In this document: positions 1-64,000 of the stretch, piece after piece | Numbering within the stretch: position 1 is the first letter of the stretch | Layout of the letters: each line of letters begins with the position of its first letter | Assembly: GCF_016865445.1 (NCBI RefSeq) | Contig: NZ_AP024412.1 | Span: 248,001 to 312,000 of the forward strand | DNA: 64,000 bases | Direction: 5' to 3' | Source: Mariniplasma anaerobium | GTDB lineage: Bacteria > Bacillota_I > Bacilli_A > Acholeplasmatales > Acholeplasmataceae | The notes under the pieces: generated by a model | What the model was told of the DNA's origin: nothing | The model's database searches: none | What the model saw: the letters and a program-made list of their open reading frames with translations, nothing else | Made by a program: the position numbers and the translations under genes

Positions 1-2
1 CA

Positions 3-143
3 TCAGCAACTCGTGTAAGAAATCGCGATTCAATAGATGGTCGTCCACGCGGCTATATGCGCAAGTTTGGCTTGTCACGTCTAACATTTCGTGAATTAGC
101 ACACAAGGGAGAAATTCCTGGTGTTAAAAAAGCAAGCTGGTAA
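3..143 (+). CDS. rpsN: 30S ribosomal protein S14, C-terminal part (5' truncated by window edge)
   Basis: Only the last 46 codons are present. They end in the near-invariant S14 tail ([11 protein letters not shown]) after [19 protein letters not shown]14 sits in the head of the 30S subunit. In the zinc form of S14 this region holds two CxxC pairs; here the matching positions carry no cysteine ([16 protein letters not shown]), so this is the zinc-independent C-minus form. It lies 16 bases upstream of rpsH, the usual spc-operon place. The start codon is outside the window. Confidence 0.93.
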
Positions 144-159
144 TTAAGGAGGAATAAAC

Positions 160-558
160 ATGGTTATGACTGATCCGATTGCGGATATGCTAACGCGTGT
201 TCGTAACGCAAATAGAATGCGTCATGAAAAAGTAGAAATGCCTGCTTCTCGTTTAAAAGCTGATATATTAGCAGTTCTTAAAAAAGAAGGCTTCATCGTT
301 AGCTACAATGTAGTTAAAGAGGGAGTACAAGGTAAAATAGTTGTTACCTTAAAATACACTGATCTTAAAGAACGTGTAATTAAAGGTTTAAAAAGGATAT
401 CGAAACCAGGACTTCGTGTATATACATCTGTAGACGAATTACCAAAAGTTTTAAATGGTTTAGGGATTGCATTAATCTCTACATCTAAGGGTATCATGAC
501 AGATCGCGAAGCACGTTTAGCTCAAGTTGGCGGCGAAGTGCTTGCTTACGTTTGGTAA
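160..558 (+). CDS. rpsH: 30S ribosomal protein S8
   Basis: S8 is a primary 16S rRNA-binding protein of the 30S platform and, in many bacteria, the feedback regulator of the spc operon. The 132-residue product has the family start [17 protein letters not shown] and end GGEVLAYVW, at the usual length. AAGGAGG at 146-152 sits seven bases before the ATG at 160 and supports it over the ATG at 166. It lies between rpsN and rplF in the spc order. Confidence 0.97.
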
Positions 559-573
559 AATAAGGAGGAAATT

Positions 574-1113
574 ATGTCACGAATAGGTAATAAAGTGATT
601 CAAGTTCCTGCTAACGTTACTGTAACGGTTAGTCCAGAAAACTACGTAGTAGTTAAAGGTCCAAAAGGTCAACTTGAATATCAATACAATCAAAATTTAA
701 CAATTAAGTTGGAAGGTAACGAAATTGCAGTTACTCGTCCAAATGATGAAATTTTTTCAAGAAAAATTCATGGAACAACTCGTGCTCTTATTCAAAATAT
801 GATCACTGGTGTTGTAGATGGATTTAAAAAACAACTAGAAATCCGTGGTGTAGGTTATAGAGCACTATTACAAGGCAACACGGTAGTATTATCAATGGGC
901 TTTTCTCACCCAGTTGAATTAGAGATACCAGAAGGCGTTACAGTTACAATTCCAAAAAACACAGACGTAATTATCGAAGGCGTTGACAAACAAGCCGTTG
1001 GCGAATTTGCTGCTAAGATAAGAAAAGTTAGAAAACCAGAACCATATCTTGGTAAAGGTATTCGCTATGTTGGGGAATATGTACCTCGTAAAGCTGGAAA
1101 GACTGCTAAGTAA
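574..1113 (+). CDS. rplF: 50S ribosomal protein L6
   Basis: L6 binds 23S rRNA near the sarcin-ricin loop and the factor-binding site. The 179-residue product starts [12 protein letters not shown] and ends with the family signature [13 protein letters not shown] followed by a basic tail, covering both L6 repeats at full length. AAGGAGG lies just before the ATG. It is spaced 15 bases from rpsH and 14 from rplR, so it is co-transcribed. Confidence 0.97.
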
Positions 1114-1127
1114 GGGAGGACATCAAT

Positions 1128-1481
1128 ATGATTAAGAAAAAATCAACAAACGAATCGAGATCAAAACGTCATTTACGTATTAGAAAAATTGTTAAAGGGA
1201 CACCAGATAGACCAAGATTAAGTGTTTATCGTTCAAATCTTGCAATTTATGCGCAATTGATCGATGATGTCAATCAAACGACTTTATTTAGTGCTCGTAG
1301 TCAAGAAGCAGGTCTTAAAAATTCAAACATTGAATCTGCTAAGACAGTTGGAAAATTAATTGCCGAAAAGGCTCTTGCTGGTGGTGTTAAACAAGTAGTA
1401 TTTGACAGAAGTGGTTATTTATATCACGGACGTATTAAAGCACTTGCTGAAGCAGCGCGTGAAGCAGGATTACTATTCTAA
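1128..1481 (+). CDS. rplR: 50S ribosomal protein L18
   Basis: L18 binds 5S rRNA in the central protuberance. The 117-residue product has the basic N-terminus, the [10 protein letters not shown] motif, and the C-terminal [25 protein letters not shown] typical of L18. GGGAGG is placed well before the ATG. It lies between rplF and rpsE, the standard spc order. Confidence 0.97.
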
Positions 1482-1494
1482 GGAGGAGACGTAC

Positions 1495-2004
1495 ATGGCT
1501 AGAGATAGATATAAAAAGCAAGAACAAGAAAAACAATTCGAAGAACGTGTTGTTTCAATCAACCGTGTAACCAAAGTTGTTAAAGGTGGACGTCGTTTCC
1601 GTTTTGCTGCCTTAGTTGTGATCGGCGATCAAAAAGGTAAAGTTGGATTTGGTACTGGTAAAGCTTCAGAAGTACCTGATGCAATTAAAAAAGCAATCGA
1701 AAATGCAAAATCAAATTTAATGACTGTACCAACAGTTGGAACTACCATTCCACATGAGGTTACAGGAACATACGGAGCAGGTAAAGTATTTTTAAAACCA
1801 GCTTCAGAAGGTACTGGAGTTATTGCTGGTGGGGCCGTTCGTGCTGTATGCGAACTTGCTGGCATTAATGACATATTATCAAAATCAATAGGAACATCAA
1901 CACCAATCAATATGGTTCGTGCAACATTTGCTGGTCTTAAGGAATTAAGAACTGCTGAAACAGTTGCTAAACTTCGTGGCATTGATGTATCGGAGCTTGG
2001 ATAA
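1495..2004 (+). CDS. rpsE: 30S ribosomal protein S5
   Basis: S5 acts in decoding accuracy on the 30S subunit. The start is the ATG at 1495, directly after AAGGAGGAG at 1480-1488. A longer open frame begins inside rplR but lacks a ribosome site there. The 169-residue product has the double-stranded-RNA-binding type N-domain ([22 protein letters not shown]) and the C-domain with [19 protein letters not shown]. It lies one base from rpmD. Confidence 0.97.
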
Positions 2005-2005
2005 T

Positions 2006-2185
2006 ATGAAACTAGAAATCAAATTAACCAGAAGTTTAATTGGTAGAAAACCTAATCAAGTTAAAACAGCACATGCATTAGGATTACGTAAAATGAATCA
2101 AGTTGTAGTTAAAGAATCTAATGATGCTATTATTGGTATGATTAAAACGATTTCTCACTTGGTTTCAATTAACGAAATAGAGTAA
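2006..2185 (+). CDS. rpmD: 50S ribosomal protein L30
   Basis: A short 59-residue protein beginning [18 protein letters not shown] and containing [12 protein letters not shown], the L30 signature. It begins one base after the rpsE stop. A GGAG lies at 1992-1995 inside the rpsE end, so translation is probably coupled to rpsE. A longer in-frame ORF runs back into rpsE but is not the natural start. Position rpsE-rpmD-rplO is the Firmicutes order. Confidence 0.95.
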
Positions 2186-2197
2186 GGAGGTAGAACC

Positions 2198-2635
2198 ATG
2201 TTAAATGAATTAAGACCCGTAGCAGGTGCTCGAAAAAAGCGCAAACGTTTAGGTAGAGGGCCAGGTAGTGGTACTGGAGGAACCTCTGGTAAAGGTGACA
2301 AAGGTCAACTTGCTCGCTCAGGTGGTGGACCTCGTCCAGGTTTTGAAGGTGGACAACTTCCATTTTTCCAAAGACTTCCAAAAAGAGGTTTTAAAAATGT
2401 TAACCGTAAAGAATTTGCTGTTATCAATATGTCAGAATTAAATCTATTTAATGATGGCGATGTTGTAACTCCAGAAGCATTAATCGCTAAAAATGTTTTA
2501 AAGAAATTACAATCAGGCGTTAAAGTATTGGCGAATGGTAACTTAGAGAAGAAGTTAACAGTTAAAGCTCACTCATTCTCAAAAGCTGCTGAAGCAGCAA
2601 TCGTCAAAGCCGGTGGAACAGTAGAGGTGATTTAA
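2198..2635 (+). CDS. rplO: 50S ribosomal protein L15
   Basis: L15 is a 23S rRNA-binding assembly protein. The 145-residue product shows the glycine/arginine-rich extended N-terminus ([20 protein letters not shown]), the [22 protein letters not shown] block, and a globular C-domain. AAGGAGG precedes the ATG. Its stop lies one base before the GTG of secY, so the two are tightly coupled. Confidence 0.97.
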
Positions 2636-2636
2636 A

Positions 2637-3947
2637 GTGTGGTTACGTATTAAAAGAATTCTAAGTAATAAAACAGTGATGCTAAGATTAGCATTCACAT
2701 TAGCTATATTATTAGTCGTTAGAATTGGTAGTCATATTACGGTCCCACTATTTGATACCACGGCAATTGTTGATTTCATGAATCAAAGTGGTAGTTTCGT
2801 TGCAATTTTAAATAATTTCAGTGGTCAATCACTTGAACGATTCTCAATATTGTCATTAGGTATCTCACCATATATTACAGCTTCAATTGCTATTCAGTTA
2901 TTACAAATGGTTATTCCACAATTAAAAGAGTGGAGTGAACAAGGTGAAACTGGTAAACAAAAGATTAATCAAGCAACTCGTTATTTAGCAATTATATTAG
3001 CATTTTTACAAGGTTACGCTTTAATTATTGGTGTATCCGTAGGTCCAGGTACAGCACTTATTCCAAGCTTAGATGCTTCAATAACATCTAGTGGCGTTAG
3101 ATATTTCTTCTATATTTATATGGCACTTATTATGGCTGGTGGTACTGCACTTATGATATGGCTTGCTGGATTAATCACTAAAAAAGGTGTAGGTAATGGT
3201 ACATCATTATTAATTGTTGCAGGTATTGTAACAAGTTTACCAACCATGTGGACAACTCTATGGACTAAATATATCATCAATGGCGTTTCAGGTTGGTCAA
3301 TCGTATGGTTTATCATTATATTATTATTATACTTAGGCATTTTACTTGGTGTTGTGTATATGCAAATTGCAACTAGAAAGATCCCAGTACAATACGCAAA
3401 TCGTCAAGGCAAATCAGATTCAAATATTCCAATGAAACTTAATAGTGCTGGAGTTATCCCTGTTATCTTTGCACAAACAATTATGAGTATTCCTCTAACT
3501 GTTGCAGGATTCGCAGGAGCATCTGGTACTGGAGGTTGGATAAGCAATATCTTTAGTACAGGTAAGCCTATTGGATTTATTTTATATGTTATTCTAATTG
3601 TTATCTTTACATTCTTCTATTCATTTATGACAATCAACCCAGAGAAGATTGCAAATAACTTGTCGAATTCAAATGCTTACGTTCCAGGTATTAGACCAGG
3701 ACAAGATACTCAAGATTACGTAGCAAAATTATTATTTAAGATTACTGTTATCGGAACTACTTATTTAGTATTACTCGCAGTATTACCTATATTAACTTCC
3801 GTAGTATTTGGATTTACAGGTAGTGATGCACAAGCAATTACTTTAGGTGGTACAAGTTTACTAATTATTGTCGGTGTTGCTATTGAGACTACACAACAAA
3901 TCGAAACGGACGCAAGTCAAACAGCTTATAGCGGCATTTTCAATTAA
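2637..3947 (+). CDS. secY: Protein translocase channel subunit SecY
   Basis: SecY forms the protein-conducting pore in the cytoplasmic membrane with SecE, whose gene is at 49925. The start is a GTG at 2637, one base after the rplO stop, with GAGGTGA upstream. The 436 residues contain about ten hydrophobic segments. Family motifs include the plug/TM2 region LSLGISPYITASI, the cytoplasmic loop with RKIPVQYANRQG, and YVPGIRPGQDTQDY. It is in its usual place between rplO and adk. Confidence 0.97.
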   Translation: MWLRIKRILSNKTVMLRLAFTLAILLVVRIGSHITVPLFDTTAIVDFMNQSGSFVAILNNFSGQSLERFSILSLGISPYITASIAIQLLQMVIPQLKEWSEQGETGKQKINQATRYLAIILAFLQGYALIIGVSVGPGTALIPSLDASITSSGVRYFFYIYMALIMAGGTALMIWLAGLITKKGVGNGTSLLIVAGIVTSLPTMWTTLWTKYIINGVSGWSIVWFIIILLLYLGILLGVVYMQIATRKIPVQYANRQGKSDSNIPMKLNSAGVIPVIFAQTIMSIPLTVAGFAGASGTGGWISNIFSTGKPIGFILYVILIVIFTFFYSFMTINPEKIANNLSNSNAYVPGIRPGQDTQDYVAKLLFKITVIGTTYLVLLAVLPILTSVVFGFTGSDAQAITLGGTSLLIIVGVAIETTQQIETDASQTAYSGIFN

Positions 3948-3963
3948 GATAAGGATGATGACT

Positions 3964-4614
3964 ATGCGAATCATTATCATGGGCCCACCTGGTGTAGGTA
4001 AGGGCACAGAAGCAGAATTATTGATTAAAGATTTTAACATACCACATATCTCAACAGGTAATATCTTTAGAGAATTATATAGAGATAAAACAACAGTTGG
4101 CAAAATCGCTAAATCATATATTGATAAAGGCGAATTAGTCCCAGATGATATTACCAATGAAATCGTACGCAATCGACTATCAAAACCAGATGTTGAAAAA
4201 GGATTCCTTTTTGATGGATATCCTAGAAATATTGAACAGGCAGAAGCCTTCGATCGAATTCTTGATGAAAAAGGTTGGAAACTTAATGCAGTGATCAATA
4301 TACAAACATCAGATGAATTGATTATTAAACGTATTAGTGGACGTAGAGTATGTGAAGATTGTGGATCAATCTATCACCTTGAAAACAATCCACCAGAAAT
4401 AGATGGTGTTTGTGATAAATGTGATGGTAATTTGATTCAAAGAGATGATGATAGTCAGGAAACTGTTCTAAGAAGATTAAGAATCTATTATGATCAAACA
4501 GAACCTGTTATCGGATATTATAAACATTCAGGCATAATGATTAATGCAGATGGCTCAAATGCTATTTCAAAAAATCATGCTGATATTATGAAAGCTTTAG
4601 GTGAAATGAATTGA
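3964..4614 (+). CDS. adk: Adenylate kinase, zinc-LID type
   Basis: Catalyses ATP + AMP = 2 ADP in the cytoplasm. The 216-residue protein has the P-loop GPPGVGKG at residues 7-14, the AMP-site FDGYPRN, and a long LID with four cysteines in two CxxC pairs (CEDCG and CDKCD), so a structural zinc is likely. AAGGATG precedes the ATG at 3964; an upstream in-frame extension overlaps secY and is not used. It ends in UGA, which shows that UGA is a stop here, and overlaps the map start by four bases. Confidence 0.96.
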   Translation: MRIIIMGPPGVGKGTEAELLIKDFNIPHISTGNIFRELYRDKTTVGKIAKSYIDKGELVPDDITNEIVRNRLSKPDVEKGFLFDGYPRNIEQAEAFDRILDEKGWKLNAVINIQTSDELIIKRISGRRVCEDCGSIYHLENNPPEIDGVCDKCDGNLIQRDDDSQETVLRRLRIYYDQTEPVIGYYKHSGIMINADGSNAISKNHADIMKALGEMN

Positions 4615-5369
4615 TTCAAATCAAATCAGAACGCGAAATCGAGTTGATGAGAGAAGCAGGTGGCATCTTAGATATGACACGAAACATGTTAAAAGAACAT
4701 GTTAAACCTGGTGTATCGACACATCATCTCGATCAGCTCGCCGAAAATTATATTAAGAGTCTTGGAGCAATCCCATCATTTAAGGGTTATCATGGCTTTC
4801 CGGGATCCATTTGTGCTTCAGTGAACGAAGTTGTTGTTCATGGTATACCTTCAAAACGTAAAGTTTTAAAAGAAGGAGATATCATAACATTAGATTTTGG
4901 TGTTATTTATAAAGGATATCATGCTGATTCAGCAACTACTTATCCGGTAGGACATATTGATGAAAAACTAGAAAAATTATTAAAAATCACAGAAGAATCA
5001 TTATATGTTGGTCTAGCAGAAGCGAAACCAGGAAATCACGTATCAGATATATCACATGCTATTGAAGCATATGTAAAACCATATGGATATGGCATTGTTG
5101 AAGAGTTTACTGGTCATGGTATTGGTAGAGAATTACATGAAGAACCGTATGTCCCTAATTTTGGACAACCTCATCAAGGACCTATTTTAAAACCAGGCAT
5201 GACATTTTGTGTAGAACCTATGATTAATTTAGGTACTAAACGTGTAAAAGTCTTAGCAGATAACTGGACAACTGTCACTATTGATCGCAAACCTAGTGCT
5301 CATTTTGAACACATGATTGTGATTACAGAAACTGGATATGACATTTTAACATTATTAAAAAAGGAGTGA
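4611..5369 (+). CDS. map: Methionine aminopeptidase type I
   Basis: Removes the N-terminal methionine from nascent proteins. The start is a TTG at 4611 that overlaps the adk stop (TTGA), with AGGTGA six bases upstream. The resulting N-terminus [17 protein letters not shown] fits the family, and the first internal ATG would cut into it. The 252 residues show VVHGIP (histidine), LDFG and HADSATTY (metal aspartates), [15 protein letters not shown] and the C-terminal HFEH glutamate. Confidence 0.96.
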
Positions 5370-5373
5370 ATCT

Positions 5374-5595
5374 ATGGCAAGAGAAGATTTAATCGAAGTA
5401 GAAGCAAAAGTAATTGAAGTATTACCTAACACGAAGTTCAAAGTTGAACTTATTCAAAATGGCCATATTGTATTGGCTCACGTATCTGGTAAAATCCGCA
5501 TGCATAACATACGCATTTTACCTGGTGATAAAGTAACAGTAGAGTTGTCACCATACGATTTATCACGCGGCCGAATAACATATCGCCGTAAGTAA
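5374..5595 (+). CDS. infA: Translation initiation factor IF-1
   Basis: IF-1 binds the 30S A site during initiation. The 73-residue OB-fold protein begins [19 protein letters not shown] and has [23 protein letters not shown] and the SRGRITYR ending, at the normal length. It lies four bases after map and 12 bases before rpmJ, as in Bacillus. Confidence 0.97.
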
Positions 5596-5607
5596 GGAGG
5601 ATCACTT

Positions 5608-5724
5608 ATGAAAGTGAAAGCATCAGTAAAAAAAAGAAGTGAAGACGATATTATCGTCAAACGTAAAGGTAAAGTTTACGTAATTAACAAAAAAATTAAA
5701 AGACATAACCAAAGACAAGGTTAA
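5608..5724 (+). CDS. rpmJ: 50S ribosomal protein L36, cysteine-free form
   Basis: A 38-residue protein preceded by AAGGAGG at 5594-5600. It reads [14 protein letters not shown], then RKGKVYVIN, and ends NQRQG, matching L36 in start, middle and end. The usual L36 zinc ligands (cysteines near residues 11, 14 and 27) are replaced by Ser, Asp and Asn, so this is the zinc-independent form. It is placed between infA and rpsM, the standard position. It is too short for most ORF length cut-offs. Confidence 0.94.
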
Positions 5725-5736
5725 TAAGGAGGAACT

Positions 5737-6102
5737 ATGGCAAGAATAGCAGGTATTGACGTTCCACGCGACAAAAGAGTCGTTATATCGTTGACCTATA
5801 TATACGGTATTGGGTTATCAACATCCAAAGAAATCCTAAAAAATGCTAACGTTAGTGAAGAGACTCGTGTCAAAGCATTAACAGAAGATGAATTAAATCG
5901 CATTCGTACTGAAATCGGGAATTTTATAGTAGAAGGTGATTTACGTAGAGAAACTACATTAAATATTAAACGTTTAATGGAAATTGGTTCTTACAGAGGC
6001 ATACGCCATCGTAGAGGATTACCTGTTCGTGGACAAAACACAAGAAACAACGCACGAACAAGAAAAGGTAAACCAAAGGCAATCGCCGGTAAGAAGAAAT
6101 AA
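5737..6102 (+). CDS. rpsM: 30S ribosomal protein S13
   Basis: S13 sits in the 30S head and bridges to the 50S subunit. The 121-residue product starts [26 protein letters not shown] and carries the C-terminal [27 protein letters not shown] signature. AAGGAGG precedes the ATG. It begins the alpha-operon set rpsM-rpsK-rpoA-rplQ. Confidence 0.98.
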
Positions 6103-6115
6103 GGAGGAATAAATC

Positions 6116-6502
6116 ATGGCACGTAAAAAAACAACGAAAAGAAAAGTAAGAAAAAATATTCCCCTTGGTGTAGCACACATTCATACAACATTTAACAATA
6201 CAATCGTAACTATCACTGATATTGATGGGAATGCTATCGCTTGGAGCAGTGCTGGAGCACTTGGCTTTAAGGGAAGTAAAAAATCAACACCTTTCGCTGC
6301 ACAAATGTCTGCAGAAGCTGCAGCTAAGTCAGCTATGGATAATGGTATGCTAAGAGTAGAAGTTTCAGTTAAAGGACCTGGTCCAGGACGCGAAGCAGCT
6401 ATTAGATCGTTACAAGGAGCTGGATTAGAAATTACAGCTATTAGAGACGTAACACCAGTACCACACAATGGATGTAGACCGCCAAAACGTCCACGTGGAT
6501 AA
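6116..6502 (+). CDS. rpsK: 30S ribosomal protein S11
   Basis: S11 is a platform protein of the 30S subunit next to the mRNA exit site. The 128-residue product has [15 protein letters not shown], the [14 protein letters not shown] block and the C-terminal [15 protein letters not shown]. It has a good AAGGAGG and lies 13 bases after rpsM and 19 before rpoA. Confidence 0.98.
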
Positions 6503-6521
6503 TCTTAAGGAGGGGTAACTA

Positions 6522-7511
6522 GTGAAAGATTTAAAGTTTGAAAAACCAACAGCAGTTGAAGAAATTTCGAAAGATGGATATAAAGGACGTTTTGTCATTA
6601 AACCATTAGATCGTGGGTATGGTATTACTTTAGGTAATGCACTTCGTAGAGTTTTATTATCTTCATTACCAGGAGCAGCAATCGTAAGCATTAAAATCGA
6701 CGGTGTAGAACATGAGTTCTCAACAATCGAAGGTGTTTATGAAGATGTTATGGGTATTGTATTAAACTTAAAAAAAGTCATTTTCAAAGTAGAATCTACT
6801 GATCCGGAATTTGAACAAAAACTTGAATTATATATGGTAGGTGCAGGAAAGGTCACTGCAGCTGATTTTAACCATGTTGATGGTATTGAAATTGTAAATC
6901 CAGATCAAGAAATAGCTAACCTAGCTGATGCAGGAAGACTTTCTATGGAAGTCACTGTAAGAAGAGGCGTTGGCTATGTGAGCGCCGAGAAAAATAAGGC
7001 TTATATTAATAATGAAAAAAGCGTTATCCCAATTGATTCAATCTATACTCCAGTAACTCGTGTTTCTTATCATGTTGAAAAAACATTAAGAGATCATGAT
7101 GAATTGGCTTTAGATATTGAAACAAATGGTGCGATTGAAGCAAAAGATGCATTAGCATTAGCTTCAAAAATGCTTATTGACTACTTTAGTGTTATTGTAG
7201 AAATTAGTGAGCAAGCTCAAGAATCTGATTTCATCTATGAACAAGAAGAAGAACCAGTTAATAAAAAGCTAGAACTTACAATTGATAAACTTGATTTATC
7301 TGTTAGACTATATAATAGTTTAAAACGTTCAGGTATATCTACAGTTGCACAAATTGTGAGTCAATCTGAAGAAGATGTTATGAGATTTAGATCATTAGGT
7401 AGAAAATCATTTAAAGAATTAAAAGAAAAACTATTAGAGCATGGTCTAGAATTTAAGAATTCTTCAAACAAAGAATCGAAATTTCATTTAGACGATGAAG
7501 AGAAGGAGTAA
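6522..7511 (+). CDS. rpoA: RNA polymerase alpha subunit
   Basis: The alpha dimer nucleates RNA polymerase assembly. The start is a GTG at 6522 after AAGGAGGGG. The 329 residues comprise the N-terminal dimerisation/assembly domain (about 1-230, with RGYGITLGNALRRVLLSSLPG), an acidic linker (about 231-248), and the C-terminal domain (about 249-311, helix-hairpin-helix). The C-terminal domain keeps the UP-element arginine (R262, matching E. coli R265) and the SLGRKS loop. This domain is a useful comparison for the two related repeats at the front of RpoC in this window. Confidence 0.97.
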   Translation: MKDLKFEKPTAVEEISKDGYKGRFVIKPLDRGYGITLGNALRRVLLSSLPGAAIVSIKIDGVEHEFSTIEGVYEDVMGIVLNLKKVIFKVESTDPEFEQKLELYMVGAGKVTAADFNHVDGIEIVNPDQEIANLADAGRLSMEVTVRRGVGYVSAEKNKAYINNEKSVIPIDSIYTPVTRVSYHVEKTLRDHDELALDIETNGAIEAKDALALASKMLIDYFSVIVEISEQAQESDFIYEQEEEPVNKKLELTIDKLDLSVRLYNSLKRSGISTVAQIVSQSEEDVMRFRSLGRKSFKELKEKLLEHGLEFKNSSNKESKFHLDDEEKE

Positions 7512-7514
7512 ATC

Positions 7515-7871
7515 ATGGCTTATAGTAAATTAGGACGCAGAAGCGACCAAAGAAAAGCTTTGTTACGTGATTTAGTAACAGACATTATCATTTATGAAAG
7601 AATTGTTACTACTGAATCTAAAGCAAAAGAATTAAAAAAACTTGCTGATAAGATGATTACTTTAGCTAAAGACGGTTCATTAAGTGCTAGAAGACAAGCA
7701 GCTGAAACAGTTCGTCATGAACCAGTTAAAGAGGGTCAAGACGCTGTTCAAAAACTATTTTCAGAACTTGGACCAAGATACCAAGATAGAACTGGTGGCT
7801 ATACTAGAATCATTAAAACAGTTCCAAGACGTGGCGATGCTGCGCCTATGGCAATTATAGAATTCGTATAA
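7515..7871 (+). CDS. rplQ: 50S ribosomal protein L17
   Basis: L17 lines the peptide-exit area of the 50S subunit. The 118-residue product starts [20 protein letters not shown] and has the [24 protein letters not shown] and [19 protein letters not shown] motifs. It follows rpoA by three bases and is the last gene of the operon, with an intrinsic terminator directly after it. Confidence 0.97.
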
Positions 7872-7880
7872 TAAAATCAA

Positions 7881-7903
7881 ACAAGCTTCGGCTTGTTTTT
7901 TTT
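7881..7903 (+). terminator. Intrinsic terminator after rplQ
   Basis: ACAAGC (7881-7886), a TTCG tetraloop and GCTTGT (7891-7896) are followed by a run of Ts. It closes the spc-alpha operon ten bases after the rplQ stop. Confidence 0.93.
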
Positions 7904-7925
7904 ATAATCTTTACATGGATTTTCC

Positions 7926-7954
7926 TTGTTATTTCACCCAAATCATATTACAAT
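7926..7954 (+). promoter_or_regulatory. Promoter for the endonuclease gene
   Basis: TTGTTA (7926-7931), a 17-base spacer and TACAAT (7949-7954). It lies between the rplQ terminator and the lipoprotein gene. Confidence 0.7.
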
Positions 7955-7993
7955 AGATATACACGATTAATTAATTGAAAGCTGAGGCAGTAT

Positions 7994-9499
7994 ATGAAAA
8001 AAGTTGTATTATTATTTAGTTTAATATTTGTGTTATTCTTTGTCGCAAGTTGTGAGGATAGAGAAGAATCAACTTATAGCATAGGTGAGATTGTTGAGTC
8101 CATTTCTATAGGTTATGGACAAGGTGATTCTCAAGATTACGTTACACAAGATTTGAGCCTTCCTACAGGAACAACACTAGATTCAAATATCACATTATCT
8201 TGGATAAGTCAAAATCCAGATGTCATTGATAACTCTGGTACAGTTAATAGAACTAATCAAGATGAATTGGTTGATATTGCTTATACTGTTGATTATTTAG
8301 GGCAATCATTTTCACAAACTTTAACTTTTAAAGTTATTGGTAATCTACAAGTTGTACAAACAAGTTATGAAATCAATTATTTTTTTGAAAATATTGAAGA
8401 TGATCAATATACATTAGTAGAGAGTATTGAAATAGATAGTACTGTGAACCAAAATGTTTATGTTAATCCTGAAAATGAAGAGGGATTTACTTTAAATACA
8501 ACATTAAGTACACTAATGGGTAGAACTTCAGTTGATGAAGTGATATCTTTGGATGTATATTTTGATAGAAATGTTTACAGTATTGACTTATATGATGGAA
8601 CTACATTATTAGATACCATTGACGTTAAACATGGAGATGTGATTTCATTAGATGATCCAATGAAACAAGATTATAATTTTGTTGAATGGAGAATATCTTC
8701 AGAAACAACTCCATTTAATGCATTAACTCCAATTACTTCAGAATTTTCATTAAAAGCAATATTCCAAGAAGTAAGTGATGCATATGTTTATACAGGTTAT
8801 TATCAAGGTGCAGCTGGATTATACGAAGATGATTTAATTGCATTTTTACATCAAATATCAAATGAATCATTTAGCGGTGTAACTTACGGAGATGCAAGAT
8901 ACATGTTAGATGATACAGATGCAGATCCTTTAAATTCAAATAATGTTATTTTAGTATATTTAGGAACTAGTATTTCAGGTGTTTGGGATTTCGGTGCAAC
9001 GTGGAATAGAGAACATGTATGGCCACAATCTTTCTTAGGTGTTAGTGCTTCAAATGAAGCTGTTAATACTGCATCAGATTTACAAAACTTAAAACCAAGT
9101 GATCCAGGAGAAAATTCAAGTAGAAGTAATAAGTATTATGGTAATACGACAACATCTCAAACATATGCACCAAGAGATGAAGTTAAAGGCGATATAGCTA
9201 GAATTCTATTCTATATGGATATCATGTATAGCGAGCTTACATTAATTTACGCTAATGAAGGCAATGTCTATGAAATGGGTAATTTAGAAGTCTTATTAGC
9301 TTGGCATGAACTTGATCCAGTAGATACTTTTGAAATGAATAGAAATAATTTAATTGAAGGTCTTCAAGGCAATAGAAATCCTTTTATAGATCATCCTGAA
9401 TTTGTAGATAAAATATATCAAAATTCAAATGAATTATCAATATCTAGAGTAGAAACTATTTTAAGCAGCATGATTGAAGTGAATTTCAATGAGATTTAG
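7994..9499 (+). CDS. Secreted endonuclease I lipoprotein
   Basis: Predicted surface lipoprotein that cuts extracellular nucleic acid. The signal peptide ends in a lipobox (FFVASC, cysteine 20). An Ig-like stretch follows (about 75-115, with SWISQNPDVIDNSGTV), then an InlB/Listeria-Bacteroides-type repeat (about 190-250, DGTTLLDTIDVKHGD). The C-terminal half is an endonuclease I (EndA/NucM) domain with the beta-beta-alpha metal motif WNREHVWPQS and the SDLQNLKPSDPGENSSRS asparagine region. The 501 residues are longer than the bare nuclease because of the added modules. The GAGG ribosome site is weak. In an organism that salvages nucleotides this would feed uptake; that role is inferred. Confidence 0.88.
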   Translation: MKKVVLLFSLIFVLFFVASCEDREESTYSIGEIVESISIGYGQGDSQDYVTQDLSLPTGTTLDSNITLSWISQNPDVIDNSGTVNRTNQDELVDIAYTVDYLGQSFSQTLTFKVIGNLQVVQTSYEINYFFENIEDDQYTLVESIEIDSTVNQNVYVNPENEEGFTLNTTLSTLMGRTSVDEVISLDVYFDRNVYSIDLYDGTTLLDTIDVKHGDVISLDDPMKQDYNFVEWRISSETTPFNALTPITSEFSLKAIFQEVSDAYVYTGYYQGAAGLYEDDLIAFLHQISNESFSGVTYGDARYMLDDTDADPLNSNNVILVYLGTSISGVWDFGATWNREHVWPQSFLGVSASNEAVNTASDLQNLKPSDPGENSSRSNKYYGNTTTSQTYAPRDEVKGDIARILFYMDIMYSELTLIYANEGNVYEMGNLEVLLAWHELDPVDTFEMNRNNLIEGLQGNRNPFIDHPEFVDKIYQNSNELSISRVETILSSMIEVNFNEI

Positions 9500-10472
9500 A
9501 ACTTTTGGAAAAACAGGTATTAAAATATCTGAGATATCTTTAGGAACATGGCAATTAGGTTCTAAATGGGGAGATCCATTTGACCAAGAGGTCGCGTATA
9601 ACACTCTTAAAGCAGCTATTGCTACCGATATAAACGTCTTTGACACAGCAGATGTATATCAAGGTGGATTATCTGAAAAAACGATTGGAAAGTATATTAA
9701 AACTCTAAAAGAAAAACCTTTCATTATAACCAAAACAGGTAGAAGACTGGAAAAGCAAACTAAAGAGGGTTATAGTGAAGAAAACTTGAGAAAATTTATT
9801 GATGATAGTAGAAAAAATCTAGATATGGATACCCTAGATATGGTTTTATTACATTGTCCACCAACTGATGTTTATTATATGCCTGAAGTATTTCAAATCT
9901 TAGACATTTTAAAAGTTGAAGGAAAAATAAAACATTATGGTGTGAGTGTAGAACGTATTGAAGAAGGCTTAAAAGCAATGGACTATGATGGCATAGATGC
10001 CATTGAAATTATCTTTAATATGTTTAGATTAAGACCGATTGAAGAGTTTTTTGTAAAAGCATTAAAAAATAATGTTGGCATTATTGTTAGAGTGCCACTT
10101 GCTAGTGGATTATTAACTGGTAAATATACAACAAAAACTACTTTTGGAAAAGATGATCATAGAACATTTAACAGAAATGGGGAAGCCTTTGATAAAGGTG
10201 AAACTTTTTCTGGAGTTTCATTTGAAAAAGGATTAAAAGCTGTTGAAGCCTTGAAAAAAGAATTTAAAACTCAAGATTTAACACAAATCGCATTGCGATG
10301 GGTTTTAATGTTTGATGCTGTATCAACTGTTATTCCTGGAGCTAGTAAGCCTGAATATGTTTATCAAAATGCAAATGCAGCGCTCTTACCTCCATTAACA
10401 AAAGTTCAAATGCAAGCAGTCAGAGATATTTATGATATGTATATAAAAGATCCAGTTCATTATCTATGGTAA
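9489..10472 (+). CDS. Aldo/keto reductase family oxidoreductase
   Basis: NAD(P)H-dependent carbonyl reductase family with a TIM-barrel. The 327 residues start MRFRTFGKTGIKISEISLGTWQLG. The catalytic tetrad is visible: Asp and Tyr in FDTADVYQGG, Lys in IITKTGR, and His in VLLHCPP. The C-terminal cofactor loop STVIPGASKPEYVYQN is typical of the Tas/YajO-like branch. The ATG overlaps the end of the endonuclease gene by 11 bases, so the two are probably co-translated, although no functional link is obvious. The substrate is unknown. Confidence 0.9.
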   Translation: MRFRTFGKTGIKISEISLGTWQLGSKWGDPFDQEVAYNTLKAAIATDINVFDTADVYQGGLSEKTIGKYIKTLKEKPFIITKTGRRLEKQTKEGYSEENLRKFIDDSRKNLDMDTLDMVLLHCPPTDVYYMPEVFQILDILKVEGKIKHYGVSVERIEEGLKAMDYDGIDAIEIIFNMFRLRPIEEFFVKALKNNVGIIVRVPLASGLLTGKYTTKTTFGKDDHRTFNRNGEAFDKGETFSGVSFEKGLKAVEALKKEFKTQDLTQIALRWVLMFDAVSTVIPGASKPEYVYQNANAALLPPLTKVQMQAVRDIYDMYIKDPVHYLW

Positions 10473-10480
10473 AAAAATAA

Positions 10481-10508
10481 AAATGCACTTTTTATAAGTG
10501 CATTTTTT
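10481..10508. terminator. Bidirectional terminator between convergent genes
   Basis: AAATGCACTT (10481-10490), loop TTTAT, AAGTGCATTT (10496-10505), with A and T runs on either side. It serves the reductase gene on + and the DUF975 gene on -. Confidence 0.88.
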
Positions 10509-10529
10509 TATGATTAAGTTTGCTCAGTA

Positions 10530-11123
10530 TCAATAATCTACATCAATGATTAATGGTTTTTTACCTCTAAGGTCGATATAAAAGTTTGCTTGTGCTAGGC
10601 TATAATATGGATAAACAAATAAAAACCCTACTCCAAATGTTAATACACCTAGAATAAACCAACCAATAAAGCTGAATTGTAATTTAAATAATCTAAACTT
10701 ATGGCCTTTCATCATCTCTTCACTTTTTTTGATTGCGTCCATGAAGTCAATTTCTGGATTTTCTGCAATAACATAATGAGTCATAGAGTAAGCATAAATT
10801 TTAATAATACCTGGAATGATTAAAAGTAGTGTCCATAGGAAAATAAAAATTCCCATAAGAATGTTTGCAACTATAGAAGTTACGAGACTTTTTTTAAACC
10901 CTTCAATAAGTAATTCAAAATTTTTGCCTTCGTTTTCATGTTCAGCAACATCAATTAGATAATATGATTGACCAACTAATATTGGTCCTACAAGAAGAAA
11001 TGCTAACGGAACACTCGCACCTGAGACTGCTAAGACTATTAAACAAGCAATTAACACTGACCAATATGATTTTTTTAATTGATTCCATGTTTTAACGCGA
11101 TAAGCTTTACTATTCATGAACAT
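10530..11123 (-). CDS. DUF975 family integral membrane protein
   Basis: A 197-residue membrane protein with about five hydrophobic segments. The family block FLWTLLLIIPGIIKIYAYSM is followed by an acidic loop and EEMMKGHKFRLFKLQFSFIGW, then LTFGVGFLFVYPYYSLAQANFY, all hallmarks of DUF975. AGGAGGT lies eight bases before the ATG on the minus strand. It is monocistronic and divergent from the ABC transporter genes. The function of the family is not known; no catalytic motif is seen. Confidence 0.85.
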   Translation of the reverse strand: MFMNSKAYRVKTWNQLKKSYWSVLIACLIVLAVSGASVPLAFLLVGPILVGQSYYLIDVAEHENEGKNFELLIEGFKKSLVTSIVANILMGIFIFLWTLLLIIPGIIKIYAYSMTHYVIAENPEIDFMDAIKKSEEMMKGHKFRLFKLQFSFIGWFILGVLTFGVGFLFVYPYYSLAQANFYIDLRGKKPLIIDVDY

Positions 11124-11201
11124 ATGTGATACCTCCTATTAATAATTCTATTTTACCATGTTATGATAAAAGATAAAATTATATAAAATTATAATAAATT
11201 A

Positions 11202-11230
11202 TTAAAAAATATGCCATTAAGTGGTAAAAT
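11202..11230 (+). promoter_or_regulatory. Probable promoter for the ABC transporter pair
   Basis: TTAAAA (11202-11207), a 17-base spacer and TAAAAT (11225-11230) preceded by TGG. The -35 match is weak, but the position fits. Confidence 0.5.
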
Positions 11231-11261
11231 AGATATGTAGTATTGAAATGGAGGAAAATAT

Positions 11262-11975
11262 ATGTTAAATATTAAGCAAATGACTAAAAGTTATGATGGC
11301 GTTAAAAATGCATGTGACCATATTGATCTAGATATTGAATCTGGAGATATCTTTGGTTTCATCGGCCATAATGGTGCAGGCAAAACAACTTTATTAAAAT
11401 CTATTGCAGGTATTATTGATTTTAATGAGGGTGAAATTAAAGTTAACGGTATCTCTATTAAAGAGTCACCAATTGAAGTGAAAAAAATTATAGCTTATAT
11501 TCCTGATAATCCAGATGTTTATGAATCTTTAACAGGCATACAGTATCTTGAATTTATTGCAGATGTTTTTGAAGTTCCACAAGAGAAAAGAAGAGAACTT
11601 GTTGAAAAATATACAACTATGTTTGAAATGTCTGATGTTTTGCATAATCCAATTTCGACATATTCTCATGGGATGAAGCAAAAAATTGTTGTTATTAGTG
11701 CATTAATTCATGAACCAAAACTTATGATACTTGATGAACCTTTTGTTGGTTTAGATCCTAAAGCAAGTTTCTTATTAAAAGAAGTATTTAAAGAAATGGT
11801 TAGCAAAGGATCTGCTATATTCTTTTCAACTCATGTTTTAGAAGTTGTAGAAAAGTTATGTAATAAGGTCGCTATTATAAAACAAGGAAGTATAGTTGCA
11901 AATGGTAATACAGTGGATATTATATCAAATGAATCGCTTGAAGAAATATTCATGGAGATAGAAAAAGAATCATGA
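11262..11975 (+). CDS. ABC transporter ATP-binding protein
   Basis: A 237-residue ATPase that would drive the membrane partner encoded next. Walker A is GHNGAGKTT (about residues 35-43), the signature is degenerate (YSHGMKQK in place of LSGGQ), Walker B is LMILDEPFVGLDP, and the switch histidine is in FFSTHVLE. GGAGG precedes the ATG. The overlap of four bases with the permease gene points to a two-gene operon. The class resembles ABC-2 type exporters or drug/peptide efflux pumps; the substrate is unknown. Confidence 0.92.
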   Translation: MLNIKQMTKSYDGVKNACDHIDLDIESGDIFGFIGHNGAGKTTLLKSIAGIIDFNEGEIKVNGISIKESPIEVKKIIAYIPDNPDVYESLTGIQYLEFIADVFEVPQEKRRELVEKYTTMFEMSDVLHNPISTYSHGMKQKIVVISALIHEPKLMILDEPFVGLDPKASFLLKEVFKEMVSKGSAIFFSTHVLEVVEKLCNKVAIIKQGSIVANGNTVDIISNESLEEIFMEIEKES

Positions 11976-13570
11976 AACTATCTAGATTAATAGGACTTCA
12001 ATTAAAAAATAATTTTTCATTAAAGCGATATTTCGGATTTGATATAAAGAAAAATAAAGTTAAAGGTATTTTAATCATTGGAGCTATCATCTATGCTTTA
12101 ATTGCTATGATTGGTACTTTTGGATACTTATTTTTTGATTTAGGAAAAATTTTAAATGAGATTAATAATGTGCAAATACTACTTAGTTTTTCTGCTGTAT
12201 ATGCTATAGGATTCACAATTTTTACTGTATTATTAAGAGCTAGTGGTTATTTATTTTATTATAAAGATTATGAAATTTTAGCACCACTACCTATACATTC
12301 AAGAAAAATATTTATCTCTAAACTTATTGTATTACTTATGATGATATACGTCATTAATTTTGCAATTACACTACCTATTATGTTCTCATTCTTTTATTGG
12401 AGTGGATTTAATTTAATTGGTATATTGTTATATATTATTGGATTAATTTTCATACCACTTATCCCTTTTATGATATTATCAATCATATCATTGGGAATAT
12501 CATTATTAACATCGAAGATGAAACACAGTAAAATTATTACGTTGATTTTAATGGTTGGTGTATTACTTGGAATCATGGCATTATCATTTTCTATGAATGA
12601 TACTCAAGTAAATCCATTGACTGGTCAGATAGATATTTTTGCAAATATGACTAAATACTATTTACCTTTTAAATGGTTTAACAATGCCGTATACAGCAAT
12701 TCATTTTTAGATTTATTGTATATTGTAGGATCACATGGTATATTGTTTATTGTATATATTTACTTCGTTGAAAAACTTGCAGAATTCACTAATAAAAGAG
12801 GTATACGAAGTAATATTAAATACAAACAAAAAAATATATCATATCAAGAAAAACCAGTTGTTAGAACATTAGTAGAAAAAGAATTTAAAAAGTTTTTCAA
12901 CTCTACATTATATGCGCTTAATTCAGGGGTCGGATTAGTTTTAATGATTGTTATGTCTATTGCAAGCTTATTTTTTAAAGCAGATATAGAATTATATTTT
13001 TCTCAAGAATTTGGCGTTGGATTAAGTGCGGAATTAATCATAATGGTATTGTTTTCATTTATGATAGGTTTAACATACACACCTGCTGTCAGTCTTTCTT
13101 TAGAAGGTAAAAATTTGTGGATTTTAAAAAGTCTGCCTATTAAAGCATCTAAAGTCATGTTTTCTAAAATAGTATTTAATTTAGTACTAATCTTACCGAT
13201 AGCAATTATAAGTTTGATCATGTTAGGTATATCACTTCAAATATCTATATTAAACATATTTTTACTTATGTTGCTTGTTATCTCATTTTCTATGATGACT
13301 TCTTTTATGCAATCTGTGATTAATTTATACCTACCTAAATTTGATTATAATAATGACGCAGAAGTTGTTAAACAAAGTGCAGCTGCACTCATGGCAATTT
13401 TAGGTGTATTTGTTGTCATGATTGTTTATGGTGTTGGCATATATTTCTTGACTGATATTATTTCTTTACAACTTATTATTTTATTATTGACTGTTGTAAG
13501 TATAGGATTCACAATTCCGTTTTATATTATCTTAAGAGATAAGTCTGAAAAAGTGTTTTTAAATTTTTAA
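11972..13570 (+). CDS. ABC-2 type transporter permease
   Basis: A 532-residue polytopic protein with around ten or more hydrophobic segments and two similar halves separated near residue 290 by a charged stretch (NKRGIRSNIKYKQKN). Each half has a cytoplasmic motif before a helix (YEILAPLPIHSRKIF and LWILKSLPIKASKVMFSK), a duplication typical of large exporter permeases of Firmicutes. It overlaps the ATPase gene by four bases (ATGA). The transported substrate cannot be told from the sequence. Confidence 0.85.
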   Translation: MKLSRLIGLQLKNNFSLKRYFGFDIKKNKVKGILIIGAIIYALIAMIGTFGYLFFDLGKILNEINNVQILLSFSAVYAIGFTIFTVLLRASGYLFYYKDYEILAPLPIHSRKIFISKLIVLLMMIYVINFAITLPIMFSFFYWSGFNLIGILLYIIGLIFIPLIPFMILSIISLGISLLTSKMKHSKIITLILMVGVLLGIMALSFSMNDTQVNPLTGQIDIFANMTKYYLPFKWFNNAVYSNSFLDLLYIVGSHGILFIVYIYFVEKLAEFTNKRGIRSNIKYKQKNISYQEKPVVRTLVEKEFKKFFNSTLYALNSGVGLVLMIVMSIASLFFKADIELYFSQEFGVGLSAELIIMVLFSFMIGLTYTPAVSLSLEGKNLWILKSLPIKASKVMFSKIVFNLVLILPIAIISLIMLGISLQISILNIFLLMLLVISFSMMTSFMQSVINLYLPKFDYNNDAEVVKQSAAALMAILGVFVVMIVYGVGIYFLTDIISLQLIILLLTVVSIGFTIPFYIILRDKSEKVFLNF

Positions 13571-13584
13571 GCACATAACTAACA

Positions 13585-13593
13585 TGTTATAAT
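13585..13593 (+). promoter_or_regulatory. Extended -10 promoter for pepF
   Basis: TGTTATAAT, a TGn extension directly joined to a consensus TATAAT (13588-13593). No good -35 is seen, as expected for an extended -10 type. It lies about 35 bases before the start. Confidence 0.65.
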
Positions 13594-13625
13594 AGTAAAT
13601 AAGAATAATGAAAGAAGGTATACAT

Positions 13626-15317
13626 ATGAAATTTAACGAATACAAGTATGAACGTCCAGATTTAGAAAAAGTGAAAAAAGATTTAGAAACTCAGATTGCT
13701 TTAATTGGTGAATCACAATCATTTGAGGTTGAGAAAAAAGCAATTGATGAAATTTTTGAAATTAACGATCATATAGGATCATTAGCTGTTTTAGTTTCTA
13801 TTAGAAATAGTGTAGATACAAAAGATAAATTTTATGAAGCAGAACAAGAGTTTTTTGATGAAAATGGCCCAGTTCTACAACAATATGAGCATGAATTTAT
13901 TTTGAAATTATTAAAATCTAAAAATAGAGAAGAACTTGAAAACTATCTAGGAAGTTTAATTTTTAAACGTGCTGAATTAGCTCAAAAGACTTTTAAGCCA
14001 GAAGTTATTCCTGATATGCAAAAAGAGAATAAATTATCTACAGAATACGGGAAGCTCATAGCATCTGCAGAAATTAAATTTAAAGATGGAATATATAACT
14101 TAAGTCAAATGGCACCATTTATTCAAGATAAAGATAGAGAAACTAGACATCAAGCTCAATTAGTTGTTTCAAAATTCTTTGAAGAAAATGAATCTGAATT
14201 TGATCGCATATATGACGAAATGGTACAAGTTAGACATAAGATTGCTAAATCTTTAGGCTATGAAAATTTTGTTCAGTTAGGATATGACAGATTTAGTAGA
14301 ACAGATTATGATTTTAATGATGTAAAAAACTATAGAGATCAAATCTTTGAAGATATTGTTCCTCTAGTATCAGAACTTACAGAAAGAAAAGCTAAAAGAT
14401 TAGGTATTAAATCTCCTAAATCTTATGATTTAGCACTATCATTTCTATCAGGAAATCCAAAACCAAAAGGTGATAGAGATTGGTTAGTTGAAAGAGCTCA
14501 AAAAATGTATAATGAAATGAGCACTGAAACTGGAGAGTTCTTTAATTTTATGATTGAACACGATTTATTAGATTTAGATAGTAAACCTGGCAAGCAAGGT
14601 GGAGGGTATTGTACATACGTCCCTGATTATAAATCACCCTTTATATTTGCCAACTTTAATGGGACTTCACATGATGTTGATGTCTTAACTCATGAAGCAG
14701 GACATGCATTTCAAGTTTATTCTAGTAGAGAGTTGTTACCTGAATATAGATGGCCAACAATGGAAGCAGCTGAGATCCATTCTATGAGTATGGAATTTTT
14801 AGCTTGGCCATGGATAGATCAATTCTTTTTAGAAGATACTGAAAAATACAAATTTAATCATCTAGCGGGTGCATTATCTTTTCTTCCATATGGTGTTTTA
14901 GTTGATGAATTTCAACATGGTATTTATGAAAATCCAAATCTTACACCTAATGAAAGAAAATCATTATGGAGAACATTAGAAAAGAAATATATGCCATTTA
15001 AAGACTATGGTGATGATTCATTTATGGATAAAGGTACATTTTGGTTTAGACAAGGCCATATATTTGGAGCACCATTTTACTATATCGACTATACACTTGC
15101 ACAAGTATGTGCATTCCAATATTGGGTTATGAGTCAAGAGGATAGACAAAAAGCATTAGAAAGTTATCTTGCTTTATGTAAACTAGGTGGATCTAAGAGT
15201 TTTGTAGATCTAGTTGAATCAGCAAAATTAAAGAACCCTTTTGTTAAAGGATCTGTGAAAAAAATAATAAAACCGATTCGTGCATACTTAGATCAAGTTG
15301 ATGACTCAAAACTTTAA
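13626..15317 (+). CDS. pepF: M3 family oligoendopeptidase (PepF-like)
   Basis: A cytoplasmic zinc metallopeptidase that degrades short peptides. The 563-residue product has the zinc site HEAGH (H356, E357, H360) within LTHEAGHAFQVYSS, and the third ligand E383 in MEAAEIHSMSMEF. Other M3 blocks are GGYCTYVPDYKSPFIFANFNGT and FWFRQGHIFGAPFYYIDY. The ATG at 13626 is chosen over that at 13608 because AAAGAAGG lies between them and because family members start MKF-EYKYERPDLE. Confidence 0.93.
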   Translation: MKFNEYKYERPDLEKVKKDLETQIALIGESQSFEVEKKAIDEIFEINDHIGSLAVLVSIRNSVDTKDKFYEAEQEFFDENGPVLQQYEHEFILKLLKSKNREELENYLGSLIFKRAELAQKTFKPEVIPDMQKENKLSTEYGKLIASAEIKFKDGIYNLSQMAPFIQDKDRETRHQAQLVVSKFFEENESEFDRIYDEMVQVRHKIAKSLGYENFVQLGYDRFSRTDYDFNDVKNYRDQIFEDIVPLVSELTERKAKRLGIKSPKSYDLALSFLSGNPKPKGDRDWLVERAQKMYNEMSTETGEFFNFMIEHDLLDLDSKPGKQGGGYCTYVPDYKSPFIFANFNGTSHDVDVLTHEAGHAFQVYSSRELLPEYRWPTMEAAEIHSMSMEFLAWPWIDQFFLEDTEKYKFNHLAGALSFLPYGVLVDEFQHGIYENPNLTPNERKSLWRTLEKKYMPFKDYGDDSFMDKGTFWFRQGHIFGAPFYYIDYTLAQVCAFQYWVMSQEDRQKALESYLALCKLGGSKSFVDLVESAKLKNPFVKGSVKKIIKPIRAYLDQVDDSKL

Positions 15318-15319
15318 AT

Positions 15320-15694
15320 ATGAAATATAAAACTTTACAATTCATTATTGTTATAGGTATATTAGTCTGTTTCTTTCTTCCAATGTTTAATGTAGAAGAA
15401 GAATCACTAACAGGTATACAAGCTATTTATTCTGGCAATATTTTATTATTTGGTAATATCATCATAGGGGTTGTCTTTTTAACAACCATAGCTCACTTGA
15501 TTTTCATGATCTTTGGTATCTTTAAAAAAGAACAAACAGAGTCAATGGAAAGTACAATTAATATTGTGGTTAACATTTCTTTGATTGCTGGGTTATTAAT
15601 GGTTACATTTCTTGGTTGGTATACAAATATAGTTGCAATCATTTGTGTCATCTTAATGATAGGATCTGCATACGTGAGATATAAGTTTTTATAA
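15320..15694 (+). CDS. Small membrane protein of unknown function
   Basis: A 124-residue protein with four predicted hydrophobic segments (about 7-24, 42-64, 81-100, 103-118) and short polar loops. It begins two bases after pepF and is likely co-transcribed with it. No family motif is recognised. A strong terminator follows. Confidence 0.7.
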   Translation: MKYKTLQFIIVIGILVCFFLPMFNVEEESLTGIQAIYSGNILLFGNIIIGVVFLTTIAHLIFMIFGIFKKEQTESMESTINIVVNISLIAGLLMVTFLGWYTNIVAIICVILMIGSAYVRYKFL

Positions 15695-15704
15695 AATATA
15701 ACAT

Positions 15705-15736
15705 ACAGCTTGTGATTATGTCACAAGCTGTTTTTT
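15705..15736 (+). terminator. Intrinsic terminator after the pepF operon
   Basis: ACAGCTTGTGA (15705-15715), loop TTATG, TCACAAGCTGT (15721-15731), then a T run. Confidence 0.95.
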
Positions 15737-15751
15737 CATATGATATTTTTA

Positions 15752-15760
15752 TGTTATAAT
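15752..15760 (+). promoter_or_regulatory. Extended -10 promoter of the flavoprotein gene
   Basis: TGTTATAAT with TATAAT at 15755-15760; the -35 region is poor. It is 26 bases before the start codon. Confidence 0.65.
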
Positions 15761-15785
15761 ATTTTTGATATATGGAGGTATAAAA

Positions 15786-16994
15786 ATGTCTAATAAAGTA
15801 TGTGTAATTGGAGCTGGTGCCAGTGGTATCTTTGCTGCTATATCTGCAAGACAACAAGGAGCAGATGTTTTTATACTAGAGAGAAATCAAAAAATAGGAA
15901 AAAAAATATTAGCTACAGGAAATGGCAGATGTAATTTTACAAATGTTGATGCGACTGATAACAATTATAATCATCCATATTTTGTAAAATCAGTATTTGA
16001 ACAATTTGGGCCAGAACAAACGATTAAATATTTTGAATCATTAGGTATTCTACCTAAAGTTGAAGATGAAGGTAAGGCATATCCATATTCTGAACAAGCG
16101 TCAAGTATTGTTGAAGTTTTATTATATGAGCTCAATAGACTAGACATACCAATAATTTACGACAGTTTTGTAGAAGAACTAAGTATAAAAAATAATGATT
16201 ATATCATCAAGACAACAAATAAACAGTATAATGCTGATAAGGTGATCTTAACGACTGGTGGTAAAGCTCTTCCAAAAAGTGGTAGTGATGGAAACGGATA
16301 TCAAATAGCAAAAAAACTTGGACATAAGATAACACCAATTTTCCCTTCTTTAGTAAAATTAAATTTAGACTATCCATATTTAAAACAAATGGATGGCGTA
16401 AAAGTTAAAGCAAAAGCACAACTTGTCCATAACGAAAAGGTAATTCACGAAGAGTTTGGTGATGTTTTATTTACTAAATATGGTATATCTGGACCAACGA
16501 TATTGCAGATATCTAGAACTGCAAACCAACTACTTCTTGAGGGTCAAAAGATATATATAAGAGTTATATTAATTAATGATTTAGAGATATATGAATTAGT
16601 TAAACGATTTAAAAACCTGGGTGCTAAACCCATAGAAATGGCTTTAGTGGGACTTATTCCAAGAAAGCTAATTCACCCAATATTAAAAGAAGCAAATATT
16701 CATAATTATCAGTTAAATACAGCATCTTTATCAGGAAAAGCATTAAAAAGAGTTCTAGATGTTTTATATAATTGGCAATTTTTAATCATTGATAGTAAGG
16801 GTTATGATGAAGCACAAGTTACAGCTGGCGGTGTAGATCTTGATCTAGTTGATCAAATGACTTTAGAATCTAAAGTTCATAAAGGTTTATATTTTGCTGG
16901 AGAAATTTTAGATATAGATGCTTTATGTGGTGGATATAATTTACAGTGGGCATGGTCTAGTGGTTACATAGCTGGAAAATATGCTGGAAAATAA
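15786..16994 (+). CDS. FAD-dependent oxidoreductase, HI0933/YhiN (BaiN) family
   Basis: A 402-residue flavoprotein of the HI0933 family, whose members are annotated as aminoacetone oxidase-like or BaiN-like without a settled role. It has the N-terminal dinucleotide fold VIGAGASG, the family motif GNGRCNFTN, TTGGKALPKSGSDGNGYQ, FTKYGISGPTIL, and the C-terminal FAGEILDIDALCGGYNLQWAWSSG. TGGAGG lies seven bases before the ATG at 15786. The gene is monocistronic, with its own promoter and terminator. Confidence 0.9.
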   Translation: MSNKVCVIGAGASGIFAAISARQQGADVFILERNQKIGKKILATGNGRCNFTNVDATDNNYNHPYFVKSVFEQFGPEQTIKYFESLGILPKVEDEGKAYPYSEQASSIVEVLLYELNRLDIPIIYDSFVEELSIKNNDYIIKTTNKQYNADKVILTTGGKALPKSGSDGNGYQIAKKLGHKITPIFPSLVKLNLDYPYLKQMDGVKVKAKAQLVHNEKVIHEEFGDVLFTKYGISGPTILQISRTANQLLLEGQKIYIRVILINDLEIYELVKRFKNLGAKPIEMALVGLIPRKLIHPILKEANIHNYQLNTASLSGKALKRVLDVLYNWQFLIIDSKGYDEAQVTAGGVDLDLVDQMTLESKVHKGLYFAGEILDIDALCGGYNLQWAWSSGYIAGKYAGK

Positions 16995-17008
16995 TATAAG
17001 AACAATAA

Positions 17009-17035
17009 AAAAAGAGGATATCCTCTTTTTATTTT
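17009..17035. terminator. Bidirectional terminator overlapping the 3' end of trxB
   Basis: AAAAAGAGG (17009-17017), loop ATAT, CCTCTTTTT (17022-17030). The palindrome serves the + strand flavoprotein gene and contains the trxB stop on the - strand. Confidence 0.85.
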
Positions 17036-17892
17036 TTGTCTTTTTTTATGTATTGACTAATGTTATCTGCAACCATCATGCCATCATAAACAGCTTTGGC
17101 TATTTGTAATTTTCCACCAATAACATCTCCTATTGCAAATAATCCTTCAATATTAGTTTGATAGTTTTGATTAACACTAATGTTATTGTCTTCAATAACT
17201 ACACCTAATTTTGTAGCAAAATCAATAGAACTAGGAGTACCAATCGCAACAAACGTTCCTTGAACTTCATAGTGTTTGCCATCATCTGTTTCAATATGGG
17301 ATAATTTATTAGTTCCTAAAAATTTAACTATTTTTTGATTTACTACAGGGAAATCAACATCTTGGTTTAATTCATGTCCATTAGTAAAAACAGTAATATC
17401 TTTATTGATTTGACTTAAGTAAGCTAACTCATTTAGCATGTAAGCACCACAACCAATAATTGCTATCTTTTTTCTTCTAAAGAAATATCCATCGCAAGTT
17501 GCACAGAAGCTAATACCTTTTCCTTTGAACTGATTGAAACCTGGTATTGATAAAGATAATCTTCTCTTTCCAGTAGCTAAAATAATTATTTTTGATGAAA
17601 ATTTGTGTTTGATAGTTTTAACAGTAAAATAATCATCAACTTGATCTAGAGAAATCACAGAATCCATAAGGATATCAATTTTTAAATTCTTTGCTTGTTT
17701 AATCCCATTTTCTATTAATGTATCACCAGAGATAGGACTTTCAAAACCATAATAATTTTCAATCTTTCCTGGATAAGATTTTAAAGTACCAAAATCTTGT
17801 CCAATGACAAGAGGATTCATTCCAGCTCTTTTTAAATATATAGCTGCAGAAATACCAGCTGGACCTACACCAATTATAATTACGTCTTTCAT
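17029..17892 (-). CDS. trxB: Thioredoxin reductase-like flavoprotein
   Basis: Likely reduces the adjacent thioredoxin. The 287 residues have the FAD-binding GVGPAG, the redox pair C130-A-T-C133 followed by DG, and the C-terminal FAD motif GLFAIGDVIGG. The second dinucleotide site is unusual: GCGAYM stands where NADPH-dependent enzymes have GGGxSA, and the HRRxxxR phosphate-binding motif is absent (VFTNG instead). The protein is also some 20-25 residues shorter than usual. The donor may be NADH or a reduced ferredoxin/flavin rather than NADPH; this is inference. It overlaps trxA by four bases. Confidence 0.88.
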   Translation of the reverse strand: MKDVIIIGVGPAGISAAIYLKRAGMNPLVIGQDFGTLKSYPGKIENYYGFESPISGDTLIENGIKQAKNLKIDILMDSVISLDQVDDYFTVKTIKHKFSSKIIILATGKRRLSLSIPGFNQFKGKGISFCATCDGYFFRRKKIAIIGCGAYMLNELAYLSQINKDITVFTNGHELNQDVDFPVVNQKIVKFLGTNKLSHIETDDGKHYEVQGTFVAIGTPSSIDFATKLGVVIEDNNISVNQNYQTNIEGLFAIGDVIGGKLQIAKAVYDGMMVADNISQYIKKDKK

Positions 17893-18200
17893 AGACCTAA
17901 AAGCTTCATTAATGCTTTTTTAGATTGAACACCAATCATTTGATCCTTGATTTCACCATTAACAAAAACAGCTATAGTTGGAATACTCATAATATCGTAT
18001 AAATCAGCAATTTCATATTCTTCATCAACTTCTAATTTACAAATCTTAGCAGCGCCTTTTACGTCTTCGCTAAGTTCTTCTAAGATTGGAGCAACTCTTA
18101 AGCAAGGACTGCACCATTTAGCCCAAAAATCGACTAATACAGGAACATCACTTTCTAAAACTTCTTTTTTAAATTCACTTGTCTTTAAATGCTTTACCAT
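17889..18200 (-). CDS. trxA: Thioredoxin
   Basis: A 103-residue disulfide reductase with the active site WCSPC (the usual form is WCGPC) in LVDFWAKWCSPC, and the cis-proline loop IPTIAVF. GAGGTG lies eight bases before the ATG on the minus strand. It is the first gene of a two-gene operon with the reductase, a four-base ATGA overlap, so the pair is likely dedicated. Confidence 0.93.
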   Translation of the reverse strand: MVKHLKTSEFKKEVLESDVPVLVDFWAKWCSPCLRVAPILEELSEDVKGAAKICKLEVDEEYEIADLYDIMSIPTIAVFVNGEIKDQMIGVQSKKALMKLLGL

Positions 18201-18281
18201 GTTTACACCTCATTTATATGTATAAGCTACTAATATCTTTAGATATAGTATTTATCTTTCATAGTTATTATAAAGAAAAAC

Positions 18282-18335
18282 ACAAAAAAACTAAAGGCTT
18301 TTACTTTACAAAGTAAATAGAGAGCTCTTTTTTGT
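18282..18335. repeat. Imperfect inverted repeat between divergent operons
   Basis: ACAAAAAA at 18282-18289 matches TTTTTTGT at 18328-18335. Inside, GGCT can pair with AGCT, and TTTACTTT with AAAGTAAA around a two-base turn. It could fold as a long hairpin on either strand. It lies upstream of both trxA (-) and ecfA1 (+). Confidence 0.5.
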
Positions 18336-18389
18336 ATTATATGATTAAAAACGGTCTATAAAAAAAGTAAATCTTATCAGTTTAATGTC

Positions 18390-18418
18390 TTTATAAACTC
18401 AAGGTTGCATGGTATAAT
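18390..18418 (+). promoter_or_regulatory. Promoter for the ECF module
   Basis: TTTATA (18390-18395), a 17-base spacer and TATAAT (18413-18418) preceded by TGG, an extended -10. It is 27 bases before ecfA1. Confidence 0.65.
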
Positions 18419-18445
18419 GTTATAGAATGAAATGTAGGTGAATTT

Positions 18446-19249
18446 ATGATCAAAGTAAGTGATCTAAGTTTTTCATATAATGGTCGTGACGAAGCCCTTA
18501 AAGATGTTACATTTGACATAAAAAAAGGTGCTTGGGTCTCTATTTTAGGCCATAATGGTTCAGGTAAATCAACGTTATCAAAACTTTTAGTGGGATTAAT
18601 TACACCTTCAAAAGGTAGTATAGAAATCGATGGTATGGCTTTAACAGATGAAAACTTAGGAAGTATAAGAAAAAAAATAGGTATTGTTTTTCAAAATCCA
18701 GATAATCAATTTGTTGGTGTAACAGTTAAACACGATATTGCATTTGGATTAGAAAATCAAAGAATACCACATAATGAAATGATAGAAAAAATAGATTATT
18801 ATGCACATCTTGTTGGCATGCAGGATTTTTTGAATAAAGAACCTCATCAACTATCAGGTGGTCAAAAACAACGAGTAGCAATCGCTGGCGCTCTTGCTAT
18901 GGAGCAAGATATCCTTATTTTAGATGAAGCTACTTCAATGCTTGATCCAGAGGGCACAAGAGATATAGTCGAACTCATTAGAAAACTTAATAAAGAATAT
19001 CACAAAACAATTATTACAATTACACATGATTTATCATTTGCAACACAAAGTGATGAATTGATTGTATTAAGAAATGGTGAATTGATTCTTAAAGGTACAC
19101 CTTTAGAAGTATTTAAAGAAGAAGAGATTTTAAAGTCATCTCATCTTGAATTACCTTTTGAATTAAGTGTATATAATGAAGTTTCTAAAGACAAAAAGAT
19201 GAATAAAAGGGTTGTGGAAGCATTATGGACATTCAATTCAAAGACGTAG
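18446..19249 (+). CDS. ecfA1: ECF transporter ATPase EcfA1
   Basis: One of the paired ATPases of the energy-coupling factor module that powers vitamin uptake with exchangeable S-components. The 267 residues have Walker A GHNGSGKST, Q-loop FQNPDNQF, signature LSGGQKQR, Walker B ILILDEATSMLDPEG and the switch histidine in TITHDLS. FQNPDNQFVG is typical of the A1 subunit. It overlaps ecfA2 by 25 bases. The order ecfA1-ecfA2-ecfT-truA matches Bacillus. Confidence 0.95.
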   Translation: MIKVSDLSFSYNGRDEALKDVTFDIKKGAWVSILGHNGSGKSTLSKLLVGLITPSKGSIEIDGMALTDENLGSIRKKIGIVFQNPDNQFVGVTVKHDIAFGLENQRIPHNEMIEKIDYYAHLVGMQDFLNKEPHQLSGGQKQRVAIAGALAMEQDILILDEATSMLDPEGTRDIVELIRKLNKEYHKTIITITHDLSFATQSDELIVLRNGELILKGTPLEVFKEEEILKSSHLELPFELSVYNEVSKDKKMNKRVVEALWTFNSKT

Positions 19250-20073
19250 GATATAAATATAAAGGCATAAAAGTAAATTATGATGCACTCAATCATATCA
19301 ATTTGACACTTGATGAAAAAGATGAGTTTGTCGCTATTATTGGACATACAGGAAGTGGGAAATCTACTTTAGTCCAACATATGAATGCATTATTATTACC
19401 AACAAGTGGAACACTTAATGTCTTAGGACAAATACTGCCTCCACAAAAAAACGAGAAGATTAATCATTTGAGACAAAAGGTTGGTCTAGTTTTTCAATTT
19501 CCTGAATATCAATTATTTGAAGAAACTATTTTAAAAGATATTATGTTTGGTCCGAAAAATTTCAAATCAACAGAGCAAGAAGCATTAGAAAAAGCTAAAA
19601 AAGCTGCAACTATTGTAGGTATAACTGAAGAGTTATATGAACAATCTCCATTTAGAATAAGTGGTGGACAAATGAGAAGAGTTGCGATTGCAGGTATTTT
19701 GGCAATGGAACCTAAAATATTAGTTTTAGATGAACCTACACGTGGGCTTGATCCTAGAGGTAGAAAAGATTTAATGAAAATCTTTAAAGAACTTCATGAA
19801 GTTGAACATAAATCCATTGTACTAATTTCTCATGATATGGATGTTGTTTCTGAATATGCAAAACGAGTTATTGTTTTGGAAGAAGGAGAAATTGTATTTG
19901 ATGGCAAAAAAGAAGACCTTTTTGAACATCCTAATTTTGAATCTTTTCATTTAGATCTTCCAACACCTTTAAGAATACTTAAACATCTTGAAAAAGAAAT
20001 CAACTTACCTTATCAACCAAAATATGATTTTGATAGTCTACTTCAGTATTTGAAGGAGGTAGGTTATGAATAA
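19225..20073 (+). CDS. ecfA2: ECF transporter ATPase EcfA2
   Basis: Second ATPase of the ECF module. The 282 residues have Walker A GHTGSGKST, the A2-type Q-loop VFQFPEYQLFEETI, a divergent signature ISGGQMRR, and Walker B ILVLDEPTRGLDPRG. It starts inside the 3' end of ecfA1 and overlaps ecfT by eight bases, so all three subunits should be made in step. S-components are not encoded nearby. Confidence 0.95.
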   Translation: MDIQFKDVGYKYKGIKVNYDALNHINLTLDEKDEFVAIIGHTGSGKSTLVQHMNALLLPTSGTLNVLGQILPPQKNEKINHLRQKVGLVFQFPEYQLFEETILKDIMFGPKNFKSTEQEALEKAKKAATIVGITEELYEQSPFRISGGQMRRVAIAGILAMEPKILVLDEPTRGLDPRGRKDLMKIFKELHEVEHKSIVLISHDMDVVSEYAKRVIVLEEGEIVFDGKKEDLFEHPNFESFHLDLPTPLRILKHLEKEINLPYQPKYDFDSLLQYLKEVGYE

Positions 20074-21046
20074 TATTACGATTGGTCAGTATATTCCAGG
20101 TGACTCTTGGCTACATAAATTAGATCCAAGAATTAAATTATTTAGTTTAGTTTTAATGTTGGTTGCAACATTTTTAATTCCAGTCTCTGCAGATATCATT
20201 CCTTTGGTATCTATGATAGCTATTTTAATTATTATTATTGCATTAACTATATCTACAAGAATTCCAATGAGAAAAGTCTTAAACGGATTAAAACCTATTG
20301 TATTTCTTTTAACATTTACATTTGTTATCCAATTGTTTTATGTTAAATCAGGTAATTTAGTCTTTGATCCAATAGAAATGTATATTTCAATATCCAGTAT
20401 AATAGGTATTATTCTATTTATCTTATTTTATAATTTCACAAAGAAATATATTAAATTTAGAATCCTTTATTTCTTCTTTGCGGTTTTCATGGTATTTTTC
20501 ATACAAGCTGTATTGCCTTACATATCATTAACATCTTATACATTTGAAGTTTATGATCAAGGACTCTTAAGAGCAGGTTTTATCTTTTTAAGAATTACAA
20601 ATGTCATTATTCTGACTTCACTTTTAACATTTACAACAATGACAACAGATCTAAATTATGGTATTGAATCTTTATTGAAACCTTTAAAGATTATAAAAGT
20701 ACCAGTAGATATGATTGCAATGATGCTTTCACTAACTTTACGATATATACCAACACTTTTAATTGAAACTGAAAAAATTATGAAAGCACAAGCTTCAAGA
20801 GGTGTTGATTTTAAAGAATCAACATTTAAGGAAAAAATCAGTCAAATCATTTCTCTTTTAATTCCAGTATTTGTAATTTCATTTAAGCGTTCTGAAGATT
20901 TAGGAAACGCGATGGAAGTTAGAGGATATGTAATTGGTCAAAAGAGAACTAGAGTTGATGAATATATTGTTTCATTTAAAGATATTTTCACATTAGTTAT
21001 GACTATTTTGATTTTAGCTGCTATCATTTATACGAGAGTGATGTAG
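20066..21046 (+). CDS. ecfT: ECF transporter transmembrane subunit EcfT
   Basis: Couples the two ATPases to substrate-binding S-components in the membrane. The start has a strong AAGGAGGT. The two coupling motifs with Ala/Val-Arg-Gly are present (QASRGVDF and MEVRGYV). The 326 residues exceed the usual 260-270; the extra 60 or so lie at about 105-165 as additional hydrophobic segments (IIGIILFILFYNF and FFFAVFMVFFIQAVL). Confidence 0.93.
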   Translation: MNNITIGQYIPGDSWLHKLDPRIKLFSLVLMLVATFLIPVSADIIPLVSMIAILIIIIALTISTRIPMRKVLNGLKPIVFLLTFTFVIQLFYVKSGNLVFDPIEMYISISSIIGIILFILFYNFTKKYIKFRILYFFFAVFMVFFIQAVLPYISLTSYTFEVYDQGLLRAGFIFLRITNVIILTSLLTFTTMTTDLNYGIESLLKPLKIIKVPVDMIAMMLSLTLRYIPTLLIETEKIMKAQASRGVDFKESTFKEKISQIISLLIPVFVISFKRSEDLGNAMEVRGYVIGQKRTRVDEYIVSFKDIFTLVMTILILAAIIYTRVM

Positions 21047-21047
21047 T

Positions 21048-21767
21048 ATGAGATATTTTGCAGTTTTAAGCTATGATGGAACAAGATATCATGGATTTCA
21101 AAAACAAATAAACGCAATAGGTATTCAAGATGTTATAGAAAAATCATTTAGATTGATGACCCAAAGTGTTATTAAAATTCATGCAGCAGGTAGAACTGAT
21201 AAAGGTGTACATGCAAAAGGTCAAACATTTCATTTTGATAGTGACTTAGATTTGACAATTGAAAATTGGATGAGAATTAACGATCGATTGCCTTTAGACA
21301 TTCGTGTTGAATCAATCAAACGAGTTAAAGATGATTTTCATGCAAGACATGATTCGAAATCAAAAAAATATCGATATGTTATTGCAAAAAATCCAAGTAC
21401 AGTTTTTAATTCAAATTACGAAGTTTATGTAAAAGGACTCGATATCAATCTCATTAAACAAGCTATTCCTTATTTCATTGGAACTCATGATTTTAGAGGG
21501 TTTTGTCAATTGGTAAAAGGTAAACCAACTATAAAAACTATTCATTCAATTGATTTAAAAGAAACTAAAAGACATTATATATTTACATATCACGGTAATA
21601 GCTTTTTAAAATACATGGTTCGTTCAATGATGGGTACATTAATAGAAATCGGACAACATCGTAAGGACCCTGATATTATAAAAACTATTTTAGAAACTCA
21701 AAACAGAAAATTAGCGGGAAAAACTGCTGAATCTAGAGGTCTTTATTTACAAAAGATATATTATTAA
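21048..21767 (+). CDS. truA: tRNA pseudouridine synthase A
   Basis: Converts U38-40 in the tRNA anticodon arm to pseudouridine. The 239 residues have the N-terminal SYDGTRYHGFQKQ, the catalytic aspartate in AAGRTDKGVHAKGQ, and SMMGTLIEIG near the end. It begins one base after the ecfT stop, as in the Bacillus ecf-truA operon, and is followed here by tmk rather than rplM. Confidence 0.96.
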   Translation: MRYFAVLSYDGTRYHGFQKQINAIGIQDVIEKSFRLMTQSVIKIHAAGRTDKGVHAKGQTFHFDSDLDLTIENWMRINDRLPLDIRVESIKRVKDDFHARHDSKSKKYRYVIAKNPSTVFNSNYEVYVKGLDINLIKQAIPYFIGTHDFRGFCQLVKGKPTIKTIHSIDLKETKRHYIFTYHGNSFLKYMVRSMMGTLIEIGQHRKDPDIIKTILETQNRKLAGKTAESRGLYLQKIYY

Positions 21768-21780
21768 AAAGGAGAAAATC

Positions 21781-22383
21781 ATGTTTATCACATTCGAAGG
21801 TGGAGAAGGTACAGGTAAAACTACCCTAATTCAAAATGTCTTTGACAACTTAAAATCAACATATAATATTAAAACAACAAGAGAACCGGGTGGAAGCATG
21901 ATTGCTGAAGCAATCCGAGATATTATCTTGAATCCTAAGTATGAAGGTGTAACACCATATACTGAAGCGCTACTTTTGGCTGCTTCAAGAGCACAACATT
22001 TAGATGAAGTAATTTTACCTCATCTAAAAAAAGGTGATATTGTTTTATGTGATCGCTACATAGACAGTTCCCTAGCTTATCAAGGATATGCAAGAAATTT
22101 AGGATTTGATTTTGTATTAAGTATTAATAAATATGCCACACAACATATGCCTGACTTAACTTTTTATATTGATCTAGATCCAAATATTGGTATAAAAAGA
22201 ATCAAAGGACGCTCAAAATATGATCGACTTGACCAAGAATCTAAAATTTTTCATGATAAAGTGAGATTAGGCTATCTTGAATTATTAAGTATGTATCCAA
22301 ATAGAATTATAAAAATAGATGGAAATGATTCTATAGAGAACATTACAAATCTTATTGTGAAAACCATAAAGGAAAAGATATGA
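21781..22383 (+). CDS. tmk: Thymidylate kinase
   Basis: Phosphorylates dTMP to dTDP. The 200 residues carry the P-loop FEGGEGTGKTT, the TREPGG motif, DRYIDSSLAYQG, and the arginine-containing lid KGRSKYDRLDQES. AAAAGGAGA precedes the ATG. It overlaps holB by four bases. tmk-holB-ricT is the Bacillus order, minus yaaQ and yaaR. Confidence 0.96.
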   Translation: MFITFEGGEGTGKTTLIQNVFDNLKSTYNIKTTREPGGSMIAEAIRDIILNPKYEGVTPYTEALLLAASRAQHLDEVILPHLKKGDIVLCDRYIDSSLAYQGYARNLGFDFVLSINKYATQHMPDLTFYIDLDPNIGIKRIKGRSKYDRLDQESKIFHDKVRLGYLELLSMYPNRIIKIDGNDSIENITNLIVKTIKEKI

Positions 22384-23324
22384 AAAGAGCTTTGCATTTT
22401 TTTGAACAAACCATAAAAAAGAATAGATTGTCACATCTTTATTTAATTAGTGGACCTAAAGGTAGTGGTAAGGAACAACTTGTTGATCTTGTAAGTTATA
22501 TGATTCTAAATCAAAACAAGCCTGAAAACAATCATATGAAAATCCAAATCAAGCAAAGAACCATGTCCAATATGATGGTCATTGAGCCTGAAGGGTTAAC
22601 TTTAAAAAAAGAACAAATTATAAACTTGCAAACTGAATTCTCAAAAACAGCATTGGTTAAAGGACCTAGAATATATGTCATTACACATGTTGAAAAAATG
22701 AATCAAAGTGCAGCAAACTCATTGCTTAAGTTTATGGAAGATCCTATTAGTAAAGAAGTTTATGGATTTTTGTTGACTGATAATATAGACAACATGATTC
22801 CAACGATTATATCTAGAAGTCAAGTTATTCATTTAACTGAGATTAATGAAGATGCATTAAAAACTGAGTTAATGCAACTAGGCGTTTTAGAAAATGCAGC
22901 TACACTTGCTCCTTATTTGACTAAAGATATCGACCAAGCAGTAGAACTATCAAAAGACCCTAATTTTATAGGCATGTTAGACTTTATTGAACAAATCGCA
23001 AAAAATTGGGGAAATAGAAATATCTCTTATCCTATATTTTTTTCTAAACTAGCAGGTATTGTTTTACAAGATAGAGAAATATTTAAAAACTTTTTAGAAT
23101 TATTATTGCTTTATCATGTAGACTTAATTCATTATAGAGCCAATCAACCAATAATTTATGCATATCTTAAAGAGTTTATTCAAATTCAAAGTGACCAAAT
23201 GAAGGTCAATGAAATAAATGAACTTATAGAAGCCATTCAAGAAACCATTAAAAAACAAACTTACTATATAAACACAGAGCTAGCTTTAGATGAACTGAGT
23301 TATATATTAGAGAAAAAGAGGTAG
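22380..23324 (+). CDS. holB: DNA polymerase III delta' subunit
   Basis: Clamp-loader subunit. The 314 residues show a P-loop-like ISGPKGSGKEQ and the sensor region NSLLKFMEDP, followed by a conserved SRSQV. Compared with the usual delta' the zinc-binding cysteine module after the first helix is missing; no cysteine occurs in residues 45-75. It begins within the tmk stop (ATGA) and is followed by ricT four bases later. The context makes delta' rather than another AAA+ protein the best call. Confidence 0.88.
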   Translation: MKRALHFFEQTIKKNRLSHLYLISGPKGSGKEQLVDLVSYMILNQNKPENNHMKIQIKQRTMSNMMVIEPEGLTLKKEQIINLQTEFSKTALVKGPRIYVITHVEKMNQSAANSLLKFMEDPISKEVYGFLLTDNIDNMIPTIISRSQVIHLTEINEDALKTELMQLGVLENAATLAPYLTKDIDQAVELSKDPNFIGMLDFIEQIAKNWGNRNISYPIFFSKLAGIVLQDREIFKNFLELLLLYHVDLIHYRANQPIIYAYLKEFIQIQSDQMKVNEINELIEAIQETIKKQTYYINTELALDELSYILEKKR

Positions 23325-23328
23325 CATC

Positions 23329-24129
23329 ATGGACGTTGCTTTAGTACAATTCAAAGAAGCTGGAAAGAAATATTTCTTTTCATATCATAATTTAGAAATT
23401 AATCAAGATGATCTTGTAGTTGTTGAAACCTCAAGAGGGATTGAAATAGGTAGAGTTTATCTTTTAAAAGAAATAGAAGAGTCTGAACTTACAAGTGAAT
23501 TAAAACCAATCATTAGATTAGCTCAAGATGAAGATATGAAAGAAGAAGAATATAATCAAACACTTGAAAAAGGTGTTGTTGAAACTGCCAAAAAACTTTC
23601 TATAAAAAATGAGCTTGAAATGAAAATACTTGGCGCAGAATATACATTAGATCGAAAAAGATTGTTAATCTATTTTGAAGCAGATAGTAGAGTCGATTTT
23701 AGAGGTCTTGTCAGAGACTTAAGTGAAATCTATCATACACGTATAGAACTACGTCAAATTGGTCCAAGAGATGCAGCAAAGATGATTGGTGGCATTGGTC
23801 CATGTGGTCTAATCTTATGTTGTACAATGTTTATTGGAGAATTTGATACGGTTTCAATTAAAATGGCGAAAAATCAAAATCTTGCATTAAATCCACAAAA
23901 GATTTCAGGTGTTTGTGGAAAATTATTATGCTGTATTAAATATGAAGATGAAGCTTATACTGAACTTAAAAAGAACTTACCAGATTTTCATGAAATCGTG
24001 GAAATAGAAGGTGAACAAGTCTTAGTCATTGATGTAAATATACTAGGACAAAAAGTCAAAGTTAAACATCAACAAGAAGATTTTTCTGAATGGGTTACGC
24101 TTGATATGATTAAAAGAATAAAAGCTTGA
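23329..24129 (+). CDS. ricT: PSP1-domain protein RicT (YaaT)
   Basis: In Bacillus RicT forms the Y-complex with RicA and RicF and affects RNase Y activity and development. The 266 residues contain the PSP1 domain with the cysteine set GGIGPCGLILCC and SGVCGKLLCCIKYE, which bind Fe-S clusters in the Bacillus complex. Neither ricA nor ricF is in the window. It lies between holB and the yabB-like methyltransferase, as in Bacillus, but with yabA missing. Confidence 0.9.
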   Translation: MDVALVQFKEAGKKYFFSYHNLEINQDDLVVVETSRGIEIGRVYLLKEIEESELTSELKPIIRLAQDEDMKEEEYNQTLEKGVVETAKKLSIKNELEMKILGAEYTLDRKRLLIYFEADSRVDFRGLVRDLSEIYHTRIELRQIGPRDAAKMIGGIGPCGLILCCTMFIGEFDTVSIKMAKNQNLALNPQKISGVCGKLLCCIKYEDEAYTELKKNLPDFHEIVEIEGEQVLVIDVNILGQKVKVKHQQEDFSEWVTLDMIKRIKA

Positions 24130-24839
24130 AAAGACAATTAATCAACTCAAATCTATGGATTGAGCAAACAAGAGGACACTCATTTAATTTAGATACTGTG
24201 TTGCTAGCACATTTTGTTAAACTAAACTATAAAATTAAATCTGTACTTGATATAGGTACTGGAAATGGTAGTTTAGCTTTATATTTAAGTGAAAAAACTA
24301 AAGCTAAGATTACTGGTATTGAAATACAAGAAAGTAGATATCAACAAGCTTTGACTAATGTAAAATTAAACAAATTAGAATCTCAAATAGATATTATTTT
24401 AGAAGACTATTTAAATACTAATTTTAAGGATATTGATGTTATTGTTTGTAATCCACCATTTTTTAAAGTTGATAAATCTTCAAATCTTAATCAAGATGAT
24501 TCCATTACAATGGCAAGACATGAAATTTCACTTGATTTAGAATCATTAATCATAAAGGTTAGTGAGCAGTTAAAATATAGTGGTAAATTTTTTATGATTC
24601 ATCGACCTGATCGCTTAATCGAAATCATAAGATTATGTGATCAAAATCATTTAACTATTAAAAGACTTCAATTAGTACATTCATATTTAGATAAAAAAGC
24701 AAATCATGTATTAATTGAATGTAGTAAATATGGTAAAGATCAAATGATATTTGAACCATCATTGATTATATATCAAGAAAAACATCAAATGACGGACCAG
24801 GCTGCAAAATTATTAGGAGGACATTTAAATGTTACTTAG
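24126..24839 (+). CDS. TrmN6/YabB-like SAM-dependent methyltransferase
   Basis: A 237-residue class I methyltransferase with VLDIGTGNGSLALYLS (SAM site) and the N6-adenine type catalytic motif NPPFF. Relatives modify A37 of tRNA-Val, or are uncharacterised as YabB. The start is a TTG at 24126 overlapping the ricT stop (TTGA); the frame reads MKRQLINSNLWIEQTRGHSFNLDTV, which matches family N-termini. It is followed by an overlapping small gene. Confidence 0.88.
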   Translation: MKRQLINSNLWIEQTRGHSFNLDTVLLAHFVKLNYKIKSVLDIGTGNGSLALYLSEKTKAKITGIEIQESRYQQALTNVKLNKLESQIDIILEDYLNTNFKDIDVIVCNPPFFKVDKSSNLNQDDSITMARHEISLDLESLIIKVSEQLKYSGKFFMIHRPDRLIEIIRLCDQNHLTIKRLQLVHSYLDKKANHVLIECSKYGKDQMIFEPSLIIYQEKHQMTDQAAKLLGGHLNVT

Positions 24840-25239
24840 TTTATTGACAAGAAAAGAAAAACTTAAATTTTTGGATTTAGTCATGCACATGGTTGCTGTT
24901 GATGGCGAACCTACAGAAATTGAGCAAAGATTATTAAACATTATGTTAGCAGAAGTTGGTGACAGCATCATCAAAGAATACACATTTACTTTAAGTGAAA
25001 ACTTAGAAGAAACCGTTAATTATTTTAGAGAAGCTAGCCAATCAGTAAAAAACATCGTTTACTTAAGTTTATTAAAAGTTACAATGATGGATGATTTTTA
25101 TAATACGACCGAGCATATATTTTTAGAAGAAATGCGTCTAGAATTTTCAATTTCAGATTTTAAGAAGAAACAACTTATGCGTTTAGTATATAACGAACGG
25201 GATTTAAGAGAACGTGCGAAAAGAGTTGTTTCAAATTGA
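24829..25239 (+). CDS. Hypothetical all-helical protein, TerB-like
   Basis: A 136-residue soluble protein with AGGAGG before its ATG, overlapping the methyltransferase gene by 11 bases and rsmI by four. The pattern KLKFLDLVMHMVAVDGEPTEIE resembles the start of TerB/tellurite-resistance-like helical domains, where an acidic pair after VDG is common; the resemblance is weak. It occupies the place held by the GIY-YIG gene yazA in Bacillus but is not that protein. Confidence 0.7.
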   Translation: MLLSLLTRKEKLKFLDLVMHMVAVDGEPTEIEQRLLNIMLAEVGDSIIKEYTFTLSENLEETVNYFREASQSVKNIVYLSLLKVTMMDDFYNTTEHIFLEEMRLEFSISDFKKKQLMRLVYNERDLRERAKRVVSN

Positions 25240-26075
25240 TCCAAAAGAGCTTTAAAGATAAAAAGCCTACACTTTATGTAGTTTCGACACCCATTGGTAA
25301 TCTAAAAGATATGAGTTATCGTGCGGTTGAGATTTTAAATGAAGTGGATGTGATTTTATGCGAAGATACTAGAACGTCTTCTAAACTTCTAAATTATTAT
25401 GATATACACAAGCCATTAATGAGCTTCCATGATTTCAATAAAGAGGCTAAACAAAAAAATGCAATAGATATTTTAAAAAGCGGGAAAGATATCGCTTTAA
25501 TTAGTGATGCTGGAACACCAGGAATTAATGATCCTGGTTATGAACTTATTTTAGATGTAATAGAACATGATTATTATGTTGTTTCTATCCCTGGAGCAAG
25601 CGCAGCGATTGCTGCAATTATATCATCAGGTCTTTTGATACAACCTTTTACATTTATTGGATTTCTTCCAAGAAAAAAAGGCGAACAAAAAACTGTTTTA
25701 GAAACATATCTAAATAGAAAAGAAACAATCGTTATTTACGAGTCACCTTTGAGAGTTAAAAAAACTGTTGAAACTTTATATGAAGTTTTTGGAGATCGTA
25801 AAATTACGCTAGCTAGAGAACTTACTAAAATGTTTGAAACCATTACGAGAACAACATTAAAAAAAGCTATTACAATCGAACATGATATCAGAGGAGAATA
25901 TGTTTTAATCGTTGAAGGAAGCGATGATCCTGTTGATTTGTCAATTTCTATCGTTGATCATGTTAAGCAATATATTGAAGAAGGCCATGAAGAAAAAGAC
26001 GCAATGAAGGCAGTAGCTAAAGTTAGACACATCACAAAAAGTGAAGTTTACAAGGCATATAAAATAAACCAATAA
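25236..26075 (+). CDS. rsmI: 16S rRNA (cytidine-1402 2'-O)-methyltransferase
   Basis: Methylates the ribose of C1402 in the 30S decoding centre. The 279 residues have the tetrapyrrole-methylase fold motifs VSTPIGNLKDMSYRA, CEDTRTS, SDAGTPGINDPG and SIPGASAA, plus GFLPRKKG. The start is a TTG at 25236 overlapping the preceding stop (TTGA). It is the last gene of the ecfA1-to-rsmI gene run before the T-box. Confidence 0.95.
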   Translation: MIQKSFKDKKPTLYVVSTPIGNLKDMSYRAVEILNEVDVILCEDTRTSSKLLNYYDIHKPLMSFHDFNKEAKQKNAIDILKSGKDIALISDAGTPGINDPGYELILDVIEHDYYVVSIPGASAAIAAIISSGLLIQPFTFIGFLPRKKGEQKTVLETYLNRKETIVIYESPLRVKKTVETLYEVFGDRKITLARELTKMFETITRTTLKKAITIEHDIRGEYVLIVEGSDDPVDLSISIVDHVKQYIEEGHEEKDAMKAVAKVRHITKSEVYKAYKINQ

Positions 26076-26081
26076 TTTTTC

Positions 26082-26109
26082 TTGCATTTTTAAAGTTTTA
26101 TAATATAAT
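26082..26109 (+). promoter_or_regulatory. Promoter upstream of the Met T-box
   Basis: TTGCAT (26082-26087), a 16-base spacer and TATAAT (26104-26109). The transcript would begin just before the T-box stem I. Confidence 0.65.
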
Positions 26110-26117
26110 AGTATAGA

Positions 26118-26337
26118 ATAGACAATGATAAAAAGAGTAGTATACTTAAGTTGCTTTTAGAGAGTTCGTGGATGGTGAAAACGAATCAACTAAGATATGA
26201 AAATGGTTTTTGAGTCTTTTAGTCGATATGTAGACTAAAACGTAACTCCTGCGTTAAAGGGTTAGAGTGCTAGGATTTCCTAGAACTAAGGTGGTACCGC
26301 GATGATTCGTCCTTAGATATTTTTTAAGGGCGATTTT
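26118..26337 (+). promoter_or_regulatory. T-box leader for methionyl-tRNA synthetase
   Basis: The T-box core AAGGTGGTACCGCG is at 26288-26301; its TGGT can pair with the ACCA end of an A73 tRNA such as tRNA-Met. Upstream are an AGTAGTA element, AGAGAG, GGTGAAAAC, and an ATG at 26197-26199 suitable as the methionine specifier. A terminator follows: CGTCCTTA (26308-26315) with TAAGGGCG (26325-26332) and Ts. Uncharged tRNA-Met should favour readthrough into metS. The 5' boundary is approximate. Confidence 0.93.
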
Positions 26338-26361
26338 TATATTTTTAAGGAGGATTTTAAA

Positions 26362-27927
26362 ATGAAAGAAAAGTATTATATTACGACTGCAATTGCATAT
26401 AGTTCTGCAGTACCTCATGTAGGTAATGTTTATGAAGCTATTTTGGCTGATTCAATTGCTAGATTTAAGCGGTTAAAAGGCTATGATGTGTTTTTTCAAA
26501 CAGGTACTGACGAACACGGACAAAAAATAGAATCAAAAGCAGCGGATAATGAATTATCTCCTAAAGCTTATGTTGATTTAATCTCTTCAGAGATTAGAAG
26601 AATATATGACAAAGTCAACATCAGTTATGATCAATTTGTACGTACCACTGATGAAAGACATATTAAGTCAGTTCAAGCAATTTTTAAGAAATTATATGAT
26701 CAAGGTGATATCTATTTAGGTAAATATGAAGGATGGTATTCAATAAGTGATGAATCCTTTATTTCAGAAAAAGATATCGTGGATGGTAAAGCTCCAAGCG
26801 GAGATATTCCAGTTTGGACAAGTGAAGAAGCATACTTTTTCAAAATGTCTACATATCAACAAAGACTATTAGATCATATCGATAAACATCCAGAGTTTAT
26901 TGAACCTGAATCAAGAAGAAATGAAATGATTCAAAACTTTCTAAAAGAAGATCTTCCTGATTTATCTGTTTCAAGAACATCTTTTAAATGGGGAATCCCA
27001 GTCGATTTTGATGATGCGCATGTTGTTTATGTTTGGATTGATGCGCTATCAAATTATATTACTGGACTTGGATACAACCCAGATCTTCCTGAAACTGAGG
27101 AGTTTAAGACTTATTGGCCAGCTGATGTTCATTTGATAGGAAAAGATATTTTAAGATTTCACACGATTTATTGGCCAATTATTTTAATGGCAATCGGTGT
27201 AGAATTACCAAAACAAATATTTGGACATCCTTGGGTTTTATTCAATAAGAATAAAATGAGTAAATCTACAGGTAATGTTATGTATACAGATAAATTAGTT
27301 AAACATTTTGGTGTGGATACACTAAGATATTATGTATTGCATGAAATACCTTATGCTCAAGATGGAAATATAACTTATGAACTTTTAATTGAAAGAAATA
27401 ATACAGATTTAGCAAACACTATCGGAAATTTAGTTAACAGAACTATAGGTATGGTTCATAAATATCGTAATGGTGTTCTAGATAAAATGATTTTAGATGA
27501 ACCATTTGAATTAAGTCTTGAGGAAAAAGCACTAGAAGCCCTACCTGAAATGACAAAATACATGGATAGTCTAAGAGTCAGTGATGCACTTGAAGAAGTT
27601 GTTAAACTTGCTCGTTATGCAAATAAGTATATCGATGTATCAGAACCATGGGTTTTAAATAAAGATGAAGATAAAAAAGATGTTTTAACACACGTCTTAT
27701 ATCATTTATTAGAAACTATTCGATACGTAGGAACACTTTTACAACCATTTTTACCAGAAACAGCCGAAAAGATTTTAGAACAAATAGGCGTTAAAGAACA
27801 TAGTTTCGAATCTCTAGAAACATTTGGACAATATAAAGCACAAACTTTAAACAAACCTTATGTCTTATTTGAAAGATTTGATATGAATAAAAAAATCGAG
27901 GAGATTTTAACTGACGAAAATGAATAA
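26362..27927 (+). CDS. metS: Methionyl-tRNA synthetase
   Basis: Charges tRNA-Met. The 521 residues carry the HIGH-like PHVGN, the KMSKS motif in NKNKMSKSTGNV, QTGTDEHGQKIE and the WIDALSNYITG region. The connective domain has no zinc-knuckle cysteines, and the C-terminal tRNA-binding domain present in Bacillus MetS is missing, so this is the short form. AAGGAGG precedes the ATG. It is controlled by the T-box directly upstream and overlaps the YitT gene by eight bases. Confidence 0.95.
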   Translation: MKEKYYITTAIAYSSAVPHVGNVYEAILADSIARFKRLKGYDVFFQTGTDEHGQKIESKAADNELSPKAYVDLISSEIRRIYDKVNISYDQFVRTTDERHIKSVQAIFKKLYDQGDIYLGKYEGWYSISDESFISEKDIVDGKAPSGDIPVWTSEEAYFFKMSTYQQRLLDHIDKHPEFIEPESRRNEMIQNFLKEDLPDLSVSRTSFKWGIPVDFDDAHVVYVWIDALSNYITGLGYNPDLPETEEFKTYWPADVHLIGKDILRFHTIYWPIILMAIGVELPKQIFGHPWVLFNKNKMSKSTGNVMYTDKLVKHFGVDTLRYYVLHEIPYAQDGNITYELLIERNNTDLANTIGNLVNRTIGMVHKYRNGVLDKMILDEPFELSLEEKALEALPEMTKYMDSLRVSDALEEVVKLARYANKYIDVSEPWVLNKDEDKKDVLTHVLYHLLETIRYVGTLLQPFLPETAEKILEQIGVKEHSFESLETFGQYKAQTLNKPYVLFERFDMNKKIEEILTDENE

Positions 27928-28879
27928 ATTAATAACTTTTTTAAAAAGCGAAACATATATTAATAAAATATATCCCGAGGTCAAAAGAGTAGGTGTTGTC
28001 ATCTTATTTACTTTCATCTATGGGATAGGAGTTGCATGGTTCTTAGAAGCTTCTGTTGTGCCATTATATAGTGGAGGTATTCCAGGGCTAGGACAACTTG
28101 TTAGAGATACATTATTTGTTATATTTAATGTAGATGTAGGAGCAAATTTTCTAGGTTTATTTGTTATTATTGCAAATATTCCAATTCTTTTATTAGGTTG
28201 GTTTGGTGTGTCTCATAGATTTACAATTTATTCTATGATTTCAATATTGATTCAAGCATTTATTTTAAGTTGGATGCCACAAATTGATATGGGATTAGGT
28301 TCAGTAGAACACGCATTTACCTCAGCTGTATTAGGTGGTCTCTTAATCGGTATAGGTGCAGGTGGGGCACTAAGATATGGGACTTCAACTGGTGGTCTAG
28401 ATATCATTGCTCAATACTTATCGTTTAAAAAAGGTAAGTCTGTGGGTACATTATCTATGGCTATGAATTTATTCATTGCGATTTTAGGTGGATTTATTGT
28501 AGGTGGGAAAATTGGTCCAGGTGGAGAAGTTATCACTGGTGGTGTTATTATTTCATACACAGTAATTCGTGTCATCGTTTCCACAATCTTAACGGATAGA
28601 ATGCATACTGCATATCAGTTTTTATCTGTAGATATAATTACACAAGATCCTCAAGCACTTGTTGATGAGATATTGCATAAAGTATATCGAGGTGTTACAT
28701 TAATGAAGGTTGAAGGGGCATATTCACATCACGAAAAAACTTTAATTTATGTTGTGATTTCATCTTATGAACTACATGCTTTAATTGCATTAGTGAAAAA
28801 AACAGATCCACATGCTTTTATGGTTACCAGACCTACAAAACATGTCTTTGGTAATTTTGCTAGAAAAACAATCGCTTAA
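27920..28879 (+). CDS. YitT family membrane protein
   Basis: A 319-residue protein with five or six hydrophobic segments and glycine-rich motifs (GGIPGLGQL, GIGAGGALRYGTSTGGLDI), then a C-terminal cytoplasmic DUF2179 domain from about residue 225 (RGVTLMKVEGAY). These define the YitT family; the transported substrate is not established. It overlaps metS by eight bases and so falls under the same T-box. Confidence 0.9.
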   Translation: MNKLITFLKSETYINKIYPEVKRVGVVILFTFIYGIGVAWFLEASVVPLYSGGIPGLGQLVRDTLFVIFNVDVGANFLGLFVIIANIPILLLGWFGVSHRFTIYSMISILIQAFILSWMPQIDMGLGSVEHAFTSAVLGGLLIGIGAGGALRYGTSTGGLDIIAQYLSFKKGKSVGTLSMAMNLFIAILGGFIVGGKIGPGGEVITGGVIISYTVIRVIVSTILTDRMHTAYQFLSVDIITQDPQALVDEILHKVYRGVTLMKVEGAYSHHEKTLIYVVISSYELHALIALVKKTDPHAFMVTRPTKHVFGNFARKTIA

Positions 28880-28903
28880 AAAGACCTTTTTAGGTCTTTT
28901 TTT
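28878..28903 (+). terminator. Intrinsic terminator after metS-yitT
   Basis: AAAAAGACC (28878-28886), loop TTTTTA, GGTCTTTTT (28893-28901), extended by Ts. Confidence 0.92.
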
Positions 28904-28912
28904 ATCAAATAG

Positions 28913-28941
28913 TTAACAAATATGTATTTAGTTGGTATAAT
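28913..28941 (+). promoter_or_regulatory. Promoter of the fructose-type PTS operon
   Basis: TTAACA (28913-28918), a 17-base spacer and TATAAT (28936-28941) preceded by TGG. Confidence 0.8.
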
Positions 28942-28979
28942 AAAAATTGAAGTCATTATGTATGAAAGGACCCTTAAAA

Positions 28980-29450
28980 ATGGATATATTAAACATGATT
29001 AAAGATTCTTATATGAATCTTGATTTAAAAGCTAAATCTAAAACAGCAGTTATTGAAGAATTAGCAAAAAAATTAGATGATGCAGGTATCGTTACAAATT
29101 TGGATTTATTAGTTAACGATATTAGAATAAGAGAATCTTTATCATCTACAGGTATTGGATTTAAAATCGCTATTCCTCATGCCAAAAGTAAATATATAAC
29201 TGAACCAGCGATTGTTTTTGGTAAATCAATAGATGGAATAGATTATGATTCTATGGATGGAGAATACGCACATCTATTTTTCTTAATTTGCATGCCAGAA
29301 AATGGTGGAAATCTCCATTTAAAAGCTTTAGCTAAATTATCAAGAAATTTAATACATGAAAGTTTTAGACTAAGCTTAGAAGAAGCAAAAACAACTAAAG
29401 AAGTTTTAGAAGTTTTAAAAGATATTGATAAAGAAGACCAATATGCCTAA
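28980..29450 (+). CDS. PTS EIIA component, fructose/mannitol type
   Basis: Accepts phosphate from HPr and passes it to EIIB. The 156 residues contain the phosphorylated histidine in KIAIPHAKS, after STGIGF, typical of the fructose EIIA fold. The ATG at 28980 is chosen because AAAGGA lies nine bases upstream; in-frame starts farther upstream (28947) lack a site. It overlaps the EIIB gene by eight bases. Confidence 0.9.
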   Translation: MDILNMIKDSYMNLDLKAKSKTAVIEELAKKLDDAGIVTNLDLLVNDIRIRESLSSTGIGFKIAIPHAKSKYITEPAIVFGKSIDGIDYDSMDGEYAHLFFLICMPENGGNLHLKALAKLSRNLIHESFRLSLEEAKTTKEVLEVLKDIDKEDQYA

Positions 29451-29748
29451 GATTGTATGTGTAACTGCATGTCCAACAGGAATAGCACACACATATATTG
29501 CTGCTGAGATGTTAAAAGTTGCAGGAAAGTCTTTAGGATATAAAATGTTGATTGAAACACATGGTGCAATTGGAGTAGAAAATAAATTAAAAAGTGATGA
29601 TATCAAAGAAGCAATAGGGGTTATTATTGCTGCTGATATCCATATAGATAAGAATAGATTTGAAGGTAAAAAAGTAATAGAAGTATCAACAGGACAAGCA
29701 ATTAATCATCCAAAAGAAATAATTAAGAGATTAGAAAACCTAGAGTAA
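29443..29748 (+). CDS. PTS EIIB component, fructose type
   Basis: A small 101-residue cytoplasmic domain that carries phosphate on a cysteine. The family active-site motif is clear: CVTACPTGIAHTYIAAEML, in which the cysteine of ACPTG is the phosphorylation site. The start is the ATG at 29443 inside the 3' end of the EIIA gene; an upstream in-frame TTG is less likely because the product normally starts M-P-K-I-V. It precedes the EIIC gene by 11 bases. Confidence 0.92.
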   Translation: MPKIVCVTACPTGIAHTYIAAEMLKVAGKSLGYKMLIETHGAIGVENKLKSDDIKEAIGVIIAADIHIDKNRFEGKKVIEVSTGQAINHPKEIIKRLENLE

Positions 29749-29759
29749 AGGTATACATC

Positions 29760-30740
29760 GTGAAAAAAATAGTTAATATTTACAAAAATTTTATGAATGG
29801 TTTTACTTATATCATTCCACTAGCAGTTGTTGGTGGAGTGTTTTTGACTTTAAATATTCAAATAGATAATCCTTCACTATTTGACTTTGGGTCTATAGCA
29901 TTCTTTTTAATTTATCCAATTTTAGCGAGCTTTATTGCTTTTGCAATAGGTGATCGACCTGCATTTGTTTTGGGACTTTTAGCCGGAGCAATCGTTACTG
30001 TAAAAGGTGGAGGGTTTTTAAGTGCAACACTTATTGGTTTTTCATCAGGATATTTAATTTTGTTATTTAATTTTCTATTTAAGAAAATGCCATATGGTAT
30101 CAAGAGCTTGAATCCTGTATTTATTTATCCAATATTAGGAACAGCTATTATGTTTTTTGTAATTCAAGGATTTGAAATAACGATTTTCCCAGTTGAATTT
30201 TTTGTTAGAGATATTTATTCAAACCTAGATAAAATATTCATTATTATATTAGTAGGGATACTTAGTTTAATGATGGCAATTGATTTAGGAGGACCTATTA
30301 ATAAAATTGCTTATATCATCGGCATATTAACCATACTAAGTGGTAATGAATCATTTGTCATGCCAGCAGTTATGATTGCAGGAATGATGCCACCTTTAGT
30401 GATTGCAAGTTCTGCTTTAATATTTAAAAATAAATATAGTGAGAAAGAACATATCTTAGCAAAAAGAAATTGGTTATTAGGACTTTCTTTTATAACAGAA
30501 GGAGCGATACCATTTATAAAAAAAGATAAAAAAATAAAATATATATTTATTCTAGCAAGTATGACAGCGGGTATAGCATCTGCATTCTTTGATGTTTCAT
30601 CATTAATCGCACATGGTGGTATCTTATCTGTTATATTCATGAATAACGCATTTATGTTTTTAATTATCTTGGTTTTAGCAACACTCATTTTTGGATTAAT
30701 TTTAGGACTTATATTAAAAAAAAATGAAGTTCAAATGTAA
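29760..30740 (+). CDS. PTS EIIC component, fructose type
   Basis: The membrane channel of the phosphotransferase transporter. It starts with GTG at 29760. The 326 residues form about nine hydrophobic segments with fructose-EIIC motifs GDRPAFVLGLLAGAI, DLGGPINKIAYIIG and FITEGAIPF. EIIA, EIIB and EIIC are separate but translationally linked genes, whereas many bacteria fuse them. No 1-phosphofructokinase or DeoR-type regulator is adjacent, so the sugar is only inferred. Confidence 0.9.
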   Translation: MKKIVNIYKNFMNGFTYIIPLAVVGGVFLTLNIQIDNPSLFDFGSIAFFLIYPILASFIAFAIGDRPAFVLGLLAGAIVTVKGGGFLSATLIGFSSGYLILLFNFLFKKMPYGIKSLNPVFIYPILGTAIMFFVIQGFEITIFPVEFFVRDIYSNLDKIFIIILVGILSLMMAIDLGGPINKIAYIIGILTILSGNESFVMPAVMIAGMMPPLVIASSALIFKNKYSEKEHILAKRNWLLGLSFITEGAIPFIKKDKKIKYIFILASMTAGIASAFFDVSSLIAHGGILSVIFMNNAFMFLIILVLATLIFGLILGLILKKNEVQM

Positions 30741-30766
30741 AAAAATATTTTTATTTAAATATCATC

Positions 30767-30795
30767 TTTACATATAAATAAATCTTTGCTATACT
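30767..30795 (+). promoter_or_regulatory. Promoter of the purine permease
   Basis: TTTACA (30767-30772), a 17-base spacer and TATACT (30790-30795). Transcription would start just before the riboswitch aptamer. Confidence 0.75.
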
Positions 30796-30810
30796 GAACA
30801 AGTATTCAAT

Positions 30811-30938
30811 ATATCGTATAATCGACTAAATGTGGTGGTCAAGTTTCTACCGTGAAGCCGTAAAATTCACGACTACGATATGAAAACATCTTTTTTTATT
30901 GTTTTCATATGTAGAAACCACATTTTTGTGGTTTTTTT
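30811..30938 (+). promoter_or_regulatory. Guanine-type purine riboswitch with terminator platform
   Basis: The aptamer has P1 ATATCGTA (30811-30818) with TACGATAT (30874-30881), J1/2 TAATC, P2, the invariant AAGTTTCTACC, P3, and the loop GCCGTAAAA. The pyrimidine that contacts the ligand is C30873, indicating guanine or hypoxanthine rather than adenine. A terminator follows: AAACCAC (30915-30921) with GTGGTTT (30928-30934) and Ts. GTTTCTAC in the aptamer can pair with GTAGAAAC (30911-30918) as an antiterminator, so guanine should switch the gene off. Confidence 0.95.
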
Positions 30939-30986
30939 GTTTGAAAAAATACATATTGAATATAAAATAAAAAAAGGAGAAAGAGA

Positions 30987-32405
30987 ATGGAAAGAGTCAA
31001 AAAGTTTTACGCATCATGTATGAATCGCACTAAGATATTCTTCAAGATTGAAGAAAGAGGATCATCAGTTGTAAAAGAACTTCTAGCAGGTGTAACGATA
31101 TTCTTAGCAATGGCTTATATCTTACCTGTTAACAGTTTTATGCTAGCAGCGACAGGCTTACCTGTTGGTGGTGTATTTTTAGCAACAGCTCTATCTGCAG
31201 CAATCGCAACACTTATTATGGGCCTACTTGCTAATCTACCTGTTGCATTAGCACCTGGTATGGGATTAAATGCATTTTTCACTTATACTTTAGTTAATTT
31301 TGGATTAGGCTATAGCCCAGAAGCTGCATTAGCTGCAGTTTTAGTTTCTGGTATATTGTTCCTAATTATTTCTTTAACTGGATTGAGAAAAATAGTCATT
31401 AATGCAATTCCTCAAGGATTAAAGTTATCAGTTGGAGCTGGTATCGGATTTTTTATTGCATTTATTGGACTTAAAAATGCTGGTATTATTGTTGGAGATG
31501 CAAATACGTTCGTAACTTTAGGTAATCTAGCGCATCCTGCTGTATTACTAGCACTATTTGGATTATTACTAGTTGTTGTATTATATGCCTTAAAATTCAA
31601 GTTTGCGCTTATTACATCGATAGTTGCAACTGCAGTTGTCGGATTGGTTTTAAATGCATTAGGTGTAGCTTTCATGCCTGTCTATGATCCATCAGGTATG
31701 ACTGGTGTATGGAGCGGTGCTAGAGAAACTGTTGGAGCTGCATTTGGTGGTTTTTCAGAATTATTTTCTAGTTGGAATGCAATTGTTGTTATTTTCTCAT
31801 TATTGTTTGTAGATTTCTTTGATACAGCAGGTACATTGATGGCTGTTGGTAATCAAGCAGGTTTAATTAACGATGAAGGTATTATTGAAGGTGGAGACAA
31901 TGCATTGATCGCTGATTCAATTGGTACTATTGCTGGCGCAATGTTAGGAACATCTAATGTAACTAGTTATATTGAATCTTCTACAGGTATTGAACAAGGT
32001 GGACGTACAGGTCTTACTAGTGTAGTTGTTGCTGTATTATTTATTCTTTCAATATTCTTATACCCAATACTATCAATATTTAATGGCGTAGTTGTAGATA
32101 CGAATGCATTTGGTGATGCGATTGTATATTCACCTGTAACTGCAATGGCTTTAATTATGGTAGGAACATTAATGTTTTCACAATTAAAAGATATCGACTG
32201 GGATGATAAAGCAATCGTTATTACAGGATTCTTTACTGTAATCATCATGATTCTTTCTTATTCAATCGCAACAGGTATCGCAGTTGGATTTATATTCTTC
32301 CCAATTGTAAAAGTTGCTCAAAAGAAGGCTAAAGAAGTAAATCCAGTTATGTATGTATTAGCTATATTATTTATATTTTATTTTGTAGTTAAATTCATTG
32401 CATAA
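30987..32405 (+). CDS. pbuG: NCS2/AzgA family guanine/hypoxanthine permease
   Basis: Proton-coupled purine base uptake. The 472 residues have about 12-14 hydrophobic segments and the AzgA/PbuG motifs GVTIFLAMAYILPVNSFML, ALAPGMGLNAFFTYT, the DFFDTAGTLMAVGNQAG substrate region, and TSNVTSYIESSTGIEQGGRTG. AAAAGGAGA precedes the ATG. The guanine riboswitch directly upstream supports the substrate assignment. It ends at a strong terminator. Confidence 0.94.
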   Translation: MERVKKFYASCMNRTKIFFKIEERGSSVVKELLAGVTIFLAMAYILPVNSFMLAATGLPVGGVFLATALSAAIATLIMGLLANLPVALAPGMGLNAFFTYTLVNFGLGYSPEAALAAVLVSGILFLIISLTGLRKIVINAIPQGLKLSVGAGIGFFIAFIGLKNAGIIVGDANTFVTLGNLAHPAVLLALFGLLLVVVLYALKFKFALITSIVATAVVGLVLNALGVAFMPVYDPSGMTGVWSGARETVGAAFGGFSELFSSWNAIVVIFSLLFVDFFDTAGTLMAVGNQAGLINDEGIIEGGDNALIADSIGTIAGAMLGTSNVTSYIESSTGIEQGGRTGLTSVVVAVLFILSIFLYPILSIFNGVVVDTNAFGDAIVYSPVTAMALIMVGTLMFSQLKDIDWDDKAIVITGFFTVIIMILSYSIATGIAVGFIFFPIVKVAQKKAKEVNPVMYVLAILFIFYFVVKFIA

Positions 32406-32424
32406 AACATAAAAAAATTAATCT

Positions 32425-32458
32425 AAAAAGGATCTTTTTATTAAAAGATCCTTTTTTT
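32425..32458 (+). terminator. Intrinsic terminator after pbuG
   Basis: AAAAAGGATCTTTT (32425-32438), a short TATT loop, AAAAGATCCTTTTT (32443-32456), then Ts. Confidence 0.95.
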
Positions 32459-32471
32459 ATTTAATCATATA

Positions 32472-32499
32472 TTGCATATAATTTGAAGTTCAATATATA
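32472..32499 (+). promoter_or_regulatory. Possible promoter of the APC permease
   Basis: TTGCAT (32472-32477), a 16-base spacer and TATATA (32494-32499). The -10 is imperfect. Confidence 0.45.
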
Positions 32500-32545
32500 A
32501 CCATGATATCTTTAATATGTTCTTTAATATAGGAGGTCTTATTAT

Positions 32546-33874
32546 ATGCAATTAAAAAAAGAAATTGGACTATTTAGTGGTATCGCAATTATTGCTGGTA
32601 TTATGATTGGTTCTGGAATATTTGTGTTTGGAAGTTTAATTTTAACAAGAGTTGGTTATGCACTTGGATTATCGCTTTTAGTTTGGCTTATCGGAGGGAT
32701 CATTACATTATTTTCTGGTCTAACTTATGCAGAACTTGGAACGATGTTTCCTGAGACTGGTGGATATTATGTTTATTTAAAAAAAGCTTATGGTAAAAAG
32801 ACTGCGTTTTTGAGTGGGACTATGAACTTTGTTTTAGCTAGTAGTGGATCGATTGCTTTACTAGCACTTGTGTTTAGTGATATTTTATCGTATATCTTGC
32901 CAGTGACTAATTATGTAAAATGGATTGCTGCTGGTGTGATTATTATATTATCTTTAATCAATTATTTAGGCGTTAAGTTTGGATCGTTAGTTCAAAAGAT
33001 CTTTCTTGTTGCTAAATTGATTCCATTGATAGGTATTATCGTTATTGGTTTATTTTTAGGGACTGAAAGTGTTACGCTTAATTTTATACCTGAGGGCGGA
33101 TTGACAGTAACTAAGTTATTCACAACCATTGGATTTGGAGTAGTGGGAACACTTTGGGCTTATGAAGGGTGGACTAATTTAAATACTGTATCAGGTGAGA
33201 TGAAAAACGTATCTAAAGATCTACCGAAAGCTATATTGATTGCTATTTCAGGGGTTACGATTATTTATGTGTTATTCACATTTTCAATTTATAGATTAAT
33301 CCCGTTAAACGATTTAATAGCTTTATCTGAAGGTGGAGCAGTTCTACCGATACCAGCAATGATGAGTGTATTTGGAAATACGGGAATGTATTTAGTTTTT
33401 GGTGCTGTATTGATATCAGTCTTTGGAGCATTAAATGGAAGTGTCATGGTATTTCCAAGAGTTTATTATGCAATGGCATTAGATCAAACATTTTTTAAAT
33501 CATTTAAAACAATAGATAAAAAGCATCAAACACCAAGTATTGCAATATTTGGATCAATGGTGATGTCACTTGTTTTATTATTGTTTAATGTTGAACAATT
33601 ATTAACATTTGTAGTTTTTACAGGATTAATATTTAATACATTAATTTTTGCATCCGTATTTATATTTAGAAAGAAACAACCTGATCTAAAAAGACCTTAT
33701 AAAGTATGGGGATATCCATATGTTCCAGGAATTGCGATTATAGGTATGGTTGGATTATTTATCGCAACACTGGTTGAAGATCTTGTTCCATCATTAATCG
33801 GGCTTGGTGTTTTAGTAGTAGCTTATTTATTTTATACATTTGTTATAGAAAAGAAAATGAAAAAAGGCGAATAA
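32546..33874 (+). CDS. APC family amino acid permease (LAT/SteT-like)
   Basis: A 442-residue transporter with about 12 hydrophobic segments. TM1 has the APC signature GIMIGSGIFV, followed by YAELGTMFPETGGYYVYLKKAYG in TM2-3, and FPRVYYAMALDQTFFKSF after TM8. The pattern is that of LAT-like exchangers such as SteT; the amino acid carried is unknown. AGGAGGT precedes the ATG. Its stop codon is inside the following terminator stem. Confidence 0.9.
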   Translation: MQLKKEIGLFSGIAIIAGIMIGSGIFVFGSLILTRVGYALGLSLLVWLIGGIITLFSGLTYAELGTMFPETGGYYVYLKKAYGKKTAFLSGTMNFVLASSGSIALLALVFSDILSYILPVTNYVKWIAAGVIIILSLINYLGVKFGSLVQKIFLVAKLIPLIGIIVIGLFLGTESVTLNFIPEGGLTVTKLFTTIGFGVVGTLWAYEGWTNLNTVSGEMKNVSKDLPKAILIAISGVTIIYVLFTFSIYRLIPLNDLIALSEGGAVLPIPAMMSVFGNTGMYLVFGAVLISVFGALNGSVMVFPRVYYAMALDQTFFKSFKTIDKKHQTPSIAIFGSMVMSLVLLLFNVEQLLTFVVFTGLIFNTLIFASVFIFRKKQPDLKRPYKVWGYPYVPGIAIIGMVGLFIATLVEDLVPSLIGLGVLVVAYLFYTFVIEKKMKKGE

Positions 33875-33889
33875 AAAATTCGCCTTTTT
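33861..33889. terminator. Bidirectional terminator between APC permease and uracil permease
   Basis: AAAAAGGCGAAT (33861-33872), loop AAAAA, ATTCGCCTTTTT (33878-33889). It serves both convergent genes. Confidence 0.92.
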
Positions 33890-33903
33890 ATTTTTATAGT
33901 TTT

Positions 33904-35199
33904 TTATTTTTCTAAGTAAGTTAGAACTTGATTTAAAATGATACCTACTAAAGCAGCTAAACTCATACCAGCTAATGTTGTTTGACTATTAAATGAAACG
34001 AATGCACCACCTAGTCCAATAACTAACATGGTTGATACAACAATTAGGTTTTTCATGTTAGATAAATCTGTTTTAGCTTTAATTAAAACTTTGACACCGT
34101 TTGCTGCAATCAAGCCATATAAGATAATCGTCATCCCACCAATGACTGCCCAAGGTATACTCATGATGAATGCTTGTATGTATCCAAAGAATCCTAGAAG
34201 AACTGCAAATATAGCAGCTAAACCTACGACATAAACAGAGCCAACTTTTGTAAGCGCGATAACTCCAGTGTTTTCACCATATGTTGTATTTGCAGGTCCA
34301 CCTAATGAAGCAGAGACAAAAGTTGCAATCCCATCACCTAATAACGTACGATGAAGTCCAGGATCTTTAATAAAATCATTACCGGTAATTTCACCTAAAA
34401 CGATATGATCACCGATATGCTCAGAAATTGTTACCAAGGCTAAAGGAGCAAAAACTAATATTTGAGAAAAATTCAGTTTATATGTTCCAAGAATTTGAAA
34501 ATTTGGAAGTTGAAAGAAAGAGACTCCAGTAAAAGCTGCTTTTAAATCAACAGCACCAAGAAAAATAGAAGCTATGTAACCTACAAAGATAGCAATCACA
34601 AATGGAACAATCTTTAAAAAGCCTTTTGCTTTAATTGATAATATAACAACAGTTGCGAATGTTACAAAAGCTATTAATGGAACTTTCCAGCCTGCACCAT
34701 ATAGATCTATATACAATCCATTATCATATAGAGGTTGCATACCTAACAAACCAAAATTTTTAACAGCAACAGGTGCAAGTGTTAATCCGATGATAATAAT
34801 CATTGGACCGATTACGATTGGTGGAAGTAGTTTTCTAAGCCAATTGCTGCCTGCAAAATAAATAATAGTTGCAATAACCGCATAAACGATACCAACAACC
34901 ATTAAACCAACATATGCACTAGAAACTCCACCTGTAGAAGCAATCGCTGCAGAGATCGTTGTGATGTATGCAAAACTACTTCCTAAATAGACAGGAACCT
35001 TACCTTTAGTACACAAGATATAAATCAACGTACCCAAGCCGCTTGCTACAAGCGCTACACCAACATCTAAGCCAGTTAACATTGGAACTAGAACTGTTGC
35101 TCCAAACATTGCAAAAACATGCTGTAAACTTAAAATAATCCAACGGCCAACTGGGGTTGGCTTTTCATTAATTCCTACAACTAAACCATTTTTTTCCAT
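33904..35199 (-). CDS. pyrP: NCS2 family uracil permease
   Basis: Proton symporter for uracil. The 431 residues have about 12-14 hydrophobic segments, the N-terminal LSLQHVFAMFGATVLVP, KVPVYLGSSFAYI, an SEHIGDHIVLGEITGND block with the catalytic glutamate/histidine region, and NTTYGENTGVIALTKVGSV, which is typical of the UraA/PyrP subgroup. The minus-strand leader contains a PyrR-type attenuator and the divergent neighbour is pyrR, which strongly supports uracil as substrate. Confidence 0.93.
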   Translation of the reverse strand: MEKNGLVVGINEKPTPVGRWIILSLQHVFAMFGATVLVPMLTGLDVGVALVASGLGTLIYILCTKGKVPVYLGSSFAYITTISAAIASTGGVSSAYVGLMVVGIVYAVIATIIYFAGSNWLRKLLPPIVIGPMIIIIGLTLAPVAVKNFGLLGMQPLYDNGLYIDLYGAGWKVPLIAFVTFATVVILSIKAKGFLKIVPFVIAIFVGYIASIFLGAVDLKAAFTGVSFFQLPNFQILGTYKLNFSQILVFAPLALVTISEHIGDHIVLGEITGNDFIKDPGLHRTLLGDGIATFVSASLGGPANTTYGENTGVIALTKVGSVYVVGLAAIFAVLLGFFGYIQAFIMSIPWAVIGGMTIILYGLIAANGVKVLIKAKTDLSNMKNLIVVSTMLVIGLGGAFVSFNSQTTLAGMSLAALVGIILNQVLTYLEK

Positions 35200-35231
35200 G
35201 AATTACGCTCCTTATTTTATTGTAAGGCCTC

Positions 35232-35325
35232 AAAAAAAAGGACACCAGTGGCATCCTTTAAGGGTATTTTGCATAAAAAAAATGTTACCTTATTATGCTC
35301 ACGGGCATAACTTAAAGGACCTTTA
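35232..35325 (-). promoter_or_regulatory. PyrR-responsive transcription attenuator of pyrP
   Basis: On the minus strand a hairpin at 35292-35311 displays the loop CCCGTGAG within TTATGC...GCATAA. This fits the PyrR-binding loop consensus CCNGNGAG. Downstream is a terminator (35237-35259; AAAGGATGCC pairing GGTGTCCTTT, then Ts). The segment GTCCTTTAAG (35311-35320) can instead pair with CTTAAAGGAT (35253-35262) to form an antiterminator. PyrR with UMP would stabilise the binding hairpin and allow termination. Confidence 0.85.
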
Positions 35326-35333
35326 CTAAATCA

Positions 35334-35361
35334 AGTATATCATAATATTTTTTGAATACAA
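35334..35361 (-). promoter_or_regulatory. Promoter of pyrP
   Basis: On the minus strand: TTGTAT (35361-35356), a 16-base spacer and TATACT (35339-35334) preceded by TGA. Confidence 0.65.
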
Positions 35362-35383
35362 TAGATTTTTTGCAAAAAAAAGT

Positions 35384-35389
35384 TATAAT
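35384..35389 (+). promoter_or_regulatory. Possible -10 of pyrR
   Basis: A consensus TATAAT 18 bases before the start codon, without a convincing -35 or TGn extension. The transcript leader would be very short. Confidence 0.4.
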
Positions 35390-35407
35390 GAGTACGTAGG
35401 TGATAAT

Positions 35408-35905
35408 ATGAAAGAAATTATGAATCAGGAACAAATATCAAGAACGATAAAAAGAATGACACACGAAATTATAGAAAAGAATTCAAATTTGGAATCTATT
35501 GTTTTATTAGGCATTCTGAAAAAAGGGTATCCATTAGCAAAAATATTACAAAAGAATTTAAAAGATTTTGCTGGAATCACAGTCGATACTTATCCTATAG
35601 ATATCAAAGCCTATCGAGATGATTTAGATACGCACATCAATAAAGTCAATCAAGGATTTAATTTAGATAAAAAAACTGTCATCATTGTTGATGATGTTTT
35701 ATTTACTGGAAGAACAGTTAGAGCGGCTATGGACGCGATTAACAATCACGGAAGACCAGAAAAAATAGAACTAGCAATCTTAATTGATAGAGGTCATCGA
35801 GAACTACCTATTAGAGCTGATTTCATAGGTAAAAACATCCCAACTTCAAGCAAAGAAAAGGTCATTGTAGATTTAGAAAAGCAACTTGTAACCATTGATG
35901 AATAA
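35408..35905 (+). CDS. pyrR: PyrR bifunctional pyrimidine attenuation regulator / uracil phosphoribosyltransferase
   Basis: Binds attenuator RNA in response to UMP and can convert uracil plus PRPP to UMP. The 165 residues have the PRPP-binding motif VIIVDDVLFTGRTVRAAMDAI and the family C-terminal blocks LIDRGHRELPIRADFIGKNIPTS. AGGTGA precedes the ATG. It is divergent from the uracil permease gene whose leader carries a PyrR site, so regulator and target are neighbours. No pyr biosynthetic gene is in the window. Confidence 0.95.
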   Translation: MKEIMNQEQISRTIKRMTHEIIEKNSNLESIVLLGILKKGYPLAKILQKNLKDFAGITVDTYPIDIKAYRDDLDTHINKVNQGFNLDKKTVIIVDDVLFTGRTVRAAMDAINNHGRPEKIELAILIDRGHRELPIRADFIGKNIPTSSKEKVIVDLEKQLVTIDE

Positions 35906-35931
35906 ATAAAAGATAATAAAGCATGAAACTG

Positions 35932-35960
35932 TTGACAATTTTTGATTTATATAGTAATAT
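35932..35960 (+). promoter_or_regulatory. Strong promoter of rplM-rpsI
   Basis: TTGACA (35932-35937), a 17-base spacer and TAATAT (35955-35960). Confidence 0.85.
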
Positions 35961-35965
35961 AACAA

Positions 35966-36038
35966 AGGTACGTTTTAAATTTATATCCACTAATGCCCTT
36001 ATTTTTTTAAAAGAAATAAGAATATAAGGAGAATTACA
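35966..36038 (+). promoter_or_regulatory. Candidate L13-type mRNA leader
   Basis: The 5' untranslated stretch before rplM includes a hairpin CTTATTT (35998-36004) with AAATAAG (36014-36020) just before the ribosome site. Firmicutes rplM is known to carry an L13-leader; I see position and a hairpin, not a convincing match to the consensus. Confidence 0.35.
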
Positions 36039-36467
36039 ATGAAAACATTCATGGCGAATGAAAGTACGATTACACGCAAATGGTTTGTAGTCGACGCAGA
36101 AAACAAAACTTTAGGACGCTTAGCGACTGAAGTAGCATCAGTTTTAAAAGGAAAACATAAACCAACCTACACTCCTCATGTAGATTCAGGTGACTATGTG
36201 ATCGTTTTAAACGCAGAGAAAATTAAATTAACTGGTAAGAAATGGGACAAAAAGATGTATTATAGTCACTCAGGCTATAATGGAGGTCTTACGTCTACAA
36301 GTGCTAAAGACGTTATGGCGAAATTCCCAACACGTATGGTTGAAAAAGCAATTGTTGGTATGTTACCACATACAAAGTTAGGCGCTTCAATGGCGAGAAA
36401 ACTTTTTGTATATGCTGGTCCAGAACACAAACATTCTGCACAACAACCAGAAAAATTGGAGGTTTAA
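36039..36467 (+). CDS. rplM: 50S ribosomal protein L13
   Basis: An early-assembly 23S rRNA-binding protein. The 142 residues start [21 protein letters not shown] and contain [39 protein letters not shown] lies before the first ATG, which also fits homologues beginning M-R-T-x-x-M-A. It is followed by rpsI three bases later. Confidence 0.97.
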
Positions 36468-36470
36468 CAC

Positions 36471-36869
36471 ATGGCAAACACTAAAGTACAATATTTTGGT
36501 ACAGGACGTCGTAAGAGTTCAGTAGCTAGAGTAATTTTATCAAATGGTAAAGGTGAGTTTTTAATTAACGATCGTCCATTTGAAGAATATATTCCTTCAG
36601 CTGCAACACGTTTAGACGTTACACAACCACTTGTTCTAACTGAATCAGAAGGCAAGTATGATATTAGCGTTAATGTTAACGGTGGTGGACTTACTGGTCA
36701 AGCTGGAGCAATCCGTCTAGGCATCACACGCGCATTACTTGAAATCAACCCTGATTTAAGAAAAATCTTAAAACCAGCTGGTATGATCACAAGGGATTCA
36801 CGTAGTAAAGAACGTAAAAAGTACGGTTTGAAAAAAGCAAGAAAAGCTTCACAATTCTCAAAACGTTAA
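36471..36869 (+). CDS. rpsI: 30S ribosomal protein S9
   Basis: S9 reaches the P-site tRNA with its C-terminal tail. The 132 residues have [29 protein letters not shown], and the invariant basic end with [17 protein letters not shown]. It forms the standard pair with rplM. Confidence 0.98.
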
Positions 36870-36876
36870 TTTTATT

Positions 36877-36899
36877 AGGACCCTATGGGTCCTTTTCTT
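36877..36899 (+). terminator. Intrinsic terminator after rpsI
   Basis: AGGACCC (36877-36883), loop TAT, GGGTCCT (36887-36893), then TTTCTTT. Confidence 0.88.
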
Positions 36900-36907
36900 T
36901 TGTATCA

Positions 36908-36916
36908 TGTTATAAT
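36908..36916 (+). promoter_or_regulatory. Extended -10 promoter of the MFS gene
   Basis: TGTTATAAT with TATAAT at 36911-36916; the -35 position falls in the rpsI terminator and shows no match. Confidence 0.6.
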
Positions 36917-36945
36917 TTATATATATGTAGAAGTTGAGGGTACAC

Positions 36946-38538
36946 ATGAAGCTGAATTACAAAACAACTTTTTATGTAGGCTTGATATTTTTTAGTATTT
37001 CAATGTTTTGGCAAGCTTACGACATGTTAATCGCAAAAACGCTAATAGATAAATTTGGATTAAACCAATTAGAATCTGGAATCGTCATGGCATTTGATAA
37101 TATTATGGCAGTTATTTTACTTCCTCTTTTTGGTGCTTTATCTGATAAATCTACACATAGACTTGGAAGAAGAACCCCTTATATCATTATCGGCACGGTT
37201 GTTGCTGCACTAGCATTTATGATGTTATCGTTTGCTGATTATAGACAAACTGAAAAAATTAAATCTACAGATATTATTGAAGAACATTATGATGTTGCAT
37301 TTGATGATAACGCTGATATTACTTTGAAATCTCATTGGTACATGGTTATAGATATCATGAAAACCGAAAGAGATAACACATATACTTCAGGATTAATTAG
37401 TGCTAGCGAATATGGTGAGTGGCGATCTACAATTTATCTACCTATATCAACGATTTTAGACGCTGGTGATCAAGAATTATCAGTAGGTGATCAAACAAAA
37501 GTAAGAGATTTATATTATAAATACTTATCCTTAAGAGCTTGGGAACTTACAGAAAATGATCCAGAAGTCTTTTATACATTTTTAGCGATTTTATTTGTCG
37601 CTTTAGTTTCTATGGCTATTTATAGAACACCCGCAATTGCTTTAATGCCAGATGTGACTATCAAGCCTAACAGAACAAAAGCTAATGCAATTGTAACTTT
37701 TTTAGGTGCCATAGGTGGAGTGTTCTCTGTTTTTGTTATCTTATTTAGTGGTTTAAATAGACATGCTTATCATAGTCACGCTAGTGTGTATATTATCATA
37801 GGGACTATTATGTTAATTACTTTAGGTATCTTCTTATGGAAAGTAAAAGAACCGTTATTAGTAAAAGAAAAAGAAGCAAAAGAAAAAGCATATGATATCA
37901 AAGAAAGTGATCCATACGAAAACCCTGAAAAATCTTTTAATAGAGAAAAAAGAATCTCTTTATATTTGTTATTAGCAACTGTTTTCCTACTCTTTTTTGG
38001 ATATAATGCAGTGATGAGTAAAATTGCCGATTATCTACCTAAAGTGCTAAATATGGAGTTTTATCAATTACCTTTTATTATTGCTCAAGGTATAGTGATT
38101 GCAACTATTCTTCCATTAGGTTTATTAAGTTTAAAGATTGGCAGAAAAAAGTCTATGCTTATCGGTATATGCTTATTAATTATTTCGATGGGAGCCATCG
38201 TATTCATTGAACAAAATCAAATTATTCTTACAGCTTCTATTATTTTAGTTGCAGGCTTTGGGTGGACACTAACAGGTGTCAATATATATCCAATGGTTGT
38301 TGAACTTTCTAAGGGTAAAAATGTTGGTACATATACTGGATACTATTATGCTGCATCCATGGGTGCACAAATATTTACACCGATGTTATCGGGATGGTTA
38401 ATGGATACATATGGTAGAATCATATTGTTTCCATATGCAACAGTATTTATGGTTCTTGCACTTATTACAATGTCATTAGTTAAACATGGTAATACACAAA
38501 AAATAGATTTTAAGAAATTCTTTAAGAAGAAGGTGTGA
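36946..38538 (+). CDS. Major facilitator transporter, SLC45/GPH sugar-carrier-like
   Basis: A 530-residue carrier with about 12 hydrophobic segments. The TM2-TM3 loop motif GALSDKSTHRLGRRTPYIIIG and YRTPAIALMPDVTIKPNRTKANAI after TM4 are those of sucrose/SLC45-like and GPH sugar transporters. About 110 hydrophilic, acidic residues (100-208) are inserted between TM3 and TM4, predicted outside the cell. The start is the ATG at 36946 after GAGGG; an upstream in-frame TTG overlaps that ribosome site. The substrate is unknown. Confidence 0.82.
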   Translation: MKLNYKTTFYVGLIFFSISMFWQAYDMLIAKTLIDKFGLNQLESGIVMAFDNIMAVILLPLFGALSDKSTHRLGRRTPYIIIGTVVAALAFMMLSFADYRQTEKIKSTDIIEEHYDVAFDDNADITLKSHWYMVIDIMKTERDNTYTSGLISASEYGEWRSTIYLPISTILDAGDQELSVGDQTKVRDLYYKYLSLRAWELTENDPEVFYTFLAILFVALVSMAIYRTPAIALMPDVTIKPNRTKANAIVTFLGAIGGVFSVFVILFSGLNRHAYHSHASVYIIIGTIMLITLGIFLWKVKEPLLVKEKEAKEKAYDIKESDPYENPEKSFNREKRISLYLLLATVFLLFFGYNAVMSKIADYLPKVLNMEFYQLPFIIAQGIVIATILPLGLLSLKIGRKKSMLIGICLLIISMGAIVFIEQNQIILTASIILVAGFGWTLTGVNIYPMVVELSKGKNVGTYTGYYYAASMGAQIFTPMLSGWLMDTYGRIILFPYATVFMVLALITMSLVKHGNTQKIDFKKFFKKKV

Positions 38539-38539
38539 T

Positions 38540-39067
38540 ATGAAAATACAAGTTGTAGGTTATTCAAGTTCAGGAAAATCAACATTTTCTAAGAGACTTT
38601 CAAAACATTATCATATAGAAGTACTTCATATTGATACCATCTTTTTTGGACCAGATTGGGTCGAAAGAGATCAGAAAAAAGTTGAAGTTGAAATCAAAGA
38701 ATTCATGACAAAAGATGAATGGATTATTGATGGTCAATACCGCAAATTAGCAACATCTAGATATGAGATGTGCGATCAGTTATTTCTCTTTGATTTTAAT
38801 CGCTTTAAATGTCTTTATGGTGCGATATTAAGACGTATTAAATATCATAAAAAAAGTCGTGATTCGATTGCAGATGGATGCATAGAAAGACTTAATTTTA
38901 GTTTTATATGGTGGATCTTATTTAGTGGTCGTAAAAACGATTCTAAAGCACTTATGAAACTCTATAAAGAAAAGTATAAAAATAAGGTAGTTGTATTTAA
39001 AAATAGAAGACAAGTTAACAAGTATTTATTATCCATCGGCTATGACGGATCTTTAAAATATGAATAA
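38540..39067 (+). CDS. P-loop nucleoside kinase-like protein (FlaR / topology modulation family)
   Basis: A 175-residue AAA-type kinase-fold protein with P-loop VGYSSSGKST, the HIDTIFFGPDW motif, WIIDGQYRK, and a basic C-terminal half (KYHKKSRDS). This pattern defines the FlaR-like DNA topology modulation/adenylate kinase-related group, whose substrate is not settled. It starts one base after the MFS stop with AAGGTGTGAT upstream, so it is co-transcribed with the carrier. Confidence 0.8.
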   Translation: MKIQVVGYSSSGKSTFSKRLSKHYHIEVLHIDTIFFGPDWVERDQKKVEVEIKEFMTKDEWIIDGQYRKLATSRYEMCDQLFLFDFNRFKCLYGAILRRIKYHKKSRDSIADGCIERLNFSFIWWILFSGRKNDSKALMKLYKEKYKNKVVVFKNRRQVNKYLLSIGYDGSLKYE

Positions 39068-39080
39068 ATTCATATAAACA

Positions 39081-39109
39081 TTGTTAATTACCTAGATATA
39101 TCGTATAAT
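39081..39109 (+). promoter_or_regulatory. Promoter of gltX
   Basis: TTGTTA (39081-39086), a 17-base spacer and TATAAT (39104-39109). Confidence 0.8.
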
Positions 39110-39134
39110 ATTACTGCATAAAGGATGGGATAAA

Positions 39135-40478
39135 ATGAAAAAAGTTAGAGTAAGATATGCACCTAGTCCAACAGGACTTCTTCATATCGGAAACGCAAGA
39201 AGTGCATTATTTAATTATCTATACGCACGTCATTTTGGCGGCGATTTTATTGTAAGAATAGAAGATACTGATGTTTTAAGAAATGTTGAAGGTGGAGAAG
39301 CATCTCAATTAAACTATCTTAATTGGTTAGGTTTAGAGTGGAATGAGTCACCTGATAAAGGTGGAGATTTTGGCCCTTATCGCCAATTAGAACGCCTTGA
39401 TTTATATACAAAATATGCTAATGAATTACTAGAAAAAGGATTAGCATATAAGGATTTTAGAGAAGATAGTGAAACATATGCAATTCGTTTTAAAGTTCCA
39501 AGTGATGTGACTTATGCATTTGATGACATTGTGCGCGGGACTTTAAAATTTGAGAGCAAGGATGTTGAAGATTGGATTATCATGAAAGATAATGGAATTC
39601 CGACATATAACTTTGCGGTTGTTATTGACGATCATTTTATGGAAATCACACACGTTTTACGTGGTGAAGAACACATAACAAATACACCTAAACAATTAAT
39701 GATATATGAAGCATTTAATTGGCAAGCACCACTTTTTGGACATATGACTATTATCGTCAATGAAGAAAAGAAAAAACTATCAAAAAGAGATAAAAATGTT
39801 ATTCAATTTATTTCTGAGTATGAAAAGATAGGATATCTTCCAGAAGCAATGTTTAATTTTATTTCTCTATTGGGATGGTCTCCACAAGGCAACAAAGAAA
39901 TCTTGAGTAAGGAAAACATTATTAAACAATTTGATCCCAAAAGATTATCAAAAGCACCTGCTATGTTTGATAAAGACAAATTAGCATTTATAAATAGTAA
40001 ATATATTAAAAAGTTGACTATTGAAGCATTAGCTGAAAAATCTAAAATCTTCTTAGAAGAAGCAAACATTGAAATTAAATCTCAAAAATGGTTAGAACTA
40101 TTGGTTACAGTTTTTCAAGATCGCATGAACTATATTGGAGAAATAGCTGAATTGTATCATGCATTTTTCCAACATGAATTTAAGCTTTCTGATGAAACAT
40201 TCCAATTCTTGAAAGAAAATAATAGTTTATCTTTACTAGAATCATTTCATAATCATTTAAATGTATCTGATTTTCAAGTTGAATCAATTGAAGATGCAAT
40301 CAAACAATCTGGTTTCGATACTGAAACTAAAGGCAAAGAATTATTTATGGGACTAAGAATAGCAACTACAGGAGATATGCATGGTCCTAGTCTTCCAGCG
40401 TCTCTAGCTTTATTAGGAAAAGAAAAAGTTATGAAGAGATTAGCACATACAATCGATAAACTTAGAGGTGAATCATGA
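39135..40478 (+). CDS. gltX: Glutamyl-tRNA synthetase
   Basis: Charges tRNA-Glu (and probably tRNA-Gln for later amidation). The 447 residues have the HIGH-type RYAPSPTGLLHIGNARSALFNYLYA, the RGEEHITNTPKQ region and the KLSKR motif in EKKKLSKRDKN. It is somewhat shorter than Bacillus GltX. No zinc-binding cysteine cluster is seen. AAGGATGGG precedes the ATG. It overlaps the following lipoprotein gene by four bases. In Bacillus gltX is followed by cysE-cysS; here two genes stand between gltX and cysS. Confidence 0.95.
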   Translation: MKKVRVRYAPSPTGLLHIGNARSALFNYLYARHFGGDFIVRIEDTDVLRNVEGGEASQLNYLNWLGLEWNESPDKGGDFGPYRQLERLDLYTKYANELLEKGLAYKDFREDSETYAIRFKVPSDVTYAFDDIVRGTLKFESKDVEDWIIMKDNGIPTYNFAVVIDDHFMEITHVLRGEEHITNTPKQLMIYEAFNWQAPLFGHMTIIVNEEKKKLSKRDKNVIQFISEYEKIGYLPEAMFNFISLLGWSPQGNKEILSKENIIKQFDPKRLSKAPAMFDKDKLAFINSKYIKKLTIEALAEKSKIFLEEANIEIKSQKWLELLVTVFQDRMNYIGEIAELYHAFFQHEFKLSDETFQFLKENNSLSLLESFHNHLNVSDFQVESIEDAIKQSGFDTETKGKELFMGLRIATTGDMHGPSLPASLALLGKEKVMKRLAHTIDKLRGES

Positions 40479-42001
40479 AAAAAATAAAAGTTTTATTTAT
40501 AGCAATTGCAGTTTTATTAGTATTAGCAGCTTGCGGCAGCAAAACTACAGCAACCGCAGAATTTATTGATGTAGTTGTTGATCAAACAAGTATTTCATTT
40601 AATGTAGAAATCACTGATTTAGATAATGAAATCACTGGATCAACTGTTGTTTATCTTTATAATACTGATGGAAACATTAGAAATCAAAAAACAATAGAAA
40701 CAGAAGATGATTTATTAGATATTTATTTTTATGGTCTTGAAACAGAAACTGACTTTACTGTAAAAGTTATTGCAACTGTAGATAGAGATGCATTAGAAAT
40801 AGGTGTGTATGAATTCAAAACGTTAACTTCAGAAGTAATTGTTATAAATACAGTTGAAGAATTTAATGCAATGATTGATAATAGAAATGGGAATTTCGAA
40901 TTAGGTCAAGACATTGATTTTACAGATGTAGAATATATATCAGTATTTAATACATCAAGTCTTGCATTTGGTGGTGTATTTGATGGTAATGGATTTGCAT
41001 TGAAAAATATCAATTTTGAAAGAATTTCAATGTATACTGGTGTATTTGGATATGTTTCATCAGGAATTATTAAAGATACAACATTTGAAAATGTAACAAT
41101 TGGCACACTAGCAGAACCATTAACAACAACGACTTCTACAAGAGTAGGTATTGTTGCAGGTTATGTGACAAGTCAAACAGCTGAATTTGAAAATATTGTC
41201 ATTAAAGATTCAACAATTGCTTTCTCAACATCTTCAACAATTCAAGCTTATATTGGGGCTGTTGCTGGAGAATTCAAAGGTACAATGAGTGGTGTTGAAA
41301 TAACGAATACAAATATTAGCGTTACATCGACTTCATTTGGAACAATGAAAATTGGTGGTTCAGTTGCTTTAATAGGTGCAGATGCTGACATCAGTGAAGT
41401 TATCAGTGATGCAAACATTGATTTTAGTATCGCAGGAACAAACATAAGAGATGATGATTCATCTACAATGATAGGTGGTATTGTAGCACAACATGTTACT
41501 GGTGCTAATATCTCAGATGTTATTTATACAGGTGATATCAACGTTTCTCTAGATTATAATACACTTCCTGATACAGATAGAGGTATTTATACTTTATTTG
41601 TTGGTGGATTAATTGGTAAAGCAAATGATAGCATTTCAAATGCATATTTTAGTGGATCGATTTATGTGGACCATGAAAAAAATGAAAATGAAGCAGATGT
41701 TAGAAAACAATTTAGAATTGGTGGACTTATTGGATTTTATGAATCAAACAAACCTTCTAATCAAATCGCAAGACTTGATGGAGGAGAAATAGTACTTACA
41801 ATTTCTGATGATGTTTTACTAGACGCATCACAAATATTTGGGTTCAATCGTTTTGGAGTTGCTAGTGATAAAGGTGTTAATGGAACAGAGAATCTTTCTA
41901 TTAACGGTGTGACTCAAGTTCCTGAAGTTGGTATTAATAAGATAGATGACTTAGAAGCTTATTTCACAAGTCAATGGATTTTAGATAGTTTAACTGATTA
42001 A
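40475..42001 (+). CDS. Surface lipoprotein with GLUG-like beta-helix repeats
   Basis: A 508-residue exported lipoprotein. The signal peptide ends in LVLAAC with the lipidated cysteine at 20. Residues about 28-120 look like a fibronectin type III-like domain. From about 135 to 440 are irregular repeats of the form GGxxG...I.(D/N)..F.(G/N)(V/I), such as GVFGYVSSGIIKDTTFENV and GGLIGKANDSISNAYFSGSI, typical of GLUG-motif right-handed beta-helices. Its ATG overlaps the gltX stop (ATGA), an odd pairing. The function is unknown; adhesion or polymer binding is possible. Confidence 0.8.
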   Translation: MKKIKVLFIAIAVLLVLAACGSKTTATAEFIDVVVDQTSISFNVEITDLDNEITGSTVVYLYNTDGNIRNQKTIETEDDLLDIYFYGLETETDFTVKVIATVDRDALEIGVYEFKTLTSEVIVINTVEEFNAMIDNRNGNFELGQDIDFTDVEYISVFNTSSLAFGGVFDGNGFALKNINFERISMYTGVFGYVSSGIIKDTTFENVTIGTLAEPLTTTTSTRVGIVAGYVTSQTAEFENIVIKDSTIAFSTSSTIQAYIGAVAGEFKGTMSGVEITNTNISVTSTSFGTMKIGGSVALIGADADISEVISDANIDFSIAGTNIRDDDSSTMIGGIVAQHVTGANISDVIYTGDINVSLDYNTLPDTDRGIYTLFVGGLIGKANDSISNAYFSGSIYVDHEKNENEADVRKQFRIGGLIGFYESNKPSNQIARLDGGEIVLTISDDVLLDASQIFGFNRFGVASDKGVNGTENLSINGVTQVPEVGINKIDDLEAYFTSQWILDSLTD

Positions 42002-42006
42002 TAATT

Positions 42007-42034
42007 TACGGCATTTCGGTGCCGTATTTTTTTT
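42007..42034 (+). terminator. Intrinsic terminator after the lipoprotein gene
   Basis: TACGGCA (42007-42013), loop TTTCGG, TGCCGTA (42020-42026), then eight Ts. Confidence 0.95.
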
Positions 42035-42041
42035 ATCATCA

Positions 42042-42050
42042 TGTTATAAT
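42042..42050 (+). promoter_or_regulatory. Extended -10 promoter of the DUF2779 gene
   Basis: TGTTATAAT with TATAAT at 42045-42050; no -35 match. Confidence 0.6.
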
Positions 42051-42070
42051 AGAGACTGGAGGGTAAGTCC

Positions 42071-43900
42071 ATGTTAATTTCAAAAACAAGATTTATTAAT
42101 TATATAAGATGCGATAGATATCCTGCATTAGATGAAATCCATAGAGAAAAGAACAAGGCAGTTGTTTCTTTTTCTGAGCAAGATGATTTAAGTGACTTAA
42201 TGAGCAAAGAGAACGAAGCTAAAATAAGTGTTTTACTCGAGTCTATGATTGATGAGCATAATGAAGATATTTTAGTTAAAACAAATCCGCAAATGGAAAC
42301 TATGCTTAAATATTATAATGAAATCGAAATGATTAGTGGTCGTATTATAGAGCGTAAATTTAAAGGCGATACCATTTATGCACTTGATACATTTGATCAA
42401 AAAAGATTTGAGTACGAATTAGAGGGCTATAGATTTTATTGCTTTCTAGATGGTTATCAAGAAGATAAAGATACGATTCGTATTTTTGAAGTAAAATCAA
42501 CTACATCAAAGAAGTTTTTAGATATGACATTTAAATTAGATGATCAAAGACTAAGTGTTTTTGAATACAGTCCAGAATCTATATTAATGTTAAGAGAAGA
42601 TTTAGGTCTAGAAGTTAATGAAGATTATCATAAAAAATTAAAAAAACTAAGAAATAGATTATCAAAAGAAGGTAGATATTTCTACGATATCGCCTATCAA
42701 AGATATGTTTTAGAACACACGTTGAAAACTGATAAAAATGTAAAATATTATTTAGGTGTTTTAAATAGTAAATATGTACATCAAGGTTTAGTAGATGACC
42801 AAAATAAGCCGATTTATAGTGATGATTTAATTACTTTTATTGATGTCACTGAATTTACAAAAAGTATGATGTCTATTATAGAAAAAGATCAAAAGATTGT
42901 CATGGATAGATTAGATGAAATGAATGCCAATCCTGTAGATTTAGGTCCTCATTGTCAAAGAAAAGATTCTAGAGAGTGTATATTTTATCCGATTTGTTAT
43001 AAAAATATTCCAGCTAAAAACTCAATATTCACATATATTGATGGGCATCATGGATTTAAAGATGAGCTTGGTGAAAAGCATGACAGATTTGATTTAATCA
43101 ATCAAGGATATTTAACCGCGTTTGATGTTCCATATAATTGGTTAAATAGAGAAAAAAATAAAGTACAAAGACAAGTTATGGATTCGAAAATAGCTTTTAT
43201 GGAAAACCATAAAATCAAAGCTGCTATAGAATCTTTAAAATATCCGATTTATCATCTTGATTTTGAAACTTTCCCTTGTCCTCTTCCTAGATTTAAAGGA
43301 GAAACACCTTATACACAATCTTTATTCCAATATTCAATTCATATAGAACACAGCCCTGGTGTTTGTCATAAAGATCATGACAATTATGGGTTTATTGCTA
43401 AAACACATGATGATTTAAGAAGAGAATTAGTTGAGACTATGATTGATATTATTAAAGATGATGGTGGATCAATTATGGTTTACAATCAATCATTTGAACA
43501 AACCAGATTAAAAGAGATGGCAAAATTCTTTCCAGAGCATCAAGAAAGACTATTAGATATGGTGGATCGATTAGTTGATTTAATGGATTTTGTTAAAGGT
43601 AACAAGAAATTTTTTAAGAGTTTAGGATTTGATGACCAACAAGCTGATGGATTTTGTTATTACCATAATGATTTAAATGGTTCATTTTCTATTAAAAAAG
43701 TATTACCTGTATTTAGTCATTTAAAATATGATGGTATGCCTATTGGAAATGGAACTGATGCGCTTGTCGCATATGCTAATTTCCCATTTATGGAGAAAAA
43801 AGAGTTTGAACAAACCTATCAAGATTTATTAGAATATTGTAAACAAGACACATGGGCAATGGTAGAAATACTTGATGCTTTAAGAAAGCAAGTCAATTGA
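42071..43900 (+). CDS. DUF2779 protein: Cas4-like Fe-S nuclease fused to a DEDD-type exonuclease domain
   Basis: A 609-residue protein of two parts. The N-terminal part (about 1-320) looks like a PD-(D/E)xK Cas4/RecB-type nuclease: D127 in FLDGYQ, E140 and K142 in IFEVKS, and four cysteines placed like an Fe-S cluster (C14, C295, C303, C309). The C-terminal part (about 380-609, DUF2779) has D397 and E399 in YHLDFETF, NQSFEQTRL, and YCKQDTWAMVEIL, which fit a DnaQ-like DEDD exonuclease. GGAGGG precedes the ATG. It is monocistronic. The substrate and pathway are unknown; a repair or nucleic-acid processing role is inferred. Confidence 0.8.
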   Translation: MLISKTRFINYIRCDRYPALDEIHREKNKAVVSFSEQDDLSDLMSKENEAKISVLLESMIDEHNEDILVKTNPQMETMLKYYNEIEMISGRIIERKFKGDTIYALDTFDQKRFEYELEGYRFYCFLDGYQEDKDTIRIFEVKSTTSKKFLDMTFKLDDQRLSVFEYSPESILMLREDLGLEVNEDYHKKLKKLRNRLSKEGRYFYDIAYQRYVLEHTLKTDKNVKYYLGVLNSKYVHQGLVDDQNKPIYSDDLITFIDVTEFTKSMMSIIEKDQKIVMDRLDEMNANPVDLGPHCQRKDSRECIFYPICYKNIPAKNSIFTYIDGHHGFKDELGEKHDRFDLINQGYLTAFDVPYNWLNREKNKVQRQVMDSKIAFMENHKIKAAIESLKYPIYHLDFETFPCPLPRFKGETPYTQSLFQYSIHIEHSPGVCHKDHDNYGFIAKTHDDLRRELVETMIDIIKDDGGSIMVYNQSFEQTRLKEMAKFFPEHQERLLDMVDRLVDLMDFVKGNKKFFKSLGFDDQQADGFCYYHNDLNGSFSIKKVLPVFSHLKYDGMPIGNGTDALVAYANFPFMEKKEFEQTYQDLLEYCKQDTWAMVEILDALRKQVN

Positions 43901-43903
43901 TAA

Positions 43904-43936
43904 AAACCGCCCTTATTAAAGGGTGGTTTATTCTTT
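43904..43936 (+). terminator. Intrinsic terminator after the DUF2779 gene
   Basis: AAACCGCCCTT (43904-43914), loop ATTA, AAGGGTGGTTT (43919-43929), then ATTCTTTT. The T run is weak. Confidence 0.75.
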
Positions 43937-43942
43937 TATAAA

Positions 43943-43962
43943 GCCAAATCATAAAATTTGGC
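43943..43962 (+). repeat. Hairpin upstream of the cysS promoter
   Basis: GCCAAAT (43943-43949), loop CATAAA, ATTTGGC (43956-43962). It lies between the terminator and the cysS -35, so it is outside the cysS transcript; it could be an operator or a second terminator arm. Confidence 0.5.
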
Positions 43963-43979
43963 AAATATACGTTGTTTCC

Positions 43980-44008
43980 TTGTTATTTTCTATCATTTTT
44001 ATTATAAT
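43980..44008 (+). promoter_or_regulatory. Promoter of cysS
   Basis: TTGTTA (43980-43985), a 17-base spacer and TATAAT (44003-44008). Confidence 0.8.
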
Positions 44009-44033
44009 AAAACAAAGAGGAGGTCTATATAAT

Positions 44034-45347
44034 ATGCTAAAAATTTATAACACACTATCTCAAAACATAGAAAACTTTGAGCCACACATTAAAAACAAGG
44101 TTAATATGTATGTTTGTGGGCCTACTGTCTATGGAGATATACATTTAGGAAATGCAAGACCAGTTATATTTTTTGATGTCGTGAAAAGATATTTAACCTA
44201 TCTAGGATATGATGTACATTTTGTATCAAATATTACTGATATTGATGACAAGATTATTGAAAAAGCAAAAGCTTTAAAAATATCTGAAAAAGAATTAACT
44301 GACGATTATACAAAAAGATTTATAGATATGACATTATCTCTAGGTAGTGTATTACCAGATGAACTTCCAAAAGCTACGAATTTTGTAGAGTTTATGATTA
44401 CTTACATTAAAGAATTAGTTGAACAAGGTTCTGCATATCAAACATCAAGTGGTGTTTATTTTAGAGTGCTATCTGTTAAAGATTATGGCATTTTAAGCAA
44501 ACAAAACATGGATGAATTAAATGAAGGTGTAAGAATTGATCTTGATCAAGAAAAAGAAAATCCAAGAGATTTTAGTTTATGGAAAAATACTACAGAAGGA
44601 CTTAATTATGACAGTCCTTGGGGAAAAGGTAGACCAGGATGGCACACAGAATGTGCTGTCATGAATCACGAAATATTTAAAACTGAAATAGATATTCATG
44701 GTGGAGGTAGTGACCTTAAATTTCCTCATCATGAAAATGAAATAGCCCAAACAGTTGCTCATGACCATCATCATTTAGCTAAGTATTGGATGCACGTTGG
44801 AAGACTTAATGTTGATGAAGTTAAAATGAGTAAATCGATTGGAAATATTACTTTAGTAAAAGATTTGCTTGAAGTATATGAACCATATGCATTTAGATTA
44901 CTGATGATTAATCATCATTATCGTCAACCTATCAATTACACTCATGATTTGATGATACAATTTTCTAAAGAATATGATAAAATAAAAAGAACACTAAAAA
45001 AAGCATTTTTAATGCTCTCTTTAGAGAATGTAGACATTAAAGACGTTGATGAACACATAATGAATGAGTTTAAGGATTATATGAATCAAGATTTTAACAT
45101 ACCAAATGTTATCACTTTAGTTTATGATGTCTTAAAACAAATTAATAAAGAGAAAGATATTCAAAGAATTGCATTATTATATCAAAGCGTGAAAACCATG
45201 TTAGATATCCTAGGCATTATGCCACTATATTCACTTGAAGATGAAACATTAATTATGTATAGACAATGGGAAGAAGCAAGACATCAAAAAAACTTCCAAT
45301 TAGCAGATCAATTAAGAGATCAATTAAGCAAAAGAGGATGGATGTAA
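44034..45347 (+). CDS. cysS: Cysteinyl-tRNA synthetase
   Basis: Charges tRNA-Cys. The 437 residues have MYVCGPTVYGDIHLGNARP (HIGH and first zinc cysteine), HTECAVMNHEIF and HGGGSDLKFPHHENE (further zinc ligands), and KMSKSIGN. AGAGGAGG lies nine bases before the ATG at 44034. A longer in-frame ORF begins upstream of the promoter and is rejected. The C-terminal helical domain is shorter than in Bacillus (466 residues). It is followed directly by mrnC. Confidence 0.95.
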   Translation: MLKIYNTLSQNIENFEPHIKNKVNMYVCGPTVYGDIHLGNARPVIFFDVVKRYLTYLGYDVHFVSNITDIDDKIIEKAKALKISEKELTDDYTKRFIDMTLSLGSVLPDELPKATNFVEFMITYIKELVEQGSAYQTSSGVYFRVLSVKDYGILSKQNMDELNEGVRIDLDQEKENPRDFSLWKNTTEGLNYDSPWGKGRPGWHTECAVMNHEIFKTEIDIHGGGSDLKFPHHENEIAQTVAHDHHHLAKYWMHVGRLNVDEVKMSKSIGNITLVKDLLEVYEPYAFRLLMINHHYRQPINYTHDLMIQFSKEYDKIKRTLKKAFLMLSLENVDIKDVDEHIMNEFKDYMNQDFNIPNVITLVYDVLKQINKEKDIQRIALLYQSVKTMLDILGIMPLYSLEDETLIMYRQWEEARHQKNFQLADQLRDQLSKRGWM

Positions 45348-45734
45348 TTGAACGGACTAACATTAGCTTATATCGGAGATGCATATTACGAATTATATAT
45401 TAGAAGATATCTCATCGATAAAAAAATCACAAATGTAAATCAATTACATAAAACAGCGATAAAATATACTCAAGGAGACTCGCAATCTAAAATTGTGATG
45501 TCATTTATTGAAACTAATGAATTAAATGAAGACGAATTATCACTTTATAAACGAGGGCGTAACGCAAGTGGGCCTGGAAGAAAAAACACGAATGCACAAA
45601 CATACCACCAAGCTACAGGTTTTGAATCTTTAATCGGTGGATTGTATCTAGAAAATTTAAATAGATGTGATGAATTGATTATAAAAGCCATTAAACTTAT
45701 TGAAAGTGGAGATTTGAATGGAAAAAACAGTTAA
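45348..45734 (+). CDS. mrnC: Mini-ribonuclease III
   Basis: Processes 23S rRNA ends in Firmicutes; an RNase III catalytic domain without the dsRNA-binding domain. The 128 residues show LTLAYIGDAYYELYIRRYL, the KRGRNASGPGR element and GFESLIGGLYLENL with the metal-binding acidic residues. It starts with TTG immediately after the cysS stop. The cysS-mrnC-rlmB order is that of Bacillus, here interrupted by the ATPase. Confidence 0.93.
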   Translation: MNGLTLAYIGDAYYELYIRRYLIDKKITNVNQLHKTAIKYTQGDSQSKIVMSFIETNELNEDELSLYKRGRNASGPGRKNTNAQTYHQATGFESLIGGLYLENLNRCDELIIKAIKLIESGDLNGKNS

Positions 45735-48381
45735 TAAAAAATTAAATAAAAATCAATCTCAAGACTTAAAAGAGTTAATTGATGGCAATGGACCAAAAAA
45801 ACAAAAAGGGCCTAAAACGATTATCAAAGAAGATTTGATAAAAATGAAAGGCGATCCATTAGGTCTTCATGTACCTCTTGATGATGAACCACGCGAAAGT
45901 CTAAATGTTGATCGTAAAATTAAAAGTAAAGATGAAATAGTTGTTGAACGCTACAATCCAGAAATAAATCTAGGGTTAACTACAGAAGAAGTTGAACTTA
46001 GACAAATGGCAGGACTTGCGAATATCAGTGATACTGGTAGTTCAAAGAGTGTAACGACTATTGTAACGTCTAATATTTTTACATTTTTTAATTTCTTAAA
46101 CTTTGGTATTGCTGCTTGGCTAATATCTGTTGGAGCAAGCATTACTAATATTTTATTCATGGGCGTAATCACAGCAAATATAACCATTGGGATTATCCAA
46201 GAAATTAGAGCGAAAAAAACAATTGATAAACTATCACTTTTATCGGCACCTACAGCTATTGTCAAGCGTGATTCTGATGAAGTTGAAATTGGCGTGTTTG
46301 ATGTTGTTATTGATGATATTTTATTTTTAAGTTCAGGAAAACAAATTCCAGCTGATGCAGTTGTCAGAGAAGGCATAGTAGAAGTTAATGAATCTTTATT
46401 AACCGGTGAATCTGATCCAATCATTAAACGTAAAGGTGATACACTTTATTCAGGATCATTTATTATATCAGGCTCATGTCATGCTCAAGTTACCGCAGTA
46501 GGCAAGGATATCTATATCCAAAAATTAACAAATCAAGCTAAAAAATATAAAAAACCTAATTCTGATTTACTAGGATCTCTAAAAATTATTATACGTACAG
46601 TTGGCGCACTGATTTTACCATTAGCTGCTACACTATTTTATTTAATGTGGTCACAAGTAGAATGGGCTGCAGGTATTACATTTGCTGAACAATTAGGAAC
46701 ACCTGAGTATCAAGAAATAGTTATTAAAACTGCAGGTGCAATGATTGGGATGATTCCATCTGGATTATTCTTATTAACTTCAATGGCTCTTGCTGTTGGT
46801 GTTATTCGACTTGCTCAAAACAATACACTTGTTCAAGAATTATATTGTATTGAAATGCTTGCAAGAGTTGATACACTTTGTCTAGATAAAACAGGAACCA
46901 TCACAGATGGTACCATGACAGTTAAAAGTATTATTGAATATAAAAATGATTCTGGTGTAACCTTAAAAAATGTAGTTTCAGCAATGTTAAATGCTCAAAA
47001 CGACACAAATCTTACATCTGAAGCATTAAAAGAAAGATTTGGAACTGCAAAAAGATATAGATTTAAAGAAATCATTCCATTTTCTAGTTCAAGAAAATAT
47101 AGTGCAGTTCAATTTGATAGATATGGAACATTTGCGATAGGCGCACCTGAATTTGTGATTAGAGAAGGCTTTAGTCAAATAGCATCTGAAGTAGACAAAC
47201 AATCTCTTGAAGGTTATCGAGTATTAGTTGTTGGACATACTGATGGTGAAATTGTCGATAATAAACTTCAAGGTAAAGTAAAACCAATTGCATTAATTAT
47301 GATTGAAGATACGATTAGACCTGATGCGATTGAAACTATTGAATACTTTAAATCTCATAATGTAGATGTTAAAGTTATTTCAGGTGATAATCCTCAAACA
47401 GTGTCACGCATCTCACAAAGAGCAAATATAGATAATGCAGATAAATTCATATCTTTAGAAGGTATGCAAGATAAAGAAGTTGTTCGTTCAGCTTCAAGAT
47501 ACACCGTCTTTGGGCGTGTGTCACCACATCAAAAGAAATTGTTAATTGAATCACTGAAAAACAATGGACGCACAGTCGCAATGACTGGTGATGGTGTCAA
47601 TGACATCTTAGCTTTAAAAGAGGCTGACACATCCATTGCGATGGCTTCTGGTAGTGAAGCAGCAAGAAACGTATCGCATTTAGTTTTACTAGATTCAAAT
47701 TTCTCATCAATGCCTAAGGTTGTTAGTGAAGGTAGAAGAGTTATTAATAATGTGCAAAGAGTTTCTACACTATTTTTAACGAAGACAATGTTTTCATTCT
47801 TACTAGCAATCGTTGCGATTATCAGATCAGGATATTATCCAATCAGTCCATCACAACTTGTTTTAATTGATTATCTAGTCATTGGTATTCCATCATTTTT
47901 CTTAGCATTAGAACCTAATAATAAACAAGTTAAAGGTAAGTTTTTACAAAACATTATTAAAGCAGCTCTGCCAGGTGCATTAGTTGTTATGATAAACAGT
48001 TTAATTATCTTTGGATTTGAAGGTGTTCTAGCGATGGATTCAATTGTTGTATCCACATTAATTGTTCTATCAGCTACAGTAACCTCTCTAACAGTATTAT
48101 TTAGAGTCTCAGCACCATTTAATAAGATGAGAAGAACTTTATTCATCCTAATGGTTGCAATCTTCTTATTCCTTGTTTTAATGACACCACAGTTCTTTGA
48201 TTTTGCACCATTCTTTAGACAAGATATTATGATTGCTGAACCACTTACTGTTTCACAAATCTTATTATTGATTGTATTAGCTCAAGCAACATTCCCACTC
48301 ATGTATGTTTTAACAAATATGCTTGGATGGATTAAGACATTTATTAAAACAACTTTAAACAAATTAGCAGATATGCAATAA
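45718..48381 (+). CDS. P-type cation-transporting ATPase, CtpE/YfgQ-like
   Basis: An 887-residue membrane pump. It has the actuator motif LLTGESDP, the phosphorylation site CLDKTGTITDG, the hinge AMTGDGVNDILALKEADTSIAMASGS, and about ten hydrophobic segments. Overall pattern is that of the CtpE-like branch, implicated in calcium in mycobacteria and pneumococcus. In M4 the motif is IPSGLF where calcium pumps have PEGL. The first 90 residues are a highly charged cytoplasmic extension. The ATG lies within the 3' end of mrnC (17-base overlap). Substrate not certain. Confidence 0.88.
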   Translation: MEKTVNKKLNKNQSQDLKELIDGNGPKKQKGPKTIIKEDLIKMKGDPLGLHVPLDDEPRESLNVDRKIKSKDEIVVERYNPEINLGLTTEEVELRQMAGLANISDTGSSKSVTTIVTSNIFTFFNFLNFGIAAWLISVGASITNILFMGVITANITIGIIQEIRAKKTIDKLSLLSAPTAIVKRDSDEVEIGVFDVVIDDILFLSSGKQIPADAVVREGIVEVNESLLTGESDPIIKRKGDTLYSGSFIISGSCHAQVTAVGKDIYIQKLTNQAKKYKKPNSDLLGSLKIIIRTVGALILPLAATLFYLMWSQVEWAAGITFAEQLGTPEYQEIVIKTAGAMIGMIPSGLFLLTSMALAVGVIRLAQNNTLVQELYCIEMLARVDTLCLDKTGTITDGTMTVKSIIEYKNDSGVTLKNVVSAMLNAQNDTNLTSEALKERFGTAKRYRFKEIIPFSSSRKYSAVQFDRYGTFAIGAPEFVIREGFSQIASEVDKQSLEGYRVLVVGHTDGEIVDNKLQGKVKPIALIMIEDTIRPDAIETIEYFKSHNVDVKVISGDNPQTVSRISQRANIDNADKFISLEGMQDKEVVRSASRYTVFGRVSPHQKKLLIESLKNNGRTVAMTGDGVNDILALKEADTSIAMASGSEAARNVSHLVLLDSNFSSMPKVVSEGRRVINNVQRVSTLFLTKTMFSFLLAIVAIIRSGYYPISPSQLVLIDYLVIGIPSFFLALEPNNKQVKGKFLQNIIKAALPGALVVMINSLIIFGFEGVLAMDSIVVSTLIVLSATVTSLTVLFRVSAPFNKMRRTLFILMVAIFLFLVLMTPQFFDFAPFFRQDIMIAEPLTVSQILLLIVLAQATFPLMYVLTNMLGWIKTFIKTTLNKLADMQ

Positions 48382-48382
48382 G

Positions 48383-48405
48383 AAAAAGGCGCATAAGCGC
48401 CTTTT
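48383..48405 (+). terminator. Intrinsic terminator after the ATPase gene
   Basis: AAAAAGGCGC (48383-48392), loop ATAA, GCGCCTTTT (48397-48405), with a weak following T run. Confidence 0.85.
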
Positions 48406-48477
48406 GAATCTTATTTTATCAAAATATTATCAGATTTATAAACCTATCCTTTTTATAATGAACCTGGAGGGATCAAG

Positions 48478-49170
48478 ATGATTGTTTATGGAAAAAACGT
48501 AATTAGAGAAGCAGTTTATGCCAAAAGACCATTTTTTAATATGTACATTGATCACAAATTTAGTGATTATAAATTTTTAACATTTCTAAAAGATAATGAT
48601 ATTAGATTTGAAAGAGTTTCAAAAGAAAGATTAAACGAACTTACCTCAAATGCTAATCATCAAGGTATTGTTTCAAATGTTCAAGATTATGAAACTTATA
48701 CATTAGAAAGTATTGTTAAAGATGATGTTTTACAAAGATTTATCATATTAGATGGTATTGAAGATCCGCATAATTTAGGAGCTATCTTGCGTAGTGCAGA
48801 AGCTACTAAGCTTACAGGGATTATTATGAGTAAAAAAGGACAAGTTCAATTAAACGCAACAGTTGCAAAAGTTTCTTCTGGAGCAATAGAACATGTGCCT
48901 GTCATCCTAGTTTCAAATATTAATCAAGCAATCTTAAAACTAAAAGAACATAATGTGTGTGTAGTGGGAACAGATGGGAATACTGATCTCACTTATGAAA
49001 TGATGCCATTAGAAAAATCTTTAGCTGTCGTTTTAGGAAACGAGGGTGAAGGGATGAGACCTTTAGTTAAAAAGCATTGTGATATGTTGGTTAAAATTCC
49101 AATGTATGGAAAAATCAATTCATTAAATGTTAGCGTCGCAGCGGCGTTAATGATGTATAAGATGATCTAA
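48478..49170 (+). CDS. rlmB: TrmH/SpoU family rRNA 2'-O-methyltransferase (RlmB-like)
   Basis: SPOUT methyltransferase, likely acting on G2251 of 23S rRNA. The 230 residues have the N-terminal substrate-binding domain (VYGKNVIREAV) and motifs 1-3: ILDGIEDPHNLGAILRSAEA, VVLGNEGEGM, and IPMYGKINSLNVSVAAALMMY with the knot. GGAGGGATC precedes the ATG; a TATAAT at 48454-48459 may be its -10. Position before the sigma-H-like gene matches Bacillus. Confidence 0.93.
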   Translation: MIVYGKNVIREAVYAKRPFFNMYIDHKFSDYKFLTFLKDNDIRFERVSKERLNELTSNANHQGIVSNVQDYETYTLESIVKDDVLQRFIILDGIEDPHNLGAILRSAEATKLTGIIMSKKGQVQLNATVAKVSSGAIEHVPVILVSNINQAILKLKEHNVCVVGTDGNTDLTYEMMPLEKSLAVVLGNEGEGMRPLVKKHCDMLVKIPMYGKINSLNVSVAAALMMYKMI

Positions 49171-49171
49171 T

Positions 49172-49687
49172 ATGATATATAAAATCATGAACGATTATGA
49201 ACTTGTGTATTTAATAAGAACACAAAGAGATTCAATCGCTTTTGATTTCCTCTTTTTAAAGTATAAAAAATTTATTTGGAAATATATCCATTTAATGCGT
49301 ATTGAGTATAAAGAACAAGATGATTTTTTTCAAGAAGGCATCTTAACTTTATATAAAGCAGTAGAAACATTTGATGAATCAAAAAACAAAACATTTACTA
49401 GATATTTTGAACTTATATTAAGAAGACATTTTTATCATTTGATATATAAGCTGCCAAAATATATGTTATATGAAGATTCAAATTTCATGTCTTGTTTTGG
49501 TTACGAAGAAAAAACAGATGATATAGATTTGATTGATTCTTGCTCATTATTTGAAAAAAGTATCTATCAATATTATTTTATAGAAAAACAAGCAGTTCAA
49601 AAAATATCAGATAAATTGGCATGTGAGCCTAAAAAAATCTATAATGCAATCTTTCGTATCAAAGAAAAATATAAAAATATGATATAA
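49172..49687 (+). CDS. SigH-like sigma-70 family factor
   Basis: A 171-residue alternative sigma factor. Region 2 is visible at about residues 20-80 (DDFFQEGILTLYKAVETFD and FTRYFELILRRHF), and a helix-turn-helix region 4 is suggested at 135-165 (AVQKISDKLACEPKKIYNAIFRIKEKY). Location rlmB-[this]-rpmG-secE-nusG equals that of sigH in Bacillus. It is shorter than Bacillus SigH (218 residues), with a reduced linker. No clear Shine-Dalgarno is seen before 49172; an alternative ATG is at 49187. Targets are unknown. Confidence 0.85.
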   Translation: MIYKIMNDYELVYLIRTQRDSIAFDFLFLKYKKFIWKYIHLMRIEYKEQDDFFQEGILTLYKAVETFDESKNKTFTRYFELILRRHFYHLIYKLPKYMLYEDSNFMSCFGYEEKTDDIDLIDSCSLFEKSIYQYYFIEKQAVQKISDKLACEPKKIYNAIFRIKEKYKNMI

Positions 49688-49699
49688 TGATGAATAGTA

Positions 49700-49728
49700 T
49701 TGACTAAGTCATTTATAAGTGTTAAAAT
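49700..49728 (+). promoter_or_regulatory. Promoter of rpmG-secE-nusG
   Basis: TTGACT (49700-49705), a 17-base spacer and TAAAAT (49723-49728). The -10 lies at the centre of a large palindrome. Confidence 0.75.
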
Positions 49729-49746
49729 ACACTTGCTATAAATGAC
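49708..49746. repeat. Palindrome centred on the rpmG promoter -10
   Basis: GTCATTTATAAGTGT (49708-49722) and ACACTTGCTATAAATGAC (49729-49746) form 10-bp and 5-bp complementary arms around TAAAAT. It may be an operator, or a hairpin in read-through RNA from the sigma gene. Confidence 0.7.
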
Positions 49747-49764
49747 CACAAGGAGTGGTTTTTT
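49745..49764 (+). promoter_or_regulatory. Hairpin with the rpmG ribosome site in its loop
   Basis: ACCAC (49745-49749), loop AAGGA, GTGGT (49755-49759), then TTTTT just before the ATG at 49766. The Shine-Dalgarno AAGGAG is in the loop and the shape also resembles a small terminator, so it could control L33 synthesis. Confidence 0.55.
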
Positions 49765-49765
49765 A

Positions 49766-49915
49766 ATGCGTGAAAAAATAATATTAGTGTGCTCAGAATG
49801 TCTGAGTAGAAATTACACATCGACAAAAAATAAACAGACACAAAAAGAGCGAATTGAAATTAAGAAGTTTTGTCCAAGATGTAATAAGCATACACTACAT
49901 AAGGAAAGTAAATAG
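49766..49915 (+). CDS. rpmG: 50S ribosomal protein L33, zinc-binding form
   Basis: A 49-residue protein beginning [12 protein letters not shown] and containing two CxxC pairs (CSEC at 9-12 and CPRC at 36-39), the C-plus zinc form. It contrasts with the cysteine-free S14 and L36 earlier in the window. It lies ten bases before secE, the classic rpmG-secE-nusG order. Too short for most ORF length cut-offs. Confidence 0.94.
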
Positions 49916-49924
49916 GAGGCTTAT

Positions 49925-50344
49925 ATGGCAATCAAACAAAAAAATGAAGAACAAAAAAGTAAATTACTTGAGGTTCTAACAACAGAATATAAATGGGAGA
50001 ATTTATTATTAGGAATCCTAGCTACGATTTCAGCAGCTTTAGCCCTAATGATTATTAGTGGTAATACATTACTACAAATTAGACCAGATTTTCCAATATT
50101 AGGTGAAGGAAACAACGGGCTAATCTTTGCTTGGGTTTTATTTGTAATCTCAATTTTTGGGCTTATCTTAGTTATTTATCCATTCTTTTTACCAGCAATT
50201 CCAGAACTTAGAAAAATCTCTTGGGCAAAATGGCCTAAATTTTTAGATAATGCAGTTAGAGTTCTAATTTTCTTATTCATATTAACAGGAGTTATCTTCT
50301 TATATAATATGCTTATCATTAGACTGTTAGGTGGAATTCTATGA
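49925..50344 (+). CDS. secE: Protein translocase subunit SecE, long form
   Basis: Essential partner of SecY. The C-terminal SecE core is clear: the amphipathic helix PELRKISWAKWPKFLDNAVRV followed by a transmembrane helix. The 139 residues contain two additional N-terminal hydrophobic segments (about 28-48 and 66-88), like the three-helix SecE of E. coli; most Firmicutes have only about 60 residues with a single helix. AGGAGG precedes the ATG. It overlaps nusG by four bases. Confidence 0.92.
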   Translation: MAIKQKNEEQKSKLLEVLTTEYKWENLLLGILATISAALALMIISGNTLLQIRPDFPILGEGNNGLIFAWVLFVISIFGLILVIYPFFLPAIPELRKISWAKWPKFLDNAVRVLIFLFILTGVIFLYNMLIIRLLGGIL

Positions 50345-50883
50345 GTCAAAAGGTAAGATGGTACATTATTCAAACCTATTCAGGGTATGAAAATGCTGTC
50401 AAACTTGACTTAGAACGACGTGTCGAAAGTATGGGAATGGGTGACTTTATATTTAGAGTTATTGTTCCTGAAGAAACAGTTATTGAAAAGAAAGCTGACG
50501 GTAAAGAAAAAGAGAAGGTCAAACAATTATTTCCTGGCTATGTATTTGTGGAAATGGAAGTTACTGATGAGTCTTGGTTTGTTGTAAGAAATACACCAAG
50601 AGTTACAGGGTTCTTAGGATCTTCAGGTGGAGGAACTAAACCAGTTCCACTTGCAGCTGACGAAATCAATCAAATTTTATTAAAAATTGGAGTTATTTCT
50701 AAACCTACATATGATCATTTATTAGGTAAAACAGTTGAAATTATTGCAGGGGCTTATATTGGCTTAAAAGGCGAAGTTTCTACAATTGATAACGATCAAG
50801 AAAAAGTTGTTGTAAATATTGATTTATTTGGTAGAGCTACACCAACAGAACTTGATGCACATGAAGTTAAAGAATTATCTTAA
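50341..50883 (+). CDS. nusG: Transcription termination/antitermination factor NusG
   Basis: Binds RNA polymerase at the beta' clamp and modulates pausing and transcription-translation coupling. The 180 residues have the NGN domain (RWYIIQTYSGYENAV, QLFPGYVFVEM, RNTPRVTGFLG) and a C-terminal KOW domain (IIAGAYIGLKGEVSTID). The ATG overlaps the secE stop. A terminator follows, separating it from rplK, unlike many bacteria. Confidence 0.97.
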   Translation: MSQKVRWYIIQTYSGYENAVKLDLERRVESMGMGDFIFRVIVPEETVIEKKADGKEKEKVKQLFPGYVFVEMEVTDESWFVVRNTPRVTGFLGSSGGGTKPVPLAADEINQILLKIGVISKPTYDHLLGKTVEIIAGAYIGLKGEVSTIDNDQEKVVVNIDLFGRATPTELDAHEVKELS

Positions 50884-50899
50884 CAACGATAAAAATAAC

Positions 50900-50931
50900 A
50901 ACTGTAATCTTAAAGGATTGCAGTTTTTTAT
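50900..50931 (+). terminator. Intrinsic terminator after nusG
   Basis: AACTGTAATC (50900-50909), loop TTAAAG, GATTGCAGTT (50916-50925), then Ts. Confidence 0.92.
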
Positions 50932-50960
50932 TTTTTATTGCAATAAATAAACTTAAATAA

Positions 50961-50989
50961 TTGCAAAAATTGAAGTATTATGTTATAAA
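50961..50989 (+). promoter_or_regulatory. Promoter of the DsbA-like gene
   Basis: TTGCAA (50961-50966), a 17-base spacer and TATAAA (50984-50989) preceded by TGT. Confidence 0.75.
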
Positions 50990-51042
50990 TATATTTAGTG
51001 TATTCTATAAAGAATCATATAAAAATATTGGAGGAATTAAAA

Positions 51043-51744
51043 ATGAAAATAGAAATTTGGTCAGATTTTGCTTGTCCGTTTTGCTATATAGGTAAAACTA
51101 GATTTGAAACAGCATTAAAACAATTTAAAAACAAAGGTGAAGTTGAAGTGGTTTATAAAGCATACCAACTTAATCCATACGCACCTAAAACAATGGAAGG
51201 TAGCGCATATGAAGCTTTTGCTAAAGGTCATAACATGACAGTAAAAGAAGCAAAAGACAGATTTAAAATGTTTGAACAAAATGCAAAAACAGTAGGTCTT
51301 ACTTATAACTACGATATCATTCAAATGACAAATACTTTCGATGCGCATCGTTTAGCTAAATTTGCAAGTACAAAAAACTTAGAAGAAAAACTAACAACTA
51401 GATTAATGAAAGCATATTTTACTGATGGAAAAAATCTATCTGATATAGATACATTAGTTGAACTTGCAACAGAAGTTGGTTTAGATCAAAATCAAGTAAA
51501 TGAAGTATTATCATCGACTCAATTTAAAGATGAAGTAACAGCACAAATTGAAGAAGCTAGAAAAGTTGGTGTACAAGGTGTTCCGTTTTTTGTAATCAAT
51601 AGAAAATATGGTGTATCAGGAGCACAACAAACAGAATACTTTACTCAAGTTTTAGAACAAATTTGGCAAGAAGATCACGCTGTTCAAACATTAAAAGATC
51701 AAGATGATAGCCAATCTTGTAATGATGAAGGTTGTGAATTTTAA
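51043..51744 (+). CDS. DsbA-family (FrnE-like) thiol oxidoreductase
   Basis: A 233-residue cytoplasmic thioredoxin-fold protein with the active site CPFC in IWSDFACPFCYIGK and the cis-proline loop GVQGVPFFVIN. No signal peptide is present, which fits the FrnE/YwbO type rather than exported DsbA. A C-terminal CNDEGC pair may form a second redox site. GGAGG precedes the ATG at 51043. It stands alone between nusG and the YccF gene, splitting the usual nusG-rplK neighbourhood. Confidence 0.9.
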   Translation: MKIEIWSDFACPFCYIGKTRFETALKQFKNKGEVEVVYKAYQLNPYAPKTMEGSAYEAFAKGHNMTVKEAKDRFKMFEQNAKTVGLTYNYDIIQMTNTFDAHRLAKFASTKNLEEKLTTRLMKAYFTDGKNLSDIDTLVELATEVGLDQNQVNEVLSSTQFKDEVTAQIEEARKVGVQGVPFFVINRKYGVSGAQQTEYFTQVLEQIWQEDHAVQTLKDQDDSQSCNDEGCEF

Positions 51745-51784
51745 TTAGATATTTTTCATATTAGTTTCTTAATGTTTTGGCTCG

Positions 51785-51793
51785 TGATATAAT
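51785..51793 (+). promoter_or_regulatory. Extended -10 promoter of the YccF gene
   Basis: TGATATAAT with TATAAT at 51788-51793; weak -35. Confidence 0.55.
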
Positions 51794-51817
51794 CAAGGAA
51801 AAGAAAGAGGGCTATTC

Positions 51818-52174
51818 ATGAGACTATTGGGAAATATTATTTGGTTTGTTTTTGGGGGATTCATAGCTTCAATTTTATGGGTCATTTTAGGTGTTCTTTT
51901 GGCTATTACTATCATTGGATTGCCGCTAGCATCACAATGTTTTAAATTTGCAGAATTAGTACTTACTCCTTTTGGAAAAGATGTTAGATTAAACTTTGAT
52001 AAACACCCAATAGCTAATCTTATATGGGTAATCTTTTTTGGTTGGGAAATGGCGATTGGATACCTTGGTATCGCGCTATTTTTTGCAGTTACAATTATAG
52101 GTATACCTTTTGCAATTCAATGGGCTAAGTTGACAAAACTAGCTCTATTTCCGTTCGGTTCAAAAATAAGATAG
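51818..52174 (+). CDS. YccF domain membrane protein
   Basis: A 118-residue protein with two similar halves, each containing a glycine-rich hydrophobic segment and the (T/A)IIG(L/I)P motif (LLAITIIGLPLASQCFKFAEL and FFAVTIIGIPFAIQWAKLTKL), followed by FPFG or TPFG. This duplicated pattern defines the YccF domain; its function is unknown. It is preceded by AAAGAGGG and has its own promoter. No good terminator is seen before the rplK promoter. Confidence 0.88.
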   Translation: MRLLGNIIWFVFGGFIASILWVILGVLLAITIIGLPLASQCFKFAELVLTPFGKDVRLNFDKHPIANLIWVIFFGWEMAIGYLGIALFFAVTIIGIPFAIQWAKLTKLALFPFGSKIR

Positions 52175-52191
52175 ATTAAAGCCGGTTTTGG

Positions 52192-52219
52192 TTGACTTTT
52201 GCTTATCTTATGATATAAT
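52192..52219 (+). promoter_or_regulatory. Promoter of rplK-rplA
   Basis: TTGACT (52192-52197), a 16-base spacer and TATAAT (52214-52219) preceded by TGA. The leader that follows contains a small GTGTG-AAAA-CACAC hairpin (52228-52241). Confidence 0.85.
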
Positions 52220-52298
52220 TATATCGCGTGTGAAAACACACCATAGTGGAAGATTAAATTCATACCACATACTTATGTAAAGAAGGAGGTTGTGTCTC

Positions 52299-52724
52299 AT
52301 GGCAAAAAAAGTTGTAAAAATAGTTAAATTACAAATTCAAGCAGGAAAAGCTAACCCAGCTCCACCGGTCGGTCCAGCACTTGGTCAAGCGCAAGTTAAC
52401 ATTCCAGCATTTTGTTCTCAATTTAACGAAGCAACCAAAGATCAAATGGGCTTTGTTGTTCCAGTTGTGATCTCGGTATATGATGACCGTACGTTCACAT
52501 TTGTAACAAAAACGCCACCTGCAAGTGACTTGTTAAAGAAAGCTGCAAATATTAAATCTGGATCAGGTAACTCTCTGAAAGATAAAGTTGCAACAGTAAC
52601 AAAAGCACAAATTAAAGAAATTGCAGAAAGAAAGATGCCTGACTTAAATGCGTACTCTGTAGAAGCAGCAATGAAAATCATTGAAGGTACTGCACGCAAT
52701 ATGGGTATCGTAGTAGAAAAGTAA
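52299..52724 (+). CDS. rplK: 50S ribosomal protein L11
   Basis: L11 forms the GTPase-associated centre with 23S rRNA. The 141 residues begin [30 protein letters not shown] and contain the [18 protein letters not shown] and GTARNMGI regions. The ATG at 52299 is nine bases after AAGGAGG; an in-frame TTG directly on that site is not used. It is the first gene of the rplKAJL set. Confidence 0.97.
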
Positions 52725-52727
52725 GAA

Positions 52728-52778
52728 AATTTAGATGATTAGCTATCTAAATTGTGGGAGGATATCCCGCTAGACCAC
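52728..52778 (+). promoter_or_regulatory. Putative L1-binding mRNA element between rplK and rplA
   Basis: A perfect hairpin AATTTAGAT/ATCTAAATT (52728-52753) is stacked next to GTGGGAGG (52754-52761) pairing back to CCGCTAGACCAC (52767-52778). The GTGGGAGG...CCAC asymmetric loop resembles the L1 site of 23S rRNA (helices 76-77), which L1 also recognises in its own mRNA. It ends just before the rplA ribosome site, well placed for translational feedback. Confidence 0.65.
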
Positions 52779-52795
52779 ATTTTAGGAGGAAGAAT

Positions 52796-53488
52796 ATGAA
52801 AAGAGGAAAGAAATACCAAGATGCAGCTAAACTTATTGATAAAGAAAATAAGTATGCAATTGACGAAGCTGTTGCATTAGTCAAAAAAACCTCATTTGTT
52901 AAGTTCGATGCTACTGTTGAAGCAGCATTCCGCTTGAATCTTGATCCAAGAAAAGCAGAACAAAACTTAAGAGGCGCAATCGTTTTACCACATGGTACAG
53001 GTAAAGTTTCCACTGTTGTAGTTATCGCACAAGGTGAAAAAGCTAAAGAAGCTGAAGCAGCTGGTGCAGATTTTGTTGGAGATACTGAATTAATCCAAAA
53101 AATCGCTGGAGGCTGGTTTGACTTTGATGTCATGGTAGCAACCCCAGATATGATGGCTCAATTAGGTAAACTTGGTCGTATTTTAGGACCAAAAGGCTTA
53201 ATGCCAAATCCTAAAACAGGAACTGTAACAATGGACGTAACAAAAGCCGTTCATGAAATTAAAAATGGTAAAATCGAATATCGTGTTGATAAAGTAGGAA
53301 ATATTCATGCACCAGTTGGCCGTATATCATTTGATGATGCAAAATTGGTTGAAAATTTCAAAACACTTTACAATGTGTTAGCAAGATTAAAACCAGCTAC
53401 CGTTAAAGGTGTATATATGAAGAATATTACAATTACTTCATCTATGGCTCCTGGTATCAAAGTATCACAAGATTCACTTAAAGCTTAA
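52796..53488 (+). CDS. rplA: 50S ribosomal protein L1
   Basis: L1 forms the mobile stalk at the E site and is a translational repressor of its own operon in many bacteria. The 230 residues start [16 protein letters not shown] and contain the [25 protein letters not shown] and [18 protein letters not shown] motifs. TTAGGAGGA precedes the ATG at 52796. An upstream in-frame GTG-started extension would translate the L1-site hairpin and is rejected. Confidence 0.97.
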
Positions 53489-53505
53489 CAAATAATTAAA
53501 TTATA

Positions 53506-53594
53506 CCAAAGACAGTAGGTGTCACAAGACTTAATTTCCTACCGAGGTGATAGAAATTCACTTTCTCTCTCTTTTGTCTTTGGCATAAGAGAGA
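53506..53594 (+). promoter_or_regulatory. L10-type leader of rplJ-rplL
   Basis: CCAAAGACA (53506-53514) pairs with TGTCTTTGG (53575-53583), and GTAGG (53515-53519) with CCTAC (53538-53542), followed by CGAGGTGA; this is the L10-leader pattern of Firmicutes. A competing hairpin CTCTCTT (53567-53573) with AAGAGAG (53587-53593) followed by ATTTTATTTT could act as a terminator when L10(L7/L12) complex binds. Confidence 0.85.
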
Positions 53595-53619
53595 TTTTAT
53601 TTTACAAAGGAGGCATTTC

Positions 53620-54120
53620 ATGCAAAAAGCAAATATTGAACGTAAAGCAGAAGCAGTACGTGAACTAAGTGAAAAACTTAGCCGTGCAACAACAGTTGTA
53701 GCTTTCGATTATCCTGGCTTAACAGTTGAACAATTCACAAAGTTACGTAGTCAGTTAAGAGAAGCAAACTGTGAAGTTACTGTTTACAAGAACAATATCA
53801 CCAAAAGAGCATCGATTGCTGCTGGATTTGAAGAATTAGCGGATACTTTTGTAGGCGCTAAAGCTCTAGCAATCAGTTATGATGATGTTGTTGCCCCTGC
53901 TAAGATTATTTATGATTTTGCAAAAGAGTCAAAAGTCGTAAAAATCGCTGCAGGTATCGTAGAAGGTAAATTAGCAGACCTTGACATGTTAAATGAATTA
54001 GCTACATTGCCATCGAGAGAAACGATGTTAACAATGTTAGCAGTAGGTTTATTAACTCCACTGAAAGAATTAGCAGTAGGACTTAATATGATTAGTAGTG
54101 AAGAACAACCACAACAATAA
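53620..54120 (+). CDS. rplJ: 50S ribosomal protein L10
   Basis: L10 anchors the L7/L12 dimers on the ribosome stalk. The 166 residues have the N-terminal RNA-binding domain ([36 protein letters not shown]) and a C-terminal helix for L7/L12 binding. AAAGGAGG precedes the ATG. The L10 leader directly upstream predicts autoregulation. Confidence 0.96.
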
Positions 54121-54137
54121 TTAGGAGGAAATATAAA

Positions 54138-54506
54138 ATGGCTAAATTAACAAAAGCAGCTTTCATTGAAGCTTTAAAAGAAATGACATTATTAGAAATT
54201 AAGGAATTAGTAGATGGTTTAAAAGAAGAATTCGGTATCGACCCAACAGCGGTAGCAGCAGCTCCAGCAGCGGCAGCAGCAGCTGAAGAAGAACAAACTG
54301 AATTTGATGTAATTCTTAAGACATTCGGTTCAACTAAAATTGCAGTAATTAAGATCGTACGTGAAGTAACTGGTCTTGGATTAGCAGATGCTAAGAAATT
54401 AACAGAAACAGCAGATGCAGTAATTAAAGAAAAGATTAAGAAAGAAGACGCTGACGCTTTAAAAGATAGATTACAAGAAGCAGGCGCAACTGTTGAAGTT
54501 AAATAA
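54138..54506 (+). CDS. rplL: 50S ribosomal protein L7/L12
   Basis: Stalk protein recruiting translation factors. The 122 residues have the N-terminal dimerisation helix ([20 protein letters not shown]), an alanine-rich hinge ([16 protein letters not shown]), and the C-terminal domain with [33 protein letters not shown]. It follows rplJ by 17 bases with TTAGGAGG. Confidence 0.97.
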
Positions 54507-54528
54507 TTATTAATTCAATTGAAGATTT

Positions 54529-54556
54529 AACCTGAGATACGATCTCGGGTTTTTTC
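54529..54556 (+). terminator. Intrinsic terminator after rplL
   Basis: AACCTGAGA (54529-54537), loop TACGA, TCTCGGGTT (54543-54551), then Ts. Confidence 0.9.
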
Positions 54557-54574
54557 GCCGTCAAAGGGGGAACC

Positions 54575-55171
54575 ATGAGTCACTATTTTGAGAATGATGA
54601 AAACTTGAATCATGACATTAGAAAAAAAGAAATTTTTATTAATGATATCCGCTTTGAGTTCTTTACAGACCGAGGTGTCTTTAGTAAGGAAAATTTAGAT
54701 TTTGGAACAAGACAGCTACTAAAACGCATCAAAGTAAAACCAAATATCAAAACAGCAATTGATATGGGATGTGGATATGGACCTATAGGTATTTATCTAG
54801 CAAAGATGAATCCTAATGCTCATATTTACATGTATGATGTAAATTCAAGAGCTATAGATCTTGCAAAAAAAAATAGCGAGATAAATCAAGTAACTAATAC
54901 GACTATCGAAAAAAGTTATTTATTTGAGCATGTCGTAGTAAATGCTGATTTGATTATCACAAACCCACCGATTAGAGCAGGCAAAGATGTTGTGTACGAT
55001 TTGTATGAACAAAGCTATTTGCATCTCAATCAAGGAGGAAGTTTCTATTGTGTTATACAGAAGAAACAAGGGGCAGCATCGACATATAAAAAATTAGTGG
55101 ATTTATTCTCTAATTGTGTGATTGTTGCGAAAGAAAAAGGATATTGGATTCTTTTGTCTAAAAAAGCCTAA
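54575..55171 (+). CDS. RsmC/YbxB-like class I methyltransferase
   Basis: A 198-residue methyltransferase likely modifying 16S rRNA guanosine, like RsmC. SAM site AIDMGCGYGPIGIYLAK and the catalytic NPPIRAGK are clear. It corresponds in place to ybxB of Bacillus, between rplL and rpoB. AAAGGGGG precedes the ATG. No promoter is obvious after the rplL terminator, so it probably depends on readthrough. Confidence 0.92.
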   Translation: MSHYFENDENLNHDIRKKEIFINDIRFEFFTDRGVFSKENLDFGTRQLLKRIKVKPNIKTAIDMGCGYGPIGIYLAKMNPNAHIYMYDVNSRAIDLAKKNSEINQVTNTTIEKSYLFEHVVVNADLIITNPPIRAGKDVVYDLYEQSYLHLNQGGSFYCVIQKKQGAASTYKKLVDLFSNCVIVAKEKGYWILLSKKA

Positions 55172-55177
55172 TATCGA

Positions 55178-55206
55178 TTGACTATTTACAATATATATGA
55201 TAATAT
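55178..55206 (+). promoter_or_regulatory. Promoter of rpoB-rpoC
   Basis: TTGACT (55178-55183), a 17-base spacer and TAATAT (55201-55206) preceded by TGA. The leader is about 75 bases. Confidence 0.8.
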
Positions 55207-55286
55207 ATTTAAATGCATAATGTTGTTTTTTTGTTAGAAAAAGCAATTAAAATACGTAATTTCCAAATACGATAGGAGTGTGGAAT

Positions 55287-58200
55287 ATGGAATATCGCGA
55301 CGTCAAATATGGTGAAAAAGCTAAGCGCAGAAATTATTCTAAAATGCGCTATGACATTGATTTGCCAGACCTCATAGAGATACAAACCAAGTCTTTTAAA
55401 TGGTTTATTGATGAGGGTATTAAAGAACTGTTAGAAGATATTTCGCCCATTGAAGGACATAATGGCGATTTAAAACTATATTTTGAGGAACACTATCTAA
55501 GTGAACCTAAATATGGTGTACAAGAATCAAAAGTTAGAGATGTCAATTATGCGAAACAACTCTCTGCTCGTGTGAAACTAGAAAATGCAATAACTGGAGA
55601 AGTTCGTGAAAACGTAGTTCTTATGTGTGAAATCCCTTTTATGACACCATCGGGGACTTTTGTCATTAACGGAGCTGAACGTGTAGTCGTATCACAAATC
55701 ATACGTTCTTCTGGTGCATATTTTACAAGTGAGCTAGACAAAAAAGTAAATCAAACTAAGTATTCAGCACAAGTTATTCCTACAAGAGGTGCTTGGATTG
55801 AATATGAATTAGGATCAAAAAACATCATGTATGCTAAACTGGATCGTTCAAAGAAAGTTCCAATGACTACAATGATGCGTGCATTAGGTTTTTCGACTAA
55901 AAAAGAAATTTATGAATTATTCGGAAAATCTACTTTTATGGATGCAACTTTTGATAAAGATGAAACAAAAAACAGTGATGAAGCCATCATTGATTTATAC
56001 TCTAAACTAAGACAAGGCGAAAAAGTTCCTGCAGATGCTGCAAGAGAATTTGTTCGTATGCGTTTATTTGAACGTCGTCGTTATGACTTAGCTGCAGTAG
56101 GACGTTATAAATTTAATAAAAAATTAGACGTACTACAACGTATCTTAGGTACATATACAGCAACAGATGTTATTAACCCAGAAACTGGCGAAGTTTTAGT
56201 TGCAAAAGAAACAAAAATTACTGAGGATATTATTAGCATCTTAAGAGAAAACCGTCACGTGCTTCGCAGTGAAGTTATTTCTAAAGAAGAATCTCTTCAA
56301 AATGAAACACCTAATGAAATTTTAGCAGTTCGCCTTCCAGATGGTGGAGATGAACTATATACTAAAGAAAATATCATTAACTTAAGAACTGGTGAAGTCT
56401 TAGTTGCTAAAAATACTGAAATCAATGATGATGTATTCGCAATTTTAAGAAGAAACCGTCAATCTTTAGATGAAAAAGTTATTAAATATTTCTTTGGCGT
56501 CAAAGATATTTATGAAAAAGAATTAGAACGTAGTGGCGTTATCGTGGAAATGATTGAAGTCACTGTTAAAGATAAAGAAACTGAACGTATTTATCCAGTT
56601 AAGGTTATCGGTAACGATCAAAGAGAAGATAGAGAACATATTACACTATCTGATGTTGTTGCGTCTATGAGCTATTATTTAAATTTATATGATGGCCTAG
56701 GAAGTACTGATGACATTGACCACTTAGGTAATCGTCGTTTAAGACTTATTGGAGAATTGTTAAAGAATCAATTTAGAATCGGATTAGCTAGAGCAGAAAA
56801 GAATATTAAAGATAAGATGTCTACAACAACATTTGCAGATGCTACACCTTCTAATATTATTAATATGACTCCACTTGCTGGTGCTATCAAGACATTCTTT
56901 GGTAGTTCACAATTATCACAATTCATGGATCAAATTAATCCACTTGCTGAATTAACTCAAAAAAGAAGAGTTTCTGCACTTGGTACAGGTGGTCTAGCAA
57001 GAGATCGTGCTGGAGTTGAAGTACGTGACGTACATAACTCTCACTACGGTAGAATTTGTCCAATTGAAACTCCTGAAGGACCTTCAATTGGTTTGATTTC
57101 TTCACTTGCAACTTATGGTAAGGTTGATAAATATGGATTTATTCAAACACCTTACTTAAAGGTAGATCGTTCTAGCGGTCAACCAGTGGTAACAGAAGAT
57201 ATCCATTATTTAACAGCTGATGAAGAATATCATGAAGTGATTGCTTCAGCTGCAACACACCTTGATGTAAAAGGTGTAATTATTGAAGAAAAAATCATTG
57301 GTCGTCATCGTGGTGAAACTTCGATGTTTGAACTTGATGAAGTTACGTATATGGACGTTAGTCCTAAGCAAATTGTTTCTGTTGCGACATCTACAATTCC
57401 ATTCTTGGAACATGATGATGCATCTAGAGCATTAATGGGCGCTAATATGCAACGTCAAGCTGTACCTTTACTAAAATCAGATTCTCCAATTGTAGGTACA
57501 GGTATTGAATATCGTGCAGCAAAAGATTCAGGCTCTGTAGTCGTATCTGATGTTTCAGGGTTTGTTACGTATGCAGATGGTACTAAAATCATTGTTACAC
57601 AAAAACCAGATGACAAAGTTATGGTTGGTAACAATGTATTATTTGATCCAACACTTGAATTTACATATCAAATTGCTAAAACTTTAAAAGATTATGGCAT
57701 GGGAAATAGCAAAACATTTAATTTAATTAATTTCTTTAGATCAAACCAAGATACAAACGTACTTCAAAGACCAATTGTTAAAGAAAAAGAATTCGTTAAT
57801 GCTGGAGATGTCCTTGCAGATGGACCTTCAACAGATAAAGGCGAACTTGCTCTTGGTAGAAATGTTACAGTTGCGTTTATGACATGGGAAGGTTACAACT
57901 ATGAAGATGCAATTATTCTATCTGAAGAACTAGTTAAAGATGATGTTTATACATCAATTCACATTGATGAATATGAAATCGAAACAAGAGAATTAAAAAC
58001 TGGAAATGGTCGTGAAGAAATCACGAGAGAAGTTCCAAATGCTGGTTATGACGCACTTAAAAACTTAGATGAACGTGGTATTGTTATTGCGGGTAGTGAA
58101 GTTAAAGAAGGCGACATTTTAGTTGGTAAAATTACACCTAAAGGTGTGTTTGAACCAAGTCCATCAGAAAAATTAATTCATGCAGTTATCGGTGAAAAAT

Positions 58201-59213
58201 CAAGAGAATATAGAGATTCATCTCTAAGAGTTCCACATGGTGGTGGTGGTATTGTTCAATCCATCCAATATTTTTCTAAGAAAAATGGAGATGCACTTCC
58301 AAGTGGAGTTAATGAATCTATTACAGTATATGTAGCTAAAAAACGTAAGATCTCTGAAGGAGATAAAATGGCTGGTCGTCATGGTAATAAAGGGGTTATC
58401 TCTAGAATATTACCAAGAGAAGATATGCCACATATGGCAGATGGTACTCCAGTTGACATCATGCTTAACCCACTAGGGGTTCCTTCACGTATGAATATTG
58501 GACAAATTTTAGAAATCCATTTAGGAATTGCGGCTAAGAATTTAGGTATTAAAATCGCAACTCCAGTATTTGATGGTTTAAATGATGATGACTTGAAGTC
58601 AATCATGAAAGAATCAAGAGATAAAACACTAGATTCAATCAAACCAAATAAACCAATTGATCAAATGACTGAAATGGAAAAATATAACTATGATCTTGAC
58701 CTAAAAATGCTTGCACAATTTGGTGAAGATGGAAAAGTAACATTATATGATGGACGTACTGGTGAAGCATTCCACAATAGAGTTTCTGTTGGTGTGATGT
58801 ACATGATTAAACTATCTCACATGGTTGATGATAAACTTCATGCAAGATCAGTTGGACCTTATACATTAGTTACACAACAACCAATGGGTGGTAAAGCACA
58901 AAATGGTGGACAACGTTTCGGTGAAATGGAAGTTTGGGCACTATATGCTTATGGTGCTGCACATACATTACAAGAAATGTTGACAGTTAAGTCAGATGAT
59001 ATGATCGGTAGAAATAAAGTCTACAGTTCAATTACACATGATAAACCTATTCCACAAGCTTCTATTCCAGAATCATTTAGAGTTTTAACAAGAGAATTAC
59101 AATCCCTAGGATTATATGTTGAACTTATTGATGCTGAAACTGGAGAAAATGAAGCAACTAAATCACTTGTTGATCATACAAAAACGACCTTTAGTAAAGG
59201 AGGGTATCGCTAA
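55287..59213 (+). CDS. rpoB: RNA polymerase beta subunit
   Basis: Catalytic subunit. The ATG at 55287 is eight bases after AGGAG; the in-frame GTG at 55278 overlaps that site. The 1308 residues have all beta blocks: [20 protein letters not shown], the rifampicin region [47 protein letters not shown], and [17 protein letters not shown]. The usual resistance-site histidine (E. coli 526) is Q558. A motif [13 protein letters not shown] occurs twice (about 297 and 365) where most Firmicutes have one. It overlaps rpoC by one base. Confidence 0.97.
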
Positions 59214-62200
59214 TGGCAAAAGAAAAACTAACGTTACACGTTGAATCTTTAAAACTGTCGCAAGATGCTCTCACTGCTTTAAAACTTGCAGGTATTGATC
59301 AATTAGAAGATTTTAATACATTTACATTAAAAGAATTATCAATGCTTCTTGGTGAAAGTTATGAAGAAACAAAATCAATTTTACGTAAATACTCTCTACC
59401 TAGACCATTAGATAATCTTAACTTAAGTAATGAAACTGTGAGCATTTTAAGAAATGCTGGCGTTCATGATTTAAAAGAATTTCTTGAATTTGATCGTCAT
59501 GCACTTTATCATTTATTTGAAGAAGATTTGATTTTACGACAAGAAATAAATACAACATTAGAATTATATGGTATTGATGCTTTAAAAGAACATGCACACA
59601 CAGAAACAGTTACAGATGACAAACATGTGGTTGATGCAGAAGTTGTTGAAGCAGAAGTAGAAAGTGCACTAGATGTTGATATGTCAGAAAGAATTGGCCG
59701 TCAAATCAAACCTGTTCGTAAAGGATATGGTTCACGTACATTTTCACATTTAAAAATACGTATCGCATCACCTGATGAAATTAGACAATGGTCTTATGGT
59801 GAAGTTAAAACACATGAAACTATTAACTATAGAACATCTAAACCTGAAGAGGGCGGCTTGTTCTGCGAAAGAATCTTTGGACCTACAAGAGACTATCAAT
59901 GTGCTTGTGGTAAAAAACAAAGCGGTAACAAAGGCCAAATCTGCCAAAAATGTGGTATTGAAATCACAGAATCTAAAGTACGTAGAGAACGTATGGGACA
60001 TATTGAATTAGAAGCACCAGTAGTTCATACTTGGTACTTAAAAAATTCACCTTCAAGATTAGCTATCCTTTTAGGAATTAAAGCAAAATCTCTAGAAGAA
60101 GTTGTCTATCATGCATCTTATATCGTAACAGATCCAGGCAGTGCACCTTTAACTAAAAAACAAATCTTATCAGAACAAGACTTTTCAATGTTAACTGAAC
60201 AATATGGTTCAAAGTTCCAAGCATTGACTGGTGCTGAAGCTGTTAAAAAATTATTACAAGAATTAAATTTAGAAAAAGAAGTTAAATCATTAAGAAGAAA
60301 ATTAAAAACTGCTTCTAAACAAAAACGTGAACGCATCATTAAACGTTTAGAAGTTGTTGAAGCATTTAACAACTCTGATAATAAACCTGAATGGATGGTT
60401 ATGGATGTTATTCCAGTAATCCCACCAGATTTAAGACCAATGGTTGCACTTGATGGTGGACGTTTCGCGACAACAGACCTTAACGATTTGTATCGTCGTA
60501 TTCTAAATAGAAATAACCGTCTTAAAAAACAAAAAGAACAAATGGCACCTAGATTAATTACAAAAAATGAAAAACGTATGTTACAAGAAGCTGTTGATGC
60601 ATTATTTGATAATGCTAAACGTGGTAAAAAAGCGGCAGTTGAAAGAAACAGACATTTAAAATCATTATCTGATATGCTTCGTGGTAAGCAAGGTCGATTT
60701 AGACAAAACTTACTTGGTAAACGTGTTGACTACTCAGGTCGTTCAGTTATTATTGTTGGACCAGATTTAGAAATGTATCAATGTGGTATTCCAAGAGAAA
60801 TGGCTATAACATTATTCAAACCATTTGTATTAAGAGAATTGCAAAGAATGCAAGGCGATGATCAAAACTCTAAGAAAAATGCAAACTCGAAATACGATAG
60901 AATGGATGATGATGTATGGGCAGCTTTAGAAAAGGTTGTTAAAGAACATCCAGTACTTCTAAACCGTGCACCAACACTACATAGACTTGGTATCCAAGCA
61001 TTTGAACCTAAATTGATTGATGGTAAAGCAATTCGCCTACATCCACTTGTTACAGTTGCGTTTAACGCTGACTTTGACGGTGACCAAATGGCTGTCCATG
61101 TACCACTATCTAATGAAGCTCAAGCAGAAGCAAGATTATTGATGCTTGCATCAAATAATATCTTAAACCCTAAGGATGGAAAACCAGTTGTTACGCCATC
61201 TCAAGATATGGTTCTAGGAAATTATTATTTAACTATTGAAGAAAGATATGAACGTGAATTTAAAGGTTATCGTGCTGATATTCGCTTAGCGGAACATCAT
61301 CAAAAACACCGTAACGAAGGACATTTCTTCTTTGATTTTGATGAAGCTTATCTTGCATATCAACATGATGAAATTGGATTGCATACAAGAATTATGATTG
61401 ATCCAAGATCAATCAATCAAAAATTTGATGCAGATCAATTAAATAAATACTTATTAACAACATTAGGAAAATTGATATTCAATAGAATATTGCCTCCTAC
61501 ATTCCCATATTTAAATGAACCAACATTAGTAAACTTAGAACAAAAGACACCTGACAAATACTTTATGGCTAAAGGATTAAATCCTAAAGATTTCTTATTA
61601 ACAGCACCAATTCCTGGTCCTTTTAAGAAAAAATTCTTATCACAAATTATTGCTCAAGTCTTTAAGCAACTACAAATATCAGAAACATCTAAGATGCTAG
61701 ATAGACTTAAGGATTTAGGATTCAAATATTCTACAGTTGCAGGTATTACAGTATCGTTTGCAGATATTAATGTTTACTCTAAGAAGGGTGAACGTATCGA
61801 TCAAACCAACAAAGCCATTGAACAAATTAATGGTTGGTATGAAGATGGTATGTTAACTGACCGTGAACGTCGTGACCTTGTTATTAAACAATGGCAAGAT
61901 GCACGTGATGAAATTCAAGTTGGCCTAATGGCTGAATTTGATAGCGACAATAACATTTATATGATGAGTGACTCTGGTGCCCGTGGTAATGCATCCAACT
62001 TCTCGCAATTAGCGGGTATGCGTGGACTGATGAATAACCCTAAGGGTGAAACTATTGAAGTTCCAGTACAAGCATCATTTAGAGAAGGCTTGACTGTATC
62101 TGAATTCTTTATTTCTACCCATGGGGCTAGAAAAGGGTCTACCGATACAGCGTTAAAGACAGCTGAATCAGGATACTTAACACGTCGTTTAGTTGACGTT

Positions 62201-63391
62201 TCACAAGATGTTATCGTTGTTGATGAAGATTGCGGTACTGAACGTGGCGTTGTGATGAAATCTGTTATGGATGACACAAAAGAAATCGTGCCATTATATG
62301 ATAGAATCGTTGGACGTTTTGCGTCTAAAGATGTTTTAAATCCAAAAACTAAAGAAGTACTAGTTAAGAGAAATGAATTGATTACAGAAGAAATTGGTAC
62401 AATCATTATTCAAGCTGGACTTACACAAGTAGAAATTAGATCAAATCTGACATGTAATTCTGATAACGGCGTTTGTGCTAAATGTTATGGTAGAAACCTA
62501 GCAACTAACACAAGAGTTGAAGTTGGAGAAGCTGTTGGGGTTGTTGCAGCTCAATCTATTGGTGAACCAGGGACTCAGTTAACCATGAGAACCTTCCATA
62601 CCGGTGGTGTTGCCTCAGCATCAGATATTACCCAAGGTCTACCTCGTATTCAAGAGTTATTTGAAGCGAGAAATCCAAAAGGTAAAGCAGTATTATGTGA
62701 AGTTGATGGAAAAGTTAAATCTGTTGATCGTCAACGTGGTGGTACAACTATCATTACGATTACTGATGTAGAAAATAAAGAATATAAATATACAATTGAT
62801 CCAAATGTAGAATCTCTAGTTCGTAAGAGCGCAACAGTTAAGGCTGGGCAAAGATTAACATTAGGTTCAATTAATCCTAAAGAATTATTGCGTATTGTAT
62901 CTACTGAAGCTGCTGAGATGTATATCTTAGAAGAAGTTCAAAAAGTTTATCGTGCTCAAGGTGTTGAGATTAGTGATAAGCATATTGAATTAATCATTAG
63001 ACAAATGCTTAGAAGAATTAGCGTTGTAACTGAAGGAGATACTGAATTATTACCAGGTACTGAAGTATCAGTTTCATCATTTAAACGTGAAAATAGAAAA
63101 GCTTTTGCAGCATTCAAGCGTCCTGCAGTAGGTCGTCCAATCTTATTAGGTATTACAAGAGCTTCATTGAGATCTGATTCATTCTTATCAGCAGCATCAT
63201 TCCAAGAAACAACTAGAATTTTAACGGATGCAGCGATTAGAGGTAAAACAGATGAACTACATGGCTTAAAAGAAAATGTTATCATTGGTGGATTAATTCC
63301 TGCTGGTACAGGTATCCTAAGAGATAAATCATTTGAATACGATCGCTCGAATACTTCATTTGATGAAGAGGAAGACGATTATCAATTCTAA
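59213..63391 (+). CDS. rpoC: RNA polymerase beta' subunit with an N-terminal double alpha-CTD-like extension
   Basis: Catalytic subunit holding the active-site magnesium. The ATG overlaps the rpoB stop (TAATG) with AAAGGAGG nine bases upstream. Normal beta' homology begins only at about residue 177 ([22 protein letters not shown]). Before it are two helical repeats (about 8-62 and 66-121) resembling the alpha C-terminal domain, then an acidic linker (125-165). Beyond that it is ordinary: zinc ribbon C230/C232/C244/C247, [10 protein letters not shown] with D620/D622/D624, and a second zinc site ([11 protein letters not shown]). Total 1392 residues against about 1200 in Bacillus. Confidence 0.97.
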
Positions 63392-63399
63392 TAAATATA

Positions 63400-63434
63400 G
63401 ACACACTTGGCTTAGCCAGTGTGTCTTTTTTTCG
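63400..63434 (+). terminator. Intrinsic terminator after rpoC
   Basis: GACACACTTGGC (63400-63411, one bulged T), loop TTA, GCCAGTGTGTC (63415-63425), then Ts. Confidence 0.92.
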
Positions 63435-63481
63435 ATATACCTACATAATATGTAAATACACTTAAATTATAGGGGTAAAAA

Positions 63482-63490
63482 TGGTAAAAT
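63482..63490 (+). promoter_or_regulatory. Possible extended -10 of the PfkB gene
   Basis: TGGTAAAAT (63482-63490) lies 17 bases before the start; the -35 is poor. Confidence 0.4.
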
Positions 63491-63506
63491 AGATACAGGT
63501 GATGAA

Positions 63507-64000
63507 ATGAAAAAAGTACTAGTAATAGGCGGATCAGTCATAGATATATTCGCATATCCTAAAGAAAAATTAATCTTAGGAGATTCAAATCCAGGATATT
63601 TAAAAAGATCATTAGGTGGTGTAGCAAGAAATATAGCTGAAAATTTAGCTAGATTGGATGTTGATACCACACTTTTTACTGTTTTAGGCAAAGATGAAGG
63701 CAGAAGATGGATTATGACTTCAGCTCAAGAAGCTAAGCTAAAATTATCAGCTACCACTGTTGAACAAACACCTTCATATTTATCTATATTAAATGAAGAA
63801 AATGAACATGTAGTGTCAATAGCACTCATGGATCAAATAGAAACTTTAAGCATTGAAGATGTTAAAAAGAGAAGTAATATATTCAATCGAATTGATATCA
63901 TTGTATTAGATACAAATCTTCATCAAGATACACTTGATTATATTGCTAAAACTTATAAAGATAAAGATATTTATATTGATGCGATTTCTTGTCAAAAAGC
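63507..64000 (+). CDS. PfkB family sugar/nucleoside kinase, N-terminal part (cut by window edge)
   Basis: The first 164 codons are present. The protein starts MKKVLVIGGSVIDIFAYP and has the PfkB N-terminal signature GGVARNIAENLARLDVDTTLFTVLGKDEGG-like region (here ...KDEGRRW). This pattern resembles pseudouridine kinase and related kinases, but the catalytic C-terminal motif is outside the window. AGGTGATG precedes the ATG. In Bacillus rpoC is followed by ybxF-rpsL, so this junction differs. Confidence 0.85.
   Translation, partial: MKKVLVIGGSVIDIFAYPKEKLILGDSNPGYLKRSLGGVARNIAENLARLDVDTTLFTVLGKDEGRRWIMTSAQEAKLKLSATTVEQTPSYLSILNEENEHVVSIALMDQIETLSIEDVKKRSNIFNRIDIIVLDTNLHQDTLDYIAKTYKDKDIYIDAISCQK

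Follow-up and report, generated by a model that had tools for sequence, protein, structure and literature searches.

DUF2779, a Cas4-like nuclease joined to a 3′–5′ exonuclease-fold domain, as a possible stand-in for AddAB nuclease functions

What is a Cas4-like nuclease doing in a genome region without CRISPR genes, and why is it joined in one chain to a second nuclease domain? The question is raised by one gene in a 64,000-nucleotide stretch of DNA from the wall-less bacterium Mariniplasma anaerobium (contig NZ_AP024412.1, positions 248,001 to 312,000 of the forward strand), which we call the window. An earlier note had described the product as a stand-alone fusion of a Cas4-like Fe-S nuclease with an apparently complete DEDD exonuclease, and had left repair and defence as equal options. 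Our analysis supports the core of that description, namely a Cas4-like nuclease fused to a 3′–5′ exonuclease-fold domain, with a probable metal cluster and no CRISPR locus. The protein belongs to a known family with predicted activities, DUF2779, and its architecture is not new. The reading that we prefer, with a probability of roughly 0.4, is that DUF2779 proteins are housekeeping cytosolic DNA-end-processing nucleases that stand in for the nuclease functions of AddAB.

The open reading frame (Table 1) is a real gene: the strength of its PF11074 match, together with 579 related stretches across genome contigs, argues against a chance ORF. DUF2779 is the single domain that a Pfam scan finds in it. 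On sequence features the gene looks like its own transcription unit, because TATAAT and GGAGGG elements precede the ATG and terminator-like hairpins stand on both sides; the region holds four terminator-like sites, compared with a mean of 0.6 in shuffled sequence. No −35 box was found ahead of the TATAAT, and the promoter scan did not list that site.

Table 1. Features of the DUF2779 gene and protein, in window coordinates
Feature	Coordinates	Strand	Evidence or remark
DUF2779 protein, 609 aa: Cas4-like PD-(D/E)xK nuclease and 3′–5′ exonuclease-fold domain	42071..43900	+	ATG start, TGA stop
N-terminal PD-(D/E)xK domain, aa 1–320	42071..43030	+	AlphaFold2 pLDDT 91.2 and structural alignment
Catalytic core D127...E140-x-K142	42449..42496	+	invariant, 78/78
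Cys14, putative cluster ligand 1	42110..42112	+	77/78
C295-x7-C303-x5-C309, putative cluster ligands 2–4	42953..42997	+	77/78
C-terminal exonuclease-fold domain, aa 390–609	43238..43897	+	VIA-align 2, best 8g99_A
PF11074 (DUF2779) match, aa 394–540	43250..43690	+	E 9.6e-39, 133 bits, gathering cut-off 23.3
Exonuclease motif I, D397-F-E399	43259..43267	+	78/78
Exonuclease motif II, N472-x3-E476, Glu for Asp	43484..43498	+	E476 78/78, N472 77/78
Exonuclease motif III, Y589-x3-D593	43835..43849	+	78/78
Terminator-like hairpin upstream of the gene, with 8 T	42007..42026	+	
TATAAT (42045–42050) and GGAGGG (42058–42063) before the ATG	42045..42063	+	by eye
Terminator-like hairpin downstream of the gene	43904..43929	+	

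Structure prediction, which the earlier note had proposed as a check, returned a PD-(D/E)xK fold at the N-terminus and a PolB exonuclease-type fold at the C-terminus. With the window protein and 77 relatives aligned, AlphaFold2 modelled the whole chain at pLDDT 92.6 and pTM 0.87; the N-terminal part was also modelled alone. In structural alignment (VIA-align 2), the N-terminal model matched Cas4 4ic1 (Z 9.8, rmsd 3.9, 164 aligned, aa 1–315), MGME1 (Z 9.6, rmsd 4.7, 164 aligned), RecE 3h4r (Z 9.5, rmsd 3.7, 181 aligned), lambda exonuclease (Z 8.5, rmsd 4.0, 169 aligned) and AddB 4cej_B (Z 8.0, rmsd 5.3, 216 aligned, aa 1–317). It shares the fold, too, with eukaryotic Exo5 (Z 8.1, rmsd 4.3, 165 aligned), an Fe-S PD-(D/E)xK single-strand exonuclease that to our knowledge has no second nuclease domain. 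These Z values are middling, and rank 1 is a DinG at Z 9.9, tied. The best match of the C-terminal domain was the exonuclease-domain region of a PolB (8g99_A, Z 15.6, rmsd 2.9, 176 aligned). Foldseek alone gave nothing at E ≤ 0.001 for either model, and a PDB sequence search with the window protein and its profile found nothing. The models thus predict a Cas4/AddB/RecE-type fold followed by a family-B polymerase 3′–5′ exonuclease fold with Glu in motif II.

The window protein and its 77 relatives make up alignment A2, in which D127, E140, K142, D397, E399, E476, Y589 and D593 are invariant. The candidate ligands C14, C295, C303 and C309, four of nine cysteines in the protein, sit at the positions that had been claimed, and 77 of the 78 rows keep the complete set. 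The sole exception, L109 (L, G, f and g numbers are our handles for loci, genomes and groups of genomes), reads F, L, Y and D there and has lost all four; it is an orthologue because it occupies the same location, with cysS and mrnC downstream. The claim of a complete DEDD site stands only in part. On an RNase H-like exonuclease fold, the D-x-E motif I (D397, E399) and the Y-x3-D motif III (Y589, D593) of DEDDy enzymes are present in 78/78, but motif II carries Glu476 instead of Asp, also in 78/78.

The fusion itself had been implied to be novel, and it is not. In the portion of Majorek et al. (2014; PMC3985635) available to us, DUF2779 is family F.17 of a 3′–5′ exonuclease clade, its activity presumed, and it co-occurs with a DUF83/PD-(D/E)XK partner; the window protein is a member, with the same layout of PD-(D/E)XK/DUF83 and RNase H-like exonuclease. 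By the same portion, TM0106/COG2251 proteins (TIGR03491) likewise place a RecB/Cas4-like nuclease before an RNase H-like exonuclease, but the window protein has no TIGR03491 match at E ≤ 1 and no AAA domains. To the UU173 family (NF045869) it is a relative rather than a member (64.4 bits, E 9.5e-18, with 225 bits required). Like Cas4 (e.g. SSO0001, 4ic1), it has the PD-(D/E)xK fold with D and E-x-K residues and a one-plus-three layout of four cysteines; unlike Cas4, it has an extra exonuclease domain, no cas genes and no match of its own to PF01930 (Cas4, DUF83). A Pfam scan of 78 N-terminal domains (alignment A3) gave only scattered weak matches to unrelated families, and PF01930 is not among the 25 families shown. 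Judged by profile matches, homology to Cas4 runs through intermediates, because the shorter DUF2779 proteins L199 and L200 match PF01930 above cut-off (2.8e-11 and 3.9e-9) and the window protein does not. TIGR03491 is matched by L053 (6.8e-10), L199 (1.2e-10) and L200. The AddB nuclease domain shares the fold and the cysteine order (one N-terminal, three C-terminal) and is complementary in distribution; the window protein differs in lacking the helicase-like part and any detectable profile similarity and in having a second nuclease domain. It has no match to AddB (TIGR02773) at E ≤ 1, and profile kinship with AddB was rejected after hhalign gave a probability of 2.2 against four AddB-like nuclease domains. 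PHROGs yielded a single weak hit (E 0.0078, aa 109–151), in a family labelled “CRISPR/Cas system associated”, and a scan of viral contigs gave one pattern match and zero relatives. In the DUF2779 literature that we searched, largely listings, we found no experimental study except one Mycoplasma bovis mutant, and we did not meet the cysteine/SUF pattern, the loss series or the AddA complementarity described below.

The catalytic and cysteine sites are lost in different combinations across the family. From 140 whole-genome loci, 18 without a match to the A2 profile (mostly f7 and f12) were left out, giving 122, and nine f6 loci were kept out of the SUF table, the SUF search having covered other genomes, giving 113; these, 26 sequences from alignment A1 and the window protein form a survey of 140 rows, in which G400 counts twice. 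Four cysteines are found in 76 rows, 60 of which have the PD core. Another 25 rows (f6, f18, f19) have a Cys3His arrangement, with the PD core in 25/25, while 35 are cysteine-less and 4 have a partial set. Among the four-cysteine rows x7/x5 is the most frequent spacing (36 of 76); the short homologues L053, L199 and L200 have C-x2-C-x5-C. All 15 rows from f16 keep the four cysteines and have lost the PD residues, f7 has lost both, and the phytoplasma-like g8 rows have lost every cysteine and, a split gene in G033 excepted, keep the PD core. Two pattern calls need care: L216, scored PD-intact, is a false positive, and L241 (G033) was scored PD-lost from its C-terminal ORF alone, its N-terminal half being a separate ORF. 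Acidic residues of the exonuclease are retained in the survey rows inspected. Since they remain where the cysteines and PD residues vanish, the exonuclease is, from the aligned sequences, the part that selection has held longest.

Among 61 near relatives, a count that includes the window's genome, 43 have DUF2779, as do 262 of 392 genomes drawn from the phylum, against 0 of 14 control genomes; 261 of the 262 pass the PF11074 cut-off, and G018 (E 5.4e-4) is counted with them. AddA (TIGR02785, E ≤ 1e-40) occurs in 167 of the 392. This cut-off was set after a first look at 80 genomes, PcrA/UvrD-like helicases matching near 1e-20; in that look, AddA was present in 14 of 50 genomes with DUF2779 versus 28 of 30 without it. 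The full draw gave 216 genomes with DUF2779 only, 121 with AddA only, 46 with both and 9 with neither (Fisher 1.9e-50, a value that ignores phylogeny). Of the 46 double genomes, 29 belong to f16, where the sampled DUF2779 proteins lack the PD core. Six AddA regions were inspected: an adjacent PDDEXK_1 AddB-like protein is present in four (G007, G050, G124, G155), a 581-aa ORF with no NCBIfam match adjoins AddA in G020, and the G031 contig carries an AddA-like ORF only. It is mainly this complementary distribution that favors the repair option of the earlier note.

Could phylogeny and genome reduction alone have produced the complementarity, with no functional exchange? We find this doubtful, although the two traits cluster strongly within families and every Mycoplasmatales-type family sampled has DUF2779 and lacks AddA. 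At the genus level, where the two enzymes occur in 88 and 98 of 155 genera with an overlap of 36 counted by hand, the Fisher value is still 9.8e-12. Mutual exclusion also appears inside single families, with 5 DUF2779-only, 4 AddA-only and 0 double genomes in f10 and 5, 13 and 0 in f13. Genome shrinkage is not the cause in f10, because its DUF2779-only genomes are the larger ones (1.7–2.0 Mb versus 1.0–1.4 Mb). A RecJ control (TIGR00644, E ≤ 1e-30, 80 genomes) was flat: RecJ was found in 7 genomes, five of them the DUF2779-bearing f10 genomes (all five there), and was missing in 73/80 whichever enzyme was present. Thus, repair genes do not generally replace one another in this way. Moreover, just 9 of 392 genomes do without either enzyme.

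If DUF2779 stands in for AddAB, the parts of the protein suggest a scheme for the cluster and its chemistry, the two nuclease activities, their substrate and polarity, and the helicase partner. A separate helicase, with PcrA/UvrD or RecD2 as candidates, would expose or deliver a DNA end. The Cas4/AddB-type N-terminal nuclease would then take in the end or single strand and cut or thread one strand, while a [4Fe-4S] cluster on the four cysteines would pin the C-terminal lid of this nuclease to its N-terminus, and the PolB-like site would trim the 3′ strand. Together, DUF2779 and the helicase would resect or destroy broken or linear DNA, as AddAB does in other Bacilli. In favor of this reading, both catalytic sites are invariant (78/78), and the folds that carry them are predicted with confidence and resemble those of known DNA exonucleases. 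It is also favored by a transposon mutant of M. bovis in the DUF2779 gene Mbov_0804, which, in the text available to us (PMC7373297), grew normally in axenic medium and poorly with host cells and is listed alongside holA, recD and dnaB mutants. Against it stand the 46 genomes that hold both enzymes, the f16 proteins, which lack the PD site and coexist with AddA, and f7, where AddA and the PD site are both missing; in these two groups, therefore, the PD nuclease is excluded as the essential function that is shared.

The f16 proteins are about 500 aa long (e.g. L202–L209, L245–L251) and carry a putative cluster site on a dead nuclease domain.

The distribution of RecA bears on which AddAB function would be shared. 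RecA matches were found in 47 of 50 sampled genomes and not in G011, G024 or G031, and in G411, G196 and G365 RecA is in broken pieces; the DUF2779 genes of these genomes are open. Strict RecA-dependent recombination as the sole role was rejected on this ground. An enzyme that persists in genomes with no RecA match or a broken RecA does not have to serve recombination, and DNA-end clearance or trimming is a more likely shared function than RecA loading.

The same persistence without RecA would suit an enzyme of RNA processing or decay, in which the exonuclease would act mainly on RNA 3′ ends with the Cas4-like domain as an accessory. In f7 the exonuclease residues remain although cysteines and PD site are both gone, in f16 they have outlived the PD site, and Foldseek matches also include the RNA deadenylases Pop2/CAF1. 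Gene neighborhood points the same way in Acholeplasmatales. In the window, the neighbors are what we in part presume to be gltX, a putative lipoprotein gene, cysS, an RNase III-domain gene (mrnC, Mini-III), a P-type ATPase gene, rlmB and a sigma-70 region 2 gene, among which gltX, cysS, mrnC and rlmB serve translation or RNA, and the order gltX–lipoprotein–DUF2779–cysS–mrnC is kept within the order (cysS at 33, mrnC at 32 and gltX at 30 of 77 loci). However, that context is conserved within Acholeplasmatales alone, giving way elsewhere to recX, deoA, NUDIX, tig, rlmN and prkC, and the DUF2779 gene is flanked by its own terminator-like hairpins. Structurally, the exonuclease domain comes closest to the exonuclease-domain region of a DNA polymerase, and a role on RNA leaves the AddA complementarity unexplained. 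We judge it unlikely.

As a functional clue, gene context was set aside as weak, the neighbors changing between orders; by eye, 42 other loci have recX-like (12), trigger-factor-like (11), NUDIX-like (10) and rlmN-like (10) neighbors. The 508-aa putative lipoprotein (40475–42001), which lies between gltX and DUF2779, has no Pfam match and is kept at 30 of 77 loci.

Whichever substrate is right, the four cysteines of the window protein probably bind an Fe-S cluster, as their pattern relative to the SUF system suggests. With SufBD (PF01458) as the marker, SUF was present in 63 of 64 genomes picked for four-cysteine proteins, in 19 of the 64 that made up the other set (the window's own genome among the 19) and in 56 of 61 relatives. 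Four-cysteine rows are SUF-positive in 75 of 76 cases, as against 18 positive and 46 negative among the 64 rows without four cysteines. The exonuclease-domain tree requires at least 4 changes of the four-cysteine state and 10 of SUF; in Acholeplasmatales two losses of the cysteines are seen, one in g8 and one in G031, and neither has SUF. Only two independent pairs lie on starred branches, too few for a sign test to reach 0.05, so with few independent losses the SUF correlation is supportive rather than decisive. Exceptions run both ways: G370 has four cysteines and no SufBD, as does G034 (an assembly 67% complete, outside the 140-row table), and four f12 genomes are SUF-positive yet cysteine-less. 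NifU-like proteins are reported in phytoplasmas in the accessible part of PMC3322544, so that loss of SufBD does not equal loss of all Fe-S assembly.

A structural zinc pin in place of the cluster would fit G370, and it would fit the C-C-C-H site of f6, f18 and f19, which is retained both with SUF (13 rows) and without it (12 rows). We nevertheless hold zinc to be an improbable metal in the window's branch, where the two lineages without SufBD are also those in which the four cysteines were lost. In addition, the C-x2-C-x5-C spacing of the short homologues recurs in AddB-like proteins here (those of G050, G124 and G155), to which AddB, an Fe-S protein, is related. The Cys3His branch itself perhaps binds a different metal, such as zinc, and on its residue pattern an exchange of Fe-S for zinc is possible there; L037, L057 and L189, from Spiroplasma/Mycoides-type relatives, are examples with a C-x-H end, with or without SUF. 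The AddA neighbor in G007, an AddB-like protein (L252, 7205–9613), lacks C-x2-C-x5-C although the genome is SUF-positive. G031 (L244/L109, L254; Acholeplasmataceae, 93% complete) unusually combines a cysteine-less DUF2779 with an AddA-like helicase and has neither SufBD nor a RecA match.

AddAB- and RecBCD-type enzymes also destroy phage DNA, a parallel that would suit an anti-phage or anti-plasmid role for DUF2779. Although Cas4-family domains are found in defence systems, according to the text at hand of PMC5704561, such a role is very improbable and does not merit equal rank with repair: DUF2779 usually occurs once per genome, keeps its gene order within Acholeplasmatales, has housekeeping neighbors, is carried by 262 of 392 genomes, has no PADLOC match in the window protein or in its neighbors (0/9), and has no defence genes recognized by eye at the 42 other loci. 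The earlier remark that no CRISPR genes are near holds true. Besides the PADLOC result, a search for cas4 (PF01930) in the window's genome found none even at E ≤ 10, the same search being positive in 9 of 14 control genomes, and the cas1/cas2 context of CAS-Cas4 is absent at the window locus.

More broadly, Mollicutes and allied Bacilli that lack AddAB may have in DUF2779 their missing end-processing nuclease, a non-homologous protein that took over the nuclease functions of AddAB and whose cofactor site was remodelled along with host metal metabolism; we offer this extension tentatively. If it is true, two nuclease sites in one chain and a separate helicase do the work of AddA plus AddB. The cofactor site would then form a series, from four cysteines with SUF, through Cys3His independent of SUF, to nothing in phytoplasmas and mycoplasmas, and mycoplasmas would have lost the PD site with the exonuclease left. 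DUF2779 is a concrete, widely conserved exonuclease candidate of the kind raised by Rocha et al. (2005; PMC1193525), as far as the available part of that paper goes. Its natural series of Fe-S-type, Cys3His and absent sites, and of proteins with two or one predicted active nucleases, provides a way to probe the role of the cluster in Cas4/AddB-type enzymes.

Finally, the gene itself varies. It is mostly single copy, with two copies or fragments in G400 (L237, L238), G027 and G036. In phytoplasma-like G033 (L241) it is split into PD-domain and exonuclease-domain ORFs of 241 and 391 aa, with the break at about residue 220 in window-protein numbering; either the gene is decaying or the two ORFs encode working subunits.
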